NCBI GenBank assembly: GCA_027484125.1
Contig: JAIXUI010000001.1
Coordinates: 1 to 36,960 of the forward strand
Source: Bacteroidota bacterium
Lineage (GTDB): Bacteria; Bacteroidota; Bacteroidia; UBA7662; JAIXUI01
Direction of reading: 5' to 3'
Length of the DNA stretch: 36,960 nucleotides
The position numbers were made by a program, and so were the translations under genes. Every line of letters starts with the position of its first letter. Within the stretch, counting starts at the first letter, position 1. Shown in pieces: positions 1 through 36,960 of the stretch. The notes under the pieces were generated by a model. That model was not told the DNA's origin and made no database searches. It was given only the letters and a program-made list of their open reading frames with translations.

Positions 1-396
1 CTGCCTTCCTCCTACTATCCCACTTTTGACATGCCTGAAAGAAGCACATTTCGGACAAGTTTTCTGTTGTTCCATAATAACTATAGTTGATTAGCATAAA
101 TATAGGTAATTAGCATAAATATGCAGATAAAGGGGATGTGATAAGTGAAATACAAAAAAACTAATGCCTCAATTCCCTCAAACAATGCCGTACAGATGAC
201 CTTGCATAGATATACTTCGAGCATGAATTCACTTTTTGCGACCTATATGATTAGTGTTGAGTTAAAGAAAACCTTCAACATGTTTTAAGGACTAAGGGAC
301 TAAGGTGTCTATAATTTTTTCCAGCTAAAATTAGTTGTAGCTGGAAACATTGGTTGTACTTCTTAGAAGCAGACCTTATAATTGCAAAAAAGAGAT
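1..396. other. non-coding leader region with short repeats
   Basis: No convincing gene is visible. The stretch is AT-rich. It contains a 14-bp direct repeat, ATTAGCATAAATAT, at 90-103 and 109-122 (19-bp period), and a short tandem GGACTAAG-type repeat near 290-303. An inverted repeat at 318-347 lies just before the first gene and is listed separately. I see no recognisable gene remnant in any frame here. Confidence 0.5.
318..347. repeat. 10-bp inverted repeat upstream of HsdR_N-like gene
   Basis: The arms TTTCCAGCTA (318-327) and TAGCTGGAAA (338-347) are perfect reverse complements separated by 10 nt. The repeat ends 49 nt before the preferred ATG of the next gene, so it could be an operator or an mRNA leader hairpin. 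No T-tract follows the hairpin on the plus strand, which argues against an intrinsic terminator. The function is inferred only from position. Confidence 0.5.
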
Positions 397-1461
397 ATGG
401 ACTTCAAAGATCAAATTAAGCAATTAGGAGAGCGAGTTAACAAGCTCAAAGACAACATCCTCACAGAAGAAGCGACAAAAAACGCCTTCATTATGCCCTT
501 CTTACAAACATTGGGCTATGATGTTTTTGACCCATTGGAAGTAGTGCCAGAATTTGTCGCAGACCTTGGAATTAAGAAGGGTGAAAAGATAGATTACGCT
601 ATTTTCAAAGATGGTAATCCGACAATCCTTATCGAATGTAAACACTGGGCTCAAAACTTGAATGTTCATGACGGCCAGCTAATGAGGTACTTTCACGTAT
701 CAAAGGCTCGATTTGGAATTTTAACTAACGGAATTATTTATCGCTTCTACTCTGATTTGGTTGAAGCTAACAAAATGGATGAAAAACCTTTTTTTGAAAT
801 CAACATTAGTGACACTAAAGAAAATCAAATTGAAGAATTAAAAAAATTCCACAAAAGCTACTTTAATATCGAAAGTATTGTTACTACTGCAAGTGAGTTA
901 AAGTATATGAACGAGTTAAAAACATTAATTATTAATGAATTCAACACGCCCTCAGAAAATTTTGTAAAACTTTTCACCAAACAAGTTTATCCAGGAGTAA
1001 TTACTGCAAAAGTATTAGATCAATTCACTGGGCTAACAAAAAGAACCCTTCAACAATTTATTTCAGAATCCATAACTGAAAGATTAAAAAGTGCATTAGA
1101 CAGAGAAACAACAGTAATTGAGGAAAAAGCAGCGGAGGAAAACGATGTTCAAATCAGTGAAAAGCCTAAAATAGAAACTACCCAGGATGAATTAGAGGCT
1201 TTTTATGTCATAAAAGCAATTTTGAGAAGTAAAATTGAAGGTAGTAGAATTACCTATCGCGATGCGCAGTCTTATTTTGCGATACTCCTTGATGATAATA
1301 ATAGAAAAACAATTTGCCGAATTTACTTAAATACTAAAAAGAAGCAAATTGGCATTTTCGATTCTAATAAAGTGGAGATTAAAAATGAGATTAATAGCAT
1401 AGACCAAATTTATGACTTTTCGGATTCAATCATTGCTGTAGTTGAATCATATTTGAACTAG
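397..1461 (+). CDS. orphan type I restriction HsdR_N-like PD-(D/E)XK protein
   Basis: A 354-residue protein whose first ~170 residues look like the N-terminal nuclease domain of type I restriction R subunits (HSDR_N). D66 followed by E80-C-K82 fits the PD-(D/E)XK metal-binding core, so a DNA nuclease or DNA-binding role is likely. There is no SF2 helicase part and no hsdM or hsdS next to it, so it is not a complete restriction system. The C-terminal half (about 170-354) has no motif I recognise; similar stand-alone HsdR_N proteins are common in Bacteroidota. The frame is open from a TTG at 382, but the ATG at 397 is preferred because the protein then begins directly with the helical lead-in to the domain. 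The lipoprotein gene follows 14 nt downstream. Domain call fairly secure, cellular role unknown. Confidence 0.75.
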   Translation: MDFKDQIKQLGERVNKLKDNILTEEATKNAFIMPFLQTLGYDVFDPLEVVPEFVADLGIKKGEKIDYAIFKDGNPTILIECKHWAQNLNVHDGQLMRYFHVSKARFGILTNGIIYRFYSDLVEANKMDEKPFFEINISDTKENQIEELKKFHKSYFNIESIVTTASELKYMNELKTLIINEFNTPSENFVKLFTKQVYPGVITAKVLDQFTGLTKRTLQQFISESITERLKSALDRETTVIEEKAAEENDVQISEKPKIETTQDELEAFYVIKAILRSKIEGSRITYRDAQSYFAILLDDNNRKTICRIYLNTKKKQIGIFDSNKVEIKNEINSIDQIYDFSDSIIAVVESYLN

Positions 1462-1475
1462 AAACAGAAAAAATC

Positions 1476-1859
1476 ATGAAACTGAATTTTTTCAATTTCA
1501 TTTTAATCATTATACTCCTCGCAAGTGGATGCAGTAAAAACTCTGAAACCTTATTTGATAAAATTCAAAAGGAAACTGGAGTTTCAGCAGAAATTACCAA
1601 AGGGAACAACTCCGATCCAAATCAGGATTTACTTTCGTTCGAAGTAAATACCGATTCGGATGGATACAAAAAGGCCTCCATTGCCAAAAACACAATAGAC
1701 AAATATCTTGAAGTACTTCCGGAGGAATCAAAAACAACTTTTAGTGACAACATTTCTATTCAATACGTTTGGAAAAAACCGGAACTTGAAGTAATGATGA
1801 AAGAAAGAACTTATGTAAATGATAAGATTAAGGTATCAGTATGGTACACTAAAAAGTAA
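1476..1859 (+). CDS. small lipoprotein of unknown function
   Basis: A 127-residue protein with a lipoprotein signal peptide: a hydrophobic stretch at residues 5-16, then the lipobox LASGC with the lipidated cysteine at C19. The mature part is about 109 residues, charged and lysine-rich, with no domain I can name. It is expected to be anchored to the periplasmic face of a membrane or to the outer membrane. It starts 14 nt after the HsdR_N-like gene, so co-transcription is plausible, but a functional link between a nuclease and a lipoprotein is not evident. Only 5 nt separate its stop from the next truncated ATPase frame. Confidence 0.7.
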   Translation: MKLNFFNFILIIILLASGCSKNSETLFDKIQKETGVSAEITKGNNSDPNQDLLSFEVNTDSDGYKKASIAKNTIDKYLEVLPEESKTTFSDNISIQYVWKKPELEVMMKERTYVNDKIKVSVWYTKK

Positions 1860-1864
1860 TCATC

Positions 1865-2107
1865 ATGATCATCCAAAGCCTGACCCTCCAAAACTTCCGG
1901 AATATTGGCAAAGAACAAACTTTCCAATTCAACCATCATTTCACTGTTGTTATTGGAGTTAATGGCAAAGGAAAATCAACCTTGCTCCATGGATTGAGAA
2001 TAGCCTGCGGCTGCTTCATGCTCGGTTTGCCCAAAAACGAAGTGAAAACACGAACGATTCAGGAAGAAGACATTCACTTGGAGGATACTCCCTTCACGCA
2101 ATCATAG
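1865..2107 (+). pseudogene. N-terminal stump of a PtuA-like AAA ATPase
   Basis: An 80-residue frame that aligns without gaps to the first ~76 residues of the intact ATPase at 5588: both have QNFRNIG near residue 10, the Walker A box GVNGKGKST at residues 31-39, and the LEDT segment near residue 76. After LEDT the similarity stops and the frame ends four residues later. The intact relative is 428 residues, so everything after the first fifth, including Walker B and the H-loop, is missing. The two copies differ at many bases, so this is a diverged paralogue rather than a recent partial duplication. A matching C-terminal stump of the partner nuclease lies at 3346-3522, on the far side of the Fic gene. 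A 70-80 residue product without Walker B would not be an active ATPase. Confidence 0.85.
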
Positions 2108-2120
2108 AAATAGCAAGACT

Positions 2121-3248
2121 ATGAGTTATTCTATCCCTATTTTACCTCTTTCACAGGAGCTAGAAACCAAATCTGTACTTAAAAAAGCGACTTTGGCACA
2201 CAAGGCACTTGCAGAACTGAATGGGGTATCAGAGAGCATCCCCAACGAGGTTATCATCCTAAATACCTTGTCGCTACAAGAAGCAAAAGACAGCTCGGCT
2301 ATTGAAAACATCATCACCACCCACGATGAATTATACAGCAGCGATAGTCTTGCCCTTCAATTTGCCAGTACTGCTGCTAAAGAAGTACACAATTATGCCA
2401 ACGCCCTCCGAAATGGTTACCAAGAAGTAATTGAAAGAGGCATGCTTACCAGCAATATGATTATTTCAATACAAGAATTGCTGGAAGAAAACAAAGCAGG
2501 GTTTCGCAAGTTGCCTGGCACTGCTCTTAAAAATGAACAAACAGGTGAAACCGTTTATACTCCACCTCAAAGTCATGATGAGATAGTTGCTTTTATGAGC
2601 AATCTAGAAGCTTTTATCAATGATGATAGCCTTTCTGAACAAGATCCACTGGTAAAAATGGCGGTTATCCACCATCAGTTTGAGAGCATCCACCCTTTTT
2701 ATGATGGCAATGGTAGAACAGGTCGTATTATTAACATTTTATATCTAGTAAAAGCGGGACTCCTTCGTTTACCTATTTTATACCTCAGCCGGTATATTAA
2801 CCAGCATAAGTCCGAGTATTATCGCTTGCTACAAAGTACTCGAGAAACCGAAAAATGGGAACCGTGGATACTGTTTATGCTGGAGGCAATTTATCAAACG
2901 TCCATGCAGACCACTTCCATGATTCGACATATAAAAGGCTTGATGCTAAATCATAAACAAGAAATAAGAAGTAAGCTGCCCAAGATTTATTCACAAGACC
3001 TTATCAACAACTTATTTAAGCATCCTTACACAAAAATTGACTTTGTAGTTAACGACCTCCACATAACTCGTCAAACTGCATCTAAACACCTTAATCAGTT
3101 GGTTGATTTAGGCATTTTGACTCTTCATAAATTGGGGAAAGAAAACTACTACATTAACAATGCCCTTTACGAATTCCTATTTCATGCCCCCGAACGCTTT
3201 AAGTTTGACGAAAGCAAAAACTTTAACCCATCACCTCCATCATGTTAA
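2121..3248 (+). CDS. class II Fic family protein with C-terminal winged helix
   Basis: A 375-residue Fic protein, expected to transfer AMP (or another nucleotide) from a nucleotide substrate to a hydroxyl side chain of a target protein. The catalytic motif HPFYDGNGR is at residues 191-199, with all key residues intact. An N-terminal inhibitory motif of the S-x-x-x-E-N type (S58 to N63) places it in class II, in which the helix bearing E62 autoinhibits the active site. The order is Fic_N-like region (about 1-100), Fic core (about 110-240), and a winged-helix DNA-binding or dimerisation domain (about 290-350). It begins 13 nt after the ATPase stump and ends at a hairpin, between the two ends of a broken Septu-like operon. 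Its target is unknown; it could be a stand-alone regulator, a toxin or a defence effector. Confidence 0.9.
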   Translation: MSYSIPILPLSQELETKSVLKKATLAHKALAELNGVSESIPNEVIILNTLSLQEAKDSSAIENIITTHDELYSSDSLALQFASTAAKEVHNYANALRNGYQEVIERGMLTSNMIISIQELLEENKAGFRKLPGTALKNEQTGETVYTPPQSHDEIVAFMSNLEAFINDDSLSEQDPLVKMAVIHHQFESIHPFYDGNGRTGRIINILYLVKAGLLRLPILYLSRYINQHKSEYYRLLQSTRETEKWEPWILFMLEAIYQTSMQTTSMIRHIKGLMLNHKQEIRSKLPKIYSQDLINNLFKHPYTKIDFVVNDLHITRQTASKHLNQLVDLGILTLHKLGKENYYINNALYEFLFHAPERFKFDESKNFNPSPPSC

Positions 3249-3271
3249 CAAACCGAAAAAAAGTTAACATG
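3241..3271 (+). terminator. hairpin at the end of the Fic gene
   Basis: CATGTTAAC (3241-3249) and GTTAACATG (3263-3271) form a perfect 9-bp stem with a 13-nt A-rich loop overlapping the Fic stop codon. No clean T-run follows, so it may be a weak terminator or an mRNA 3' stabiliser. Confidence 0.4.
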
Positions 3272-3345
3272 TCGCTTCTCTTGAGTAAAAGAAATCGAAT
3301 AATCTTAACCTTTAATCAAGTAAGGATTTATTTAAACCGCAATAA

Positions 3346-3522
3346 GAAATTGGAAGTAAAAAACTGATAAACAAAATTTATTTCACCGCTTTCCGAGACA
3401 TTCCAAAACTCTTAACTGCCTTAATCTAAGCCTTTCCCGGCACCGCAGCATACTGCTTCGACCCAACAAACCCATCCCAACTTCTTCCTCGAAACCCCAC
3501 CAACCCCCAAGACCCTGTATAA
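3346..3522 (+). pseudogene. C-terminal remnant of a PtuB-like HNH nuclease
   Basis: In one plus-strand frame, codons from about 3382 to the stop at 3520-3522 spell a tail parallel to the end of the intact HNH protein at 6871-7626. The remnant has PGTAAYCFDPT then PRNPTNPQDPV; the intact gene has PGTATNCFDPT then PRNPTNAADPI. The frame is interrupted once by TAA at 3427-3429, just before the conserved PGTA segment, and is open back to about 3346, where similarity fades. The zinc ligands and HNH motif are absent, so it cannot encode a nuclease. Together with the ATPase stump at 1865 it marks the two outer ends of a former ptuA-ptuB operon. The identification rests on comparison within this window. 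Confidence 0.8.
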
Positions 3523-3539
3523 ACCAAAACAAGCAATCC

Positions 3540-3756
3540 CCATTCCCCATTCTTCATTATCCATTCCCCATTCTCCATTCCCCATTCTCCATTCCCCATT
3601 CTCCATTCTCCATTCTCCATTCTTCATTCTCCATTCTTCATTCTTCATTAACCATTAACCATTATCCATTAACCATTAACCATTATCCATTCCCCATTCC
3701 CCATTCTCCATTCTTCATTCTTCATTAACCATTAACCATTATCCATTATCCATTCG
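3540..3756. repeat. 31-copy degenerate heptamer array
   Basis: 217 bp made of 31 back-to-back 7-bp units with no phase break. The consensus is YCATTNN, and the variants are CCATTCC, CCATTCT, TCATTCT, CCATTAA, CCATTAT, TCATTAA, TCATTAT and, at the end, CCATTCG. Units of the same kind occur in runs (CCATTCT runs, CCATTAA runs), which suggests growth by local duplication. The array stops 3 bp before the -7 promoter element of the next gene, so it occupies the place of the usual -33 region. Open frames on the minus strand here, rich in M-x-N-G-E-W, are a product of the repeat and not genes. Confidence 0.95.
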
Positions 3757-3759
3757 CCT

Positions 3760-3767
3760 TACCTTTG
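3760..3767 (+). promoter_or_regulatory. Bacteroidota -7 promoter element
   Basis: TACCTTTG is an exact match to TAnnTTTG. Only 4 nt separate it from the ATG at 3772, so the transcript would have almost no leader. It would drive the transacylase-like fragment and mnmE. Confidence 0.6.
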
Positions 3768-3771
3768 CGCC

Positions 3772-4161
3772 ATGTACGAAAGGTTGATAGAAGCTGTACG
3801 CCCGCTCCAAAAGCCGGTGTTGCTCATGCTTAATGGCACCGATGACCAAGCTTTACTCACTGCCAAAAAGCTGATTTTAGAGAATCTGGCCGAGGTAGCC
3901 GTAGTGGGGCAGGTCGCCGAAGTCTCCATCGCCTGTTACAAACTCAAAGTCAACGACGCCGCCCTCTATGGCATCCTGCATCCCGACACTTACCCGTGGC
4001 GAGAAGCCCTAATCGCGCGTTTGAAAGAACAGTTTCCGGAAGAAAGTGGCAAAGCCCTCAGTAAAAGACTTCGGGAACCCCGCACCTTCGGCCAACTTTT
4101 GCTGGAACGCGGGGAAGTAGATTTTCTGGTTGAAGGCGATCAAATCCTCCCCCGCGACTGA
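3772..4161 (+). CDS. phosphotransacylase (Pta/Ptb)-like N-terminal fragment
   Basis: A 129-residue protein that resembles the first lobe of phosphate acetyl/butyryltransferases: a start like the VLPEG strand (VLLML, residues 16-20), an AAK helix, and near the end a segment FGQLLLERGEVDFLVEG (residues ~105-121), in the place of the family's FGAMMVEKGDADGMVSG. A full enzyme has about 330 residues, and the catalytic second lobe is missing, so it is unlikely to be an active transacylase. The start has its own promoter element (3760-3767), and the stop overlaps the mnmE ATG by one base (TGATG), which implies translational coupling. It could be a decayed gene or a small stand-alone protein. The family assignment is by eye and uncertain. 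Confidence 0.55.
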   Translation: MYERLIEAVRPLQKPVLLMLNGTDDQALLTAKKLILENLAEVAVVGQVAEVSIACYKLKVNDAALYGILHPDTYPWREALIARLKEQFPEESGKALSKRLREPRTFGQLLLERGEVDFLVEGDQILPRD

Positions 4162-5525
4162 TGTATCAACTGCGCACCGACACCATCGCTGCCCTGGCCA
4201 CCGCTCCCGGCACCGGCGCTATTGCCGTACTTCGCCTTTCCGGCCCCGACACCTTTTCCATCGTTAATCGGCTGTTTAAAGGTAAAAACCTCCTCGAGCA
4301 AGCCGCCAACACCATCCACTTTGGCCGACTTGTTCACCAAGGCGTCACCCTCGACGAAGTGCTGGTGAGCCTCTTCCGCGCCCCGCACTCCTACACCAAA
4401 GAAGACGTCATCGAGATTTCCTGCCATGGCTCCCCGCTCATTGCCGGAAAAATCCTAAAAGCCCTCCTCGACGAAGGCGCCCGACTGGCGGAGCCGGGCG
4501 AATACACCTTCCGCGCATTTGCACGCGGCAGATTTGCCCTCAACGAAGCAGAAGCTGTCGCCGACCTCATCGCCGCCGACTCCGACATGGCCCACAAACA
4601 CGCCCTCGGTCAGTTGCGCGGCGGCTTCACTCGCATGCTCAGCCAACTACGGGAAGAGCTCGTCCACTTCGCCTCCCTCCTCGAACTCGAGCTCGACTTC
4701 TCCGAAGAAGACGTAGAGTTTGCCGACCGTCGGCAGTTGCTGGCCCTTATCCAGCGCATCCGCAGCACCATCCGCGGCCTCAGCGACTCCTTCCAACTCG
4801 GGCAAGTAGTGAGAGAAGGCGTGGCTACCGTGATTGCCGGGAAACCCAATGCCGGCAAGTCCACCCTACTCAATGCCCTGCTGAAAGAAGAAAAAGCCAT
4901 CGTCTCTGACATTCCCGGCACCACCCGCGACGTCATCGAAGACGTGCTACAACTGGGAGGCTACAAATTCCGCTTGCAAGACACCGCCGGCCTGCGCGAA
5001 GCCGCCGACGCCATCGAAGCCATTGGCGTAAAACGCAGCCAGGAGAAAATCCGTGAAGCCGCCCTCCTCCTCTACGTTTGCGACCTCAGTGCCACCACCC
5101 TACCGGAAATCGAAGCTGAAGTCAACAGCCTCGGACATCCGGAATTACCGCGTTTGATTGTGGGGAATAAAGCAGATTTATTGAATGACGACCAACTGAA
5201 ACCCTATCGGGAAGCAGGCGTTTATTGCGTCTCCGGTCTGCAAGGAGCCGGATTGCAAACCCTGGAACAAGCCTTGGTAGAAGCCGTAGAAAACCTGGGA
5301 CAGAACGGAGAAGTCACCCTCACCAACCTGCGCCACGTACAAGCCCTAAACGCCACAGAAGAAGCCCTCAGCAGAGCCGAAGCCAGCCTCAGCAGCGGCA
5401 CCACCGCCGACTGGATTGCTCAAGACATCCGCCAAGCCCTCCACCAACTCGGCCTCATCACCGGCCAAATCACCACCGACGATTTACTCGAGAACATCTT
5501 CAGCAAGTTTTGTATCGGAAAGTAG
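4161..5525 (+). CDS. mnmE: tRNA uridine-5-carboxymethylaminomethyl modification GTPase MnmE
   Basis: A 454-residue protein of normal length for MnmE (TrmE), which with MnmG makes cmnm5U at the wobble position of several tRNAs. The N-terminal folate-binding domain opens with DTIAALATAPGTGAIAVLRLSG. The inserted G domain has G1 GKPNAGKST near residue 230, DTAG near 273 and NKAD near 336. The C terminus is the conserved FCIGK, which carries the essential cysteine. The gene is translationally coupled to the fragment upstream. The last 18 bases, coding for FCIGK and the stop, are the left copy of a 27-bp repeat whose other copy lies at 10492-10518; an element appears to have integrated there without changing the protein. 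As a result the gene is separated from its probable own terminator at 10512-10536. Confidence 0.97.
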   Translation: MYQLRTDTIAALATAPGTGAIAVLRLSGPDTFSIVNRLFKGKNLLEQAANTIHFGRLVHQGVTLDEVLVSLFRAPHSYTKEDVIEISCHGSPLIAGKILKALLDEGARLAEPGEYTFRAFARGRFALNEAEAVADLIAADSDMAHKHALGQLRGGFTRMLSQLREELVHFASLLELELDFSEEDVEFADRRQLLALIQRIRSTIRGLSDSFQLGQVVREGVATVIAGKPNAGKSTLLNALLKEEKAIVSDIPGTTRDVIEDVLQLGGYKFRLQDTAGLREAADAIEAIGVKRSQEKIREAALLLYVCDLSATTLPEIEAEVNSLGHPELPRLIVGNKADLLNDDQLKPYREAGVYCVSGLQGAGLQTLEQALVEAVENLGQNGEVTLTNLRHVQALNATEEALSRAEASLSSGTTADWIAQDIRQALHQLGLITGQITTDDLLENIFSKFCIGK

Positions 5526-5534
5526 TTGAGGGGA
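5508..5534. repeat. attL-like copy of 27-bp direct repeat (mnmE 3' end)
   Basis: The copy starts TTTTGTATCGGAAAGTAG and continues TTGAGGGGA. It covers the last codons of mnmE, its stop, and 9 further bases. It matches 10492-10518 at 26 of 27 positions (C/T at 5516 versus 10500). Confidence 0.8.
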
Positions 5535-5587
5535 GAGTCTAAATAAACTTGTCTATAAATTGAAATTGTAAATTTTTAACTTTAACC

Positions 5588-6874
5588 ATGGAAATCGAAA
5601 AACTTATCCTTCAAAACTTCAGAAATATTGGAGCTGAAAGGACATTTCTTTTCAATAATCGATTCACTGTCATTATTGGGGTTAATGGAAAAGGGAAATC
5701 AACCATTCTACATGGTTTGAGAGTAGCATGTGGAAGTTTTTTCCTTGGATTTCCAAGACATGAAGTTAGAGCACGGCATATTTCACAAGATGAAATCAGA
5801 TTAGAAGATACTAAGCAATTTATTGAAGTAACCCAATTAGTAAAAAAATTTCCGGTAAAGGTAGAAGCAGTCGGACATTTCCCCGGCATTGTAGGACCAT
5901 TGACTTGGCGACGTTTATGGATGCATGACCAATCCGCAACGTCAACTAAATATGCAGATGTAGGCGCAATCAAGGAATACGCTACGGAGATTTACCAATC
6001 TGTAAATGAAAATGGAAAATTTGATTTTCCTATTCCAGTAATTGCGTTTTTTGGAATTTCTAGAGCTGTGGGCAGCGGTAGAGTTACCACCAAAAGCAGA
6101 AAAAATGTATTAGGCAGATTACAATTTCAGGAAGCCTATCAAGATTGGGATGAGATGAAATATTCCAAATTTCATTATGCGGAATGGTTGGCAAATTACC
6201 AAATATTGTTAAGTCAGAAAAAAGAATTCTCTCAGACCAATGAAGCTTTTTTTATTGCAGTTCAAACTGCTTCGAGCTATTTAACAGAAATCCGTTTCTC
6301 GAAAGATGAGTTATGGGTAAAGGCCAAGTTAGACGATGTTGAAACTGATTTAATGCCCTTGAGTATGCATAGTGACGGCATTAGATATTTCACTGAAATG
6401 GTTGCGGAATTAGCTTACAGATGTATTGTTGTAAATGGTAAAGATGGAATTAATGCAGTAAAAAATGCAACCGGCATTGTCATGATTGATGAATTAGACT
6501 TGCACCTTCATCCTAAATGGCAAAGGCATGTAGCCAATGATTTAAAAAGAGCTTTCCCAAATATCCAGTTTATTGTTACCACACATTCACCTTTCATAGT
6601 TCAAAGTTTAAAAAGTGATGAAATCTGGAATCTCGACAAGTTAATGGATGTAGCACCAAACGAGTTAAAGATTGATACTGTAGCAACTGAGATTATGGGT
6701 ATTTCAAGTCCTTACTCTGAAACTAACGAGGAGCTTTATATTAAGAGCAAAAAGTTCATGGAAGACTTAGAATCAAATAAATCTACAGAAGAACTTCAAA
6801 TTGAATTAGCTGAGATTTCAGACCCGGCAGTAAGAGCATTTCTTGAATTACAAAAAATATCAAAGGGAAAATGA
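5588..6874 (+). CDS. ptuA: PtuA-like AAA ATPase of a Septu-type defence pair
   Basis: A 428-residue ATPase of the AAA_21/OLD-like SMC-related group. Walker A GVNGKGKST is at residues 31-39, Walker B with the signature VMIDELDLHLHP is near 297-306, and the switch histidine in VTTHSPF is near 330. The stop overlaps the start of an HNH nuclease by 4 bp (ATGA). ATPase plus HNH nuclease is the make-up of Septu (PtuA/PtuB), an anti-phage system in which the ATPase controls the nuclease and senses infection or nucleotide state. Retrons such as Ec78 use the same pair, but no reverse transcriptase or retron RNA gene is evident here, so a two-gene Septu system is the better reading. The gene starts 62 bp after mnmE, just inside the integrated element, and is AT-richer than mnmE. 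Confidence 0.82.
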   Translation: MEIEKLILQNFRNIGAERTFLFNNRFTVIIGVNGKGKSTILHGLRVACGSFFLGFPRHEVRARHISQDEIRLEDTKQFIEVTQLVKKFPVKVEAVGHFPGIVGPLTWRRLWMHDQSATSTKYADVGAIKEYATEIYQSVNENGKFDFPIPVIAFFGISRAVGSGRVTTKSRKNVLGRLQFQEAYQDWDEMKYSKFHYAEWLANYQILLSQKKEFSQTNEAFFIAVQTASSYLTEIRFSKDELWVKAKLDDVETDLMPLSMHSDGIRYFTEMVAELAYRCIVVNGKDGINAVKNATGIVMIDELDLHLHPKWQRHVANDLKRAFPNIQFIVTTHSPFIVQSLKSDEIWNLDKLMDVAPNELKIDTVATEIMGISSPYSETNEELYIKSKKFMEDLESNKSTEELQIELAEISDPAVRAFLELQKISKGK

Positions 6875-7626
6875 GGCCATTAAATAAAGGAAATACACCT
6901 ACCGATTCTGCAGGGAACCCTATTTCGCCTACAGATTACAAAAGTTGGAGAAAGGCACTTATAGACAGAATTGGCGCCTATTGTGCCTATTGTAATATGC
7001 CAATAAAACATGCTTTACAAGTAGAACATGTAGTACCAAAAAATCCTCCCACTGGTTACACAGCAGGAGAACCATTAGCTTGGTCAAATATGCTGCTCGC
7101 CTGTGGTCCATGTAATAATGCAAAAGGTAATGCTCCTGTCGACGCTATCACTTATTACCTTCCGGAGGAACACAATACACATCTTCCATTTATAATTGTC
7201 CCTCATGCAGCAGATCCTAAGCATGCTATCGTTATGGAAAGGTCAGGGTTAAATGCAAATCAATTCCAAAAGGCACAACGAACCATCGCATTGACTGAAT
7301 TAAATACAACAGATGAACGCGCCAATATTGTAGACCTTCGAAGTCGTGAACGGAAATCGGCTGCAATAACTATTAATTCAACACGAAACATTTACAACCT
7401 TGCTTCAGCACATAATCCTAACCTCGCTGCTGAACATGTGGTTCAAGTAGCGTCTCGAACAGGCTTTTTTAGCTTGTGGTACGAGGAATTTATGAATGAC
7501 CCTTTGGTTATGGAAAAGCTAACAAATAATGCAATTATTCCAGGCACAGCAACAAATTGTTTTGACCCTACCGATGGTTACATGCCCATTCCTCGAAACC
7601 CTACTAATGCTGCTGACCCCATATAG
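6871..7626 (+). CDS. ptuB: PtuB-like HNH endonuclease
   Basis: A 251-residue HNH nuclease, the expected effector of the Septu-like pair. Zinc ligands C38/C41 (CAYC) and C78/C81 (CGPC) flank the catalytic region, with H53 in VEHVVPK, N73 in WSNML and N82 in CNNAKG. This spacing is that of the PtuB/TIGR02646 group. The C-terminal part ends with the conserved PGTA-x2-CFDPT and PRNPTN segments, and the same tail survives as a relic at 3346-3522. It is translationally coupled to the ATPase by an ATGA overlap, as expected for a toxic nuclease made with its controlling partner. It cleaves nucleic acid in the cytoplasm; the exact substrate (DNA or tRNA) cannot be told from the sequence. Confidence 0.83.
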   Translation: MRPLNKGNTPTDSAGNPISPTDYKSWRKALIDRIGAYCAYCNMPIKHALQVEHVVPKNPPTGYTAGEPLAWSNMLLACGPCNNAKGNAPVDAITYYLPEEHNTHLPFIIVPHAADPKHAIVMERSGLNANQFQKAQRTIALTELNTTDERANIVDLRSRERKSAAITINSTRNIYNLASAHNPNLAAEHVVQVASRTGFFSLWYEEFMNDPLVMEKLTNNAIIPGTATNCFDPTDGYMPIPRNPTNAADPI

Positions 7627-7968
7627 TTGAAGAAAGAGAGTATCGTACCCTACCTATAATTAAACTTTTATTCTTTGTTGACCGAAATGCCTGAGTATTG
7701 GGAGGCAAAAAGGCTACGCACACTTTAAAGAACATTTAGAGAAGGGATATCCTGATGAATCCTTGTTGGCAGCCACGTAATGATGCAGCTATCCATGAAT
7801 GAAAATTAATTTATATGTTTTCAAGGCAGGCTAACATTCAATATTATATCAATGGAATATTGGCCTTTTACCTCCAATTTGGTCAAGTAATAACTTTACT
7901 AAATACTTCCAATAGTCAATTAATAACTTTACCTCTTACCTTCAGATGTCAATCTATAACTTTACTTT
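7627..7968. other. 342-bp spacer with relic sequence and regulatory repeats
   Basis: No gene is visible. A short frame near 7725-7780 reads FKEHLEKGYPDESLLAAT before a stop, which looks like a gene relic that I cannot name. The last 90 bp contain three operator-like repeats, listed separately. An open frame starting at 7815 runs through the repeats into the next gene out of frame and is not supported. Confidence 0.5.
7882..7965 (+). promoter_or_regulatory. three 18-bp direct repeats, 33-bp period (operator/promoter)
   Basis: GTCAAGTAATAACTTTAC (7882-7899), GTCAATTAATAACTTTAC (7915-7932) and GTCAATCTATAACTTTAC (7948-7965) repeat with an exact 33-bp period, about three helical turns, so bound proteins would sit on the same DNA face. 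Each repeat contains TAACTTTA, one base from the TAnnTTTG element. The last repeat ends 3 nt before the ATG of the helix-turn-helix gene. Autoregulation by that protein is the obvious inference. Confidence 0.7.
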
Positions 7969-8427
7969 ATGAGCAAGAAATCACTCCAACTGCAACATCT
8001 CAACAGCAAAATGCTGGCATTTGCGGCACTTAAACAGGTAGCCATGCCACCCACCGGATGGATAAAAGCCATCCGCACTGCCTTGGGTATGTCTATGCAA
8101 CAATTGGGTAAAAAGCTAAATATTTCCAAGCAAGGCGTCATGGACATTGAAAAGCGGGAAAAAGACGGTTCCATTACCATCAAATCCCTGCGGGAAGTCG
8201 CCCGTGCTATGGATATGCAGTTGGTGTATGGGTTTGTACCCAATGACGGATCATTGGATGCCCTCATTAAAAAACGGGCCACCGAGTTGGCCACCCAAAT
8301 AGTGATGCGAACCGCCAACACCATGAAGCTCGAGGATCAGGCCAATTCAAAAAAACGAATTGAAGTCGCCATCAAGGAAAGGGCAAATGCCATTCAAAAT
8401 GATATGCCTAAAATCTTATGGGATTAA
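7969..8427 (+). CDS. mobile mystery protein A (XRE-type helix-turn-helix)
   Basis: A 152-residue protein with a central helix-turn-helix (about residues 31-80, including GMSMQQLGKKLNISKQGVMD), as in the mobile mystery protein A family (TIGR02612). That family occurs next to mobile mystery protein B in mobile or accessory regions; its function is not established, but an antitoxin-like repressor is a fair guess because the B protein carries a Fic domain. Its stop overlaps the next gene's start by 10 bp. Three direct repeats lie directly in front of its ATG and probably serve as its operator. Length is normal for the family. Confidence 0.85.
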   Translation: MSKKSLQLQHLNSKMLAFAALKQVAMPPTGWIKAIRTALGMSMQQLGKKLNISKQGVMDIEKREKDGSITIKSLREVARAMDMQLVYGFVPNDGSLDALIKKRATELATQIVMRTANTMKLEDQANSKKRIEVAIKERANAIQNDMPKILWD

Positions 8428-8596
8428 ATTTAGCATACATTGATGGCCAAACCCCTTTAGAGGAAGAAGAGAAAGACGGGCTTCTCATTCCTACCATTGC
8501 CACCCGTGGCGAGTTAGACGAATTTGAGCAGCAGAATATAGAGCAAGCCGTACAATGGACTTTGGGGCGTTCTTTTAAGCCGGATAGGGTTTTTAC
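8418..8596 (+). pseudogene. mobile mystery protein B, truncated by an IS end
   Basis: The frame opens with YIDGQTPLEEEEKDGLLIPT and continues through TRGELDEFEQQNIEQAVQW to PDRVFT, matching the start of mobile mystery protein B (TIGR02613), a protein of about 200 residues with a Fic/DOC domain. Similarity stops after the codon ending at 8596; the frame then runs into IS-end DNA and stops at 8618. Only about 60 residues remain and the Fic active site is absent, so no Fic activity is possible. Helix-turn-helix protein A upstream is intact, so the pair is broken on the presumed effector side. Confidence 0.8.
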
Positions 8597-8740
8597 TGTG
8601 TGCTCCGTTTTGAACTGACCCCCTAATCCGGCAAATTGACCCCGTGTTTGGATTGATTTTAATCTATCCATTCCGTTAAGTTGCCCCCAAGATAGGACTG
8701 TATTCGATATGCCCTAATCCGGCAAATTGACCCCCATTTT
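8597..8740. mobile_element. relic of an insertion sequence end with multiple terminal repeats (IS21-like)
   Basis: Starting with TGTGTGCTCCG at 8597, the segment holds repeated motifs of the form TCCG-n-TTGACCCCC. Two 23-bp copies beginning CCCTAATCCGGCAAATTGAC are identical (8621-8643 and 8712-8734). Degenerate copies occur near 8603-8623 and 8670-8687, so the spacing is roughly 45 bp. Several short repeats inside an end beginning with TG are typical of the IS21 family. No transposase is present, so most of the element has been lost. The segment interrupts the mobile mystery protein B gene. Confidence 0.6.
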
Positions 8741-8797
8741 TTTAGTTTTTATTGTTTGCTTGCTTCAGTTAAATGAACGTAGAATGGGAATTCTTAG

Positions 8798-9070
8798 AAA
8801 AGAAATGAATACCCTGCGAATATCTCTGGGCAAACTACCCAGAATGGTTCGGAGAAAAGTAGGGAGAAAAGTAGGGAGAAAAGTAGGGAGAAAATACTTG
8901 GACATATATCTTCTAATGCTTTAATAACCATGGCTGAACTCGCTGATGCCATTGGTATTTCTGTAAAGGCGGTCGAAAAGCAAATTGCTCTGTTGAAAAA
9001 AGAAGGTAAAATTGAACGTATTGGTCCTGACAAAGGCGGCCATTGGAAAATAAACGAAGGTAAAACATGA
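8798..9070 (+). pseudogene. C-terminal remnant of an AlbA/RecG-like ATP-binding regulator
   Basis: The frame is open from after a TAG at 8795 to the TGA at 9068. It encodes a repeated EKSR linker and then a winged helix (ALITMAELADAIGISVKAVE, then KKEGKIERIGPDKGGHW). This is the characteristic C terminus of the AlbA_2-type ATP-binding proteins often labelled RecG-like or transcriptional regulator, which have a glycine/lysine-rich repeat linker before the winged helix. The N-terminal catalytic region is absent; the DNA before it is IS-derived. An internal ATG at 8930 would give a 46-residue winged-helix peptide, but no sign of expression is seen. A three-copy 12-bp tandem repeat lies in the linker. 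Confidence 0.7.
8851..8894. repeat. 12-bp tandem repeat in linker of the remnant
   Basis: Three perfect copies of GGAGAAAAGTAG (8851-8886) followed by 8 bases of a fourth. In the remnant's frame it codes for repeated EKSR. Because 12 is a multiple of three, copy-number change would keep frame. Confidence 0.9.
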
Positions 9071-9192
9071 TACACCGCTTTTCTTCAAGGATAAACAACT
9101 TGGGCGAAACCTTTTTTAAGAACGCCGTGGAAAATGCAGTCAGCTATGTCTGTATTGCCGCATATTCCTTAAAAGCCACTTTGCCACCTTGA
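9067..9192 (+). CDS. 41-codon ORF overlapping the regulator remnant
   Basis: An ATG overlaps the preceding stop (ATGA at 9067-9070) and opens a 41-residue frame with FFKNAVENAVSYVCIAAYSL. The wording vaguely recalls the beginning of phospholipase D-like or helicase proteins (alternating hydrophobics around A-V-S-Y-x-x-I-A), so it is more likely the stump of a once co-transcribed gene than a small protein. Nothing after 9192 continues it. Reported at low confidence because of the overlap geometry. Confidence 0.3.
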   Translation: MIHRFSSRINNLGETFFKNAVENAVSYVCIAAYSLKATLPP

Positions 9193-9244
9193 GAGCCAAC
9201 CCATGTAAGCTTGTGTTCCAATCATACTTTACCCAACTCCAAAC

Positions 9245-9268
9245 CTTCATTGAAGTACTTCAATGAAG
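9245..9268. repeat. perfect 24-bp palindrome
   Basis: The half-site CTTCATTGAAGT is followed directly by its exact reverse complement ACTTCAATGAAG. With no loop this is a dyad binding site rather than a good RNA hairpin. It lies 67 bp before the 125-residue gene at 9336. A 21-codon frame begins inside it (ATG at 9263) and is not supported. Confidence 0.7.
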
Positions 9269-9335
9269 CGAACCATCAAAGAACTAACCCTGATTCACTT
9301 AGTAGAATTGGCCTATCAATTCATTTAAGGAATGT

Positions 9336-9713
9336 ATGAATAATCAAAAGGAAGTCCCTACAGCTTCAGGGAAAACAGTTAAAGTACTGGATCGCCACAT
9401 TCCGACTGTAGATTATTTCCTTAGAATTTGGATTTCCAACAAAGGCAGACCAACTATTCACCGAGCTACTTACTACCGATGGTTGAATGATGAAAGCGAC
9501 AAAAGCAAAAGCGACACTATGAAAAACATTGAGGAACTGTTTAAAGCCCTAGCAACGGACATTGTAGCCAATGAGGGCAAAGGCATTTTCTATGCAAAGA
9601 ACCGTTTAGGAATGACCGATAAGCCTGTAGTAGAATCAGCCCTTAGAGAGCAGCCGCTATTCCCTGACTTAACAAATGTGCTTCAGATTGAAATATTGAG
9701 AAAAGGAGATTGA
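9336..9713 (+). CDS. 125-residue protein, phage small-terminase-like (tentative)
   Basis: The protein has a possible helix-turn-helix around residues 38-50 (GRPTIHRATYYRWLN) and then an acidic/lysine stretch and a segment GKGIFYAKNRLGMTDKP (about 83-99). The combination of a T-Y-Y-R-W-L recognition helix with a later K-N-x-x-G-x-x-D motif resembles small terminase-like DNA-binding proteins of phages and mobile elements, but I cannot confirm it. It is complete, begins with ATG 10 nt after a stop in the upstream spacer, and lies inside the mnmE-integrated element. Its neighbours give no further hint. Function unknown; a DNA-binding role is an inference. Confidence 0.5.
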   Translation: MNNQKEVPTASGKTVKVLDRHIPTVDYFLRIWISNKGRPTIHRATYYRWLNDESDKSKSDTMKNIEELFKALATDIVANEGKGIFYAKNRLGMTDKPVVESALREQPLFPDLTNVLQIEILRKGD

Positions 9714-9801
9714 GCAAAACGACACAGTGAATGTTAAATATTCCCAAACCGTTGTTCCAAATACTTTGATGACCTTCTTTTGAAAAAAAACAACAAAATC
9801 C

Positions 9802-10365
9802 ATGAAACGAAACAATTTTATTTTGAAAATGACCCTGATTCTTGCTCTTGTCACTGCTTCAAACTACGTAAAAGGGCAAGATATAGTCTTACCTAGTGAC
9901 AGTACAGGCAAAACCATTTATACTGAAGTCGTTCCAGTAGATTCTACAAGTAAAAATGAGCTTTACTTAAGGGCGAAGGAATGGTTTGCGAGAAGCTATA
10001 ACTCTTCTAAGTCAGTAATTCAGATTGATGATAAAGAAGCAGGCGTAATCTCAGGGAAGGCGTTTACTAAAGTATTTGTAACGATGATGGGAGTAACTAA
10101 ACATGCAGGAAATATCCATTATTCAGTTACCGTTTATTTTAAAAATAATCGTTATAAATATGAAATAAAAGATTGGATATGTTCTGCTGATGGCATAAGA
10201 AGCCTTGTGGAAACTTCTGAAGTAAGCAACATTAAACCCGATGCTTGGAGTGTAAAATTTTGGGAGAAAGCAAAATCTACTGTAAATGTTGAAGCTCAAA
10301 CGCTGATTAATTCTTTGAAAGAAGAAATGGCAAAGCGTTCGCCCGCACAAAGCAACGACTGGTAA
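9802..10365 (+). CDS. secreted DUF4468 domain protein
   Basis: A 187-residue protein with a signal peptide (basic MKRNNFILK, hydrophobic core, likely cleavage after the G of VKGQ at residue 25). Residues 38-130 fit DUF4468, a TBP-like fold domain found in secreted Bacteroidota proteins: YTEVVPVDSTSKNELYLRAKEWFARSY is a typical opening, reported here only as a pattern of V-x-V-D-S then L-Y-x-R-A-K-E-W-F. It acts in the periplasm or at the cell surface; no biochemical activity is known for the family. It is the last gene before the right att-like repeat and ends ahead of a 14-bp-stem hairpin, so it looks like cargo of the element. Confidence 0.75.
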   Translation: MKRNNFILKMTLILALVTASNYVKGQDIVLPSDSTGKTIYTEVVPVDSTSKNELYLRAKEWFARSYNSSKSVIQIDDKEAGVISGKAFTKVFVTMMGVTKHAGNIHYSVTVYFKNNRYKYEIKDWICSADGIRSLVETSEVSNIKPDAWSVKFWEKAKSTVNVEAQTLINSLKEEMAKRSPAQSNDW

Positions 10366-10401
10366 ACCAACCAGCCTTTAAAATTTCCCCAAGAGTACGT
10401 C

Positions 10402-10447
10402 TTTTTGAAGTTTTTGTACCCTATTTGTATCTTAAAAACTTCAAAAA
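10402..10447 (+). terminator. long AT-rich hairpin after the DUF4468 gene
   Basis: TTTTTGAAGTTTTT (10402-10415) and AAAAACTTCAAAAA (10434-10447) are perfect reverse complements with an 18-nt loop. It lies 36 bp after the DUF4468 stop and 45 bp before the right att-like repeat. A terminator is possible; because it is an inverted repeat next to the attachment site, an integrase arm site is an alternative. Confidence 0.5.
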
Positions 10448-10491
10448 TCTACATTAACCTGACTTTCAATCACTTAGTAATATAAGTTACT

Positions 10492-10518
10492 TTTTGTATT
10501 GGAAAGTAGTTGAGGGGA
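10492..10518. repeat. attR-like copy of 27-bp direct repeat
   Basis: The copy starts TTTTGTATTGGAAAGTAG and continues TTGAGGGGA. It encodes FCIGK and a stop in the same phase as the mnmE end but has no gene in front. It matches 5508-5534 at 26 of 27 positions. Confidence 0.8.
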
Positions 10519-10536
10519 AGGGGCAGACATCCCCTC
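10512..10536 (+). terminator. displaced mnmE terminator hairpin
   Basis: GAGGGGA (10512-10518) pairs with TCCCCTC (10530-10536). The 5' arm is shared by both copies of the repeat, but the 3' arm exists only here. This suggests the hairpin originally followed mnmE directly and was separated from it by the insertion. It also lies just before the convergent end of the helicase gene at 10547. Confidence 0.55.
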
Positions 10537-10546
10537 TCTACCTTTC

Positions 10547-13500
10547 TTATTCTCCTAATACAAACAGTGATCTCAATTCACTGTTTGATAAATTACCAAT
10601 CCAGTTTTCACCGGTACTGACCGTAAGTTCTGCAAGATTCTTTTTTGATTGAATCATGGAATTAATACGCTCTTCAAAGGTGCCCTTTGTTATAAATCTA
10701 TGTACCATCACTTTATTTTTCTGCCCAATTCTAAATGCTCTATCGGTAGCTTGGGCTTCTACTGCCGGATTCCACCATAAATCGTAATGAATCACATGAC
10801 TTGCCGCAGTAAGATTAAGTCCGGTTCCGGCAGCTTTTAAAGAAAGAATAAATATTCGATTCGAAGATTGATTTTGAAATGCATCAACCATTTCCTTTCG
10901 TTGTTTTAAATTACAACCTCCATGATAAAATAGCGGTACTTCAGAAAAATGCTCAGTGATAAAACGTTTTAATAATTCACCCATCTCAGTGAATTGCGTA
11001 AAAATTAAAACCTTCTCATTATTTTCCAGGATCCCTTCTAAACGATTCAATAAAAGTTCCGTTTTTCCGGAAAGACTAGAGTCATATTGCTTATCTTTTA
11101 GAAATTGAGATGGATGATTACAAATCTGTTTTAAAGCTAAAATCATTTGCAAAACCAATCCTTGACGAACAAAAAGGGTCCTTTGATTATCCAACTGAAT
11201 TCCCTCGATATCGGCAATAGCCTTTTGCAAAGTATTTTCGTATAAAGCAGCTTGCTCCTTGGTTAAGCTCGCAAAACTATCGATTTCAACCTTATCAGGT
11301 AAATCATTGATAATTGATTTATCTGTTTTCAATCTTCGCATCATAAAAGGAGCTGTAAGCGTCTTTAATTGTTTTAAGGCTTGCTGATCTTGTCGGTTTT
11401 GAATAGGATAAGCAAGTTCTTCCTGAAACTTCTGAAGATTCCCTAAATACCCTCTATTGGCAAAATCCATGATACTCCACAATTCACTTAGACGATTCTC
11501 TACAGGAGTACCACTCATGGCAATAAATAATTCAGCCGGAATACTCTTAACCGCTTTACTTTGACCGGCCGCAGGATTTTTTATATTCTGCGTTTCATCA
11601 GTTACCAATAACTTCCATTTAATGGCTTTAAGTTTATCTGCATCACTACGTAAAGTTCCATAAGACGTACATACAATATCCACTTCTTTCAGTTCCTCCG
11701 ACAATTTACGTTGCATTCCATGGTAAAGATGAAAACGCAAAGTAGGAGCAAATTTCTCTATTTCTGATTGCCAATTGGTGAGTAAGCCGGTTGGAGCAAC
11801 CAATAAAACTTTTGAATTTTCTAACGCTTTATCCTCCTTGAGCTTAAGGATTGTGGTGATAACTTGCAAGGTTTTACCAAGTCCCATATCATCTGCCAGA
11901 ACACTACCAAAGCCAATTTTAGCGTTTCGGTACATCCAAGAATATCCACTTTGCTGGTAAGGACGTAGATTTGCTTTCAAATTTTGTGGAAGAGGAATTT
12001 CTTTCAACTCCGTTAGCTTTCTAATTTCTTCCTTCAAACTTTCATCTATTTGAACGGGAGCACCCATATAATTTCCAGTCAGCGCAACCGCTAAAAGTTG
12101 TATTCCGTTAAGCTTATCTTGCTTTTCGAAATGTTTACTCAGCTTAACGAGGTCCTCTGCATTTGCTTGAATGTAATTCGCTTTATAACGAATCAAACCA
12201 TTAGATTGTAATAACAATTTCTCAAACTCCTTGACATCTATTAGCTCATCACCAATGGCTACTTTCCATTCAAAACTAAGCAGATGGTCTAAACGAAAAA
12301 ATCCTGCATTTTTCTCATCTTTAGGTTTAATTTTAAGACTAACTTTTGGTTTTAATATATGCTGAAGTGATTTAGGCAATAAAATTTCCAAGTCCAATAG
12401 ACTAATAACAGGTATCATTTCTAAAATAAAAGGAGTAAAATCAGAGATGCTCAGCTTAAGTATATGTGCTTCTTTATTATTAATTAAAGTATCTAATTGA
12501 GGAATAAATTGACTTACCTGAAATACTGATTTTAAAATTGAAAATCTCGATAAGTCATACTCTTTATTAATTAGTATCTCTCGAATTGGAACAATTTTTC
12601 TGTCCAATCTAATACTAATCTGAATACCAAAATTATGGATATCAATTTCACTTACTTCAATTACCGGCTTATACTCACCCAAGGATAAATAATAACGTTC
12701 GAGCCACTGCTGAATAGCACCTGGAATAGCAGATTCACCAGGTTTGTTAAACATACCATAACCCTTCCCAAAAAACAATGATTCCAGAGGACCTGACGAT
12801 GAAGAAGAAAGAAAGACCGTTATAATTTCAGTCAATAACAAAGAAAGCACGCGTTCATTGGCTTCGATACCCCAAAGAGGCTCAACCTCTTCACTACCAT
12901 TCTTAACTAAACAATATAAATATTCAGGCAAATAAATAGAATTTACCAACTTGCGAACCTCCGGACTCAACATTGCAGGCAACCATCTAATCAGATATCC
13001 ATCCTTAGAGGAATAATAAAAAAGCCTTGGCACTACTGCACCTTTGGCAAGTAGGTTGAGGGCTACAAGTATAAGCTGTCGGGATATTTGCACCGTTTCT
13101 TGATATCGTGGCAATTCCGAAACAGGCAATTCCCAAATTTCATTGATAATAAGTTTTATAGAAGACCATTCATCCATTTCATGTTGCGCCAACCAAACAT
13201 TTGTTTGGTCATCGGCATTTTCTAAAAAAGCAATATCAGTATCAAATGCAATTAACCTATTAGTTGATAATGCTTCCTGATCAGCAGGAGCAAGAAGTGA
13301 CGAACGCTTGCCATCTAGTACTCTTTGTGCCTCTTTAACAGCAATTTTAAACTTAGAGGAATATATTGATTTAAAATCTCCCTTTCCATTGTAAAAAGAG
13401 GGATTTTCTGTCAACAAAGCATGTAAGGAAATACCTAAGTCTTGAATAGAGGCGAAATTAAAAGACTCATTGATTGGCTTTGAGCTTAATTTATTTTTCT

Positions 13501-14095
13501 TATTGTAATTTCCCTTTTTTAATTCTGTCAAATCAATCCATTCTTCAAGCTTAAATATCGACTTTTCTTCAACAATTGTTGTTAGAAAAACCCCTTCTTT
13601 TTCAAGCTCTGACACCAAATTGACATTGTGCATGCTAAAGACTAAAAAAGGGTCATTGTCGATTTCGGTACTAAACTTATAAACCACTGCCGCTAAATGT
13701 TTGCACGGAACAGCCCAGTCAGGACAGCTGCATTGCATTTTTAAATCAGACCAACTTTCAGGAAAAACCCTTAAGCCAGCTTCTTTAGAAATTTCCAAAA
13801 TAGAGGTATCTAATTCCCTATTTAATAATTTGCTAATTATCGAAGGACGTTTGGTGAGCACCTTACACATTCGTTTTACTTCTGTTGGAAAGAAAGGCGG
13901 AACAATAATTCTAACCTTATAAGGCTCTGGCCTACTACCTTCAACTAGAGCCTTAATTTCATTATTGTCTACTTCTAGCTTCAAAACTGCTCCTTTTCGG
14001 GCATAAGCACTTCCTCGGGGTAAGCGATTAGAAAAATCAATATTCGATAAGGCGTTTAGCCATTGCTGGCCCCACCAGGTCTTTCCAAATTGCAT
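10547..14095 (-). CDS. SNF2-family DNA translocase with SWIM zinc finger
   Basis: An 1182-residue Swi2/Snf2-type ATPase. An N-terminal SWIM zinc finger has C122, C124, C131 and H133 (CSC-PDWAVP-CKH). A long SNF2-associated middle region covers about 200-690, and the ATPase core follows: motif I DDMGLGKT near residues 735-742, motif II written DETQ (usually DEAQ/DEAH) near 832, motif III SGTPVENRLSELWS, and motif VI TDRAFRIGQ near the C-terminal end. It is expected to move on duplex DNA and remodel protein-DNA complexes, probably in repair or transcription recycling. Length and order are normal for SWIM-SNF2 proteins of bacteria. It is transcribed towards mnmE and appears single. The alanine-to-threonine change in motif II is unusual but keeps the acidic pair. 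Confidence 0.93.
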   Translation of the reverse strand: MQFGKTWWGQQWLNALSNIDFSNRLPRGSAYARKGAVLKLEVDNNEIKALVEGSRPEPYKVRIIVPPFFPTEVKRMCKVLTKRPSIISKLLNRELDTSILEISKEAGLRVFPESWSDLKMQCSCPDWAVPCKHLAAVVYKFSTEIDNDPFLVFSMHNVNLVSELEKEGVFLTTIVEEKSIFKLEEWIDLTELKKGNYNKKNKLSSKPINESFNFASIQDLGISLHALLTENPSFYNGKGDFKSIYSSKFKIAVKEAQRVLDGKRSSLLAPADQEALSTNRLIAFDTDIAFLENADDQTNVWLAQHEMDEWSSIKLIINEIWELPVSELPRYQETVQISRQLILVALNLLAKGAVVPRLFYYSSKDGYLIRWLPAMLSPEVRKLVNSIYLPEYLYCLVKNGSEEVEPLWGIEANERVLSLLLTEIITVFLSSSSSGPLESLFFGKGYGMFNKPGESAIPGAIQQWLERYYLSLGEYKPVIEVSEIDIHNFGIQISIRLDRKIVPIREILINKEYDLSRFSILKSVFQVSQFIPQLDTLINNKEAHILKLSISDFTPFILEMIPVISLLDLEILLPKSLQHILKPKVSLKIKPKDEKNAGFFRLDHLLSFEWKVAIGDELIDVKEFEKLLLQSNGLIRYKANYIQANAEDLVKLSKHFEKQDKLNGIQLLAVALTGNYMGAPVQIDESLKEEIRKLTELKEIPLPQNLKANLRPYQQSGYSWMYRNAKIGFGSVLADDMGLGKTLQVITTILKLKEDKALENSKVLLVAPTGLLTNWQSEIEKFAPTLRFHLYHGMQRKLSEELKEVDIVCTSYGTLRSDADKLKAIKWKLLVTDETQNIKNPAAGQSKAVKSIPAELFIAMSGTPVENRLSELWSIMDFANRGYLGNLQKFQEELAYPIQNRQDQQALKQLKTLTAPFMMRRLKTDKSIINDLPDKVEIDSFASLTKEQAALYENTLQKAIADIEGIQLDNQRTLFVRQGLVLQMILALKQICNHPSQFLKDKQYDSSLSGKTELLLNRLEGILENNEKVLIFTQFTEMGELLKRFITEHFSEVPLFYHGGCNLKQRKEMVDAFQNQSSNRIFILSLKAAGTGLNLTAASHVIHYDLWWNPAVEAQATDRAFRIGQKNKVMVHRFITKGTFEERINSMIQSKKNLAELTVSTGENWIGNLSNSELRSLFVLGE

Positions 14096-14223
14096 CTTTG
14101 TATTCTCTTAGACGATATTTCGGCTCGTCGCGCTAATATCAAGAAATATATTGGAAACACTCTTGCAAATTCCGGTAATATCATCACCGATGCCAGCAAA
14201 ATGCAACATGGTTTAGCGGCTAA

Positions 14224-14541
14224 TTGGGGGCAGCCTTATGTTTCAGAACCCTCTTCAGCCCAGGTGACAGGTTGATAGCGTTAGCCGAAAGCATTCAACC
14301 TGATGCATTTAACAACCACCTGCTGAAGCATGTTCCTATAACCGCCTTGCAGCGTTTGGGCTATCTGCTGGAGCAAGTATTTGACAACCAACCGCTGGCC
14401 AATGCCCTATGCCAGGCTTTGCAAGAGAATGAATTTCCCTTGTTTCGGATACCACTGAAAGCCTCAGCCCTAGCAAAGGGTTTTGTAACAAACGAACGCT
14501 GGAAAGTAATTGTGAACACAGCAATAGATTTAGAACTATAG
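14224..14541 (+). pseudogene. C-terminal remnant of an AbiEi-type antitoxin
   Basis: The frame from about 14270 to 14541 carries ALQRLGYLLEQVF, then FPLFRIPLKAS, then NERWKVIVNTAIDLEL. This order (R-L-G-Y-L-L, then P-L, then N-x-R-W-K-V-I-x-N-x-x-I) is the C-terminal domain of AbiEi antitoxins from type IV toxin-antitoxin systems. The N-terminal helix-turn-helix and middle part are missing, and no AbiEii nucleotidyltransferase toxin follows. The frame's first codons (from a TTG at 14224) are out-of-frame material. A separate frame at 14108-14275 reads RRANIKKYIGNTLANSG and ends at 14275; it is another relic I cannot assign. Confidence 0.65.
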
Positions 14542-14573
14542 TCCGATGCACGATAACCGAAATAAAGCAACAG

Positions 14574-14708
14574 ATGGCTACAAATAAACTTGCTTTTATA
14601 AGGCACCAAACCTTAGATAAGTGCTTTCCTAATCCTGGGCATACGTATTATATAGAAGACCTTGTAAAGGTTTGTAGTAATGCTATTTTTTCTTCTAGCG
14701 AAAAAAAA
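14574..14708 (+). pseudogene. N-terminal stump of a WYL-domain regulator
   Basis: The frame starts MATNKLAFIRHQTLDKCF and goes on with NPGHTYYIEDLVKVCSNAIF. This is the usual beginning of WYL-domain transcriptional regulators of Bacteroidota: a winged helix with N-K-x-A-x-I-R-x-x-T-L-D-x-C, then Y-x-I-E-D-L. Only about 45 residues remain, and neither the rest of the helix-turn-helix nor the WYL domain follows. The frame then continues without meaning into the DUF1016 gene. It is 32 bp after the AbiEi relic, so this is a small graveyard of defence-associated genes. Confidence 0.65.
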
Positions 14709-14736
14709 ATTACCCATCTAATAAAACACAAACAAA

Positions 14737-15744
14737 ATGGAACTAAACAAAAGCATTATCCGGCAAATACAAGCCATAATCTCTACTGCAAGAGAAAAAG
14801 CCATCCGCTCGGTAGATACCGAACGGGTGCTGATGTATTGGGAAATTGGTCGGGTGATTTTTGAAGAGGAGCAACACGGAAAAGACCGTGCCGAGTATGG
14901 CAAGTTCCTGATAAAGTCTATTTCAAAGGAATTTCAGCCCCAGCTCGGAACCGGATTTTCGGTGCGGCAATTAGAACGATACAGGCAGTTTTACCGCATG
15001 TTTCCAAATACGTCCGCACTGCGGACGCAATTCAGTTGGACTCACTATAAAACGCTATTAAGTATTGATAATCAAGACAAAAGAGCGTTCTACATAGCCG
15101 AAACGGTTAAAAATAACTGGACCGCACGACAACTGGAAAGACAAGTAAACAGCCAACTTTTTGAACGGCTGTTACTAAGCAATGATGTACAGAGCGTACT
15201 GGCAGTAGCCAGGGAAGAAAAACTTCCCTCCGATGCCAAAGAAATCATTAAAGATCCCATAGTTTTAGAATTCCTGGGCTTAAAGCGAGAAGCAGCTTAT
15301 TACGAAAAAGATATAGAAAAGGCCATCATCTCCCACATTCATGATTTTATTTTAGAACTGGGTAACGGCTTTGCTTTTGTAGCCAGGCAAAAAAGGCTGC
15401 ACATCGAGGGCGATGAATTTTTTGTTGACCTCGTTTTTTTCAATCGATTGTTGCAATGTTTTGTATTGGTAGAGATCAAAACCGGTAAACTCACCCATCA
15501 GGATATTGGACAATTGCAGATGTATGTAAACTATTACGACCGCTTCGAAAAACAAGACTTCGAAAATTCAACCATCGGCATTTTACTCTGTACCGATAAA
15601 AACGATGCAGTGGTAAAAATTACCTTGCCCGAAAACAACAAAACCATCATTGCCTCTAAATATCAATTGTACCTGCCATCCGAGCAACAATTGATAGAAG
15701 AGGTAAAAAAGGAAATAGAAAAACTAGACCAATTAACCTCATAG
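14737..15744 (+). CDS. DUF1016 / YhcG-type PD-(D/E)XK nuclease
   Basis: A 335-residue protein with an N-terminal DUF1016_N helical domain (about 10-150, with YWEIGRVIFEEEQ and GFSVRQLERYRQFY) and a C-terminal PD-(D/E)XK domain. D231 in FFVDLVFFN and E246-x-K248 in VLVEIKTG form the metal-binding site; Q265 in DIGQLQMYVNYYD is the conserved glutamine. Length and motifs are normal, so the protein should be active. The family is widespread on mobile and defence loci and near restriction systems; its natural substrate is not well established. It begins 28 bp after the end of the WYL stump, and the start ATG is preceded by an A-rich stretch. Confidence 0.93.
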   Translation: MELNKSIIRQIQAIISTAREKAIRSVDTERVLMYWEIGRVIFEEEQHGKDRAEYGKFLIKSISKEFQPQLGTGFSVRQLERYRQFYRMFPNTSALRTQFSWTHYKTLLSIDNQDKRAFYIAETVKNNWTARQLERQVNSQLFERLLLSNDVQSVLAVAREEKLPSDAKEIIKDPIVLEFLGLKREAAYYEKDIEKAIISHIHDFILELGNGFAFVARQKRLHIEGDEFFVDLVFFNRLLQCFVLVEIKTGKLTHQDIGQLQMYVNYYDRFEKQDFENSTIGILLCTDKNDAVVKITLPENNKTIIASKYQLYLPSEQQLIEEVKKEIEKLDQLTS

Positions 15745-15807
15745 TAAGTACGGCTTTAATTCCCCCCCACCCCCTTCACCAAAAATTAACACTGCCTTTG
15801 GAACCTT

Positions 15808-15827
15808 ATATCGTAATATTGCGATAT
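15808..15827 (+). promoter_or_regulatory. ArsR operator
   Basis: ATATCGTAATATTGCGATAT is a 20-bp near-perfect palindrome (one mismatched pair) lying 13 bp before the arsR start. Such ATA-centred dyads are typical ArsR/SmtB binding sites. Its middle contains TAATATTG, close to the -7 element, so bound ArsR would block the promoter until arsenite binds. Confidence 0.8.
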
Positions 15828-15840
15828 AGCAATAAAGGTC

Positions 15841-16173
15841 ATGGGAGCTTCTAAATCTGCACACTTTACCGACGAACAAAACAGAATCGCCAACTTGCTC
15901 AAGGCGTTGGCGCATCCCGCTCGCATTGCCATTGTGGAGCATCTGCTGGAAGCACGGGCTTGCATCTGCGGCGACTTGGTAGAGGTGCTTCCGCTGGCGC
16001 AACCTACCATTTCCCAACACCTCAAAGAGTTGAAAGCTGCCGGCATCATCCAGGGTACGGTGGAAGGAACTTCCGTTTGCTACTGCCTCAGCGAAAGTGG
16101 CATCAAGGCCCTGTTAACGTTTGCCAAGCACTTGTCCACTTCGCTTCAAAACCAACAAACCCATTGCTGTTAA
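15841..16173 (+). CDS. arsR: ArsR-family arsenite-responsive repressor
   Basis: A 110-residue winged-helix repressor. The sensor motif is CICGDL (C41, C43) at the start of the recognition region, matching the ELCVCDL type of arsenite-binding ArsR proteins, followed by the helix-turn-helix LAQPTISQHLKELKAAGII (about 52-70). A C-terminal CC pair (residues 109-110) may add a third thiol ligand. It would bind the palindrome 13 bp upstream and be released by As(III) or Sb(III). It is the first gene of a four-gene operon; the next start lies 16 nt after its stop. Confidence 0.93.
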   Translation: MGASKSAHFTDEQNRIANLLKALAHPARIAIVEHLLEARACICGDLVEVLPLAQPTISQHLKELKAAGIIQGTVEGTSVCYCLSESGIKALLTFAKHLSTSLQNQQTHCC

Positions 16174-16189
16174 CCCCCAAACAACCCCT

Positions 16190-16660
16190 ATGAAACTGTC
16201 TGAAGTAAAAACCGCACTCGAACAACTCGAACGAGTTGACTTCAAACTCGAAAATGGTACCGCCGTTCCTGAACACTTCCACGTTACCGAAGTCGGGAAG
16301 ATCACCAAACACTTCATCGATTGTGGCGGTGTGGTACGAACCGAAGAAAAAATAGGCTTTCAACTATGGAATGCCAACGATTTCGATCATCGGTTGAAAC
16401 CGCAAAAACTGCTGAATATCATCCGCCTTTCCGAACGCAAACTGGAGCTTCACGACGCAGAAATAGAAGTAGAATACCAGGGCGAAACCATCGGCAAGTT
16501 TGCGCTCGATTTCGACGGTTCCGCCTTTGTGCTGCGTTCTACCAGCACCACATGCCTCGCGCAAGACAGTTGCGGCATTCCTGCCGAACAATTGCCTAAA
16601 AAATTAACCATACTCACCACGGAAGCTAACTGCTGCACCCCAAGTTCAGGCTGCTGTTAA
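16190..16660 (+). CDS. DUF6428 family protein of the arsenic operon
   Basis: A 156-residue protein of the DUF6428 type, regularly found in ars operons of Bacteroidota. The start is ATG at 16190 (MKLSEVKTALEQL), 16 nt after arsR; the frame is open further upstream but overlaps arsR. Features: H31 and H33 in PEHFHVTEVG, a cysteine in IDCGG, cysteines C123 and C129 in TCLAQDSC, and a Cys-rich tail NCCTPSSGCC. The clustered thiols and histidines suggest binding of a thiophilic metalloid, perhaps as a chaperone for the pump or for ArsR; this is inference. No enzymatic motif is seen. It is 13 bp from the next gene. Confidence 0.8.
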   Translation: MKLSEVKTALEQLERVDFKLENGTAVPEHFHVTEVGKITKHFIDCGGVVRTEEKIGFQLWNANDFDHRLKPQKLLNIIRLSERKLELHDAEIEVEYQGETIGKFALDFDGSAFVLRSTSTTCLAQDSCGIPAEQLPKKLTILTTEANCCTPSSGCC

Positions 16661-16673
16661 CCCAAACTATTCC

Positions 16674-17435
16674 ATGAAAATTGCCCTTTTCAGCGACATC
16701 CACGCCAATTTGCCCGCTCTGAAGGCCGTATTAGCCGATATCGACCAGCAAAATCCAGATTTGATTTATTGCCTCGGCGACTTAGTGGGCTACGCGCCCT
16801 TTCCTAATGAAGTGGTGCAAACCATACGAGCCAGAAAAATCCCCACCATCGCCGGCAATTACGACGAAGGCATTGGGCTCATGTCTGACCAGTGTGGCTG
16901 TGCCTATAAAACCGAAACCGACCAATCCATGGGAGCGATTTCCATCGCTTATACCAACGCAATGATTGGAGAAGAAGAACGAGCCTTTCTGAAAAATCTG
17001 CCCCGTCATTTTGCCTTAGACTTCGAATTCAATAACGAAAAATTCCGGTTGTTGCTGGTGCATGGAAGTCCACGAAAAATCAACGAATACCTGTTTGAAG
17101 ACCGGGAAGAAAAAAGCCTGATGCGCATCATGGAGCAAGCGGGCGCCGACATCATGGCGTTTGGCCATACCCATAAACCCTATCACCGCACCCTTAAAAA
17201 TGAAAACGGCAGCTACCGCCATGCCATCAACATCGGCTCCGTAGGCAAACCCAAAGATGGAGACGTTCGCGCTTGCTACGTGATGCTGGACATCAACCCG
17301 GAAACCACCCTAAAAAAACCTGAATTAACCGTTGAATTCCGACGAGTGGACTATGACTTTGAAAGTATCGCGCAAGCGGTAGAAGCAAGTCCACTTCCTA
17401 ATGCATATGCAGACATGCTGAGGAAAGCGTATTAA
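16674..17435 (+). CDS. calcineurin-like metallophosphoesterase in the ars operon
   Basis: A 253-residue metallophosphoesterase of the YfcE-like group. All metal ligands are present: D8 and H10 (FSDIHAN), D36 (LGDLVGY), N62 and D64 (GNYDE), H130 (VHGSP), and H165 and H167 (GHTHKP). It therefore should hydrolyse a phosphomonoester or phosphodiester with two metal ions. A C-x-C pair (C74, C76 in QCGCAY) lies just after the second metal region and is not part of the usual active site. It sits between DUF6428 and the arsenite pump, where an arsenate reductase would often be. Its substrate is unknown; an arsenylated or phosphorylated metabolite is a speculation based on context. Confidence 0.88.
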   Translation: MKIALFSDIHANLPALKAVLADIDQQNPDLIYCLGDLVGYAPFPNEVVQTIRARKIPTIAGNYDEGIGLMSDQCGCAYKTETDQSMGAISIAYTNAMIGEEERAFLKNLPRHFALDFEFNNEKFRLLLVHGSPRKINEYLFEDREEKSLMRIMEQAGADIMAFGHTHKPYHRTLKNENGSYRHAINIGSVGKPKDGDVRACYVMLDINPETTLKKPELTVEFRRVDYDFESIAQAVEASPLPNAYADMLRKAY

Positions 17436-17453
17436 CCCAACCGCTTTTTGAAC

Positions 17454-18503
17454 ATGCCAAACGCAATGAATACCCACAAAAAGCTCTCCTTCCTCGACAG
17501 CTACTTAACCCTTTGGATATTTCTTGCCATGGTAATTGGCGTAGCCATTGGGTATCTATTTCCCCAATCGAATAAGATACTGAACCAATTTCAGGTAGGA
17601 ACCACCAATTTGCCCATAGCCATTGGCCTCATCCTGATGATGTTTCCTCCATTAGCGAAAGTGAAATATGAAGAATTGAATACTGTATTTAAAAACAAAA
17701 AAATTCTGACCATTTCTCTGATTCAAAATTGGATAATTGGCCCGGTATTGATGTTTGCTCTGGCCATGCTTCTCCTACCCAACGATCCGGCTTACATGAC
17801 CGGACTCATCCTCATTGGCATCGCACGATGCATCGCCATGGTATTGGTTTGGAACGATTTAGCAAAAGGCGATAACGAATATGTAGCCGGATTAGTCGCC
17901 TTCAATAGCCTATTTCAGATTCTTTTTTACAGCGTATATGCCTATGTTTTCATCACCTACTTACCACCGCTATTCGGTATGCCGGGAGCTTTAGTCAACA
18001 TCAGTATGATGCAAATCGCAGAGAGCGTTTTCATTTATCTTGGAATACCATTTATAGCAGGGTATTTCGTTCGAAAAATAATGATACTACGCAAAGGCAG
18101 GGATTGGTACGAAAACCATTTTATCCCTAAAATTAATCCATTAACCCTAATGGCCTTATTATTCACCATAGTGGTGATGTTTAGTTTAAAAGGCAAGTTG
18201 ATTTTAACCATACCTATGGATGTTGCGAGAATAGCACTGCCTCTCACGTTGTATTTTGTTATCATGTTTTTTACTGCATTTTTTCTGGCGAAAAAAGCGG
18301 GTGCCAACTACGCCCAAACTACCTCACTGGCATTTACTGCCGCCGGAAATAACTTTGAATTAGGAATTGCCGTAGCCATTGCCATTTTCGGCATCAATTC
18401 TGGAGAAGCACTCGCATGTGTAATTGGTCCATTGATAGAAGTACCTGTTTTAATTTTAATGGTAAAGGCTGCTCTATATTTTAAACCAAGATTTAAAGGA
18501 TGA
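17454..18503 (+). CDS. acr3: ACR3-family arsenite efflux permease
   Basis: A 349-residue membrane protein with about ten hydrophobic segments. It belongs to the ACR3 family (often labelled ArsB): the essential cysteine is C126 in [13 protein letters not shown], and the conserved glutamate is in [12 protein letters not shown] near residue 303. It exports As(OH)3 or arsenite from the cytoplasm by proton exchange. The frame is open from a TTG at 17448, but ATG at 17454 is the more likely start; ATG at 17466 is also possible. It ends the ars operon, 18 bp after the metallophosphoesterase. A hairpin about 200 bp further on may be the operon's terminator. Confidence 0.93.
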
Positions 18504-18992
18504 AATAAAATATCAAACAAACTATTTCAACCCACTTCATTTACGCCCTATGTCTTGGTTATTTCCAATGAATGGCGATAATTTATTTCGTTGATTTATA
18601 TAGGTCGGTAATTAAAATTGAATTGAACGACTAAAATCAAATGTGCTTTTCCATCATACACCTATCAAGGGGAAGTTCGTTGATGGACAAAATCAACCAG
18701 AAGACTATACCTACCATGTTATAGCTTCCAAAACATGGTAGGTTTATAGCCTAGTTCAACCAAGTCGGAGTCCCAAGGGTAAGGCATGATAGAATGCTAA
18801 AAACCAATAAACCGTTTCGGGTCAATCTCTTGAGCCAGCATGATGAAGGGGTTCATTACTTTCAACCATCTTGATCCTGAGCTATGTCATTATTTGAGGC
18901 CAAAGGCTAAATCTATAAAAGTTAAAGTCCTTGCTTGCCTCACTCAAATGAAGAGCTGGCGTTATCTTGTTGTATCAATTACCAAATCAAGT
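18504..18992. other. 489-bp gene-free interval between ars operon and AraC gene
   Basis: Contains an imperfectly understood hairpin at 18709-18743 (listed separately) and no convincing gene. The AraC frame is open back to an ATG at 18840, but the extra 51 residues look unlike an AraC N terminus (basic, without the cupin lead), so this part is counted as upstream DNA. No clear TAnnTTTG element was found in front of the AraC start. Confidence 0.5.
18709..18743. repeat. 12-bp-stem hairpin downstream of ars operon
   Basis: ACCTACCATGTT (18709-18720) and AACATGGTAGGT (18732-18743) are perfect reverse complements with an 11-nt loop. Only TTTA follows, so if it is the operon terminator it is not a textbook intrinsic one. 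An operator role for the nearby AraC regulator is an alternative. Confidence 0.5.
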
Positions 18993-19865
18993 ATGAGTTT
19001 AAAGCGGGATATTCCATCGTTTGATTTCACAAAATCACTGGAAACGGGTCTCCCTTTTCATTATGAACGATTGGAGAGAAGCTATCATGCCTATGATGCC
19101 AGTCATGCCCACCGTCACAATTATTATGAAATCTTGTTTTTTGAAGAGGAAGGAGGCGTTCATGAAATTGATTTTTGCCCATTTGGTTTGAATGCCAATG
19201 CTGCTCATCCGGTGAGTCCTGGTCAAATTCATGTATTGAAAAGAGAACCACATGTTACAGGAAGTGTGATTTCCTTTACATCGGAGTTGTTTTTAACCGT
19301 AGGACTACCGGCAGATTTCATTCCATCTTTCCCGTTTTTTGAACCCTTCAATACAACGCCAATTATTGACCTTACCAAAGACGATTTACCGCAAATCCAT
19401 CTACTCATCGGTCAGCTAAGCACAGAATTTCAGGCTCATCAGTGCAACAAACCCGAAATGCTGGCCTTGTTGACTAGCCAACTACTGTTTTTACTAAAAC
19501 GAAGCTTTCGTCATAAAGAAGAGCTCAGTGGCTCCAATGATTTGTTAACTCGCTACAAAAATTTAATTAAGCAGCATTTCCTCGAGCACCGTACCGTTCA
19601 GGAATATGCTGATCGGTTGGCCATTTCTCCGGGACATTTGAATGATAGCGTTCGAAATGCTTGCGGAAAATCGGCTAAAGATATGATTCAAGAACAGCTG
19701 GTATTAGAGGCAAAAAGAATGTTATATCATTCGAATTATTCCATCAAAGAGATTGCCGTTCATTTAGGATTTGATGATCCATCCTATTTTAATCGCTTTT
19801 TTCGATTGCAAACAGGGCAAACACCCACAGCATTTCGTGAGTTAATCCGCGAAAAGTACCATTGA
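18993..19865 (+). CDS. AraC-family transcriptional regulator
   Basis: A 290-residue regulator (start ATG at 18993; an ATG at 18840 is in frame but gives an unusual extension). The N-terminal half is a cupin-like sensor (HRHNYYEILFFEEEG near residues 38-52, then PGQIHVLKREPHVTG), as in AraC proteins of Bacteroidota that contain a histidine-rich strand. The C-terminal ~100 residues hold the two helix-turn-helix motifs: VQEYADRLAISPGHLNDSVR and IKEIAVHLGFDDPSYFNRFF, the latter being the hallmark second recognition helix. The effector is unknown. A short inverted repeat lies 46 bp after its stop, in front of the T9SS gene, and might be its target. Confidence 0.9.
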   Translation: MSLKRDIPSFDFTKSLETGLPFHYERLERSYHAYDASHAHRHNYYEILFFEEEGGVHEIDFCPFGLNANAAHPVSPGQIHVLKREPHVTGSVISFTSELFLTVGLPADFIPSFPFFEPFNTTPIIDLTKDDLPQIHLLIGQLSTEFQAHQCNKPEMLALLTSQLLFLLKRSFRHKEELSGSNDLLTRYKNLIKQHFLEHRTVQEYADRLAISPGHLNDSVRNACGKSAKDMIQEQLVLEAKRMLYHSNYSIKEIAVHLGFDDPSYFNRFFRLQTGQTPTAFRELIREKYH

Positions 19866-19904
19866 TTCCCTGATTTGCCCCTTTACCCGCATGGGCACCC
19901 CCAA

Positions 19905-19912
19905 TAGCTTTG
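19905..19912 (+). promoter_or_regulatory. -7 promoter element of the T9SS gene
   Basis: TAGCTTTG matches TAnnTTTG exactly. It is followed by the inverted repeat TGACTTGA (19911-19918) / TCAAGTCA (19928-19935), which covers the expected transcription start and could be an operator. Confidence 0.55.
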
Positions 19913-19935
19913 ACTTGAATTTAAACCTCAAGTCA
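19911..19935. repeat. 8-bp inverted repeat at promoter of secreted protein
   Basis: TGACTTGA and TCAAGTCA are exact reverse complements with a 9-nt centre. The left arm overlaps the last two bases of the -7 element, and the right arm ends at the first base of an in-frame ATG (19935). It could bind a regulator such as the adjacent AraC protein. Confidence 0.55.
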
Positions 19936-20072
19936 TGAACGATAAACTAAATGCCAATCAAGGGTATGCAAATAGGTTTGGGCATCCGCTCCAACTTCTA
20001 AAAGCCGGGACCATACCACTGCTTAAAATCCCCCAAAAAAGATCCATTTCGCCATGGAGTCAACTCAGAACC

Positions 20073-21299
20073 ATGGGCAAAGGAGGCTGTTTTTGTCTCA
20101 TTCAAGCATGGTTCATGATCCTTCTTACGGTTTCATTGGCACAGGCACAATGGACAACACTCAATTCGGGAACTTCCGTATCATTGAACGAAATTCATTT
20201 TCCAGTTCCAGATACCGGTTATGTGGTTGGTGAACAAGGCACAGTGCTTAGAACTTGGAATGGAGGAGTTGTTTGGAACCCATTAAATACACGTCAGAGG
20301 GTGGATTTCCACGAGCTAAAATTCATAAGTGCTCAAGAAGGATGGATTGTAGGAGATTCCGGTACCATTTGCAAAACCATTGACGGAGGAGAATCATGGA
20401 CATGCCAATATTTGAATCATGCAGATTCTATAAGCCTTCACGCAATTGAAGTTCAAAATTCACAAGTACTGTGGGTAGGAGGATTTCACGATAATCAACT
20501 GGGATATCTTGCCAAGAGTGTGGATGGTGGCCAAACTTGGGTAAAAGCTCAAGTGGAAAACTATCTTTGGGCAGTAGATATCACTAAAATCGCTATGATA
20601 AATCCCCAGGTTGGCTATGCCAGTACACGAGGAAATATCCTGAAAACCATCGATGGGGGATTAAACTGGCGAATTACCGATACCGCCACTGTTGCAACGG
20701 GCAGTATGTTCAGCGTGCTTGAGGATATTGCCTGCTTTCCCGGCACCGACACGGTTTATACTTGCGGATGGTACCCGCCATACTTTGGTAAAACCTATAA
20801 TGGTGCCAGTCAATGGCAGCACCGTTTTTCCGACGATTATACCAACCTGGATTTCATCAATTCCCAAGTTGGTTATGTAGGCGGATGGGGTGTTTTACAT
20901 AAAACAATAAATGGAGGTCAAACTTTTATGGATGCCAGTGGAGGCAGCTCCAGTGCGCTGTTTACGTCCATATACTCCATCGACTTTACCGATGAATGGA
21001 CAGGCTATGCATGTGGTGCTGCTGGAAAAATCATCAAAACTGCTAATGGTGGCACGACCTCGGTCAACGAAAATAGTAGCATATCGTTCGTGAATGTTTA
21101 TCCTAATCCAACCAACGGTAGGGTTCAGCTTTCGGACTGGTGTAACATTCGGCTTTATGACCTCCATGGACGATTATTGGAGGAAATAAACTGGACCCAA
21201 CAATTCGATATATCCTCACGACCAAAAGGGATTTACATCATGCAATTAATGAATAAAGAAGGTCAATTGCTTCAAGTATCGAAATTGATTAAACACTAA
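20073..21299 (+). CDS. secreted YCF48-like protein with T9SS type A sorting domain
   Basis: A 408-residue secreted protein (from ATG at 20073). A signal peptide (MGKGGCFCLIQAWFMILLTV, cleavage likely after AQA at residue 25) starts here; the frame is open to an ATG at 19935, 23 nt after a -7 element, but that start would put 46 residues before the signal peptide. The mature part contains repeated blades with the pattern G-Y-V-V/G-G...G-x-I-x-K-T-x-D-G-G-x-x-W (for example TICKTIDGGESW, NILKTIDGGLNW), as in YCF48/BNR-type beta-propellers. The last ~75 residues are a type IX sorting domain: VNVYPNPTNGRVQL, then YDLHGRLLEE and KGIYIMQL. It is therefore exported to the cell surface or outside. 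Ligand unknown. Confidence 0.87.
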   Translation: MGKGGCFCLIQAWFMILLTVSLAQAQWTTLNSGTSVSLNEIHFPVPDTGYVVGEQGTVLRTWNGGVVWNPLNTRQRVDFHELKFISAQEGWIVGDSGTICKTIDGGESWTCQYLNHADSISLHAIEVQNSQVLWVGGFHDNQLGYLAKSVDGGQTWVKAQVENYLWAVDITKIAMINPQVGYASTRGNILKTIDGGLNWRITDTATVATGSMFSVLEDIACFPGTDTVYTCGWYPPYFGKTYNGASQWQHRFSDDYTNLDFINSQVGYVGGWGVLHKTINGGQTFMDASGGSSSALFTSIYSIDFTDEWTGYACGAAGKIIKTANGGTTSVNENSSISFVNVYPNPTNGRVQLSDWCNIRLYDLHGRLLEEINWTQQFDISSRPKGIYIMQLMNKEGQLLQVSKLIKH

Positions 21300-21321
21300 G
21301 GAAAAAAAATGAAAGAATAGG

Positions 21322-21341
21322 TTTTTACACCACTGTAAAAA
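21322..21341 (+). terminator. weak hairpin after the T9SS gene
   Basis: TTTTTACA (21322-21329) and TGTAAAAA (21334-21341) form an 8-bp AT-rich stem with a 4-nt loop, 22 bp after the stop. Weak as a terminator because few G/C pairs are present. Confidence 0.35.
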
Positions 21342-21473
21342 ACGAAGTAACAACCCTTGTTTAAGCATTCAAAGCTGCACTTTTCCCGTGGATTTACGCA
21401 AATTGCTGCGCTAATCTGCGGGAAACTTGTTTAGAGGAAGGTCTTTTACCATAGTAAATTTCGGTATGACCAT

Positions 21474-22679
21474 TTATCCTTTGAACTCAATCGCCGGAAT
21501 TAAAGAAATCACTTTATCTTGAAATACTAAGCGATCTTTTTGATTCATCGTCACGATTATTCCATCTGATTTACCAAAAAACTTTAATGCCTCCATCATT
21601 CCATTAACCTCGCGCTCCTGATTATCAGGATTAATCTCCCAACAAACCTGAATAATTTGTTTGCATTCCCTATCCTTAAAAACAATAAAGTCACATTCAT
21701 GCTTCTCCTTAAAGTAAAATATTTCATACAAAGAATTTCTTCTAAGCTGGATAAAAACCCAATTTTCCAGCATTCTGTCATAATCAGTTGAAAAACTTTT
21801 TGACTTGGCATGAATCATCCCGTTATCGATGGCATAAACTTTTCTAGCATTCACCAAAGATTGTTTAGAAGACCAACTAAACTTGGGTAAAAAAAAGAAC
21901 AAATAAGCATCTTCTAACCATTTTAAAAAATCGGAAACCGTATTAGCCGAACCTAATTGAAACGTATTCTTCAATTTATTGTAGGTAACTTCTTTTCCAA
22001 TGTTAGATATCAAGTGTAACGCTATATCCACTAAACTTTTAGAGTTTCTAATTTGGTATCGAACTACGATATCACGAAGCAAAATATCCATAAAAAGCGT
22101 TTGAAGCACTTCTTTTTGTTCGGAAAATAAATACTCGGGAAACCCACCTAATTTCAAATAGACCTCAAATGACTCTTGCGTCGGGGCAAGTTCTTTCCAA
22201 GCACAAAATTGCTCGAAAGAAAACGGAAAAAGTTCGTGACGTAAATGTCGGCCAGTTAACCTAGTCCCAAGTTCTTTGCTCAATAACGACGCATTAGAAC
22301 CCGTTAAAAATACTTTGATTCCTCGGTCGTGAAGCTGCCTGATATAAACTTCCCACGACTCTACATTCTGAATTTCATCAAAGAAGCAATATCGAACTTG
22401 ATCAGACAAAAGTTCATTGAACTTGGAGAAATCTGAAAGTTCAAATCCAAATAGCCGAGAATCTTCCAGATTGAAGTAAACCCCTTCGCTCAATTCCTTC
22501 CAAATCTGTAATAATGCTGTACTCTTACCACAACGACGTATTCCCGTAATCACCTCAATATGTCCGGAAGATGGCGTAAAAAATCCTTGAACTTCCGCTC
22601 TTGGAATAACCCGCTTTTGCCGCTGAATGGCTGATTGTTGCTCTTTAACAACTTGCTCAATTACCGACTTAAGTAACAT
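21474..22679 (-). CDS. AAA_14 / DUF4143 ATP-binding protein
   Basis: A 401-residue P-loop protein. Walker A is GIRRCGKST near residues 46-54 and Walker B is YCFFDEIQ near 97-104, with a TGSNASLLSKE sensor-1-like segment around 127. The first half is AAA_14 and the second half DUF4143, which ends in a nuclease-like region (FYFKEKHECDFIVF: D and an E-x-C-D pattern). This architecture is very common, often in many copies per genome, and its biological role is not known. It is transcribed alone, directly behind a 44-bp inverted repeat structure at 22688-22731. No partner gene is adjacent. Confidence 0.88.
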   Translation of the reverse strand: MLLKSVIEQVVKEQQSAIQRQKRVIPRAEVQGFFTPSSGHIEVITGIRRCGKSTALLQIWKELSEGVYFNLEDSRLFGFELSDFSKFNELLSDQVRYCFFDEIQNVESWEVYIRQLHDRGIKVFLTGSNASLLSKELGTRLTGRHLRHELFPFSFEQFCAWKELAPTQESFEVYLKLGGFPEYLFSEQKEVLQTLFMDILLRDIVVRYQIRNSKSLVDIALHLISNIGKEVTYNKLKNTFQLGSANTVSDFLKWLEDAYLFFFLPKFSWSSKQSLVNARKVYAIDNGMIHAKSKSFSTDYDRMLENWVFIQLRRNSLYEIFYFKEKHECDFIVFKDRECKQIIQVCWEINPDNQEREVNGMMEALKFFGKSDGIIVTMNQKDRLVFQDKVISLIPAIEFKG

Positions 22680-22687
22680 ATCCTATA

Positions 22688-22731
22688 GTTTGCATTAGTA
22701 ATTTAAACTACTTTATATTACTAATGCAAAC
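22688..22731 (-). promoter_or_regulatory. 15-bp inverted repeat in front of DUF4143 ATPase
   Basis: GTTTGCATTAGTAAT (22688-22702) and ATTACTAATGCAAAC (22717-22731) are perfect reverse complements with a 14-nt AT-rich centre. The structure begins 8 bp upstream of the ATG and spans the promoter region, so it may be an operator, or a structured element that moves with this gene family. Confidence 0.75.
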
Positions 22732-22765
22732 CCATCTTGCACATGTCAGCCTATCAGCTAAAGCG

Positions 22766-23245
22766 CTACTTCAATCCGTCCAGAACGGCTTGTCTAAGCT
22801 CGCTTGGCGAAAGACTCCCCTCGTGAAAACGCACCCGCTCGCTTCTTCTCCAAAATAAGGTAGCCGGAATTGCGCCGCTCCATTCCGGACTTATCCGATT
22901 AATCCACGCATCCGGATTGCCAGACGATAAGAGCCATGCCTCCTTCAGCGGTTGCTTCTTTAAAAATGGCAGCACCCGGCTGTTGAGCTGGCTTTTAAAA
23001 TCAAGGCTGACAAAAAGAAATACGACGGGTTGGGTGTTCATCTCTTTTTGCACCGACTTAAAATCGGGGAGTTCTTCCACACACGGCTTGCACCAAGTGG
23101 CCCAGAAATTCACCACATACAAGCTGTCTGAAGTGGAATTTACCCTGCGAAACAGTCCATCGATGTCCACCACCTGCACCGACTGAGCTGTGGCATTCAA
23201 GGAGCTCAGCAGGAGGCCCATCAGGCCTATTCTCCAAGCCATCAT
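22766..23245 (-). CDS. TlpA-like periplasmic thioredoxin
   Basis: A 159-residue thioredoxin-fold protein with a signal peptide (MMAWRIGLMGLLLSSLNATA, cleavage after A20). The redox motif is WCKPC (C52, C55), preceded by VNFWATW. It should act as a thiol-disulfide oxidoreductase in the periplasm. The frame extends to 23287, but ATG at 23245 fits the signal peptide and gives a 4-bp ATGA overlap with the tadA stop. The family's cis-proline appears as IPATLF. It is the second gene of a tadA operon. Confidence 0.88.
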   Translation of the reverse strand: MMAWRIGLMGLLLSSLNATAQSVQVVDIDGLFRRVNSTSDSLYVVNFWATWCKPCVEELPDFKSVQKEMNTQPVVFLFVSLDFKSQLNSRVLPFLKKQPLKEAWLLSSGNPDAWINRISPEWSGAIPATLFWRRSERVRFHEGSLSPSELRQAVLDGLK

Positions 23246-23682
23246 TGCCTCAGACGGTTGAAAAACTCCAGCATCAATCCGGCACATTCCTCGCCCATTA
23301 CACCGCCCACGACTTCCGTTTTGGGATGCAACAGCGGATCGTGCAACCGGCTAAAGCCTCGTTTAACATCGGAAGCTCCGTAAACCACCCGGCTAATCTG
23401 GCTCCAGTACAAGGCACCGGCGCACATCACACACGGCTCCAGGGTCACGTAAAGCGTACAATCCACCAAGTACTTTCCACCTAAATGATTGGCCGCAGCC
23501 GTGATGGCCTGCATTTCCGCATGAGCCGTCACATCGTGAAGGCGTTCAGTGAGGTTATGGGCGCGGGCAATCACCCTATTTCTCAAGACCACCACTGCAC
23601 CAACCGGAATTTCTTCCTCCTCAAAAGCATAGTGCGCCTCCTTAAGCGCTTCCCGCATGAAGTAAGCATCGTCGAACAACAT
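23242..23682 (-). CDS. tadA: tRNA adenosine(34) deaminase
   Basis: A 146-residue cytidine/deoxycytidylate-deaminase-fold enzyme that converts adenosine 34 of tRNA-Arg(ACG) to inosine. The active site is H54-A-E56 and PC-x2-C with C84 and C87, all intact (HAEMQAI and LEPCVMCAGALYW). The frame is open upstream to 23706, but ATG at 23682 is preferred: it gives the usual length and follows the element TATCTTTC by 5 nt. The gene is divergent from rlmN, with only 45 bp between the starts, and overlaps the thioredoxin gene by 4 bp. Confidence 0.94.
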   Translation of the reverse strand: MLFDDAYFMREALKEAHYAFEEEEIPVGAVVVLRNRVIARAHNLTERLHDVTAHAEMQAITAAANHLGGKYLVDCTLYVTLEPCVMCAGALYWSQISRVVYGASDVKRGFSRLHDPLLHPKTEVVGGVMGEECAGLMLEFFNRLRQ

Positions 23683-23687
23683 CGGCG

Positions 23688-23695
23688 GAAAGATA
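23688..23695 (-). promoter_or_regulatory. -7-like element for tadA
   Basis: On the minus strand TATCTTTC (one mismatch to TAnnTTTG), 5 nt before the ATG at 23682. Confidence 0.45.
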
Positions 23696-23715
23696 CGCCT
23701 TCCCACCTTCTCCCC

Positions 23716-23723
23716 TACCTTTG
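23716..23723 (+). promoter_or_regulatory. -7 promoter element for rlmN
   Basis: TACCTTTG matches TAnnTTTG exactly and lies 4 nt before the GTG at 23728. It supports the GTG as the true start and rules out an upstream start in the tadA gene. Confidence 0.6.
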
Positions 23724-23727
23724 CAGC

Positions 23728-24765
23728 GTGAAAACCGACATCCGCAGCCTCGACCTCAGCCAGTTATCCGACCATTTCAAAACCATGGGACTTCCTGCCT
23801 TCCGTGCCAGACAAGTGCATGAGTGGTTGTGGAAGAAATCGGCCACCGATTTTGAGCAGATGACCAATCTTTCGCTGGAGCTGCGCAAATCGCTGTCGGA
23901 GCAGTACAGCATCAACGCCCTTACCACCGACCATAGCCAATACAGCCAGGACGGCACCATCAAAAACCGCTTCAAACTGTTTGATGGCCATTTCATTGAA
24001 GGCGTTTTAATTCCAGCCGACGACCGGATGACCGCTTGCGTATCTTCCCAAGTAGGCTGTTCTCTGGCATGTAAGTTTTGTGCTACCGGTTACTTAGACC
24101 GCGAGCGCAACCTCAACCCGGACGAAATCTATGACCAAGTGGTGGAAATCAACCGCCAAGCCTTGAAACATTTTCAGATTCCGCTGAGCAACATCGTGTT
24201 CATGGGAATGGGTGAGCCGCTTTTAAACTACAGCAACGTTCTAAAGGCCATCGACCGGATTACATCGCCCGATGGTTTGGGCATGTCGCCACGGAGAATC
24301 ACCGTAAGTACCGCCGGAGTAGCTAAAATGATCAAGAAGCTGGCGGATGACGAAGTTAAATTCAACCTAGCCCTCTCGCTTCATGCCGCCAACGATACCA
24401 AGCGCGACCAAATCATGAACATCAATGCCTCCAACAACCTGGAAGTATTGGCTGAAGCGCTGAAGTATTTTCATGCGAAAACCGGCACACGCATCACTTT
24501 TGAATACATCGTATTTCACAACTTCAACGACAGTTTAGAAGACGCCCGAGAGCTGGCTGAATTCTGCAAAAACGTGCCTTGCAAAGTCAACATCATCGAG
24601 TACAACCCCATTGCCGAAGCCGACTTTCGCAATACCGGAGAAGACCGACTGGAAGCCTTTGCCGGCTTTCTTGAAAGAAGAAACATCATCGTCAACATCC
24701 GCAGAAGCCGCGGTAAAGACATCGACGCTGCTTGCGGACAATTGGCCAATAAGGGCGAGGGATAG
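23728..24765 (+). CDS. rlmN: 23S rRNA A2503 / tRNA A37 C2-methyltransferase
   Basis: A 345-residue radical-SAM methyltransferase. The iron-sulfur cluster ligands are C111, C115 and C118 (GCSLACKFCATGY), and C336 (DAACGQL) is the second catalytic cysteine that carries the transferred methyl group. C118 is the third cluster ligand of the CxxxCxxC motif. RlmN makes m2A at 23S position 2503 and in some tRNAs. The frame is open upstream to 23485, but that extension overlaps tadA and runs through its promoter; the GTG at 23728 is the credible start. It ends 177 bp from the convergent lipoprotein gene, with a terminator in between. Confidence 0.94.
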   Translation: MKTDIRSLDLSQLSDHFKTMGLPAFRARQVHEWLWKKSATDFEQMTNLSLELRKSLSEQYSINALTTDHSQYSQDGTIKNRFKLFDGHFIEGVLIPADDRMTACVSSQVGCSLACKFCATGYLDRERNLNPDEIYDQVVEINRQALKHFQIPLSNIVFMGMGEPLLNYSNVLKAIDRITSPDGLGMSPRRITVSTAGVAKMIKKLADDEVKFNLALSLHAANDTKRDQIMNINASNNLEVLAEALKYFHAKTGTRITFEYIVFHNFNDSLEDARELAEFCKNVPCKVNIIEYNPIAEADFRNTGEDRLEAFAGFLERRNIIVNIRRSRGKDIDAACGQLANKGEG

Positions 24766-24856
24766 ACTAGCTTCTGGATTCATTTCCCTTCAAGGTTGAA
24801 CATCCTTCATTTATTCAGGACTTAGAAATACCTAATCATATAGACACTTCCTATTT

Positions 24857-24905
24857 AAAAAACTCCATGCAGCAAGTTGATTACACTTTCCACATGGAGT
24901 TTTGG
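24857..24905. terminator. bidirectional terminator between rlmN and the lipoprotein gene
   Basis: AAAACTCCATG (24859-24869) pairs with CATGGAGTTTT (24893-24903), an 11-bp stem with an A-run on the left and a T-run on the right, between convergent genes. A second small hairpin, AGCCTA/TAGGCT, follows at 24908-24923. Confidence 0.6.
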
Positions 24906-24941
24906 TGAGCCTAAAAATAGGCTTGATGAAGTTTCCTATTC

Positions 24942-26045
24942 CTACTTCATCATAATCGGTTCATCACGTGAAATAGTGCGAAGGATGTATTCATCACGTT
25001 CAGCGGTTTCTTCATCTACCACCAACTCTGCATTAAAGCTATCCTGAAACACCTCCATCACCACAAATTTGGCGCGGTATGCGATGCGACGAATGCCATT
25101 GTCTTGTTCAATCTTTACTACAAAGCCCAACATCCCTTGAGAAACGTTGTCTTTTTTTCCTGCATTAACCGTAATCATCCGGTCACGCACCGATAAAATT
25201 TTCCAATTCTGGCTCAAATCCGGATTGGGGAAACGGTTGCGAATATCTTGAGCAATACGTGAAACATCTTTCCGATCGAGCACCACAGAGCCGGATTGCA
25301 GGCTGAAATTCAAATTGGCATTTCCGGCAAACAAGGTCATCGGATTCTCCGGTGATGCTGTGGACACAATCCTGAAATCAATGTCCATTTTCCCTTTATT
25401 TCCTTCCGGACTCACTTGATAAGCGGTGATGTAAGTAAGCAAAACCCCATCAGAATAATTCTTCAGCGCTTCCAGCATCTTGCGTTGATTGCTAGCTCCT
25501 TCTTGGTAAAGCGAGTATTTCACCCGAAGTTCCTCAGCCGTATTTTTTGAGTCATTATTGCCTTCTGTAATCTCTTCCGTCAACTCTGGTTTTCCCGGCG
25601 CCTGTACCTGGGCTGTATCTTCCGGTTTAGGTTGTGCCATCGCATACTTTTTGATGGTGCGATTGGTCTTTACCAATTGCTCAGCCGACATATCTTCAAC
25701 CTTCGACAATTCACCTCGGTCCATAAGATTGAAGCGCTTGGTTTCAAATAGCTCTGTTGACAAAATATCCGAAAGCACCTTGCGCAACTCATTGGCCCGA
25801 CCTGTTTGATCTACACTATGCGGAATCGCTATTTTGAAGTACTGTGAACCGGTGATGCTCTTAGTAAGTATAACATTCTGAGACATCATGATAGGTGGCG
25901 CACTTTGGTAGGCTAAATTCACCTCATCCGGCGGAATAAACAACAATGGCGGCGACTCCGGCAGGTATCGCATTTGTTTACTCTTACACGAAGCTAAACT
26001 TAACAATGCCAGAGGCAACACATATAAGGGATTGATTCTTTTCAT
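24942..26045 (-). CDS. CsgG-like outer-membrane lipoprotein
   Basis: A 367-residue lipoprotein: signal peptide MKRINPLYVLPLALLSLASC with lipidated C20 (start at 26045, not the open-frame start at 26114). Residues ~70-150 contain the CsgG/LpoB-like pattern KIAIPHSV, LRKVLSDILSTELFETKRFNLMDRGEL, seen in periplasmic or outer-membrane assembly lipoproteins. The central region is charged and less conserved. It may be part of a secretion or envelope-assembly device. The start overlaps the preceding gene's stop by 4 bp (ATGA), so the two are made together. The exact function is not known. Confidence 0.7.
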   Translation of the reverse strand: MKRINPLYVLPLALLSLASCKSKQMRYLPESPPLLFIPPDEVNLAYQSAPPIMMSQNVILTKSITGSQYFKIAIPHSVDQTGRANELRKVLSDILSTELFETKRFNLMDRGELSKVEDMSAEQLVKTNRTIKKYAMAQPKPEDTAQVQAPGKPELTEEITEGNNDSKNTAEELRVKYSLYQEGASNQRKMLEALKNYSDGVLLTYITAYQVSPEGNKGKMDIDFRIVSTASPENPMTLFAGNANLNFSLQSGSVVLDRKDVSRIAQDIRNRFPNPDLSQNWKILSVRDRMITVNAGKKDNVSQGMLGFVVKIEQDNGIRRIAYRAKFVVMEVFQDSFNAELVVDEETAERDEYILRTISRDEPIMMK

Positions 26046-27880
26046 TGGGCGAGGTATTGAGCTGCTTGTTCGTTTTCGATAACCCTGAGTTGCAAGTTGA
26101 GCTTCTTGATCCAAAGACTGGTGTAATTGTAAATACCGATGACTTGAAGCTGCTTCTTCGCTTCGCGGGTATTACGCATCCTTAAAAAAGCCTGACATCG
26201 ATAGAGATTGATTAAAACTTTAGGATCGATTTCGCCTTGAATCAGACAGTTTTCAGGCACAATGGACTCCAATTGGGTAAGCAGCAAAAGCGCCTTATCC
26301 GGCGTTTCCAACAACAGCGCACGCTCAATTTGAGCTAAAGCATGTAGCATATCTTTCCTGTTTCTCGCAGTAAACCAAGCTTCATCCGCTTGTATCAACG
26401 GATCCAAACCGGTATTCTCGAAATCAGTGCGGATTTTAACGATAAGCTCTGGATTGATTTTATCCTCAGTTTTATAATACTGCAACATATTGCAGAAAAC
26501 TGGTGCATGTTTTTCTAAGTATAAAAGAGCAGAAATCGTTTTATATCGAAGCAGTCGGTAATATGCAATATCAGGGTTCGATTTGATGAGCAAATTCAAG
26601 CCCTGAAGGGTGTAGCGAAGTTGGAAAACCAGACGATGCGCAGCGGTCAGATAATTGGCAAACATCCTGAGATTTTCTTTATCAACCCCCTTATTCTGGC
26701 TGTTGATTACCTTCATCATCGAAACCATATCCGGATAAGCAGCCCCAACTTTTGATTGAACTTTGGAAGCGCAATTCTCCCAAATGTCAAATTCCAGAAG
26801 TGTGAGCCTATCAAATGCATCAAACGCTAGTTTCTTTAACACCAATGGATTGGCCGTACAAAGGGTATCTGTTTCTAGAAGTTCCAAACAATCTTCCTGC
26901 TGCCGTTTTAGGTTGTTGTAGCGGGACATTCTAAGGGTATGCCATGTCATGAAATTCCTTGCTTCTGGGATTTCAATGGTTACCAGCCGCGTATCGATTT
27001 GTTCACGCTTGCTTCTTTCCCCGGTTTCGATTCTATTCTTGGCCCAAATACTTACTTCCGGCGCATCGGAAGTAATCAATTGTCGTAGTAATTCAGCGGC
27101 AACACTGTCTTTTCCGGCCTGTTGTTGCCATTGCGACATCCAGGATCTCAAGACATCGATTCCTTGCGCGACTTCCGCAGTCCGTAGGGTATCGGCCATG
27201 CTTTGAAAATCCGCCATTTGCTTTTCAGCTTGGCTCATCAGCTGTACACGGTCTTTGTTTTTATAGGAGAGAAAGATTAACTTATTGACGTTAAACTCAG
27301 GACTGCTATGTTTATTTCGACTCAACTTTTCAACACTCCTGTTGGCTGTTGTCATGAAGTAGGTTTCTAATTGTGTCCATTTCAAGGCAGTGGACTTATA
27401 GGTTTCAGCAAAGTCAGATTCGTACGCTCGAAAAGCGCCACTTCCTACTTCAGTAAAAAACTGACGATTGAACGTTTTATTAACAGTTTTTAAATAGGAA
27501 TAATAATCATCCTTCTGGCTCAAAACGTGCAATGCAGTAAGACTAATTGCTATAATGTTTTGGTGAAAAAGCGCCTCTGATGGATTCTTCTCTATCAATC
27601 GCTCATACTGCGTTGACATTTCTCGGAGATTATCCAAGATGGCTTCTGCTTGATTTTTCCTTTCTGTGTAGCGGTTGATAAGCTCTGTATTGTAAGACAA
27701 ATACAAGGCCTTATCCACCATGCGATCTAAGTTTCGAGCGTCTTGCTGTAAGTTTACCAGCTGCTCCATCATTCTTATAGACACCACATAGGGGTCTGAT
27801 TGGGCTTTAACCAAGGATGGAAGCAACAATAAAAACAAAGAAAAACCCGAAAGGAAATTGGATTTAATTCGAAGGGTCAT
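26042..27880 (-). CDS. large secreted helical protein of unknown function
   Basis: A 612-residue protein with a signal peptide (FLSGFSLFLLLLPSLVKAQ, cleavage around residue 26). The mature part is rich in leucine, lysine and glutamate, predicted largely helical, and carries no domain I recognise; sections such as YRCQAFLRMRNTREAKKQ resemble TPR-like helices near the C terminus. It is probably periplasmic or surface-associated, and is translationally coupled to the CsgG-like lipoprotein. On the minus strand TAATTTTG (27885-27892) lies 4 nt before the ATG, giving a start-proximal promoter. The pair is worth searching as a conserved unit. Confidence 0.7.
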   Translation of the reverse strand: MTLRIKSNFLSGFSLFLLLLPSLVKAQSDPYVVSIRMMEQLVNLQQDARNLDRMVDKALYLSYNTELINRYTERKNQAEAILDNLREMSTQYERLIEKNPSEALFHQNIIAISLTALHVLSQKDDYYSYLKTVNKTFNRQFFTEVGSGAFRAYESDFAETYKSTALKWTQLETYFMTTANRSVEKLSRNKHSSPEFNVNKLIFLSYKNKDRVQLMSQAEKQMADFQSMADTLRTAEVAQGIDVLRSWMSQWQQQAGKDSVAAELLRQLITSDAPEVSIWAKNRIETGERSKREQIDTRLVTIEIPEARNFMTWHTLRMSRYNNLKRQQEDCLELLETDTLCTANPLVLKKLAFDAFDRLTLLEFDIWENCASKVQSKVGAAYPDMVSMMKVINSQNKGVDKENLRMFANYLTAAHRLVFQLRYTLQGLNLLIKSNPDIAYYRLLRYKTISALLYLEKHAPVFCNMLQYYKTEDKINPELIVKIRTDFENTGLDPLIQADEAWFTARNRKDMLHALAQIERALLLETPDKALLLLTQLESIVPENCLIQGEIDPKVLINLYRCQAFLRMRNTREAKKQLQVIGIYNYTSLWIKKLNLQLRVIENEQAAQYLAQ

Positions 27881-28220
27881 AATTCAAAATTAAAGGAATC
27901 AAACCCTCTTTATTCTTTCAATTTGAATAGACAATTTGGAACATAGAACCTTGCATTACTTTTTCAGATAAAACCTAAGCGTATTTTATCTTATAATTCA
28001 ATCATTTAATCAATAAATAAAATAATTTCCAAGTTAGTTATTGAATTAACTAAAAAATAGCGTCATAATTTTTTATTAAAATAGTAAGCAATCGAAAATT
28101 GAGTTTCCCTTTTGAATGAGCTATTCAACCCCAAAAGGACAAAAATCGACTTATCTTTTACCTGTTACATGCTCTTGTCAATCCATGGAACATGCTTGAC
28201 TTGGTCGATAGCTGCAAAAC
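27881..28220. other. 340-bp AT-rich gene-free interval
   Basis: Upstream region of the secreted protein gene and downstream of the flippase. It is strongly AT-rich around 27960-28080. The only signal I can support is the -7 element (minus strand, 27885-27892) of the secreted protein gene. No RNA gene or relic is recognised. Confidence 0.5.
27885..27892 (-). promoter_or_regulatory. -7 promoter element of the 612-residue protein gene
   Basis: TAATTTTG on the minus strand matches TAnnTTTG exactly and lies 4 nt before the ATG at 27880. Confidence 0.55.
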
Positions 28221-29723
28221 TCAAGCGCCTATCATCCCCTTCCAATCGCCTTTCATGAGTTTATCGGCCATGGTATTCACTTCTTCACTTAACCTGGCTC
28301 GATAAACTAAAACGGCATAAAGCCCTGCCAGGAGCAAGCTTCGCCAGGCCATATCAAGCAATGGCACCCCATAAATTGGCAGCATGGCTTGAATACCATA
28401 CATCAAAACACCAATAAACACCAGTTTCAAGGTCGCCATGCTGAATGGCTGTAGCCTGAATTTCCACCATACAAACCAAACAATGGTGCTGTTGTAAATC
28501 AAATAAGATACAAAGGTGGCAATGGCTGCACCTGTAATCCCGAATACGGGGATTAGCCATAAGTTGGTAGCAATTGCCAAAACACTTAACAAAACGATGA
28601 AGAGCAAATTCACTTGATAATACTTGCTGTTGCTAATCAAGGTAGAGTTGATGGAAGTGGCCAAATCGAATAACTTGCCCAGGCCAATAAAAAAGATGAC
28701 CCATTTCCCGGCAGCATATTCCTCTCCATGGGGCATCAACTGAAACAAGCTGTCCACATTCGCCCAAATCATCAGGAAAAGAAAGATTCCCGCTATCAAT
28801 TGAATGATGGACCCTTTGCGATAAAGCTCATCTAAATGCACCCGATCGTCCTTCGCAATGGCCTCTGCCACAATGGGTGAGGCAATTTGCAGCAACGCTC
28901 GCATCGGTATTTCAATCAGTGTTGCAATGAAAAACGCAATGCTGTAAACCCCCGTTTTACTTAAGCCGGTTTGCGCGCTCAACATCAGGGTATCTATTTT
29001 ATTTACTATGCTGGTGCCCGCTCCTCCAATGATGATGGTCAGGCTGTATAGACCCACTTCCTTTAGAAATGGGGTTTTGAATAAAGAAAAATCAGGTCGA
29101 AGGCTCCATCGCCCTTGGTTGATGATGTAGAACACAAGCAGCACCGTTGTCAATCCATACGACAGCACGTAGGCGGTCATGAAGCGGGAGAAGTCGAGCC
29201 AACTAAACAAAAACGCCAGGGCCAATGCCGTGGCTAAAAGCCTAAGCACAAATTCCCTAAGAATTTTTGGCACCACAATGCGATGGAAAGTAGTGGCGTA
29301 TGCCTCCAGCACCAGCGACAACACCATGAACCACGTGAGCGGAACCAACAATCCGGAATACTGAATCAACAAAGGATTTTTCTCTACAAACGGCTCAAGC
29401 AACTGCTCCTTCAGCAAGGCATAAACGCCGGTGAAGGCAGCTAATCCAAATACACTCACCGCCAAAATGGCGAAGAGAAACCCTTTTTGGTTGGCATCCT
29501 CCTCGGATTTAAAGTGCGGATAAAACCGAATGAGGGTGTTGGGCATCCCGAAATGGGCAAACATACTGAACACCATCACCGCATCTACCAATACCCGAGT
29601 CAGCCCAATTTGCTCCGAGGTGAATACGTATGGAAATAGAAATATCAGATTGACATACCCGATAAGGATGCCGAAGTAGGAAACCAACGTTCCCTTGAAG
29701 CCTTGTCTTTGGATAATACCCAT
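28221..29723 (-). CDS. polysaccharide flippase (Wzx/MurJ-like, MOP superfamily)
   Basis: A 500-residue integral membrane protein with about 12-14 hydrophobic segments spread over its length, of the MOP-superfamily oligosaccharide flippase type. It opens with LVSYFGILIGYVNLIFLFPYVFTSEQIGLTRVL, a recognisable lead for this group, and has the conserved segment YGLTTVLLVFYIINQGR. It should translocate a lipid-linked oligosaccharide across the cytoplasmic membrane. It is divergent from the glycosyltransferase operon at 29759, and the starts are only 35 bp apart, so shared control is likely. Confidence 0.88.
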   Translation of the reverse strand: MGIIQRQGFKGTLVSYFGILIGYVNLIFLFPYVFTSEQIGLTRVLVDAVMVFSMFAHFGMPNTLIRFYPHFKSEEDANQKGFLFAILAVSVFGLAAFTGVYALLKEQLLEPFVEKNPLLIQYSGLLVPLTWFMVLSLVLEAYATTFHRIVVPKILREFVLRLLATALALAFLFSWLDFSRFMTAYVLSYGLTTVLLVFYIINQGRWSLRPDFSLFKTPFLKEVGLYSLTIIIGGAGTSIVNKIDTLMLSAQTGLSKTGVYSIAFFIATLIEIPMRALLQIASPIVAEAIAKDDRVHLDELYRKGSIIQLIAGIFLFLMIWANVDSLFQLMPHGEEYAAGKWVIFFIGLGKLFDLATSINSTLISNSKYYQVNLLFIVLLSVLAIATNLWLIPVFGITGAAIATFVSYLIYNSTIVWFVWWKFRLQPFSMATLKLVFIGVLMYGIQAMLPIYGVPLLDMAWRSLLLAGLYAVLVYRARLSEEVNTMADKLMKGDWKGMIGA

Positions 29724-29744
29724 GCAGTGGGCTGCAAAATAACC

Positions 29745-29752
29745 TATTTTTG
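29745..29752 (+). promoter_or_regulatory. -7 promoter element for glycosyltransferase operon
   Basis: TATTTTTG matches TAnnTTTG and lies 6 nt before the ATG at 29759. Confidence 0.55.
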
Positions 29753-29758
29753 GCCGCT

Positions 29759-30586
29759 ATGTCGGCAGGACTCTCCATAATCATTCCTTGTTACAGCGAA
29801 GGCCCCTGGTTGTCGGAGGCCATACAATCTGCCCTCAACACCGATTATCGGCCACTTGAAGTAGTGGTGGTAAACGATGGCTCCAGCCACCCACCTACTT
29901 TGGCTGAATTAGATAAATGGCGAAATACAGCACTCGTTCGCATCATCGACCAACCTAACGGCGGTTTAGCTCGCGCAAGAAATCAAGGCGTTAGCCAAGC
30001 GCAATATCCCTACATTCTCCCCCTTGATGCCGACAATCAACTACTACCGAATTACGGAAAAGAGGGCGTCAACTGGCTGGAAAAACATTCAGAAACCGAC
30101 GTTTTCTACTCCGATGTGCATCACTTTGGAGGGGTTGAGCGCATTCATCGGGTTTTTCCCTTCACCCTGCAACGATTGATGATGTACAATTACATCGATG
30201 CTTGTGCGGTTTACCGCAAAAGTTTGTGGGAAAAGCTTGGAGGCTACGACCCTCATATGCCGGCCATGGGCATAGAAGATTGGGATTTTTGGCTGAGAGC
30301 GGGATTGGCTGGTGCTGGCTTTCACCATCATCCTGAACCACTTTATCGCTACCGCGTTCGTCCGGATTCTATGATTACGGCCACCACTGCTCCAAAAATT
30401 GGCGCATTGAAGGCTTATTTGAATCAGAAGTATGCAGGAAAAATGCACACTTCCTTACCGGCGACCTACGTACACGAACGGATGAAGAAGAAACCCGCAC
30501 TTACCATCTTGAAAATAGTGCTTGCCTGGGCCTTTCCACAGTGGTACCAAAATAAAATCAGCTCCGGCGCTTGGACCGACGTATGA
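29759..30586 (+). CDS. family 2 glycosyltransferase
   Basis: A 275-residue GT-A fold glycosyltransferase. The opening SIIIPCYSEGPWLSEAIQSAL and VVVNDGSSHP are typical, the DxD motif is DAD in PLDADNQL (near residue 88), and the acceptor/catalytic segment GIEDWDFWLRAG (near 179-190) has the conserved E-D-W. The start is ATG at 29759 (a TTG at 29750 is in frame). It overlaps the next gene by 4 bp. It should add a sugar from a nucleotide donor to a growing surface glycan. Confidence 0.92.
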   Translation: MSAGLSIIIPCYSEGPWLSEAIQSALNTDYRPLEVVVVNDGSSHPPTLAELDKWRNTALVRIIDQPNGGLARARNQGVSQAQYPYILPLDADNQLLPNYGKEGVNWLEKHSETDVFYSDVHHFGGVERIHRVFPFTLQRLMMYNYIDACAVYRKSLWEKLGGYDPHMPAMGIEDWDFWLRAGLAGAGFHHHPEPLYRYRVRPDSMITATTAPKIGALKAYLNQKYAGKMHTSLPATYVHERMKKKPALTILKIVLAWAFPQWYQNKISSGAWTDV

Positions 30587-31482
30587 CCAACCTGCCCGTT
30601 CTCCTCATTATTTACGACCGTTTCGACACAACAGCGCAAGTGCTGGAAGTGCTGAAGCAGGTTCAACCTCCAAGACTCTACATCGCCAGCGATGCCGGTC
30701 ATACGCCTGATGTACATCAAAAGGTATTAGCGTGCAGAAATGACACAGAACAAGCCATCGACTGGATTTGCGAAATCAAAACCCGCTATCTAACGGTCAA
30801 TGAAGGACCTAGATTCGGCGTTGGTGGTGCTATCACTTGGTTTTTTGAACAAGAAGAAAGAGGCGTGGTGCTAGAGCACGACTGTGTTCCCCTTCCAGAA
30901 TTTTTCACTTTCTGCGAGCATTACCTCGAAGTTTTGAAAGACGATCTCCGCATTTTTCACCTTGGAGGGAACAACTATTTGCCTCAGGGCACTGTGGCAC
31001 CCGCGGCCTACCTTTCGCGCTACAACCACATCTGGGGATTTGCCTCTTGGGCAAGAGCATGGAAAAATTACGACGTGCACCTGAATCAATTGGAACAATG
31101 GCTCGAAGAAGATTGGGTCAGCGAGATGTTACCTGACCGGGAAGAACGAGCCTACTGGTTCAAACGACTTCGTCAACTCAAGGCGGGCGAAGTGCGATCG
31201 TGGGATTATCCCTGGACCCTCGCCATGTGGCGAAATCGGGCGATGGCGTTGTTGCCAGGAACTAACATGGTTCGTAATGTAGGATTTGGCGAACAATCCC
31301 TGCATTCTCAAGATAGCAGCCACCCACTCAACCACCTGAAGATTTCAGCACCACCTCAGGCAGCATGGCCCAAGCCCGAAGCACTGACTTATAGGGCTGA
31401 CTTAGACCATGCCGTATTTCGGCACATCTACCGCCCGCCGCTGTGGTTAAGAGCCATAAGAAAGTGGCGTGCGCGCTCTTAG
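30583..31482 (+). CDS. nucleotide-sugar glycosyltransferase (HlpA-like GT-A)
   Basis: A 299-residue protein with the pattern PVLLIIYDRFDTT, YIASDAGH, a DCVP motif in VVLEHDCVPLPEFFTFCEH near residues 98-112, and SRYNHIWGFASWARAWKNYD near 147-165. These are marks of nucleotide-diphospho-sugar transferases annotated as hemolytic protein HlpA-like. The start at 30583 overlaps the preceding stop as ATGA; the open frame to 30571 uses a TTG and is not preferred. Sugar specificity is not known. Confidence 0.86.
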   Translation: MTNLPVLLIIYDRFDTTAQVLEVLKQVQPPRLYIASDAGHTPDVHQKVLACRNDTEQAIDWICEIKTRYLTVNEGPRFGVGGAITWFFEQEERGVVLEHDCVPLPEFFTFCEHYLEVLKDDLRIFHLGGNNYLPQGTVAPAAYLSRYNHIWGFASWARAWKNYDVHLNQLEQWLEEDWVSEMLPDREERAYWFKRLRQLKAGEVRSWDYPWTLAMWRNRAMALLPGTNMVRNVGFGEQSLHSQDSSHPLNHLKISAPPQAAWPKPEALTYRADLDHAVFRHIYRPPLWLRAIRKWRARS

Positions 31483-31492
31483 GCGGATAGCC

Positions 31493-31500
31493 TATATTTG
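31493..31500 (+). promoter_or_regulatory. internal -7 promoter element in the glycan operon
   Basis: TATATTTG matches TAnnTTTG in the 26-bp gap between the second and third genes, 8 nt before the ATG at 31509. Confidence 0.5.
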
Positions 31501-31508
31501 CGCATTCC

Positions 31509-32429
31509 ATGAGTTGTCCCCTCTGCCATAGCTCCAACCTGAAGGAGCTTGAAATACTCCCACTAGCCGACCTTGCCTCGGTTTATCAATCACTGTGCGG
31601 CCACGACATCCGCGATCAATACCAGCAAGATGTAAAAATGCTGGGGTGTAACGAATGTGGACTCATCCACTTCGACCCACTCATCGCTGGCAATGAAGCA
31701 TTCTACAACGCCCTTCAGCATAAACCTTGGTACTATTCTGACGATAAAGAGGAGTTTCATTTCGGAAGAAAATGGATCACCAATCAAGACGATGTGCTGG
31801 AAATTGGTTCAGGTAAAGGAGCTTTCGCCAAAGGGTTGAACTGTAAAAGCTATACCGGTCTCGATTTTAGCCAAAAAGCCGTTGATATGGCCGCTGCTCA
31901 GGGCATCACCATCCGAAGAGAAACGGTTCAGGAACATGCAAGAAGCCATGCCGGAAAGTATTCCTTCGCCTGTAGCTTCCAAGTGATGGAACATGTAACC
32001 GAAGTGCGCGAAGTCATCCAAGCACAACTTGACTGCCTTCGCTCCGGTGGAAAACTCCTGATTGCTGTCCCTTCCGAAGACAGTTACTTGAAAAAAGCTT
32101 TCAATCTGGTCCTCAACCTTCCGCCTCACCACATGAGTCGTTGGCCCGACCAAAGCTTCCACTTCATTGCCCAGTCTTTCGGTGTTAAGTTATTGGAGCT
32201 ACATCACATGCCTTTGGCAGCAATGCACTACCACGATTACGCCTTCAACCTGCTTATGGAATCGTTCCGCAAACGCTGGAACATCCCTTATCGCTCCCTC
32301 GACCGCAGCTTGAAAGCACAATCGGCCAGGATTTTCTCCTTGGTAGGAGCCAAACTGCTCCGTCATGGATTTTTTAGCACCAACAAACCCGTTGGTCATA
32401 CGGTGATTGCCGTTTTCGAAAAACCTTAA
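31509..32429 (+). CDS. class I SAM-dependent methyltransferase with N-terminal zinc ribbon
   Basis: A 306-residue protein. The N-terminal 60 residues carry two C-x2-C pairs (CPLC and CNEC), a zinc-ribbon lead seen in sugar C- or O-methyltransferases. The SAM-binding motif I is LEIGSGKGAFAKGL near residues 96-109, and a post-I acidic residue follows in YTGLDFSQ. The methyltransferase probably modifies a nucleotide-sugar or glycan in the polysaccharide pathway. It begins 26 bp after the preceding gene with its own promoter element and is followed 2 nt later by another methyltransferase. Confidence 0.88.
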   Translation: MSCPLCHSSNLKELEILPLADLASVYQSLCGHDIRDQYQQDVKMLGCNECGLIHFDPLIAGNEAFYNALQHKPWYYSDDKEEFHFGRKWITNQDDVLEIGSGKGAFAKGLNCKSYTGLDFSQKAVDMAAAQGITIRRETVQEHARSHAGKYSFACSFQVMEHVTEVREVIQAQLDCLRSGGKLLIAVPSEDSYLKKAFNLVLNLPPHHMSRWPDQSFHFIAQSFGVKLLELHHMPLAAMHYHDYAFNLLMESFRKRWNIPYRSLDRSLKAQSARIFSLVGAKLLRHGFFSTNKPVGHTVIAVFEKP

Positions 32430-32431
32430 GC

Positions 32432-33154
32432 GTGGGGAAGTTTCAACAGCTTTACAACGAACAGCAGTTCATCATTCGCTGGTGGAGCATTTTGGTGAAT
32501 CCATTTTTCTTGATTCGTCGTGCTTTGTTCCTTCAAATTAAAGCCTTGGCACCGCAGCTAAACGGACATCTTTTGGATTTCGGATGTGGCGCCAAGCCTT
32601 ATCAAAAGCTGTTTCATGTTGCCCAATACACCGGCGTTGACATCGAAAACCCGGCCCATCCTCATGGTCAAGAACCAGTGGATGTGTTTTATGACGGTAA
32701 AACCCTTCCATTTCCGGATGAAACCTTCGATTCTTTCCTGAGTAGTGAAGTGTTCGAACATGTTTTTAATCCAGACGAAATGCTGATTGAAATACATCGG
32801 GTTTTGAAGCCGGGTGGTAAAGGTCTCATCTCTACACCATTTGTTTGGAATGAACATGAAATCCCCTACGACTTCGGACGCTATACCAGTTTCGGCTGGA
32901 AACACGTGCTGGAAAAACACGGATTTGAGGTGTTGGAATTGCATAAAACCACCCCCTTTGTCATGACCATTTTCCAACTGATTGCGCTATACTTCCACCA
33001 GATTCTCAAAAGTCAAAATCGTTGGCTTAATCTTTTAACCAACATCCTTTTTATCTTTCCAATTAACCTAACCGGATTATTGCTGGGAAAACTGTTGCCA
33101 GACCGTGGCGACTTCTACCACAACCTGGTTGTAGTAGTACGTAAAAAACCATGA
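32432..33154 (+). CDS. class I SAM-dependent methyltransferase
   Basis: A 240-residue methyltransferase of the Methyltransf_11 type. Motif I is LLDFGCGAKPYQKLF near residues 47-61, followed by YTGVDIENP; the LPFPDETFDSFLSSEVFEHV segment (near 90-109) is the typical motif IV region. It starts with GTG 2 nt after the previous stop and overlaps the next gene by 4 bp. A membrane-leaning helix near the C terminus (ILFIFPINLTGLLLG) may hold it at the membrane. It likely modifies a glycan or its lipid carrier. Confidence 0.88.
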   Translation: MGKFQQLYNEQQFIIRWWSILVNPFFLIRRALFLQIKALAPQLNGHLLDFGCGAKPYQKLFHVAQYTGVDIENPAHPHGQEPVDVFYDGKTLPFPDETFDSFLSSEVFEHVFNPDEMLIEIHRVLKPGGKGLISTPFVWNEHEIPYDFGRYTSFGWKHVLEKHGFEVLELHKTTPFVMTIFQLIALYFHQILKSQNRWLNLLTNILFIFPINLTGLLLGKLLPDRGDFYHNLVVVVRKKP

Positions 33155-34404
33155 AGATTGCCCTGTTAACCAACGGAACCAACGGAGGAGGCGCTGCAGT
33201 AGCGGCTTTCCGTATGTTTAAAGCCCTGAAGAAAAAAGGACTTAAAGTTGATTTATTTTCACCTCAAGCTCATCTTTTAGAACCTGGAGTTATTGAATTG
33301 CTTTCTGAAAGCCAACAAAAAGCATACACCAGAAGCAAGCATCTTCGCTATTGGTTTTTCAAACGTTTTTTACAAAGAAGTAATTTCACTTCAGAATTTT
33401 CTGCTTCAAGTAAAGGCTTAGGCTTTAACTGGGCAGATAAACTCCACGATTACGACATTATATTTCTGCATTGGATCAACCACGGTTTCCTAAGCATGAA
33501 AGACATCGAAGACTTGCATGCATTAGGGAAGCCCATTGTTTGGCATCTTCACGACCTTTGGGCCATCACAGGCGGCTGTCATTACCCGGGAAACTGCCAC
33601 CGATACGTGGACAAGTGCTTCAACTGTCCGGCTTTGGTTTTTCAAGGTGAAAATGACCGCTCTAAAGAAATTTGGCGCCTAAAACGAGAATTGGCCCAAA
33701 CCCACAAGACCACTTTTGTTGGTGCCAGCCGCTGGATTGCCAACATTGCAACCGGAGCCTCTATTTCTAGAAAAGCCGGGAAAGTTCTTTCAATTCCAAA
33801 CCCTATTGATACGGATAAGTACACACCAGGAAATAAAAAAGAAGCCCGCAAAGCTTTGAATATCCCCGAAGATTCCTTCGTGTTGCTTTTTACCGCTGCT
33901 AACATCCACGACCGCAGAAAAGGATTTGAACTCTTATATCGTGCACTAAAAATCTGTCATGAAAAAGGTTATCTGCCCAAGAAAACGCGATTGCTCATAG
34001 CCGGAAAATCTAAGAATGATTACAGCAGCTTTCCATATGCCCCTATCAGCCTAGGTTTAATTGACTCGGAAGATGAAATGATCAAACTGTATCAGGCTTC
34101 CGATGTTTTTGTAATTCCTTCAATTCAGGACAATCTACCCAATACCGTGGTGGAGGCGCTCTCTTGTGGCACTCCGGTTTGTGGGTTTAAAACCGGCGGA
34201 ATCCCCGAAATGGTGATCCCTAATGAAACCGGCATCCTTTCTAACAGCGCGGAAGCTTCCAACCTGGCACGTGCCTTAAGAGACATCGCAGAGTCAGATT
34301 TGGCAAGTATGAGCAGCAAAGCCCGTCAATTGGCTTTAGAAACTTACAGCGAACAAGTAGTGGCAGGCCAGTACCAAGCTCTCTTCCAGGAATTAATCGG
34401 ATGA
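33151..34404 (+). CDS. family 4 glycosyltransferase (GT-B)
   Basis: A 417-residue GT-B enzyme. The N-terminal domain starts with MKIALLTNGTNGGGAAVAAFRMFKALK read as the G-G-G-A loop, with HDLWAITGGCHYPGNC and CFNCPAL cysteine pairs. The C-terminal donor domain has the conserved E-A-L-S-C-G-T-P-V and GGIPEMV segments near residues 335-355. ATGA overlaps couple it to both neighbours. It should transfer a hexose-type sugar in surface glycan synthesis. Confidence 0.93.
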   Translation: MKIALLTNGTNGGGAAVAAFRMFKALKKKGLKVDLFSPQAHLLEPGVIELLSESQQKAYTRSKHLRYWFFKRFLQRSNFTSEFSASSKGLGFNWADKLHDYDIIFLHWINHGFLSMKDIEDLHALGKPIVWHLHDLWAITGGCHYPGNCHRYVDKCFNCPALVFQGENDRSKEIWRLKRELAQTHKTTFVGASRWIANIATGASISRKAGKVLSIPNPIDTDKYTPGNKKEARKALNIPEDSFVLLFTAANIHDRRKGFELLYRALKICHEKGYLPKKTRLLIAGKSKNDYSSFPYAPISLGLIDSEDEMIKLYQASDVFVIPSIQDNLPNTVVEALSCGTPVCGFKTGGIPEMVIPNETGILSNSAEASNLARALRDIAESDLASMSSKARQLALETYSEQVVAGQYQALFQELIG

Positions 34405-35153
34405 AAAAACCTTTGATTTCTGTCATCACGGTCTGTTACAACGCCGGTGATTTGTTGCATATCACCTTTAAAAGCCTGCATGAACAGTCTTACACCAATT
34501 GGGAGCACTTGGTTATCGACGGGAATTCTAAAGACCATAGTGCTCAGATTTTCGAACAGTACCGAGGCAAAATAGCTAAACTTGTAAGTGAGCCAGATAA
34601 AGGGTTGTACGATGCCATGAATAAAGGAATGGCGCTGGCTCAAGGCGACTATCTGTTTTTTCTTAACGCCGGAGATGCATTTTATGCACCTGATACTCTT
34701 GCCAAACTGTTTGATGGTAGTGAAACACCTGATGTTATTTACGGAGAAGCGGTGGTGGTAAATCAGCAAAACGAAATCTTAGGCTATCGAAATCACCGTG
34801 CTCCTCAACAACTACATGCAGGAAGTTTGCGTACCGGCATGGTGGTATCGCATCAGGCCTTTTTTGTAAAACGAAACTTAAGTAGCCCATACAACCTCAG
34901 TTATCCATTGTGTGCGGATATCGACTGGATGATTGACTGCTTGAAGAAGGCAAAAACCATCCAAAACAGTCAACTGGTGGTATGTCGATTTCTCGAAGGA
35001 GGAATTTCAGGACAGAAGAGAAAGAAAGCTTGGAAGGAGCGCTATGAGGTATTAAAGAAACATTATGGATTTCTTCCCAATCTATTCGCCCATGCTTGGA
35101 TTATCATTCGCTATGTTATCAGAGCTCCATTGGGAGGCAATAAGGTCAACTAA
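34401..35153 (+). CDS. family 2 glycosyltransferase (WcaE-like)
   Basis: A 250-residue GT-A enzyme: ISVITVCYNAGDLLHITFKSL, VIDGNSKD, EPDKGLYDAMNKGMALAQGDYL and the motif NAGD in FFLNAGDAFY (near residue 92), typical of colanic-acid-like WcaE/GT2 enzymes. It is the last gene of the cluster; a strong terminator lies 38 bp after its stop. Confidence 0.92.
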   Translation: MKKPLISVITVCYNAGDLLHITFKSLHEQSYTNWEHLVIDGNSKDHSAQIFEQYRGKIAKLVSEPDKGLYDAMNKGMALAQGDYLFFLNAGDAFYAPDTLAKLFDGSETPDVIYGEAVVVNQQNEILGYRNHRAPQQLHAGSLRTGMVVSHQAFFVKRNLSSPYNLSYPLCADIDWMIDCLKKAKTIQNSQLVVCRFLEGGISGQKRKKAWKERYEVLKKHYGFLPNLFAHAWIIIRYVIRAPLGGNKVN

Positions 35154-35185
35154 GCTACAACAAGACCAACCTAGCTAGATGAAAA

Positions 35186-35216
35186 TAAAAAAGCCCGGAA
35201 TATCCGGGCTTTTTTC
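35186..35216. terminator. bidirectional intrinsic terminator
   Basis: AGCCCGGA (35192-35199) pairs with TCCGGGCT (35203-35210), with a 3-nt loop, an A-run before and a T-run after. It serves the glycan operon (+) and the tRNA-Ser/motility genes (-) on the other strand. Confidence 0.9.
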
Positions 35217-35219
35217 GTT

Positions 35220-35309
<90 letters not shown>

Positions 35310-35364
35310 GGGGGCGAAGATAAAGCAGCGATAACATTACTTCCAAGATTTTTTTTACTTGTTT

Positions 35365-36960
35365 TTACTCAACAATTTGAACTGAACCCTTAAGTCGTTC
35401 ATTTTCACCTTTATCCGAAATAATATCAGCAATCCAAAGGTATTGGCCAAACTGCACCACCGAGCCTTGATTCTTCCACGATCCATTCCACCAGGGGAAG
35501 GTCTCGAATTTAAACGGCTGCTGGCCTGCTTCGTAAACTAAATTACCCCAACGATCGTAGATTTTCATGGTTAAACTACTTACTCCTTGAGCAAATCCTC
35601 TGAAGAAATCGTTTAATCCATCGTCATTAGGACTAAAAATGGAAGGAAACATCAAACTAAACGGACATTTTTCCACCAACACCAGATTATCAGAACCGGT
35701 ACATCCATTTAAATCGGTGACAGAAACCGCATATGTTCCAGCGGTATCGGCCACTATGGTAGAAGAGGTGGCCCCTGTGTTCCATTGATAAGCGGGAAAC
35801 AATCCCGGGTCTAAAATAACCGGATTAAGGCTATCGGGACAGAAAGAACGATCAGGACCCAAATCGGGCTTGGGGTTGGCATTTACGGTTAAATTCAAAT
35901 CCAAGGTATCCGATAGGCAGCCGTTGTTGGTCATCCACAACCGATACAAACCCGACTGATTCACTTGTAAGTTATTGATTACTAGTGGATCAACTTGACT
36001 AAACAGCCCATTTGGGCCTATCCAATTGGCCTGCCCAATGCCAATAGCATCCCAGGAAAGAAAATCAGTTTCGCAGGCAGTTCTTATGCCGCGAACAGAA
36101 GGTGTCATGGGTTTTGGATTAACTTGTATCGTGATTTGGGCTGTATCACTGTTACAATTTCCGATGATGGCAACGGCATACAAAGGTCCATTGAACGCTT
36201 GATTGATAGGGCCAAAATTCAAAGTATTTCCGCCGGGGCCGGCTAAAAAAGGACCTGAACCCCACACATACTGGGCTCCCGGGAAATTCAAGGCGGTTAA
36301 ACTCAAGCTTTCACCTTCACAAAGCACCGAGTCACCGCTAATCACAGGCAAACCCGGACGCGGTTCTATGGTAATTTGGATGGTATCGTATCCAGGACAA
36401 GCATTTCCCGGACTATCCACCCGTAAAACATAGGTAAACGACTGAGGAGTCCCGCCGGTGTTGGACAATGCCAATTTTGGAGCAGCTATACCCGGATTGC
36501 TTAAGCCGGTAGCGGGAGTCCAAGAATAGGTGAAACTGGGATTGGCGTTGGTATCTCCCAGTTGAATGCTGTCGCCACTGCATGCTGTTTGACTTCCACC
36601 TCCAAAGGCTGAAGGGCGATAGTTTCTAATAAATACATTGCGAATGCTATGATTGTCGGTGGATTGACCAGTTGAAGCGGTGAATCCGAAATAGCCGGTA
36701 TAGTTGACCAAAGCATTGCCGGTGAGCCTTAAAATATTATTGACATATACCTGAATTTGACCACCGTTGTATTCAATACGAGCTTGCTGATAACCAGTAG
36801 CCCGTAAGTATGCCTGAGAAAAAATGGTAGGTTGTGGAGGATTAGGACATTCGCTATAATTAGAAGTACCATTTCCAGTCCGAAGTTGAATCTCTGGGTT
36901 GTTGTTTTGTCCGCAATTGTCGAAGGTGTCGAACACGATCATAAGCCCCTGAGGATTAGC
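35365..36960 (-). CDS. gliding-motility-type T9SS type B protein with lectin domain (5' partial)
   Basis: The last 531 codons of a large secreted protein; the frame is open through the right window edge, reading ANPQGLMIVFDTFDN. The N-terminal part visible is an L-type (legume) lectin-like domain (GLMIVFDTFDNCGQN, then GQIQVYVNNILRLTG). It is followed by PKD/Ig-like segments (for example SYTWTPATGLSNPG type repeats, written here as FTYSWTPATGLSNPG) and a C-terminal CHU_C gliding-motility domain (FSPNDDGLNDFFRGF, then YDRWGNLVYE, then GQYLWIADI). It is a type IX secretion type B substrate, displayed on the surface, and likely binds a sugar. The gene lies 55 bp upstream of tRNA-Ser in transcription order. 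Confidence 0.92.
   Translation of the reverse strand, partial: ANPQGLMIVFDTFDNCGQNNNPEIQLRTGNGTSNYSECPNPPQPTIFSQAYLRATGYQQARIEYNGGQIQVYVNNILRLTGNALVNYTGYFGFTASTGQSTDNHSIRNVFIRNYRPSAFGGGSQTACSGDSIQLGDTNANPSFTYSWTPATGLSNPGIAAPKLALSNTGGTPQSFTYVLRVDSPGNACPGYDTIQITIEPRPGLPVISGDSVLCEGESLSLTALNFPGAQYVWGSGPFLAGPGGNTLNFGPINQAFNGPLYAVAIIGNCNSDTAQITIQVNPKPMTPSVRGIRTACETDFLSWDAIGIGQANWIGPNGLFSQVDPLVINNLQVNQSGLYRLWMTNNGCLSDTLDLNLTVNANPKPDLGPDRSFCPDSLNPVILDPGLFPAYQWNTGATSSTIVADTAGTYAVSVTDLNGCTGSDNLVLVEKCPFSLMFPSIFSPNDDGLNDFFRGFAQGVSSLTMKIYDRWGNLVYEAGQQPFKFETFPWWNGSWKNQGSVVQFGQYLWIADIISDKGENERLKGSVQIVE

Follow-up and report, generated by a model that had tools for sequence, protein, structure and literature searches.

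How did the last codons of mnmE come to stand at both ends of a stretch of accessory genes in this Bacteroidota genome, and what kind of element placed them there? Within the window (the whole stretch of 36,960 nucleotides that was analysed), the sequence-only reading had proposed a genomic island integrated at the 3' end of mnmE and bounded by a 27-bp direct repeat with one mismatch. This repeat, TTTTGTAT[C/T]GGAAAGTAGTTGAGGGGA, is present, and a search of the 3.33-Mb genome allowing up to 3 mismatches returned two copies only, one at each island end (Table 1). A chance origin of the pair is not expected on a rough estimate, which puts a match of this length (27 bp, one mismatch) within 9.5 kb at the order of 1e-7. 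As had been claimed, the left copy holds the final codons of mnmE and no mnmE precedes the right copy. The nearest genomes compared belong to the same order only, with a best mnmE identity of about 55%.

Table 1. Features of the mnmE-associated island and its borders (positions in the window).
Feature	Position	Strand	Remark
mnmE, target gene; last codons are the attachment core	4161..5525	+	ends FCIGK-stop
Left repeat copy, mnmE side, attL position	5508..5534	+	coding end of mnmE
ptuA, Septu ATPase	5588..6874	+	PADLOC PDLC00278, E 1.8e-92
ptuB, Septu HNH nuclease	6871..7626	+	PADLOC PDLC00315, E 5.5e-49
Mobile mystery protein A (HTH)	7969..8427	+	TIGR02612, 143.1 bits against a cut-off of 122.6
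Mobile mystery protein B, truncated stub, 66 aa	8418..8618	+	TIGR02613 positions 2-50 of 186
IS-end-like direct repeats	8621..8734	.	23-bp repeat at 8621 and 8712
Small terminase (TerS) relic	9336..9713	+	lacks about the first 24 residues of homologues
DUF4468 protein	9802..10365	+	counterpart in circle L226
Two arm-type repeats, TTGTAC and TTGTAT, 11 bp apart	10414..10430	+	-78 and -67 from core
GTTACT, element-side bases of core	10486..10491	+	common to circular metagenome elements
Right repeat copy, attR core	10492..10518	+	repeat search
Hairpin, right core and bases after it	10501..10547	+	probable native mnmE terminator

The right copy has the appearance of a genuine attachment site, because GTTACT and the arm repeats recur with the same spacing in circular metagenome elements; in alignment, the ACT core and the TTTGTAY arms at -78/-67 of the right end are spaced as in circles L220 and L226. 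No arm-type repeats were recognised 3' of the left copy. Repeat identity extends 9 bp beyond the mnmE stop, which is longer than in the other pairs looked at, and simple integration does not explain these extra bases. The right core and the bases following it fold into a hairpin of -20.9 kcal/mol, although the z-score is only -1.44 and 18/200 shuffles fold equally well; the left copy, unlike the right, has no hairpin partner. This arrangement would fit a displacement of the native mnmE terminator by ~5 kb, the hairpin at the right core probably being that terminator. Both this hairpin and the TerS identity of the ORF listed in Table 1 had been overlooked in the sequence-only reading.

The accessory content that had been described between the repeats is present: a Septu pair, mobile mystery protein A with a stub of protein B, and an IS-end-like repeat (putatively IS21-like). 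The ptuA and ptuB genes are adjacent with strong PADLOC matches, as in Septu type I, differ from that system in nothing notable, and presumably constitute cargo. In L226, a DUF4468 gene lies just before attP on the other strand; its product and the island protein share 21% identity (E 5.7e-7 in a two-protein pairwise search), and the island protein gave no tblastn match at 1e-3 across the mnmE loci collected.

Across the class, two mnmE-end copies within 60 kb on the same contig occur in 27 of 395 Bacteroidia genomes, giving 30 pairs, all of them on the same strand and none on opposite strands. A backwards control pattern also matches 30 times (29/395 genomes), so chance accounts for some of the extra mnmE-end copies, which number roughly 100. 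The ACT bases are missing in 16 of the 31 copies outside confirmed mnmE ends (L154, L155, L157, both copies of L158, the second of L162, L163, L164, L168, both of L169, L170, L178, L179, L180, and L182); mnmE-like codons precede several of these. The left-end and right-end motifs were chosen after inspecting the ends, and their shuffles preserve base composition only. With this proviso, the left-end motif is present in 21/47 integrase-side ends and does not follow the left copy of the island; as the other 26, many with a T-rich leader by eye, are likewise without it, its lack in the island is weak counter-evidence.

Tyrosine recombinases adjoining mnmE in other genomes, which the sequence-only reading had suggested looking for, were found as one integrase family behind mnmE in 26/30 best loci. 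Eight of these 30 loci had been used to build the integrase profile; the independent loci gave 18/22. Three observations support integration at the mnmE 3' end: the same-strand second copies throughout the class, this integrase family, and the arm repeats at the right copy. No integrase had been visible in the island itself, and this also stood: tblastn at 1e-4 detected no relic there, and the source genome gave no match to the mnmE-type integrase at 1e-20. Integrase and specific site occur together in L171, L216, L220, and L226, while the island has the site only. Three of these (L216, L220, and L226, from IMG/VR, with direct terminal repeats) are circles joining the ACT core to the integrase side, i.e. 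attP. The complete 7,050-bp circle L220 encodes the integrase, two HTH_17 (AlpA-like) proteins, TerS, an AAA helicase-like (AAA_25) protein, and a DUF6371 protein, presumably primase-like; of its AlpA-like HTH, replication, and TerS genes, only that for TerS has a match in the island. The attachment core is not exclusive to satellites, as it is also used by a contig with phage genes, L217, which combines an mnmE-type integrase and the ACT core with portal, TerL, scaffold, and capsid genes.

The ORF preceding the DUF4468 gene is a small terminase and a relic of the element backbone. It shares 62% identity over 98 aa with TerS of the integrated mnmE element L171 and 75% over 92 aa with that of L220, and in these elements, integrated and circular, TerS lies near the right end as in the island. 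The assignment follows from the proximity of homologues to large terminase genes and from the fold of a homologue. For 72/77 viral-contig homologues TerL lies within 1.5 kb, using TerL profiles that were built from five of those neighbouring TerLs, named by PHROGs. The structure model of a homologue from a viral contig (pLDDT 82) matches P22 TerS with Z 9.2 over 116 residues, against Z 4.6 for the next entry, and with a Foldseek probability of 1.00 (E 1.7e-3); it is important to note that the model is mostly helical and that the tool warns that Z below about 13 may reflect a common arrangement only. The model of the island protein itself is poor (pLDDT 64.6), and its top Foldseek matches are P22 TerS at E of about 1; the fold argument therefore relies on the viral-contig homologue. 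The island TerS had no tblastn match at 1e-5 in 50,697 phage records. Two TerL profiles, which TerLs of other families would escape, detected none in the island or nine other loci, and TerS without a detected TerL was seen in the island relic, L171, L220, and L245, the last being only 3.4 kb and counted without regard to mnmE linkage. Among eight integrase-bearing elements scanned, two (L171 and L220) have TerS, and it was not found in L152, L165, L172, L216, L219, or L226.

An alignment of mnmE loci from close relatives had been proposed as a means of revealing empty sites. In other genera, the right flanks were either not conserved or shared only a transposase, and none of the element members yielded an empty site. 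Genes to the right of the integrase-bearing L036 island of Pontibacter arcticus are not near mnmE in 8 other Pontibacter loci, and the right flank of G070 is not common at mnmE among the 13 genomes of its genus; part of it corresponds to the left terminus of a different mnmE element, in G297, which reflects tandem accretion. G304 and G040 have no common flank, and the pair G059 and G268 was dropped because the gene in common is a transposase (rve domains). The helicase of the window had no match near mnmE in 110 loci (L003-L112), many with short flanks.

We consider it quite probable that the island is what decay has left of a phage satellite, from a family whose members enter the final mnmE codons of Bacteroidia by tyrosine recombination. 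Several other histories could leave a similar locus. The island might be an integrase-less defence cassette lying between cores, never autonomous and moved in trans by mnmE integrases in a CALIN- or CIME-like manner. Such a cassette would resemble the other mnmE islands in which no integrase was found; these are compact, their defence genes being CBASS in L161, AbiE in L176, TmtA and type I RM in L175, type III RM in L154, and a candidate PDC-S41 in L153, and TTGTAY arm repeats are kept at the right end of L174, L175, and L176, also with no integrase found. However, L155 has a Fic protein and L159 no PADLOC match, the left arm of our island is not recognisable, and a gene common to integrase-bearing elements persists near its right end; moreover, behind mnmE in G014, L161, and G268 (the last by eye), remains of the small gene that opens the integrase module point to decay. 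We regard this cassette as unlikely, and the 'minimal or trans-mobilised' element of the sequence-only reading as less likely than decay, because the TerS relic sits where it does in integrated and circular elements.

A conventional integrative mobilizable or conjugative element with a phage small terminase acquired by chance appears an improbable ancestor. Large cargo in L166 and L167 (genes like the L175 restriction genes) and in L165 (efflux-type genes, by eye) would suit such an element, and the Phage_CRI replication protein of L152 and L171 also fits plasmid-like transfer, but Pfam matches of ten genes from L220, L171, and L152 include no classical relaxase, the three circles come from a viral collection, and L171, L220, and the short L245 each have a TerS for which no TerL was detected. 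That a segmental duplication or an assembly join copied the mnmE end without a recombinase would account for the 9 identical bases past the stop and the unrecognisable left arm; it is very hard to credit beside 30 same-strand pairs across the class and beside the ACT bases and the arm repeats with their constant spacing, none of which is mnmE sequence.

Directly shown are the pattern of sites, the existence of the integrase family, and the TerS relic, together with a search of the genome that found no integrase of that family. In complete members, the integrase would recombine the attP core ACT-TTYTGYATHGGNAARTA, often preceded by TTTGTAC arm repeats, with the mnmE end, so that the element would come to lie behind mnmE with the mnmE codons kept and a second core at its right end. 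DNA of the L220 type is probably packaged by a predicted helper phage, since a small terminase is present and a large terminase was not found. The survivors in the island would be the DUF4468 gene, the TerS relic, and attR together with its arm repeats, the left half with the integrase and replication genes having been lost and the Septu and mobile-mystery pairs standing in its place. We infer the satellite lifestyle and this order of loss; Septu presumably arrived as cargo, and the element is presumably now immobile.

Small integrated elements with an integrase, an AlpA/HTH_17 regulator, replication genes, and no structural genes are defined as PICI or PICMI in the accessible portions of PMC6092414 and PMC10803314. 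The mnmE elements are similar in their integrase, AlpA/HTH_17 regulator, primase or replication genes, anti-phage cargo and, in some, TerS. They differ in their Bacteroidia hosts, mnmE 3' end site, own integrase family, and AAA_25 and DUF6371 proteins; unlike classical PICIs, they share their core with a contig carrying phage head genes, L217, and the island itself has neither integrase nor replication genes. The 3' end of trmE/mnmE is also the target of SGI1 and other islands of Gammaproteobacteria, via a tyrosine integrase, according to the available part of PMC5704250. The island occupies the same target; SGI1 is mobilised by IncA/IncC plasmids, whereas some mnmE elements carry phage packaging genes. 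The same source, as far as available, describes a CIME as an element without integration and transfer genes that keeps its att sites; the island likewise has no integrase, but only its right att site shows arms.

Most known phage satellites come from Proteobacteria and Gram-positives, and the families named in the available part of PMC11389934 agree with this bias. No report of a satellite family in Bacteroidota, or of an mnmE attachment site there, was found in the open literature, which was covered mostly at the level of listings; island catalogues such as TIGER/Islander may contain such mnmE islands unremarked. On balance, we lean slightly towards a widespread Bacteroidia satellite family with its own integrase lineage for the FCIGK-stop end of mnmE and a wobble-tolerant core, by virtue of which its elements could cross genera, with tandem accretion, swapping of defence systems (Septu, CBASS, AbiE, RM), and integrase-less islands left after backbone decay. 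A defined site, an integrase, attP circles, and TerS make this satellite family directly testable and the integrase usable for genome work, and the family may account for the small integrase-less defence islands behind mnmE.

The 27-bp direct repeat that the sequence-only reading had placed around the island is present as two copies with one mismatch, the left copy being the end of mnmE and the right having no mnmE before it, both as claimed; the whole genome contains no further copy at up to 3 mismatches. The right copy pairs with the bases after it in a long hairpin of modest score (z -1.44), no such hairpin being found on folding the left copy with its following bases, which fits a native mnmE terminator displaced by insertion. 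GTTACT immediately precedes the core (the repeat, or codon end of mnmE) in the right copy, and core and flank together make an inverted repeat (TTACTTT / AAAGTAA), as would be expected of paired recombinase sites.

The mnmE end was searched across 395 Bacteroidia genomes as the codon-degenerate pattern TTYTGYATHGGNAARTAR, which permits wobble changes only. At least one exact match was found in 311 genomes and at least two in 81; because a backwards control pattern gave 30 matches in 29 of the 395 genomes, some of the extra copies are chance. Same-contig pairs no more than 60 kb apart numbered 30 on the same strand versus 0 on opposite strands, and were spread over 27 genomes, including that of the window. 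In the loci retrieved for these pairs (the longest only in part), ACT directly precedes 15 of 31 copies that do not end a tblastn-confirmed mnmE, most often as TTACT, and 0 of 24 confirmed mnmE ends. One genome (G187; loci L157, L158, and further contigs) carries 7 copies, several sharing a flank, as would be the case for elements arrayed in tandem. In G070, sequence past the right core of locus L165 has its match at the left end of a different mnmE element (L200, from G297), which suggests tandem accretion.

A search for tyrosine recombinases next to mnmE in related genomes, as the sequence-only reading had proposed, found them in other Bacteroidia: in 8 of the 31 retrieved loci, mnmE is closely followed by a tyrosine integrase gene of the same strand. 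These integrases share 38-67% identity, and the one scanned (L152) contains Arm-DNA-bind_5, Phage_int_SAM_5, and Phage_integrase domains. The eight were combined into a profile (A1), which was then run against all 395 genomes. Among its best 30 matches, 25 had the mnmE core in the 1.5-kb upstream flank on the same strand and one more (L193) had mnmE itself there, while L201, L204, L205, and L207 had no mnmE within the flank; omitting the eight profile-building sequences, 18 of 22 independent matches were mnmE-associated. The window's genome has no A1 match at 1e-20; of its 9 Phage_integrase matches, the contig that holds the window has none. The family does occur in the same order, behind mnmE in G002 (L191). 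Also behind mnmE in G002, locus L231 holds a DUF5655 / Piwi-like pair with an integrase and a DNA methylase gene, the Piwi-like match being weak and below the Pfam cut-off; such a pair also follows mnmE in G014, beside an integrase-module relic.

ACT directly before the core was present in 16 IMG/VR contigs, 9 of which have an mnmE-type integrase directly after the core on the same strand (L222 and L225 among these seem to be one element); in a further contig, L218, a weak integrase match lies elsewhere. Because of their direct terminal repeats (127, 114, and 127 bp), contigs L216, L220, and L226 are taken as circles of 6,053, 7,050, and 7,683 bp, respectively, and they are the predicted attP form, with the right arm joined to the integrase side. 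Contig L217 combines an mnmE-type integrase and core with portal, large terminase, scaffold, and capsid genes; phages therefore also use the site. Among 31 ACT ends read for arm repeats, that of the window carries TTGTAY twice, at core-relative positions -78 and -67; L220 and L226 share both positions, and L176 has -77 and -67. The motif, picked after inspecting the ends, occurs in 13 of the 30 other ACT ends, which include viral contigs perhaps matching the core by chance, versus a shuffle mean of 3.5 (maximum 9), and in 1 of 17 mnmE-side ends.

The relic open reading frame near the right end shares 62% identity over 98 residues with a gene of an mnmE element of G395 that bears an integrase (L171), and 75% over 92 residues with a gene of circle L220. 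In all three, this small-terminase-family gene lies near the right core and is followed only by small or accessory reading frames; the window copy is short by approximately the first 24 residues. At 1e-5 the family occurs in 3 of the 395 genomes, namely the window's, G395, and G358, where it stands beside a Phage_CRI replication gene. Viral contigs yielded 389 confirmed relatives (80 kept), and a large terminase lies within 1.5 kb of 72 of 77 such homologues, two having no room for one and three (L246, L249, L289) having none found; of these, L246 and L249 may be additional satellites. The model of a homologue from a viral contig (pLDDT 82) matched the P22 small terminase by Foldseek (probability 1.00, E 1.7e-3) and at Z 9.2 (rmsd 4.2 across 116 residues), the next entry scoring 4.6. 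The large terminases were sought with profiles made from five neighbours named TerL by PHROGs, which detected none in the island, nor in L152, L165, L171, L172, L216, L219, L220, L226, or L245. The next window gene after the relic, a DUF4468 (Pfam) gene, has a distant counterpart (21% identity) in L226, located immediately ahead of attP on the opposite strand.

Islands and proteins for a defence survey were picked by eye, leaving out L173, and hence describe a pattern rather than a rate. Other mnmE islands in which no integrase was found carry CBASS (L161), AbiE (L176), type I restriction-modification with TmtA (L175), type III restriction-modification (L154, whose right copy is without ACT), and a candidate PDC-S41 (L153). 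L155, without ACT, has a Fic protein and L174 a weakly HipA-like protein; the defence scan gave no match in L159. Further defence-related features surround the window's island (see table).

Coordinates of repeats, relic, and neighbouring features
Feature	Sequence	Position	Remark
Second PtuA	window	1865-2107	upstream of mnmE; N-terminal stub, 80 aa; PADLOC 8.6e-20
SoFic-type Fic gene	window	2121-3248	adjoins PtuA stub
Imperfect repeat array, CCATTCTCCATT type	window	3512-3783	spacing 14 and 21 nt; between Fic gene and gene preceding mnmE
Left repeat copy	window	5508-5534	
Small-terminase relic	window	9336-9713	
Right repeat copy	window	10492-10518	
PDC-S02, candidate defence protein	window	14737-15744	past helicase; PADLOC 4.3e-140
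DUF5655 / Piwi-like pair	L231	17460-19896	

In Gammaproteobacteria, the same end of the gene serves as integration site for SGI1 and its relatives (PMC5704250). In the accessible open literature (closed journals being outside the scope), we recognised no account of mnmE elements or of phage satellites of Bacteroidota. Circle L220 encodes HTH_17 proteins, an integrase, an AAA_25 helicase-like protein, a DUF6371 protein, and a small terminase, a set that resembles that of a phage satellite (PICI and PICMI are defined in PMC6092414 and PMC10803314, and satellite diversity is treated in PMC11389934); the PICMI search model likewise takes HTH_17 for AlpA (PMC10803314). Other small marine elements without terminases are described in PMC12324425.

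The window probably keeps the right end of an L220-like element whose remainder has been lost. The place of the left half now holds the Septu pair, a mobile-mystery pair whose B gene is truncated, and repeats resembling IS ends. Behind mnmE in G014, L161, and G268 (the last read by eye) lie relics of the integrase module's first small gene, which show that similar decay has occurred elsewhere. The left copy is without a motif present at 21 of 47 integrase-side ends, the other 26 also being without it, and comparisons of mnmE loci and right flanks showed no empty site. Today's island is probably immobile. Repeat identity extends 9 bp beyond the mnmE stop codon, which suggests host DNA on either side; the left half may have arrived via homologous exchange with a strain having Septu behind its own mnmE.

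Follow-up and report, generated by a model that had tools for sequence, protein, structure and literature searches.

Three inverted repeats at a 33-bp period ahead of a mobile mystery protein A gene form a candidate autoregulatory operator

Immediately upstream of a gene for mobile mystery protein A (mmpA) in a Bacteroidota bacterium lie three nearly identical 18-bp repeats at a constant period, raising the question of which protein reads them and to what effect. The repeats were analysed within a 36,960-nucleotide stretch of contig JAIXUI010000001.1 (hereafter the window). The original prediction had offered either cooperative binding by the helix-turn-helix (HTH) protein encoded by mmpA or three alternative promoters. 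Judged from sequence comparison, the array is very likely to be an autoregulatory operator of an mmpA-mmpB operon, with MmpA dimers on each repeat shutting down transcription. The features concerned are as follows.

7882 to 7899, forward strand: candidate operator copy 1, GTCAAGTAATAACTTTAC, with 14 of 18 positions palindromic
7915 to 7932, forward strand: candidate operator copy 2, GTCAATTAATAACTTTAC, with 12 of 18 positions symmetric; its last three bases open the -7 box in homologues
7930 to 7937, forward strand: degraded -7 box, TACCTCTT, where 60 of 93 homologues have TAnnTTTG
7948 to 7965, forward strand: candidate operator copy 3, GTCAATCTATAACTTTAC, with 12 of 18 positions symmetric, 3 nt 5′ of the start codon
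7969 to 8427, forward strand: mmpA, mobile mystery protein A, a 152-aa HTH_3 protein (TIGR02612, 143.1 bits, cut-off 122.6)
8418 to 8618, forward strand: truncated mmpB, with residues 1-60 of a 206-residue homologue left and the Fic motif lost; Fic family in homologues
8598 to 8790, no strand: repetitive sequence at the mmpB break; related copies, 73-96% identical, lie on several further contigs of the genome

The array in the window and at homologous genes

The repeats had been described as 18 bp long, with an exact 33-bp period and reaching to 3 nt from the start codon, and this was confirmed at 7882, 7915 and 7948, the start-to-start distances being 33 and 33 with TTT and then the ATG at 7969 following the last copy. 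The three copies agree pairwise at 17, 16 and 15 of 18 positions; when the window was randomised 60 times under a first-order Markov model, no version contained an equally spaced triple as good as this. Within the window itself, equal spacing of three copies recurs only in a simple heptamer tandem repeat near 3533-3720, an intergenic stretch of about 3533-3745 made up of the variants CATTCCC, CATTCTC and CATTAAC. Allowing up to two mismatches from the two-site pattern, the window array was the sole match in its own genome, with no second regulated gene carrying two sites found elsewhere in that genome and single sites being indistinguishable from chance.

Of 432 relatives detected in species genomes with a profile, the best 80 were retained, and family searches supplied more; the homologue set comprised 110 distinct upstream regions, drawn from Bacteroidota and Chlorobiota with a single record labelled Methylophilaceae. 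Looking for the same repeats upstream of other mmpA genes, the check attached to the original prediction, revealed the array in 93 of these 110 distinct homologues. When each of the 110 regions was matched against itself only, the self-match was 0.508 at lag 33 and 0.447 at lag 66, compared with 0.278/0.254 and 0.267/0.269 for the same lags in two control stretches from the same loci. Because each region was compared with itself alone, the lag-33 periodicity cannot be explained by kinship between loci. Triple scores against a weight matrix exceeded 18 in 93/110 loci and in 0/108 controls (control maximum 7.2), the three sites in the window scoring 22-24 bits each. The spacing was exactly 33,33 in 70 of the 93 array loci, and in 66 of them the gap from the end of copy 3 to the start codon was 3-4 nt. 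A scan with no prior on spacing likewise recovered a neighbour distance of 33 bp in 163/191 cases and of 32 bp in 21/191, with three or four sites in 79/110 loci. A fourth in-register copy was present in 23/93 homologues, while no candidate for one was found upstream of the window array.

Inverted repeats and the protein likely to read them

The copies in the window are imperfect inverted repeats of the form GTMAA-N8-TTKAC and for that reason are better taken as operators than as promoter elements. The pooled motif matrix correlates with its own reverse complement at 0.87, and near-perfect palindromes occur in many homologues, for example GTAAAGTAATAGCTTTAC. The array is also specific for mmpA. 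When 395 phylum-group genomes were searched with a permissive pattern of two sites at the array spacing, 11 loci in 11 genomes matched, with no match for the reversed control. Nine of the 11 lay at an intact mmpA and the other two at a vestigial one (L149 and L147), the array in L149 preceding the first 29 residues of mmpA plus a piece of mmpB, and that in L147 preceding GTGGACAAAAAGTCATTACGGATAtag, translated as the opening residues of MmpA and then a stop (MDKKSLRI-stop). The array may also flag vestigial mmpA loci that escape protein searches.

MmpA from the window belongs to TIGR02612, its whole-protein score lying above the curated cut-off. In an AlphaFold2 model (pLDDT 89), whose input rows excluded plasmid records, the recognition helix comprises residues 54-66. 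No solved structure of MmpA was found, with only weak HTH matches by sequence and by fold; for the HTH part of the model HipB is the nearest solved structure, and the C-terminal region (helices 96-121 and 128-145) gave no convincing match. A possible Fic-inhibitory motif spotted by eye around MKLE-x-Q (119-124) was dropped, the S/T of the known motif not being conserved.

Residues of the recognition helix vary together with bases of the half-site. Where residue 56 is glycine, alanine or asparagine, half-site position 5 is A (54/54 loci), a rule obeyed by Gly56 and A5 in the window; where it is serine or threonine, the base is G in 42/49 loci. Lysine or arginine at residue 54 is accompanied by G at half-site position 1 in 99/103 loci. 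Raw mutual information was not limited to the recognition helix, the C-terminal residues 143 and 146 also being high, as expected from shared ancestry. Since mutual information alone did not pick out the recognition helix, a tree-based test was applied, using a tree built from mmpB plus mmpA minus the HTH columns. On independent pairs over all branches of this tree, residue 56 and base 5 changed 14 times in the expected direction and never in the opposite one. On supported branches only, the counts were 5 to 0 for residue 56 and base 5 and 4 to 0 for residue 54 and base 1, these branches holding only 8 and 4 independent pairs such that each sign test alone gives >0.05. Since each copy is an inverted repeat and its bases vary in step with residues 54 and 56, the sites are very probably read by MmpA itself, on evidence that is good but not conclusive. 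Binding by the HTH protein itself, the first of the two readings originally proposed, is thus favoured by conservation, the exclusive link to mmpA, the palindromes and the residue-base covariation. Residues 54 and 56 would be the swappable positions for a predicted specificity code.

The array might instead be read by another, host-encoded regulator. This is improbable, as the array is confined to mmpA loci in the 395 genomes, accompanies the gene across phyla and on plasmids, and has bases that covary with recognition-helix residues of MmpA.

At diverged loci the period is kept with other letters. Within the phylum group, different palindromes at 32-33 bp were found, namely GTTGTTAT-type, ACAAT-type and TAAGG-type (L112, L114, L128 and L134). 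In L112 and L114 a distinct palindrome, GTTGTTATnnATnnCAAC, accompanies the recognition helix DRARVYRI, with four copies in L114. Still other palindromes with the same period occur in plasmid copies from Rhizobium, Bradyrhizobium, Ensifer, Xanthobacter and Euzebya and in Pseudomonadota genomes; in the set of Pseudomonadota plus Euzebya the top lag was 33 (z 5.2). An unsupervised search for palindromic triples scored above the 95% level of shuffles in 124/136 loci and above the shuffle maximum in 112/136. In the Pseudomonadota/Actinomycetota set a significant array was absent in 7/26 loci, several of these genes being fragmentary or having uncertain starts. Constant geometry with shifting letters across several phyla amounts to a natural experiment in repressor-site coevolution.

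Promoter placement and a proposed mechanism

The -7 consensus of flavobacteria is TAnnTTTG (PMC9723704). This motif stands at one fixed offset in 60/93 loci, its first three bases being the final three of copy 2, with only 5 loci at the next commonest offset. A TTG lies 20 bp before the -7 box in 22 of the 60 loci with TAnnTTTG, the others being T-rich at that place. In the homologue consensus, the promoter thus shares bases with copy 2, with copy 1 immediately upstream and copy 3 covering the transcript start. Because the -7 box begins inside the middle copy, binding should block the promoter. The homologues thereby combine the features of an autoregulatory operator, with sites over the promoter, specificity for mmpA and letters matched to the recognition helix.

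The second original reading, three tandem promoters with one -7 box per repeat, drew on a near -7 element, TAACTTTA, in each copy. The element is present in every copy and is close to TAnnTTTG, but it is the right arm of the palindrome. Its eighth base is a mirror position of that palindrome and reads A in 90-99% of homologue copies, where a -7 box requires G. With TAnnTTTG gathering at a single place in the middle copy and the spacing persisting in arrays of quite different letters, three alternative promoters find no support and are very improbable.

A role as sites for replication, partition or recombination, either iterons or the integration site of a mobile cassette, is likewise very improbable. 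The regularity of the direct repeats would suit such a role, as would the position of the window array in an island bounded by repeats of the mnmE 3′ end (see below), but the array overlaps the promoter and stops just short of the start codon, the ends of the island are a different sequence kilobases off, and most arrays are not next to mnmE. Slippage can yield direct repeats of constant period, but a recent functionless tandem duplication or low-complexity repeat can be dismissed, as among homologues 66-91% identical in protein only the 18-bp blocks are alike and conserved while the spacers differ, and the period within a locus outlasts the change of letters.

An autoregulatory operator read by MmpA would work as follows. 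An MmpA dimer would bind each 18-bp inverted repeat, and since the 32-33 bp from site to site make about three helical turns, the dimers would lie roughly on one face of the DNA, 33 bp slightly exceeding three turns at 10.5 bp per turn. As this spacing would set the dimers on about one face, cooperative binding is probable. The dimers may be bridged by the Fic protein MmpB, which may serve as corepressor, and with copies 1-3 occupied and the promoter placed as in the homologue consensus, transcription of mmpA-mmpB would be switched off. A large uncharacterised gene family present on plasmids and islands thereby gains a concrete predicted operator, promoter position and regulatory mechanism.

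A more far-reaching reading can be put forward only tentatively. The 33-bp period may be a ruler arising from a higher-order MmpA-MmpB assembly, bridged by the Fic protein or by the C-terminal helices of MmpA, with selection preserving the geometry in Bacteroidota, Chlorobiota, Pseudomonadota and Actinomycetota as the recognition helix and the half-site changed in concert. It would entail ratio-sensitive repression from three sites and, if true, would define an unstudied class of Fic toxin-antitoxin systems with a protein-DNA code readable at residues 54 and 56.

The original remark that no described operator was known for the mmpA family holds for the open literature searched. Related arrangements are known. 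In Escherichia coli, hipBA carries several 18-bp inverted repeats in its own promoter that are bound cooperatively (PMC3920265). As predicted for mmpAB, it has an HTH antitoxin, of Xre type, ahead of the toxin gene; its sites, like those of the mmpA array, have an 8-bp middle (HipB site TATCC-N8-GGATA). Unlike mmpAB, it has four sites at 28, 39 and 28 bp rather than three at a uniform 33 and a HipA kinase as partner rather than a Fic protein, with MmpA matching HipB only in the HTH; the array is not that of a HipBA system, operator letters, spacing and partner all being different. In Phd-Doc a Fic-family toxin is encoded with a DNA-binding antitoxin that represses the operon, with corepression and conditional cooperativity (PMC3920265). 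The likeness to mmpAB lies in the pairing of a Fic-family protein with a DNA-binding partner, the gene product and operator being unrelated. Phd is not known to be an HTH_3 protein.

NrdR boxes are palindromic with 15-16 bp between them and a measured need for an integer number of turns (PMC12051234). Their centres are about three turns apart, as in the mmpA array, but they usually number two, precede ribonucleotide reductase genes and are read by a zinc-ribbon/ATP-cone protein; the arrays described here sit at mmpA and fall outside the NrdR regulon. The PaaR2/YdaS operator of prophage CP-933P has four 18-bp inverted repeats at equal spacing, which cover promoters next to a toxin-antitoxin locus (PMC8630535), but differs in having two competing regulators, two promoters, a lambda-like switch and dissimilar repeat letters. 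In Pseudomonas putida, the Xre-RES antitoxin-toxin complex presents more than one face for DNA binding at a multi-site promoter (PMC12204516); it differs in its RES toxin and in having one imperfect inverted repeat with a suggested second site rather than a uniform array. By analogy, each half of the proposed mechanism has a precedent, in HipBA and Phd-Doc, and the logic of the spacing has one in NrdR, none of them having the mmpA architecture.

State of the window copy and its genomic setting

In the family, mmpB follows mmpA in 125/134 homologous loci, mostly with a 10-nt overlap, and is near full length in 115/134, nearly all with HxFxNGNGR and assigned to Fic by Pfam. A paper on cas loci describes TIGR02612 beside a Fic gene as an antitoxin (PMC3936711). 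The family thus shows the layout of a type II toxin-antitoxin system, with overlapping genes, a DNA-binding upstream partner and a toxin family downstream, of which the window copy keeps a remnant only, its mmpB scoring 38.7 bits vs 124.4 for TIGR02613. The mmpB match stops where sequence repeated on other contigs of the genome starts. Within 8598-8790, CCCTAATCCGGCAAATTGACCCC blocks are repeated (at 8621 and 8712), and this stretch is probably the end or ends of an insertion sequence, possibly an IS21-like one. The window locus is decaying, with the -7 box degraded and mmpB cut after residue 60. With this damage beside an intact array and a full-length gene, the window mmpA is probably an early relic or an orphan repressor/antitoxin-like gene. 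Intact copies of the locus are present in the close relatives L033 and L035, the latter from Flavihumibacter stibioxidans, and a Pedobacter locus (L073) is likewise intact.

A 27-bp direct repeat (26/27), TTTTGTATCGGAAAGTAGTTGAGGGGA, lies at 5508-5534 and 10492-10518 of the window with the copies 4984 bp apart, the upstream copy being the 3′ end of mnmE (trmE) plus 9 bp. The 5-kb island between these mnmE 3′-end copies holds PtuA, PtuB, the array, mmpA and the mmpB remnant. The PtuA-like ATPase and PtuB-like HNH protein, encoded at 5588-7626 with a 4-bp overlap, make up a Septu-type defence pair (PADLOC models). The island looks like an integration at the mnmE 3′ end, where SGI1 also inserts (PMC8409611); within the island no recombinase could be recognised. 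Shortly downstream of the mnmE 3′ end lie 15 of 135 other mmpA loci (L057, L045, L036, L032, L033, L035, L037, L040, L041, L042, L047, L080, L090, L100 and L109), as does the vestigial L149. In L057, L045 and L036 a second copy of the mnmE 3′ end follows mmpAB, giving a cassette of 1.2-2.1 kb, below the size for the usual integrase, with about 110 bp of mnmE duplicated in L045.
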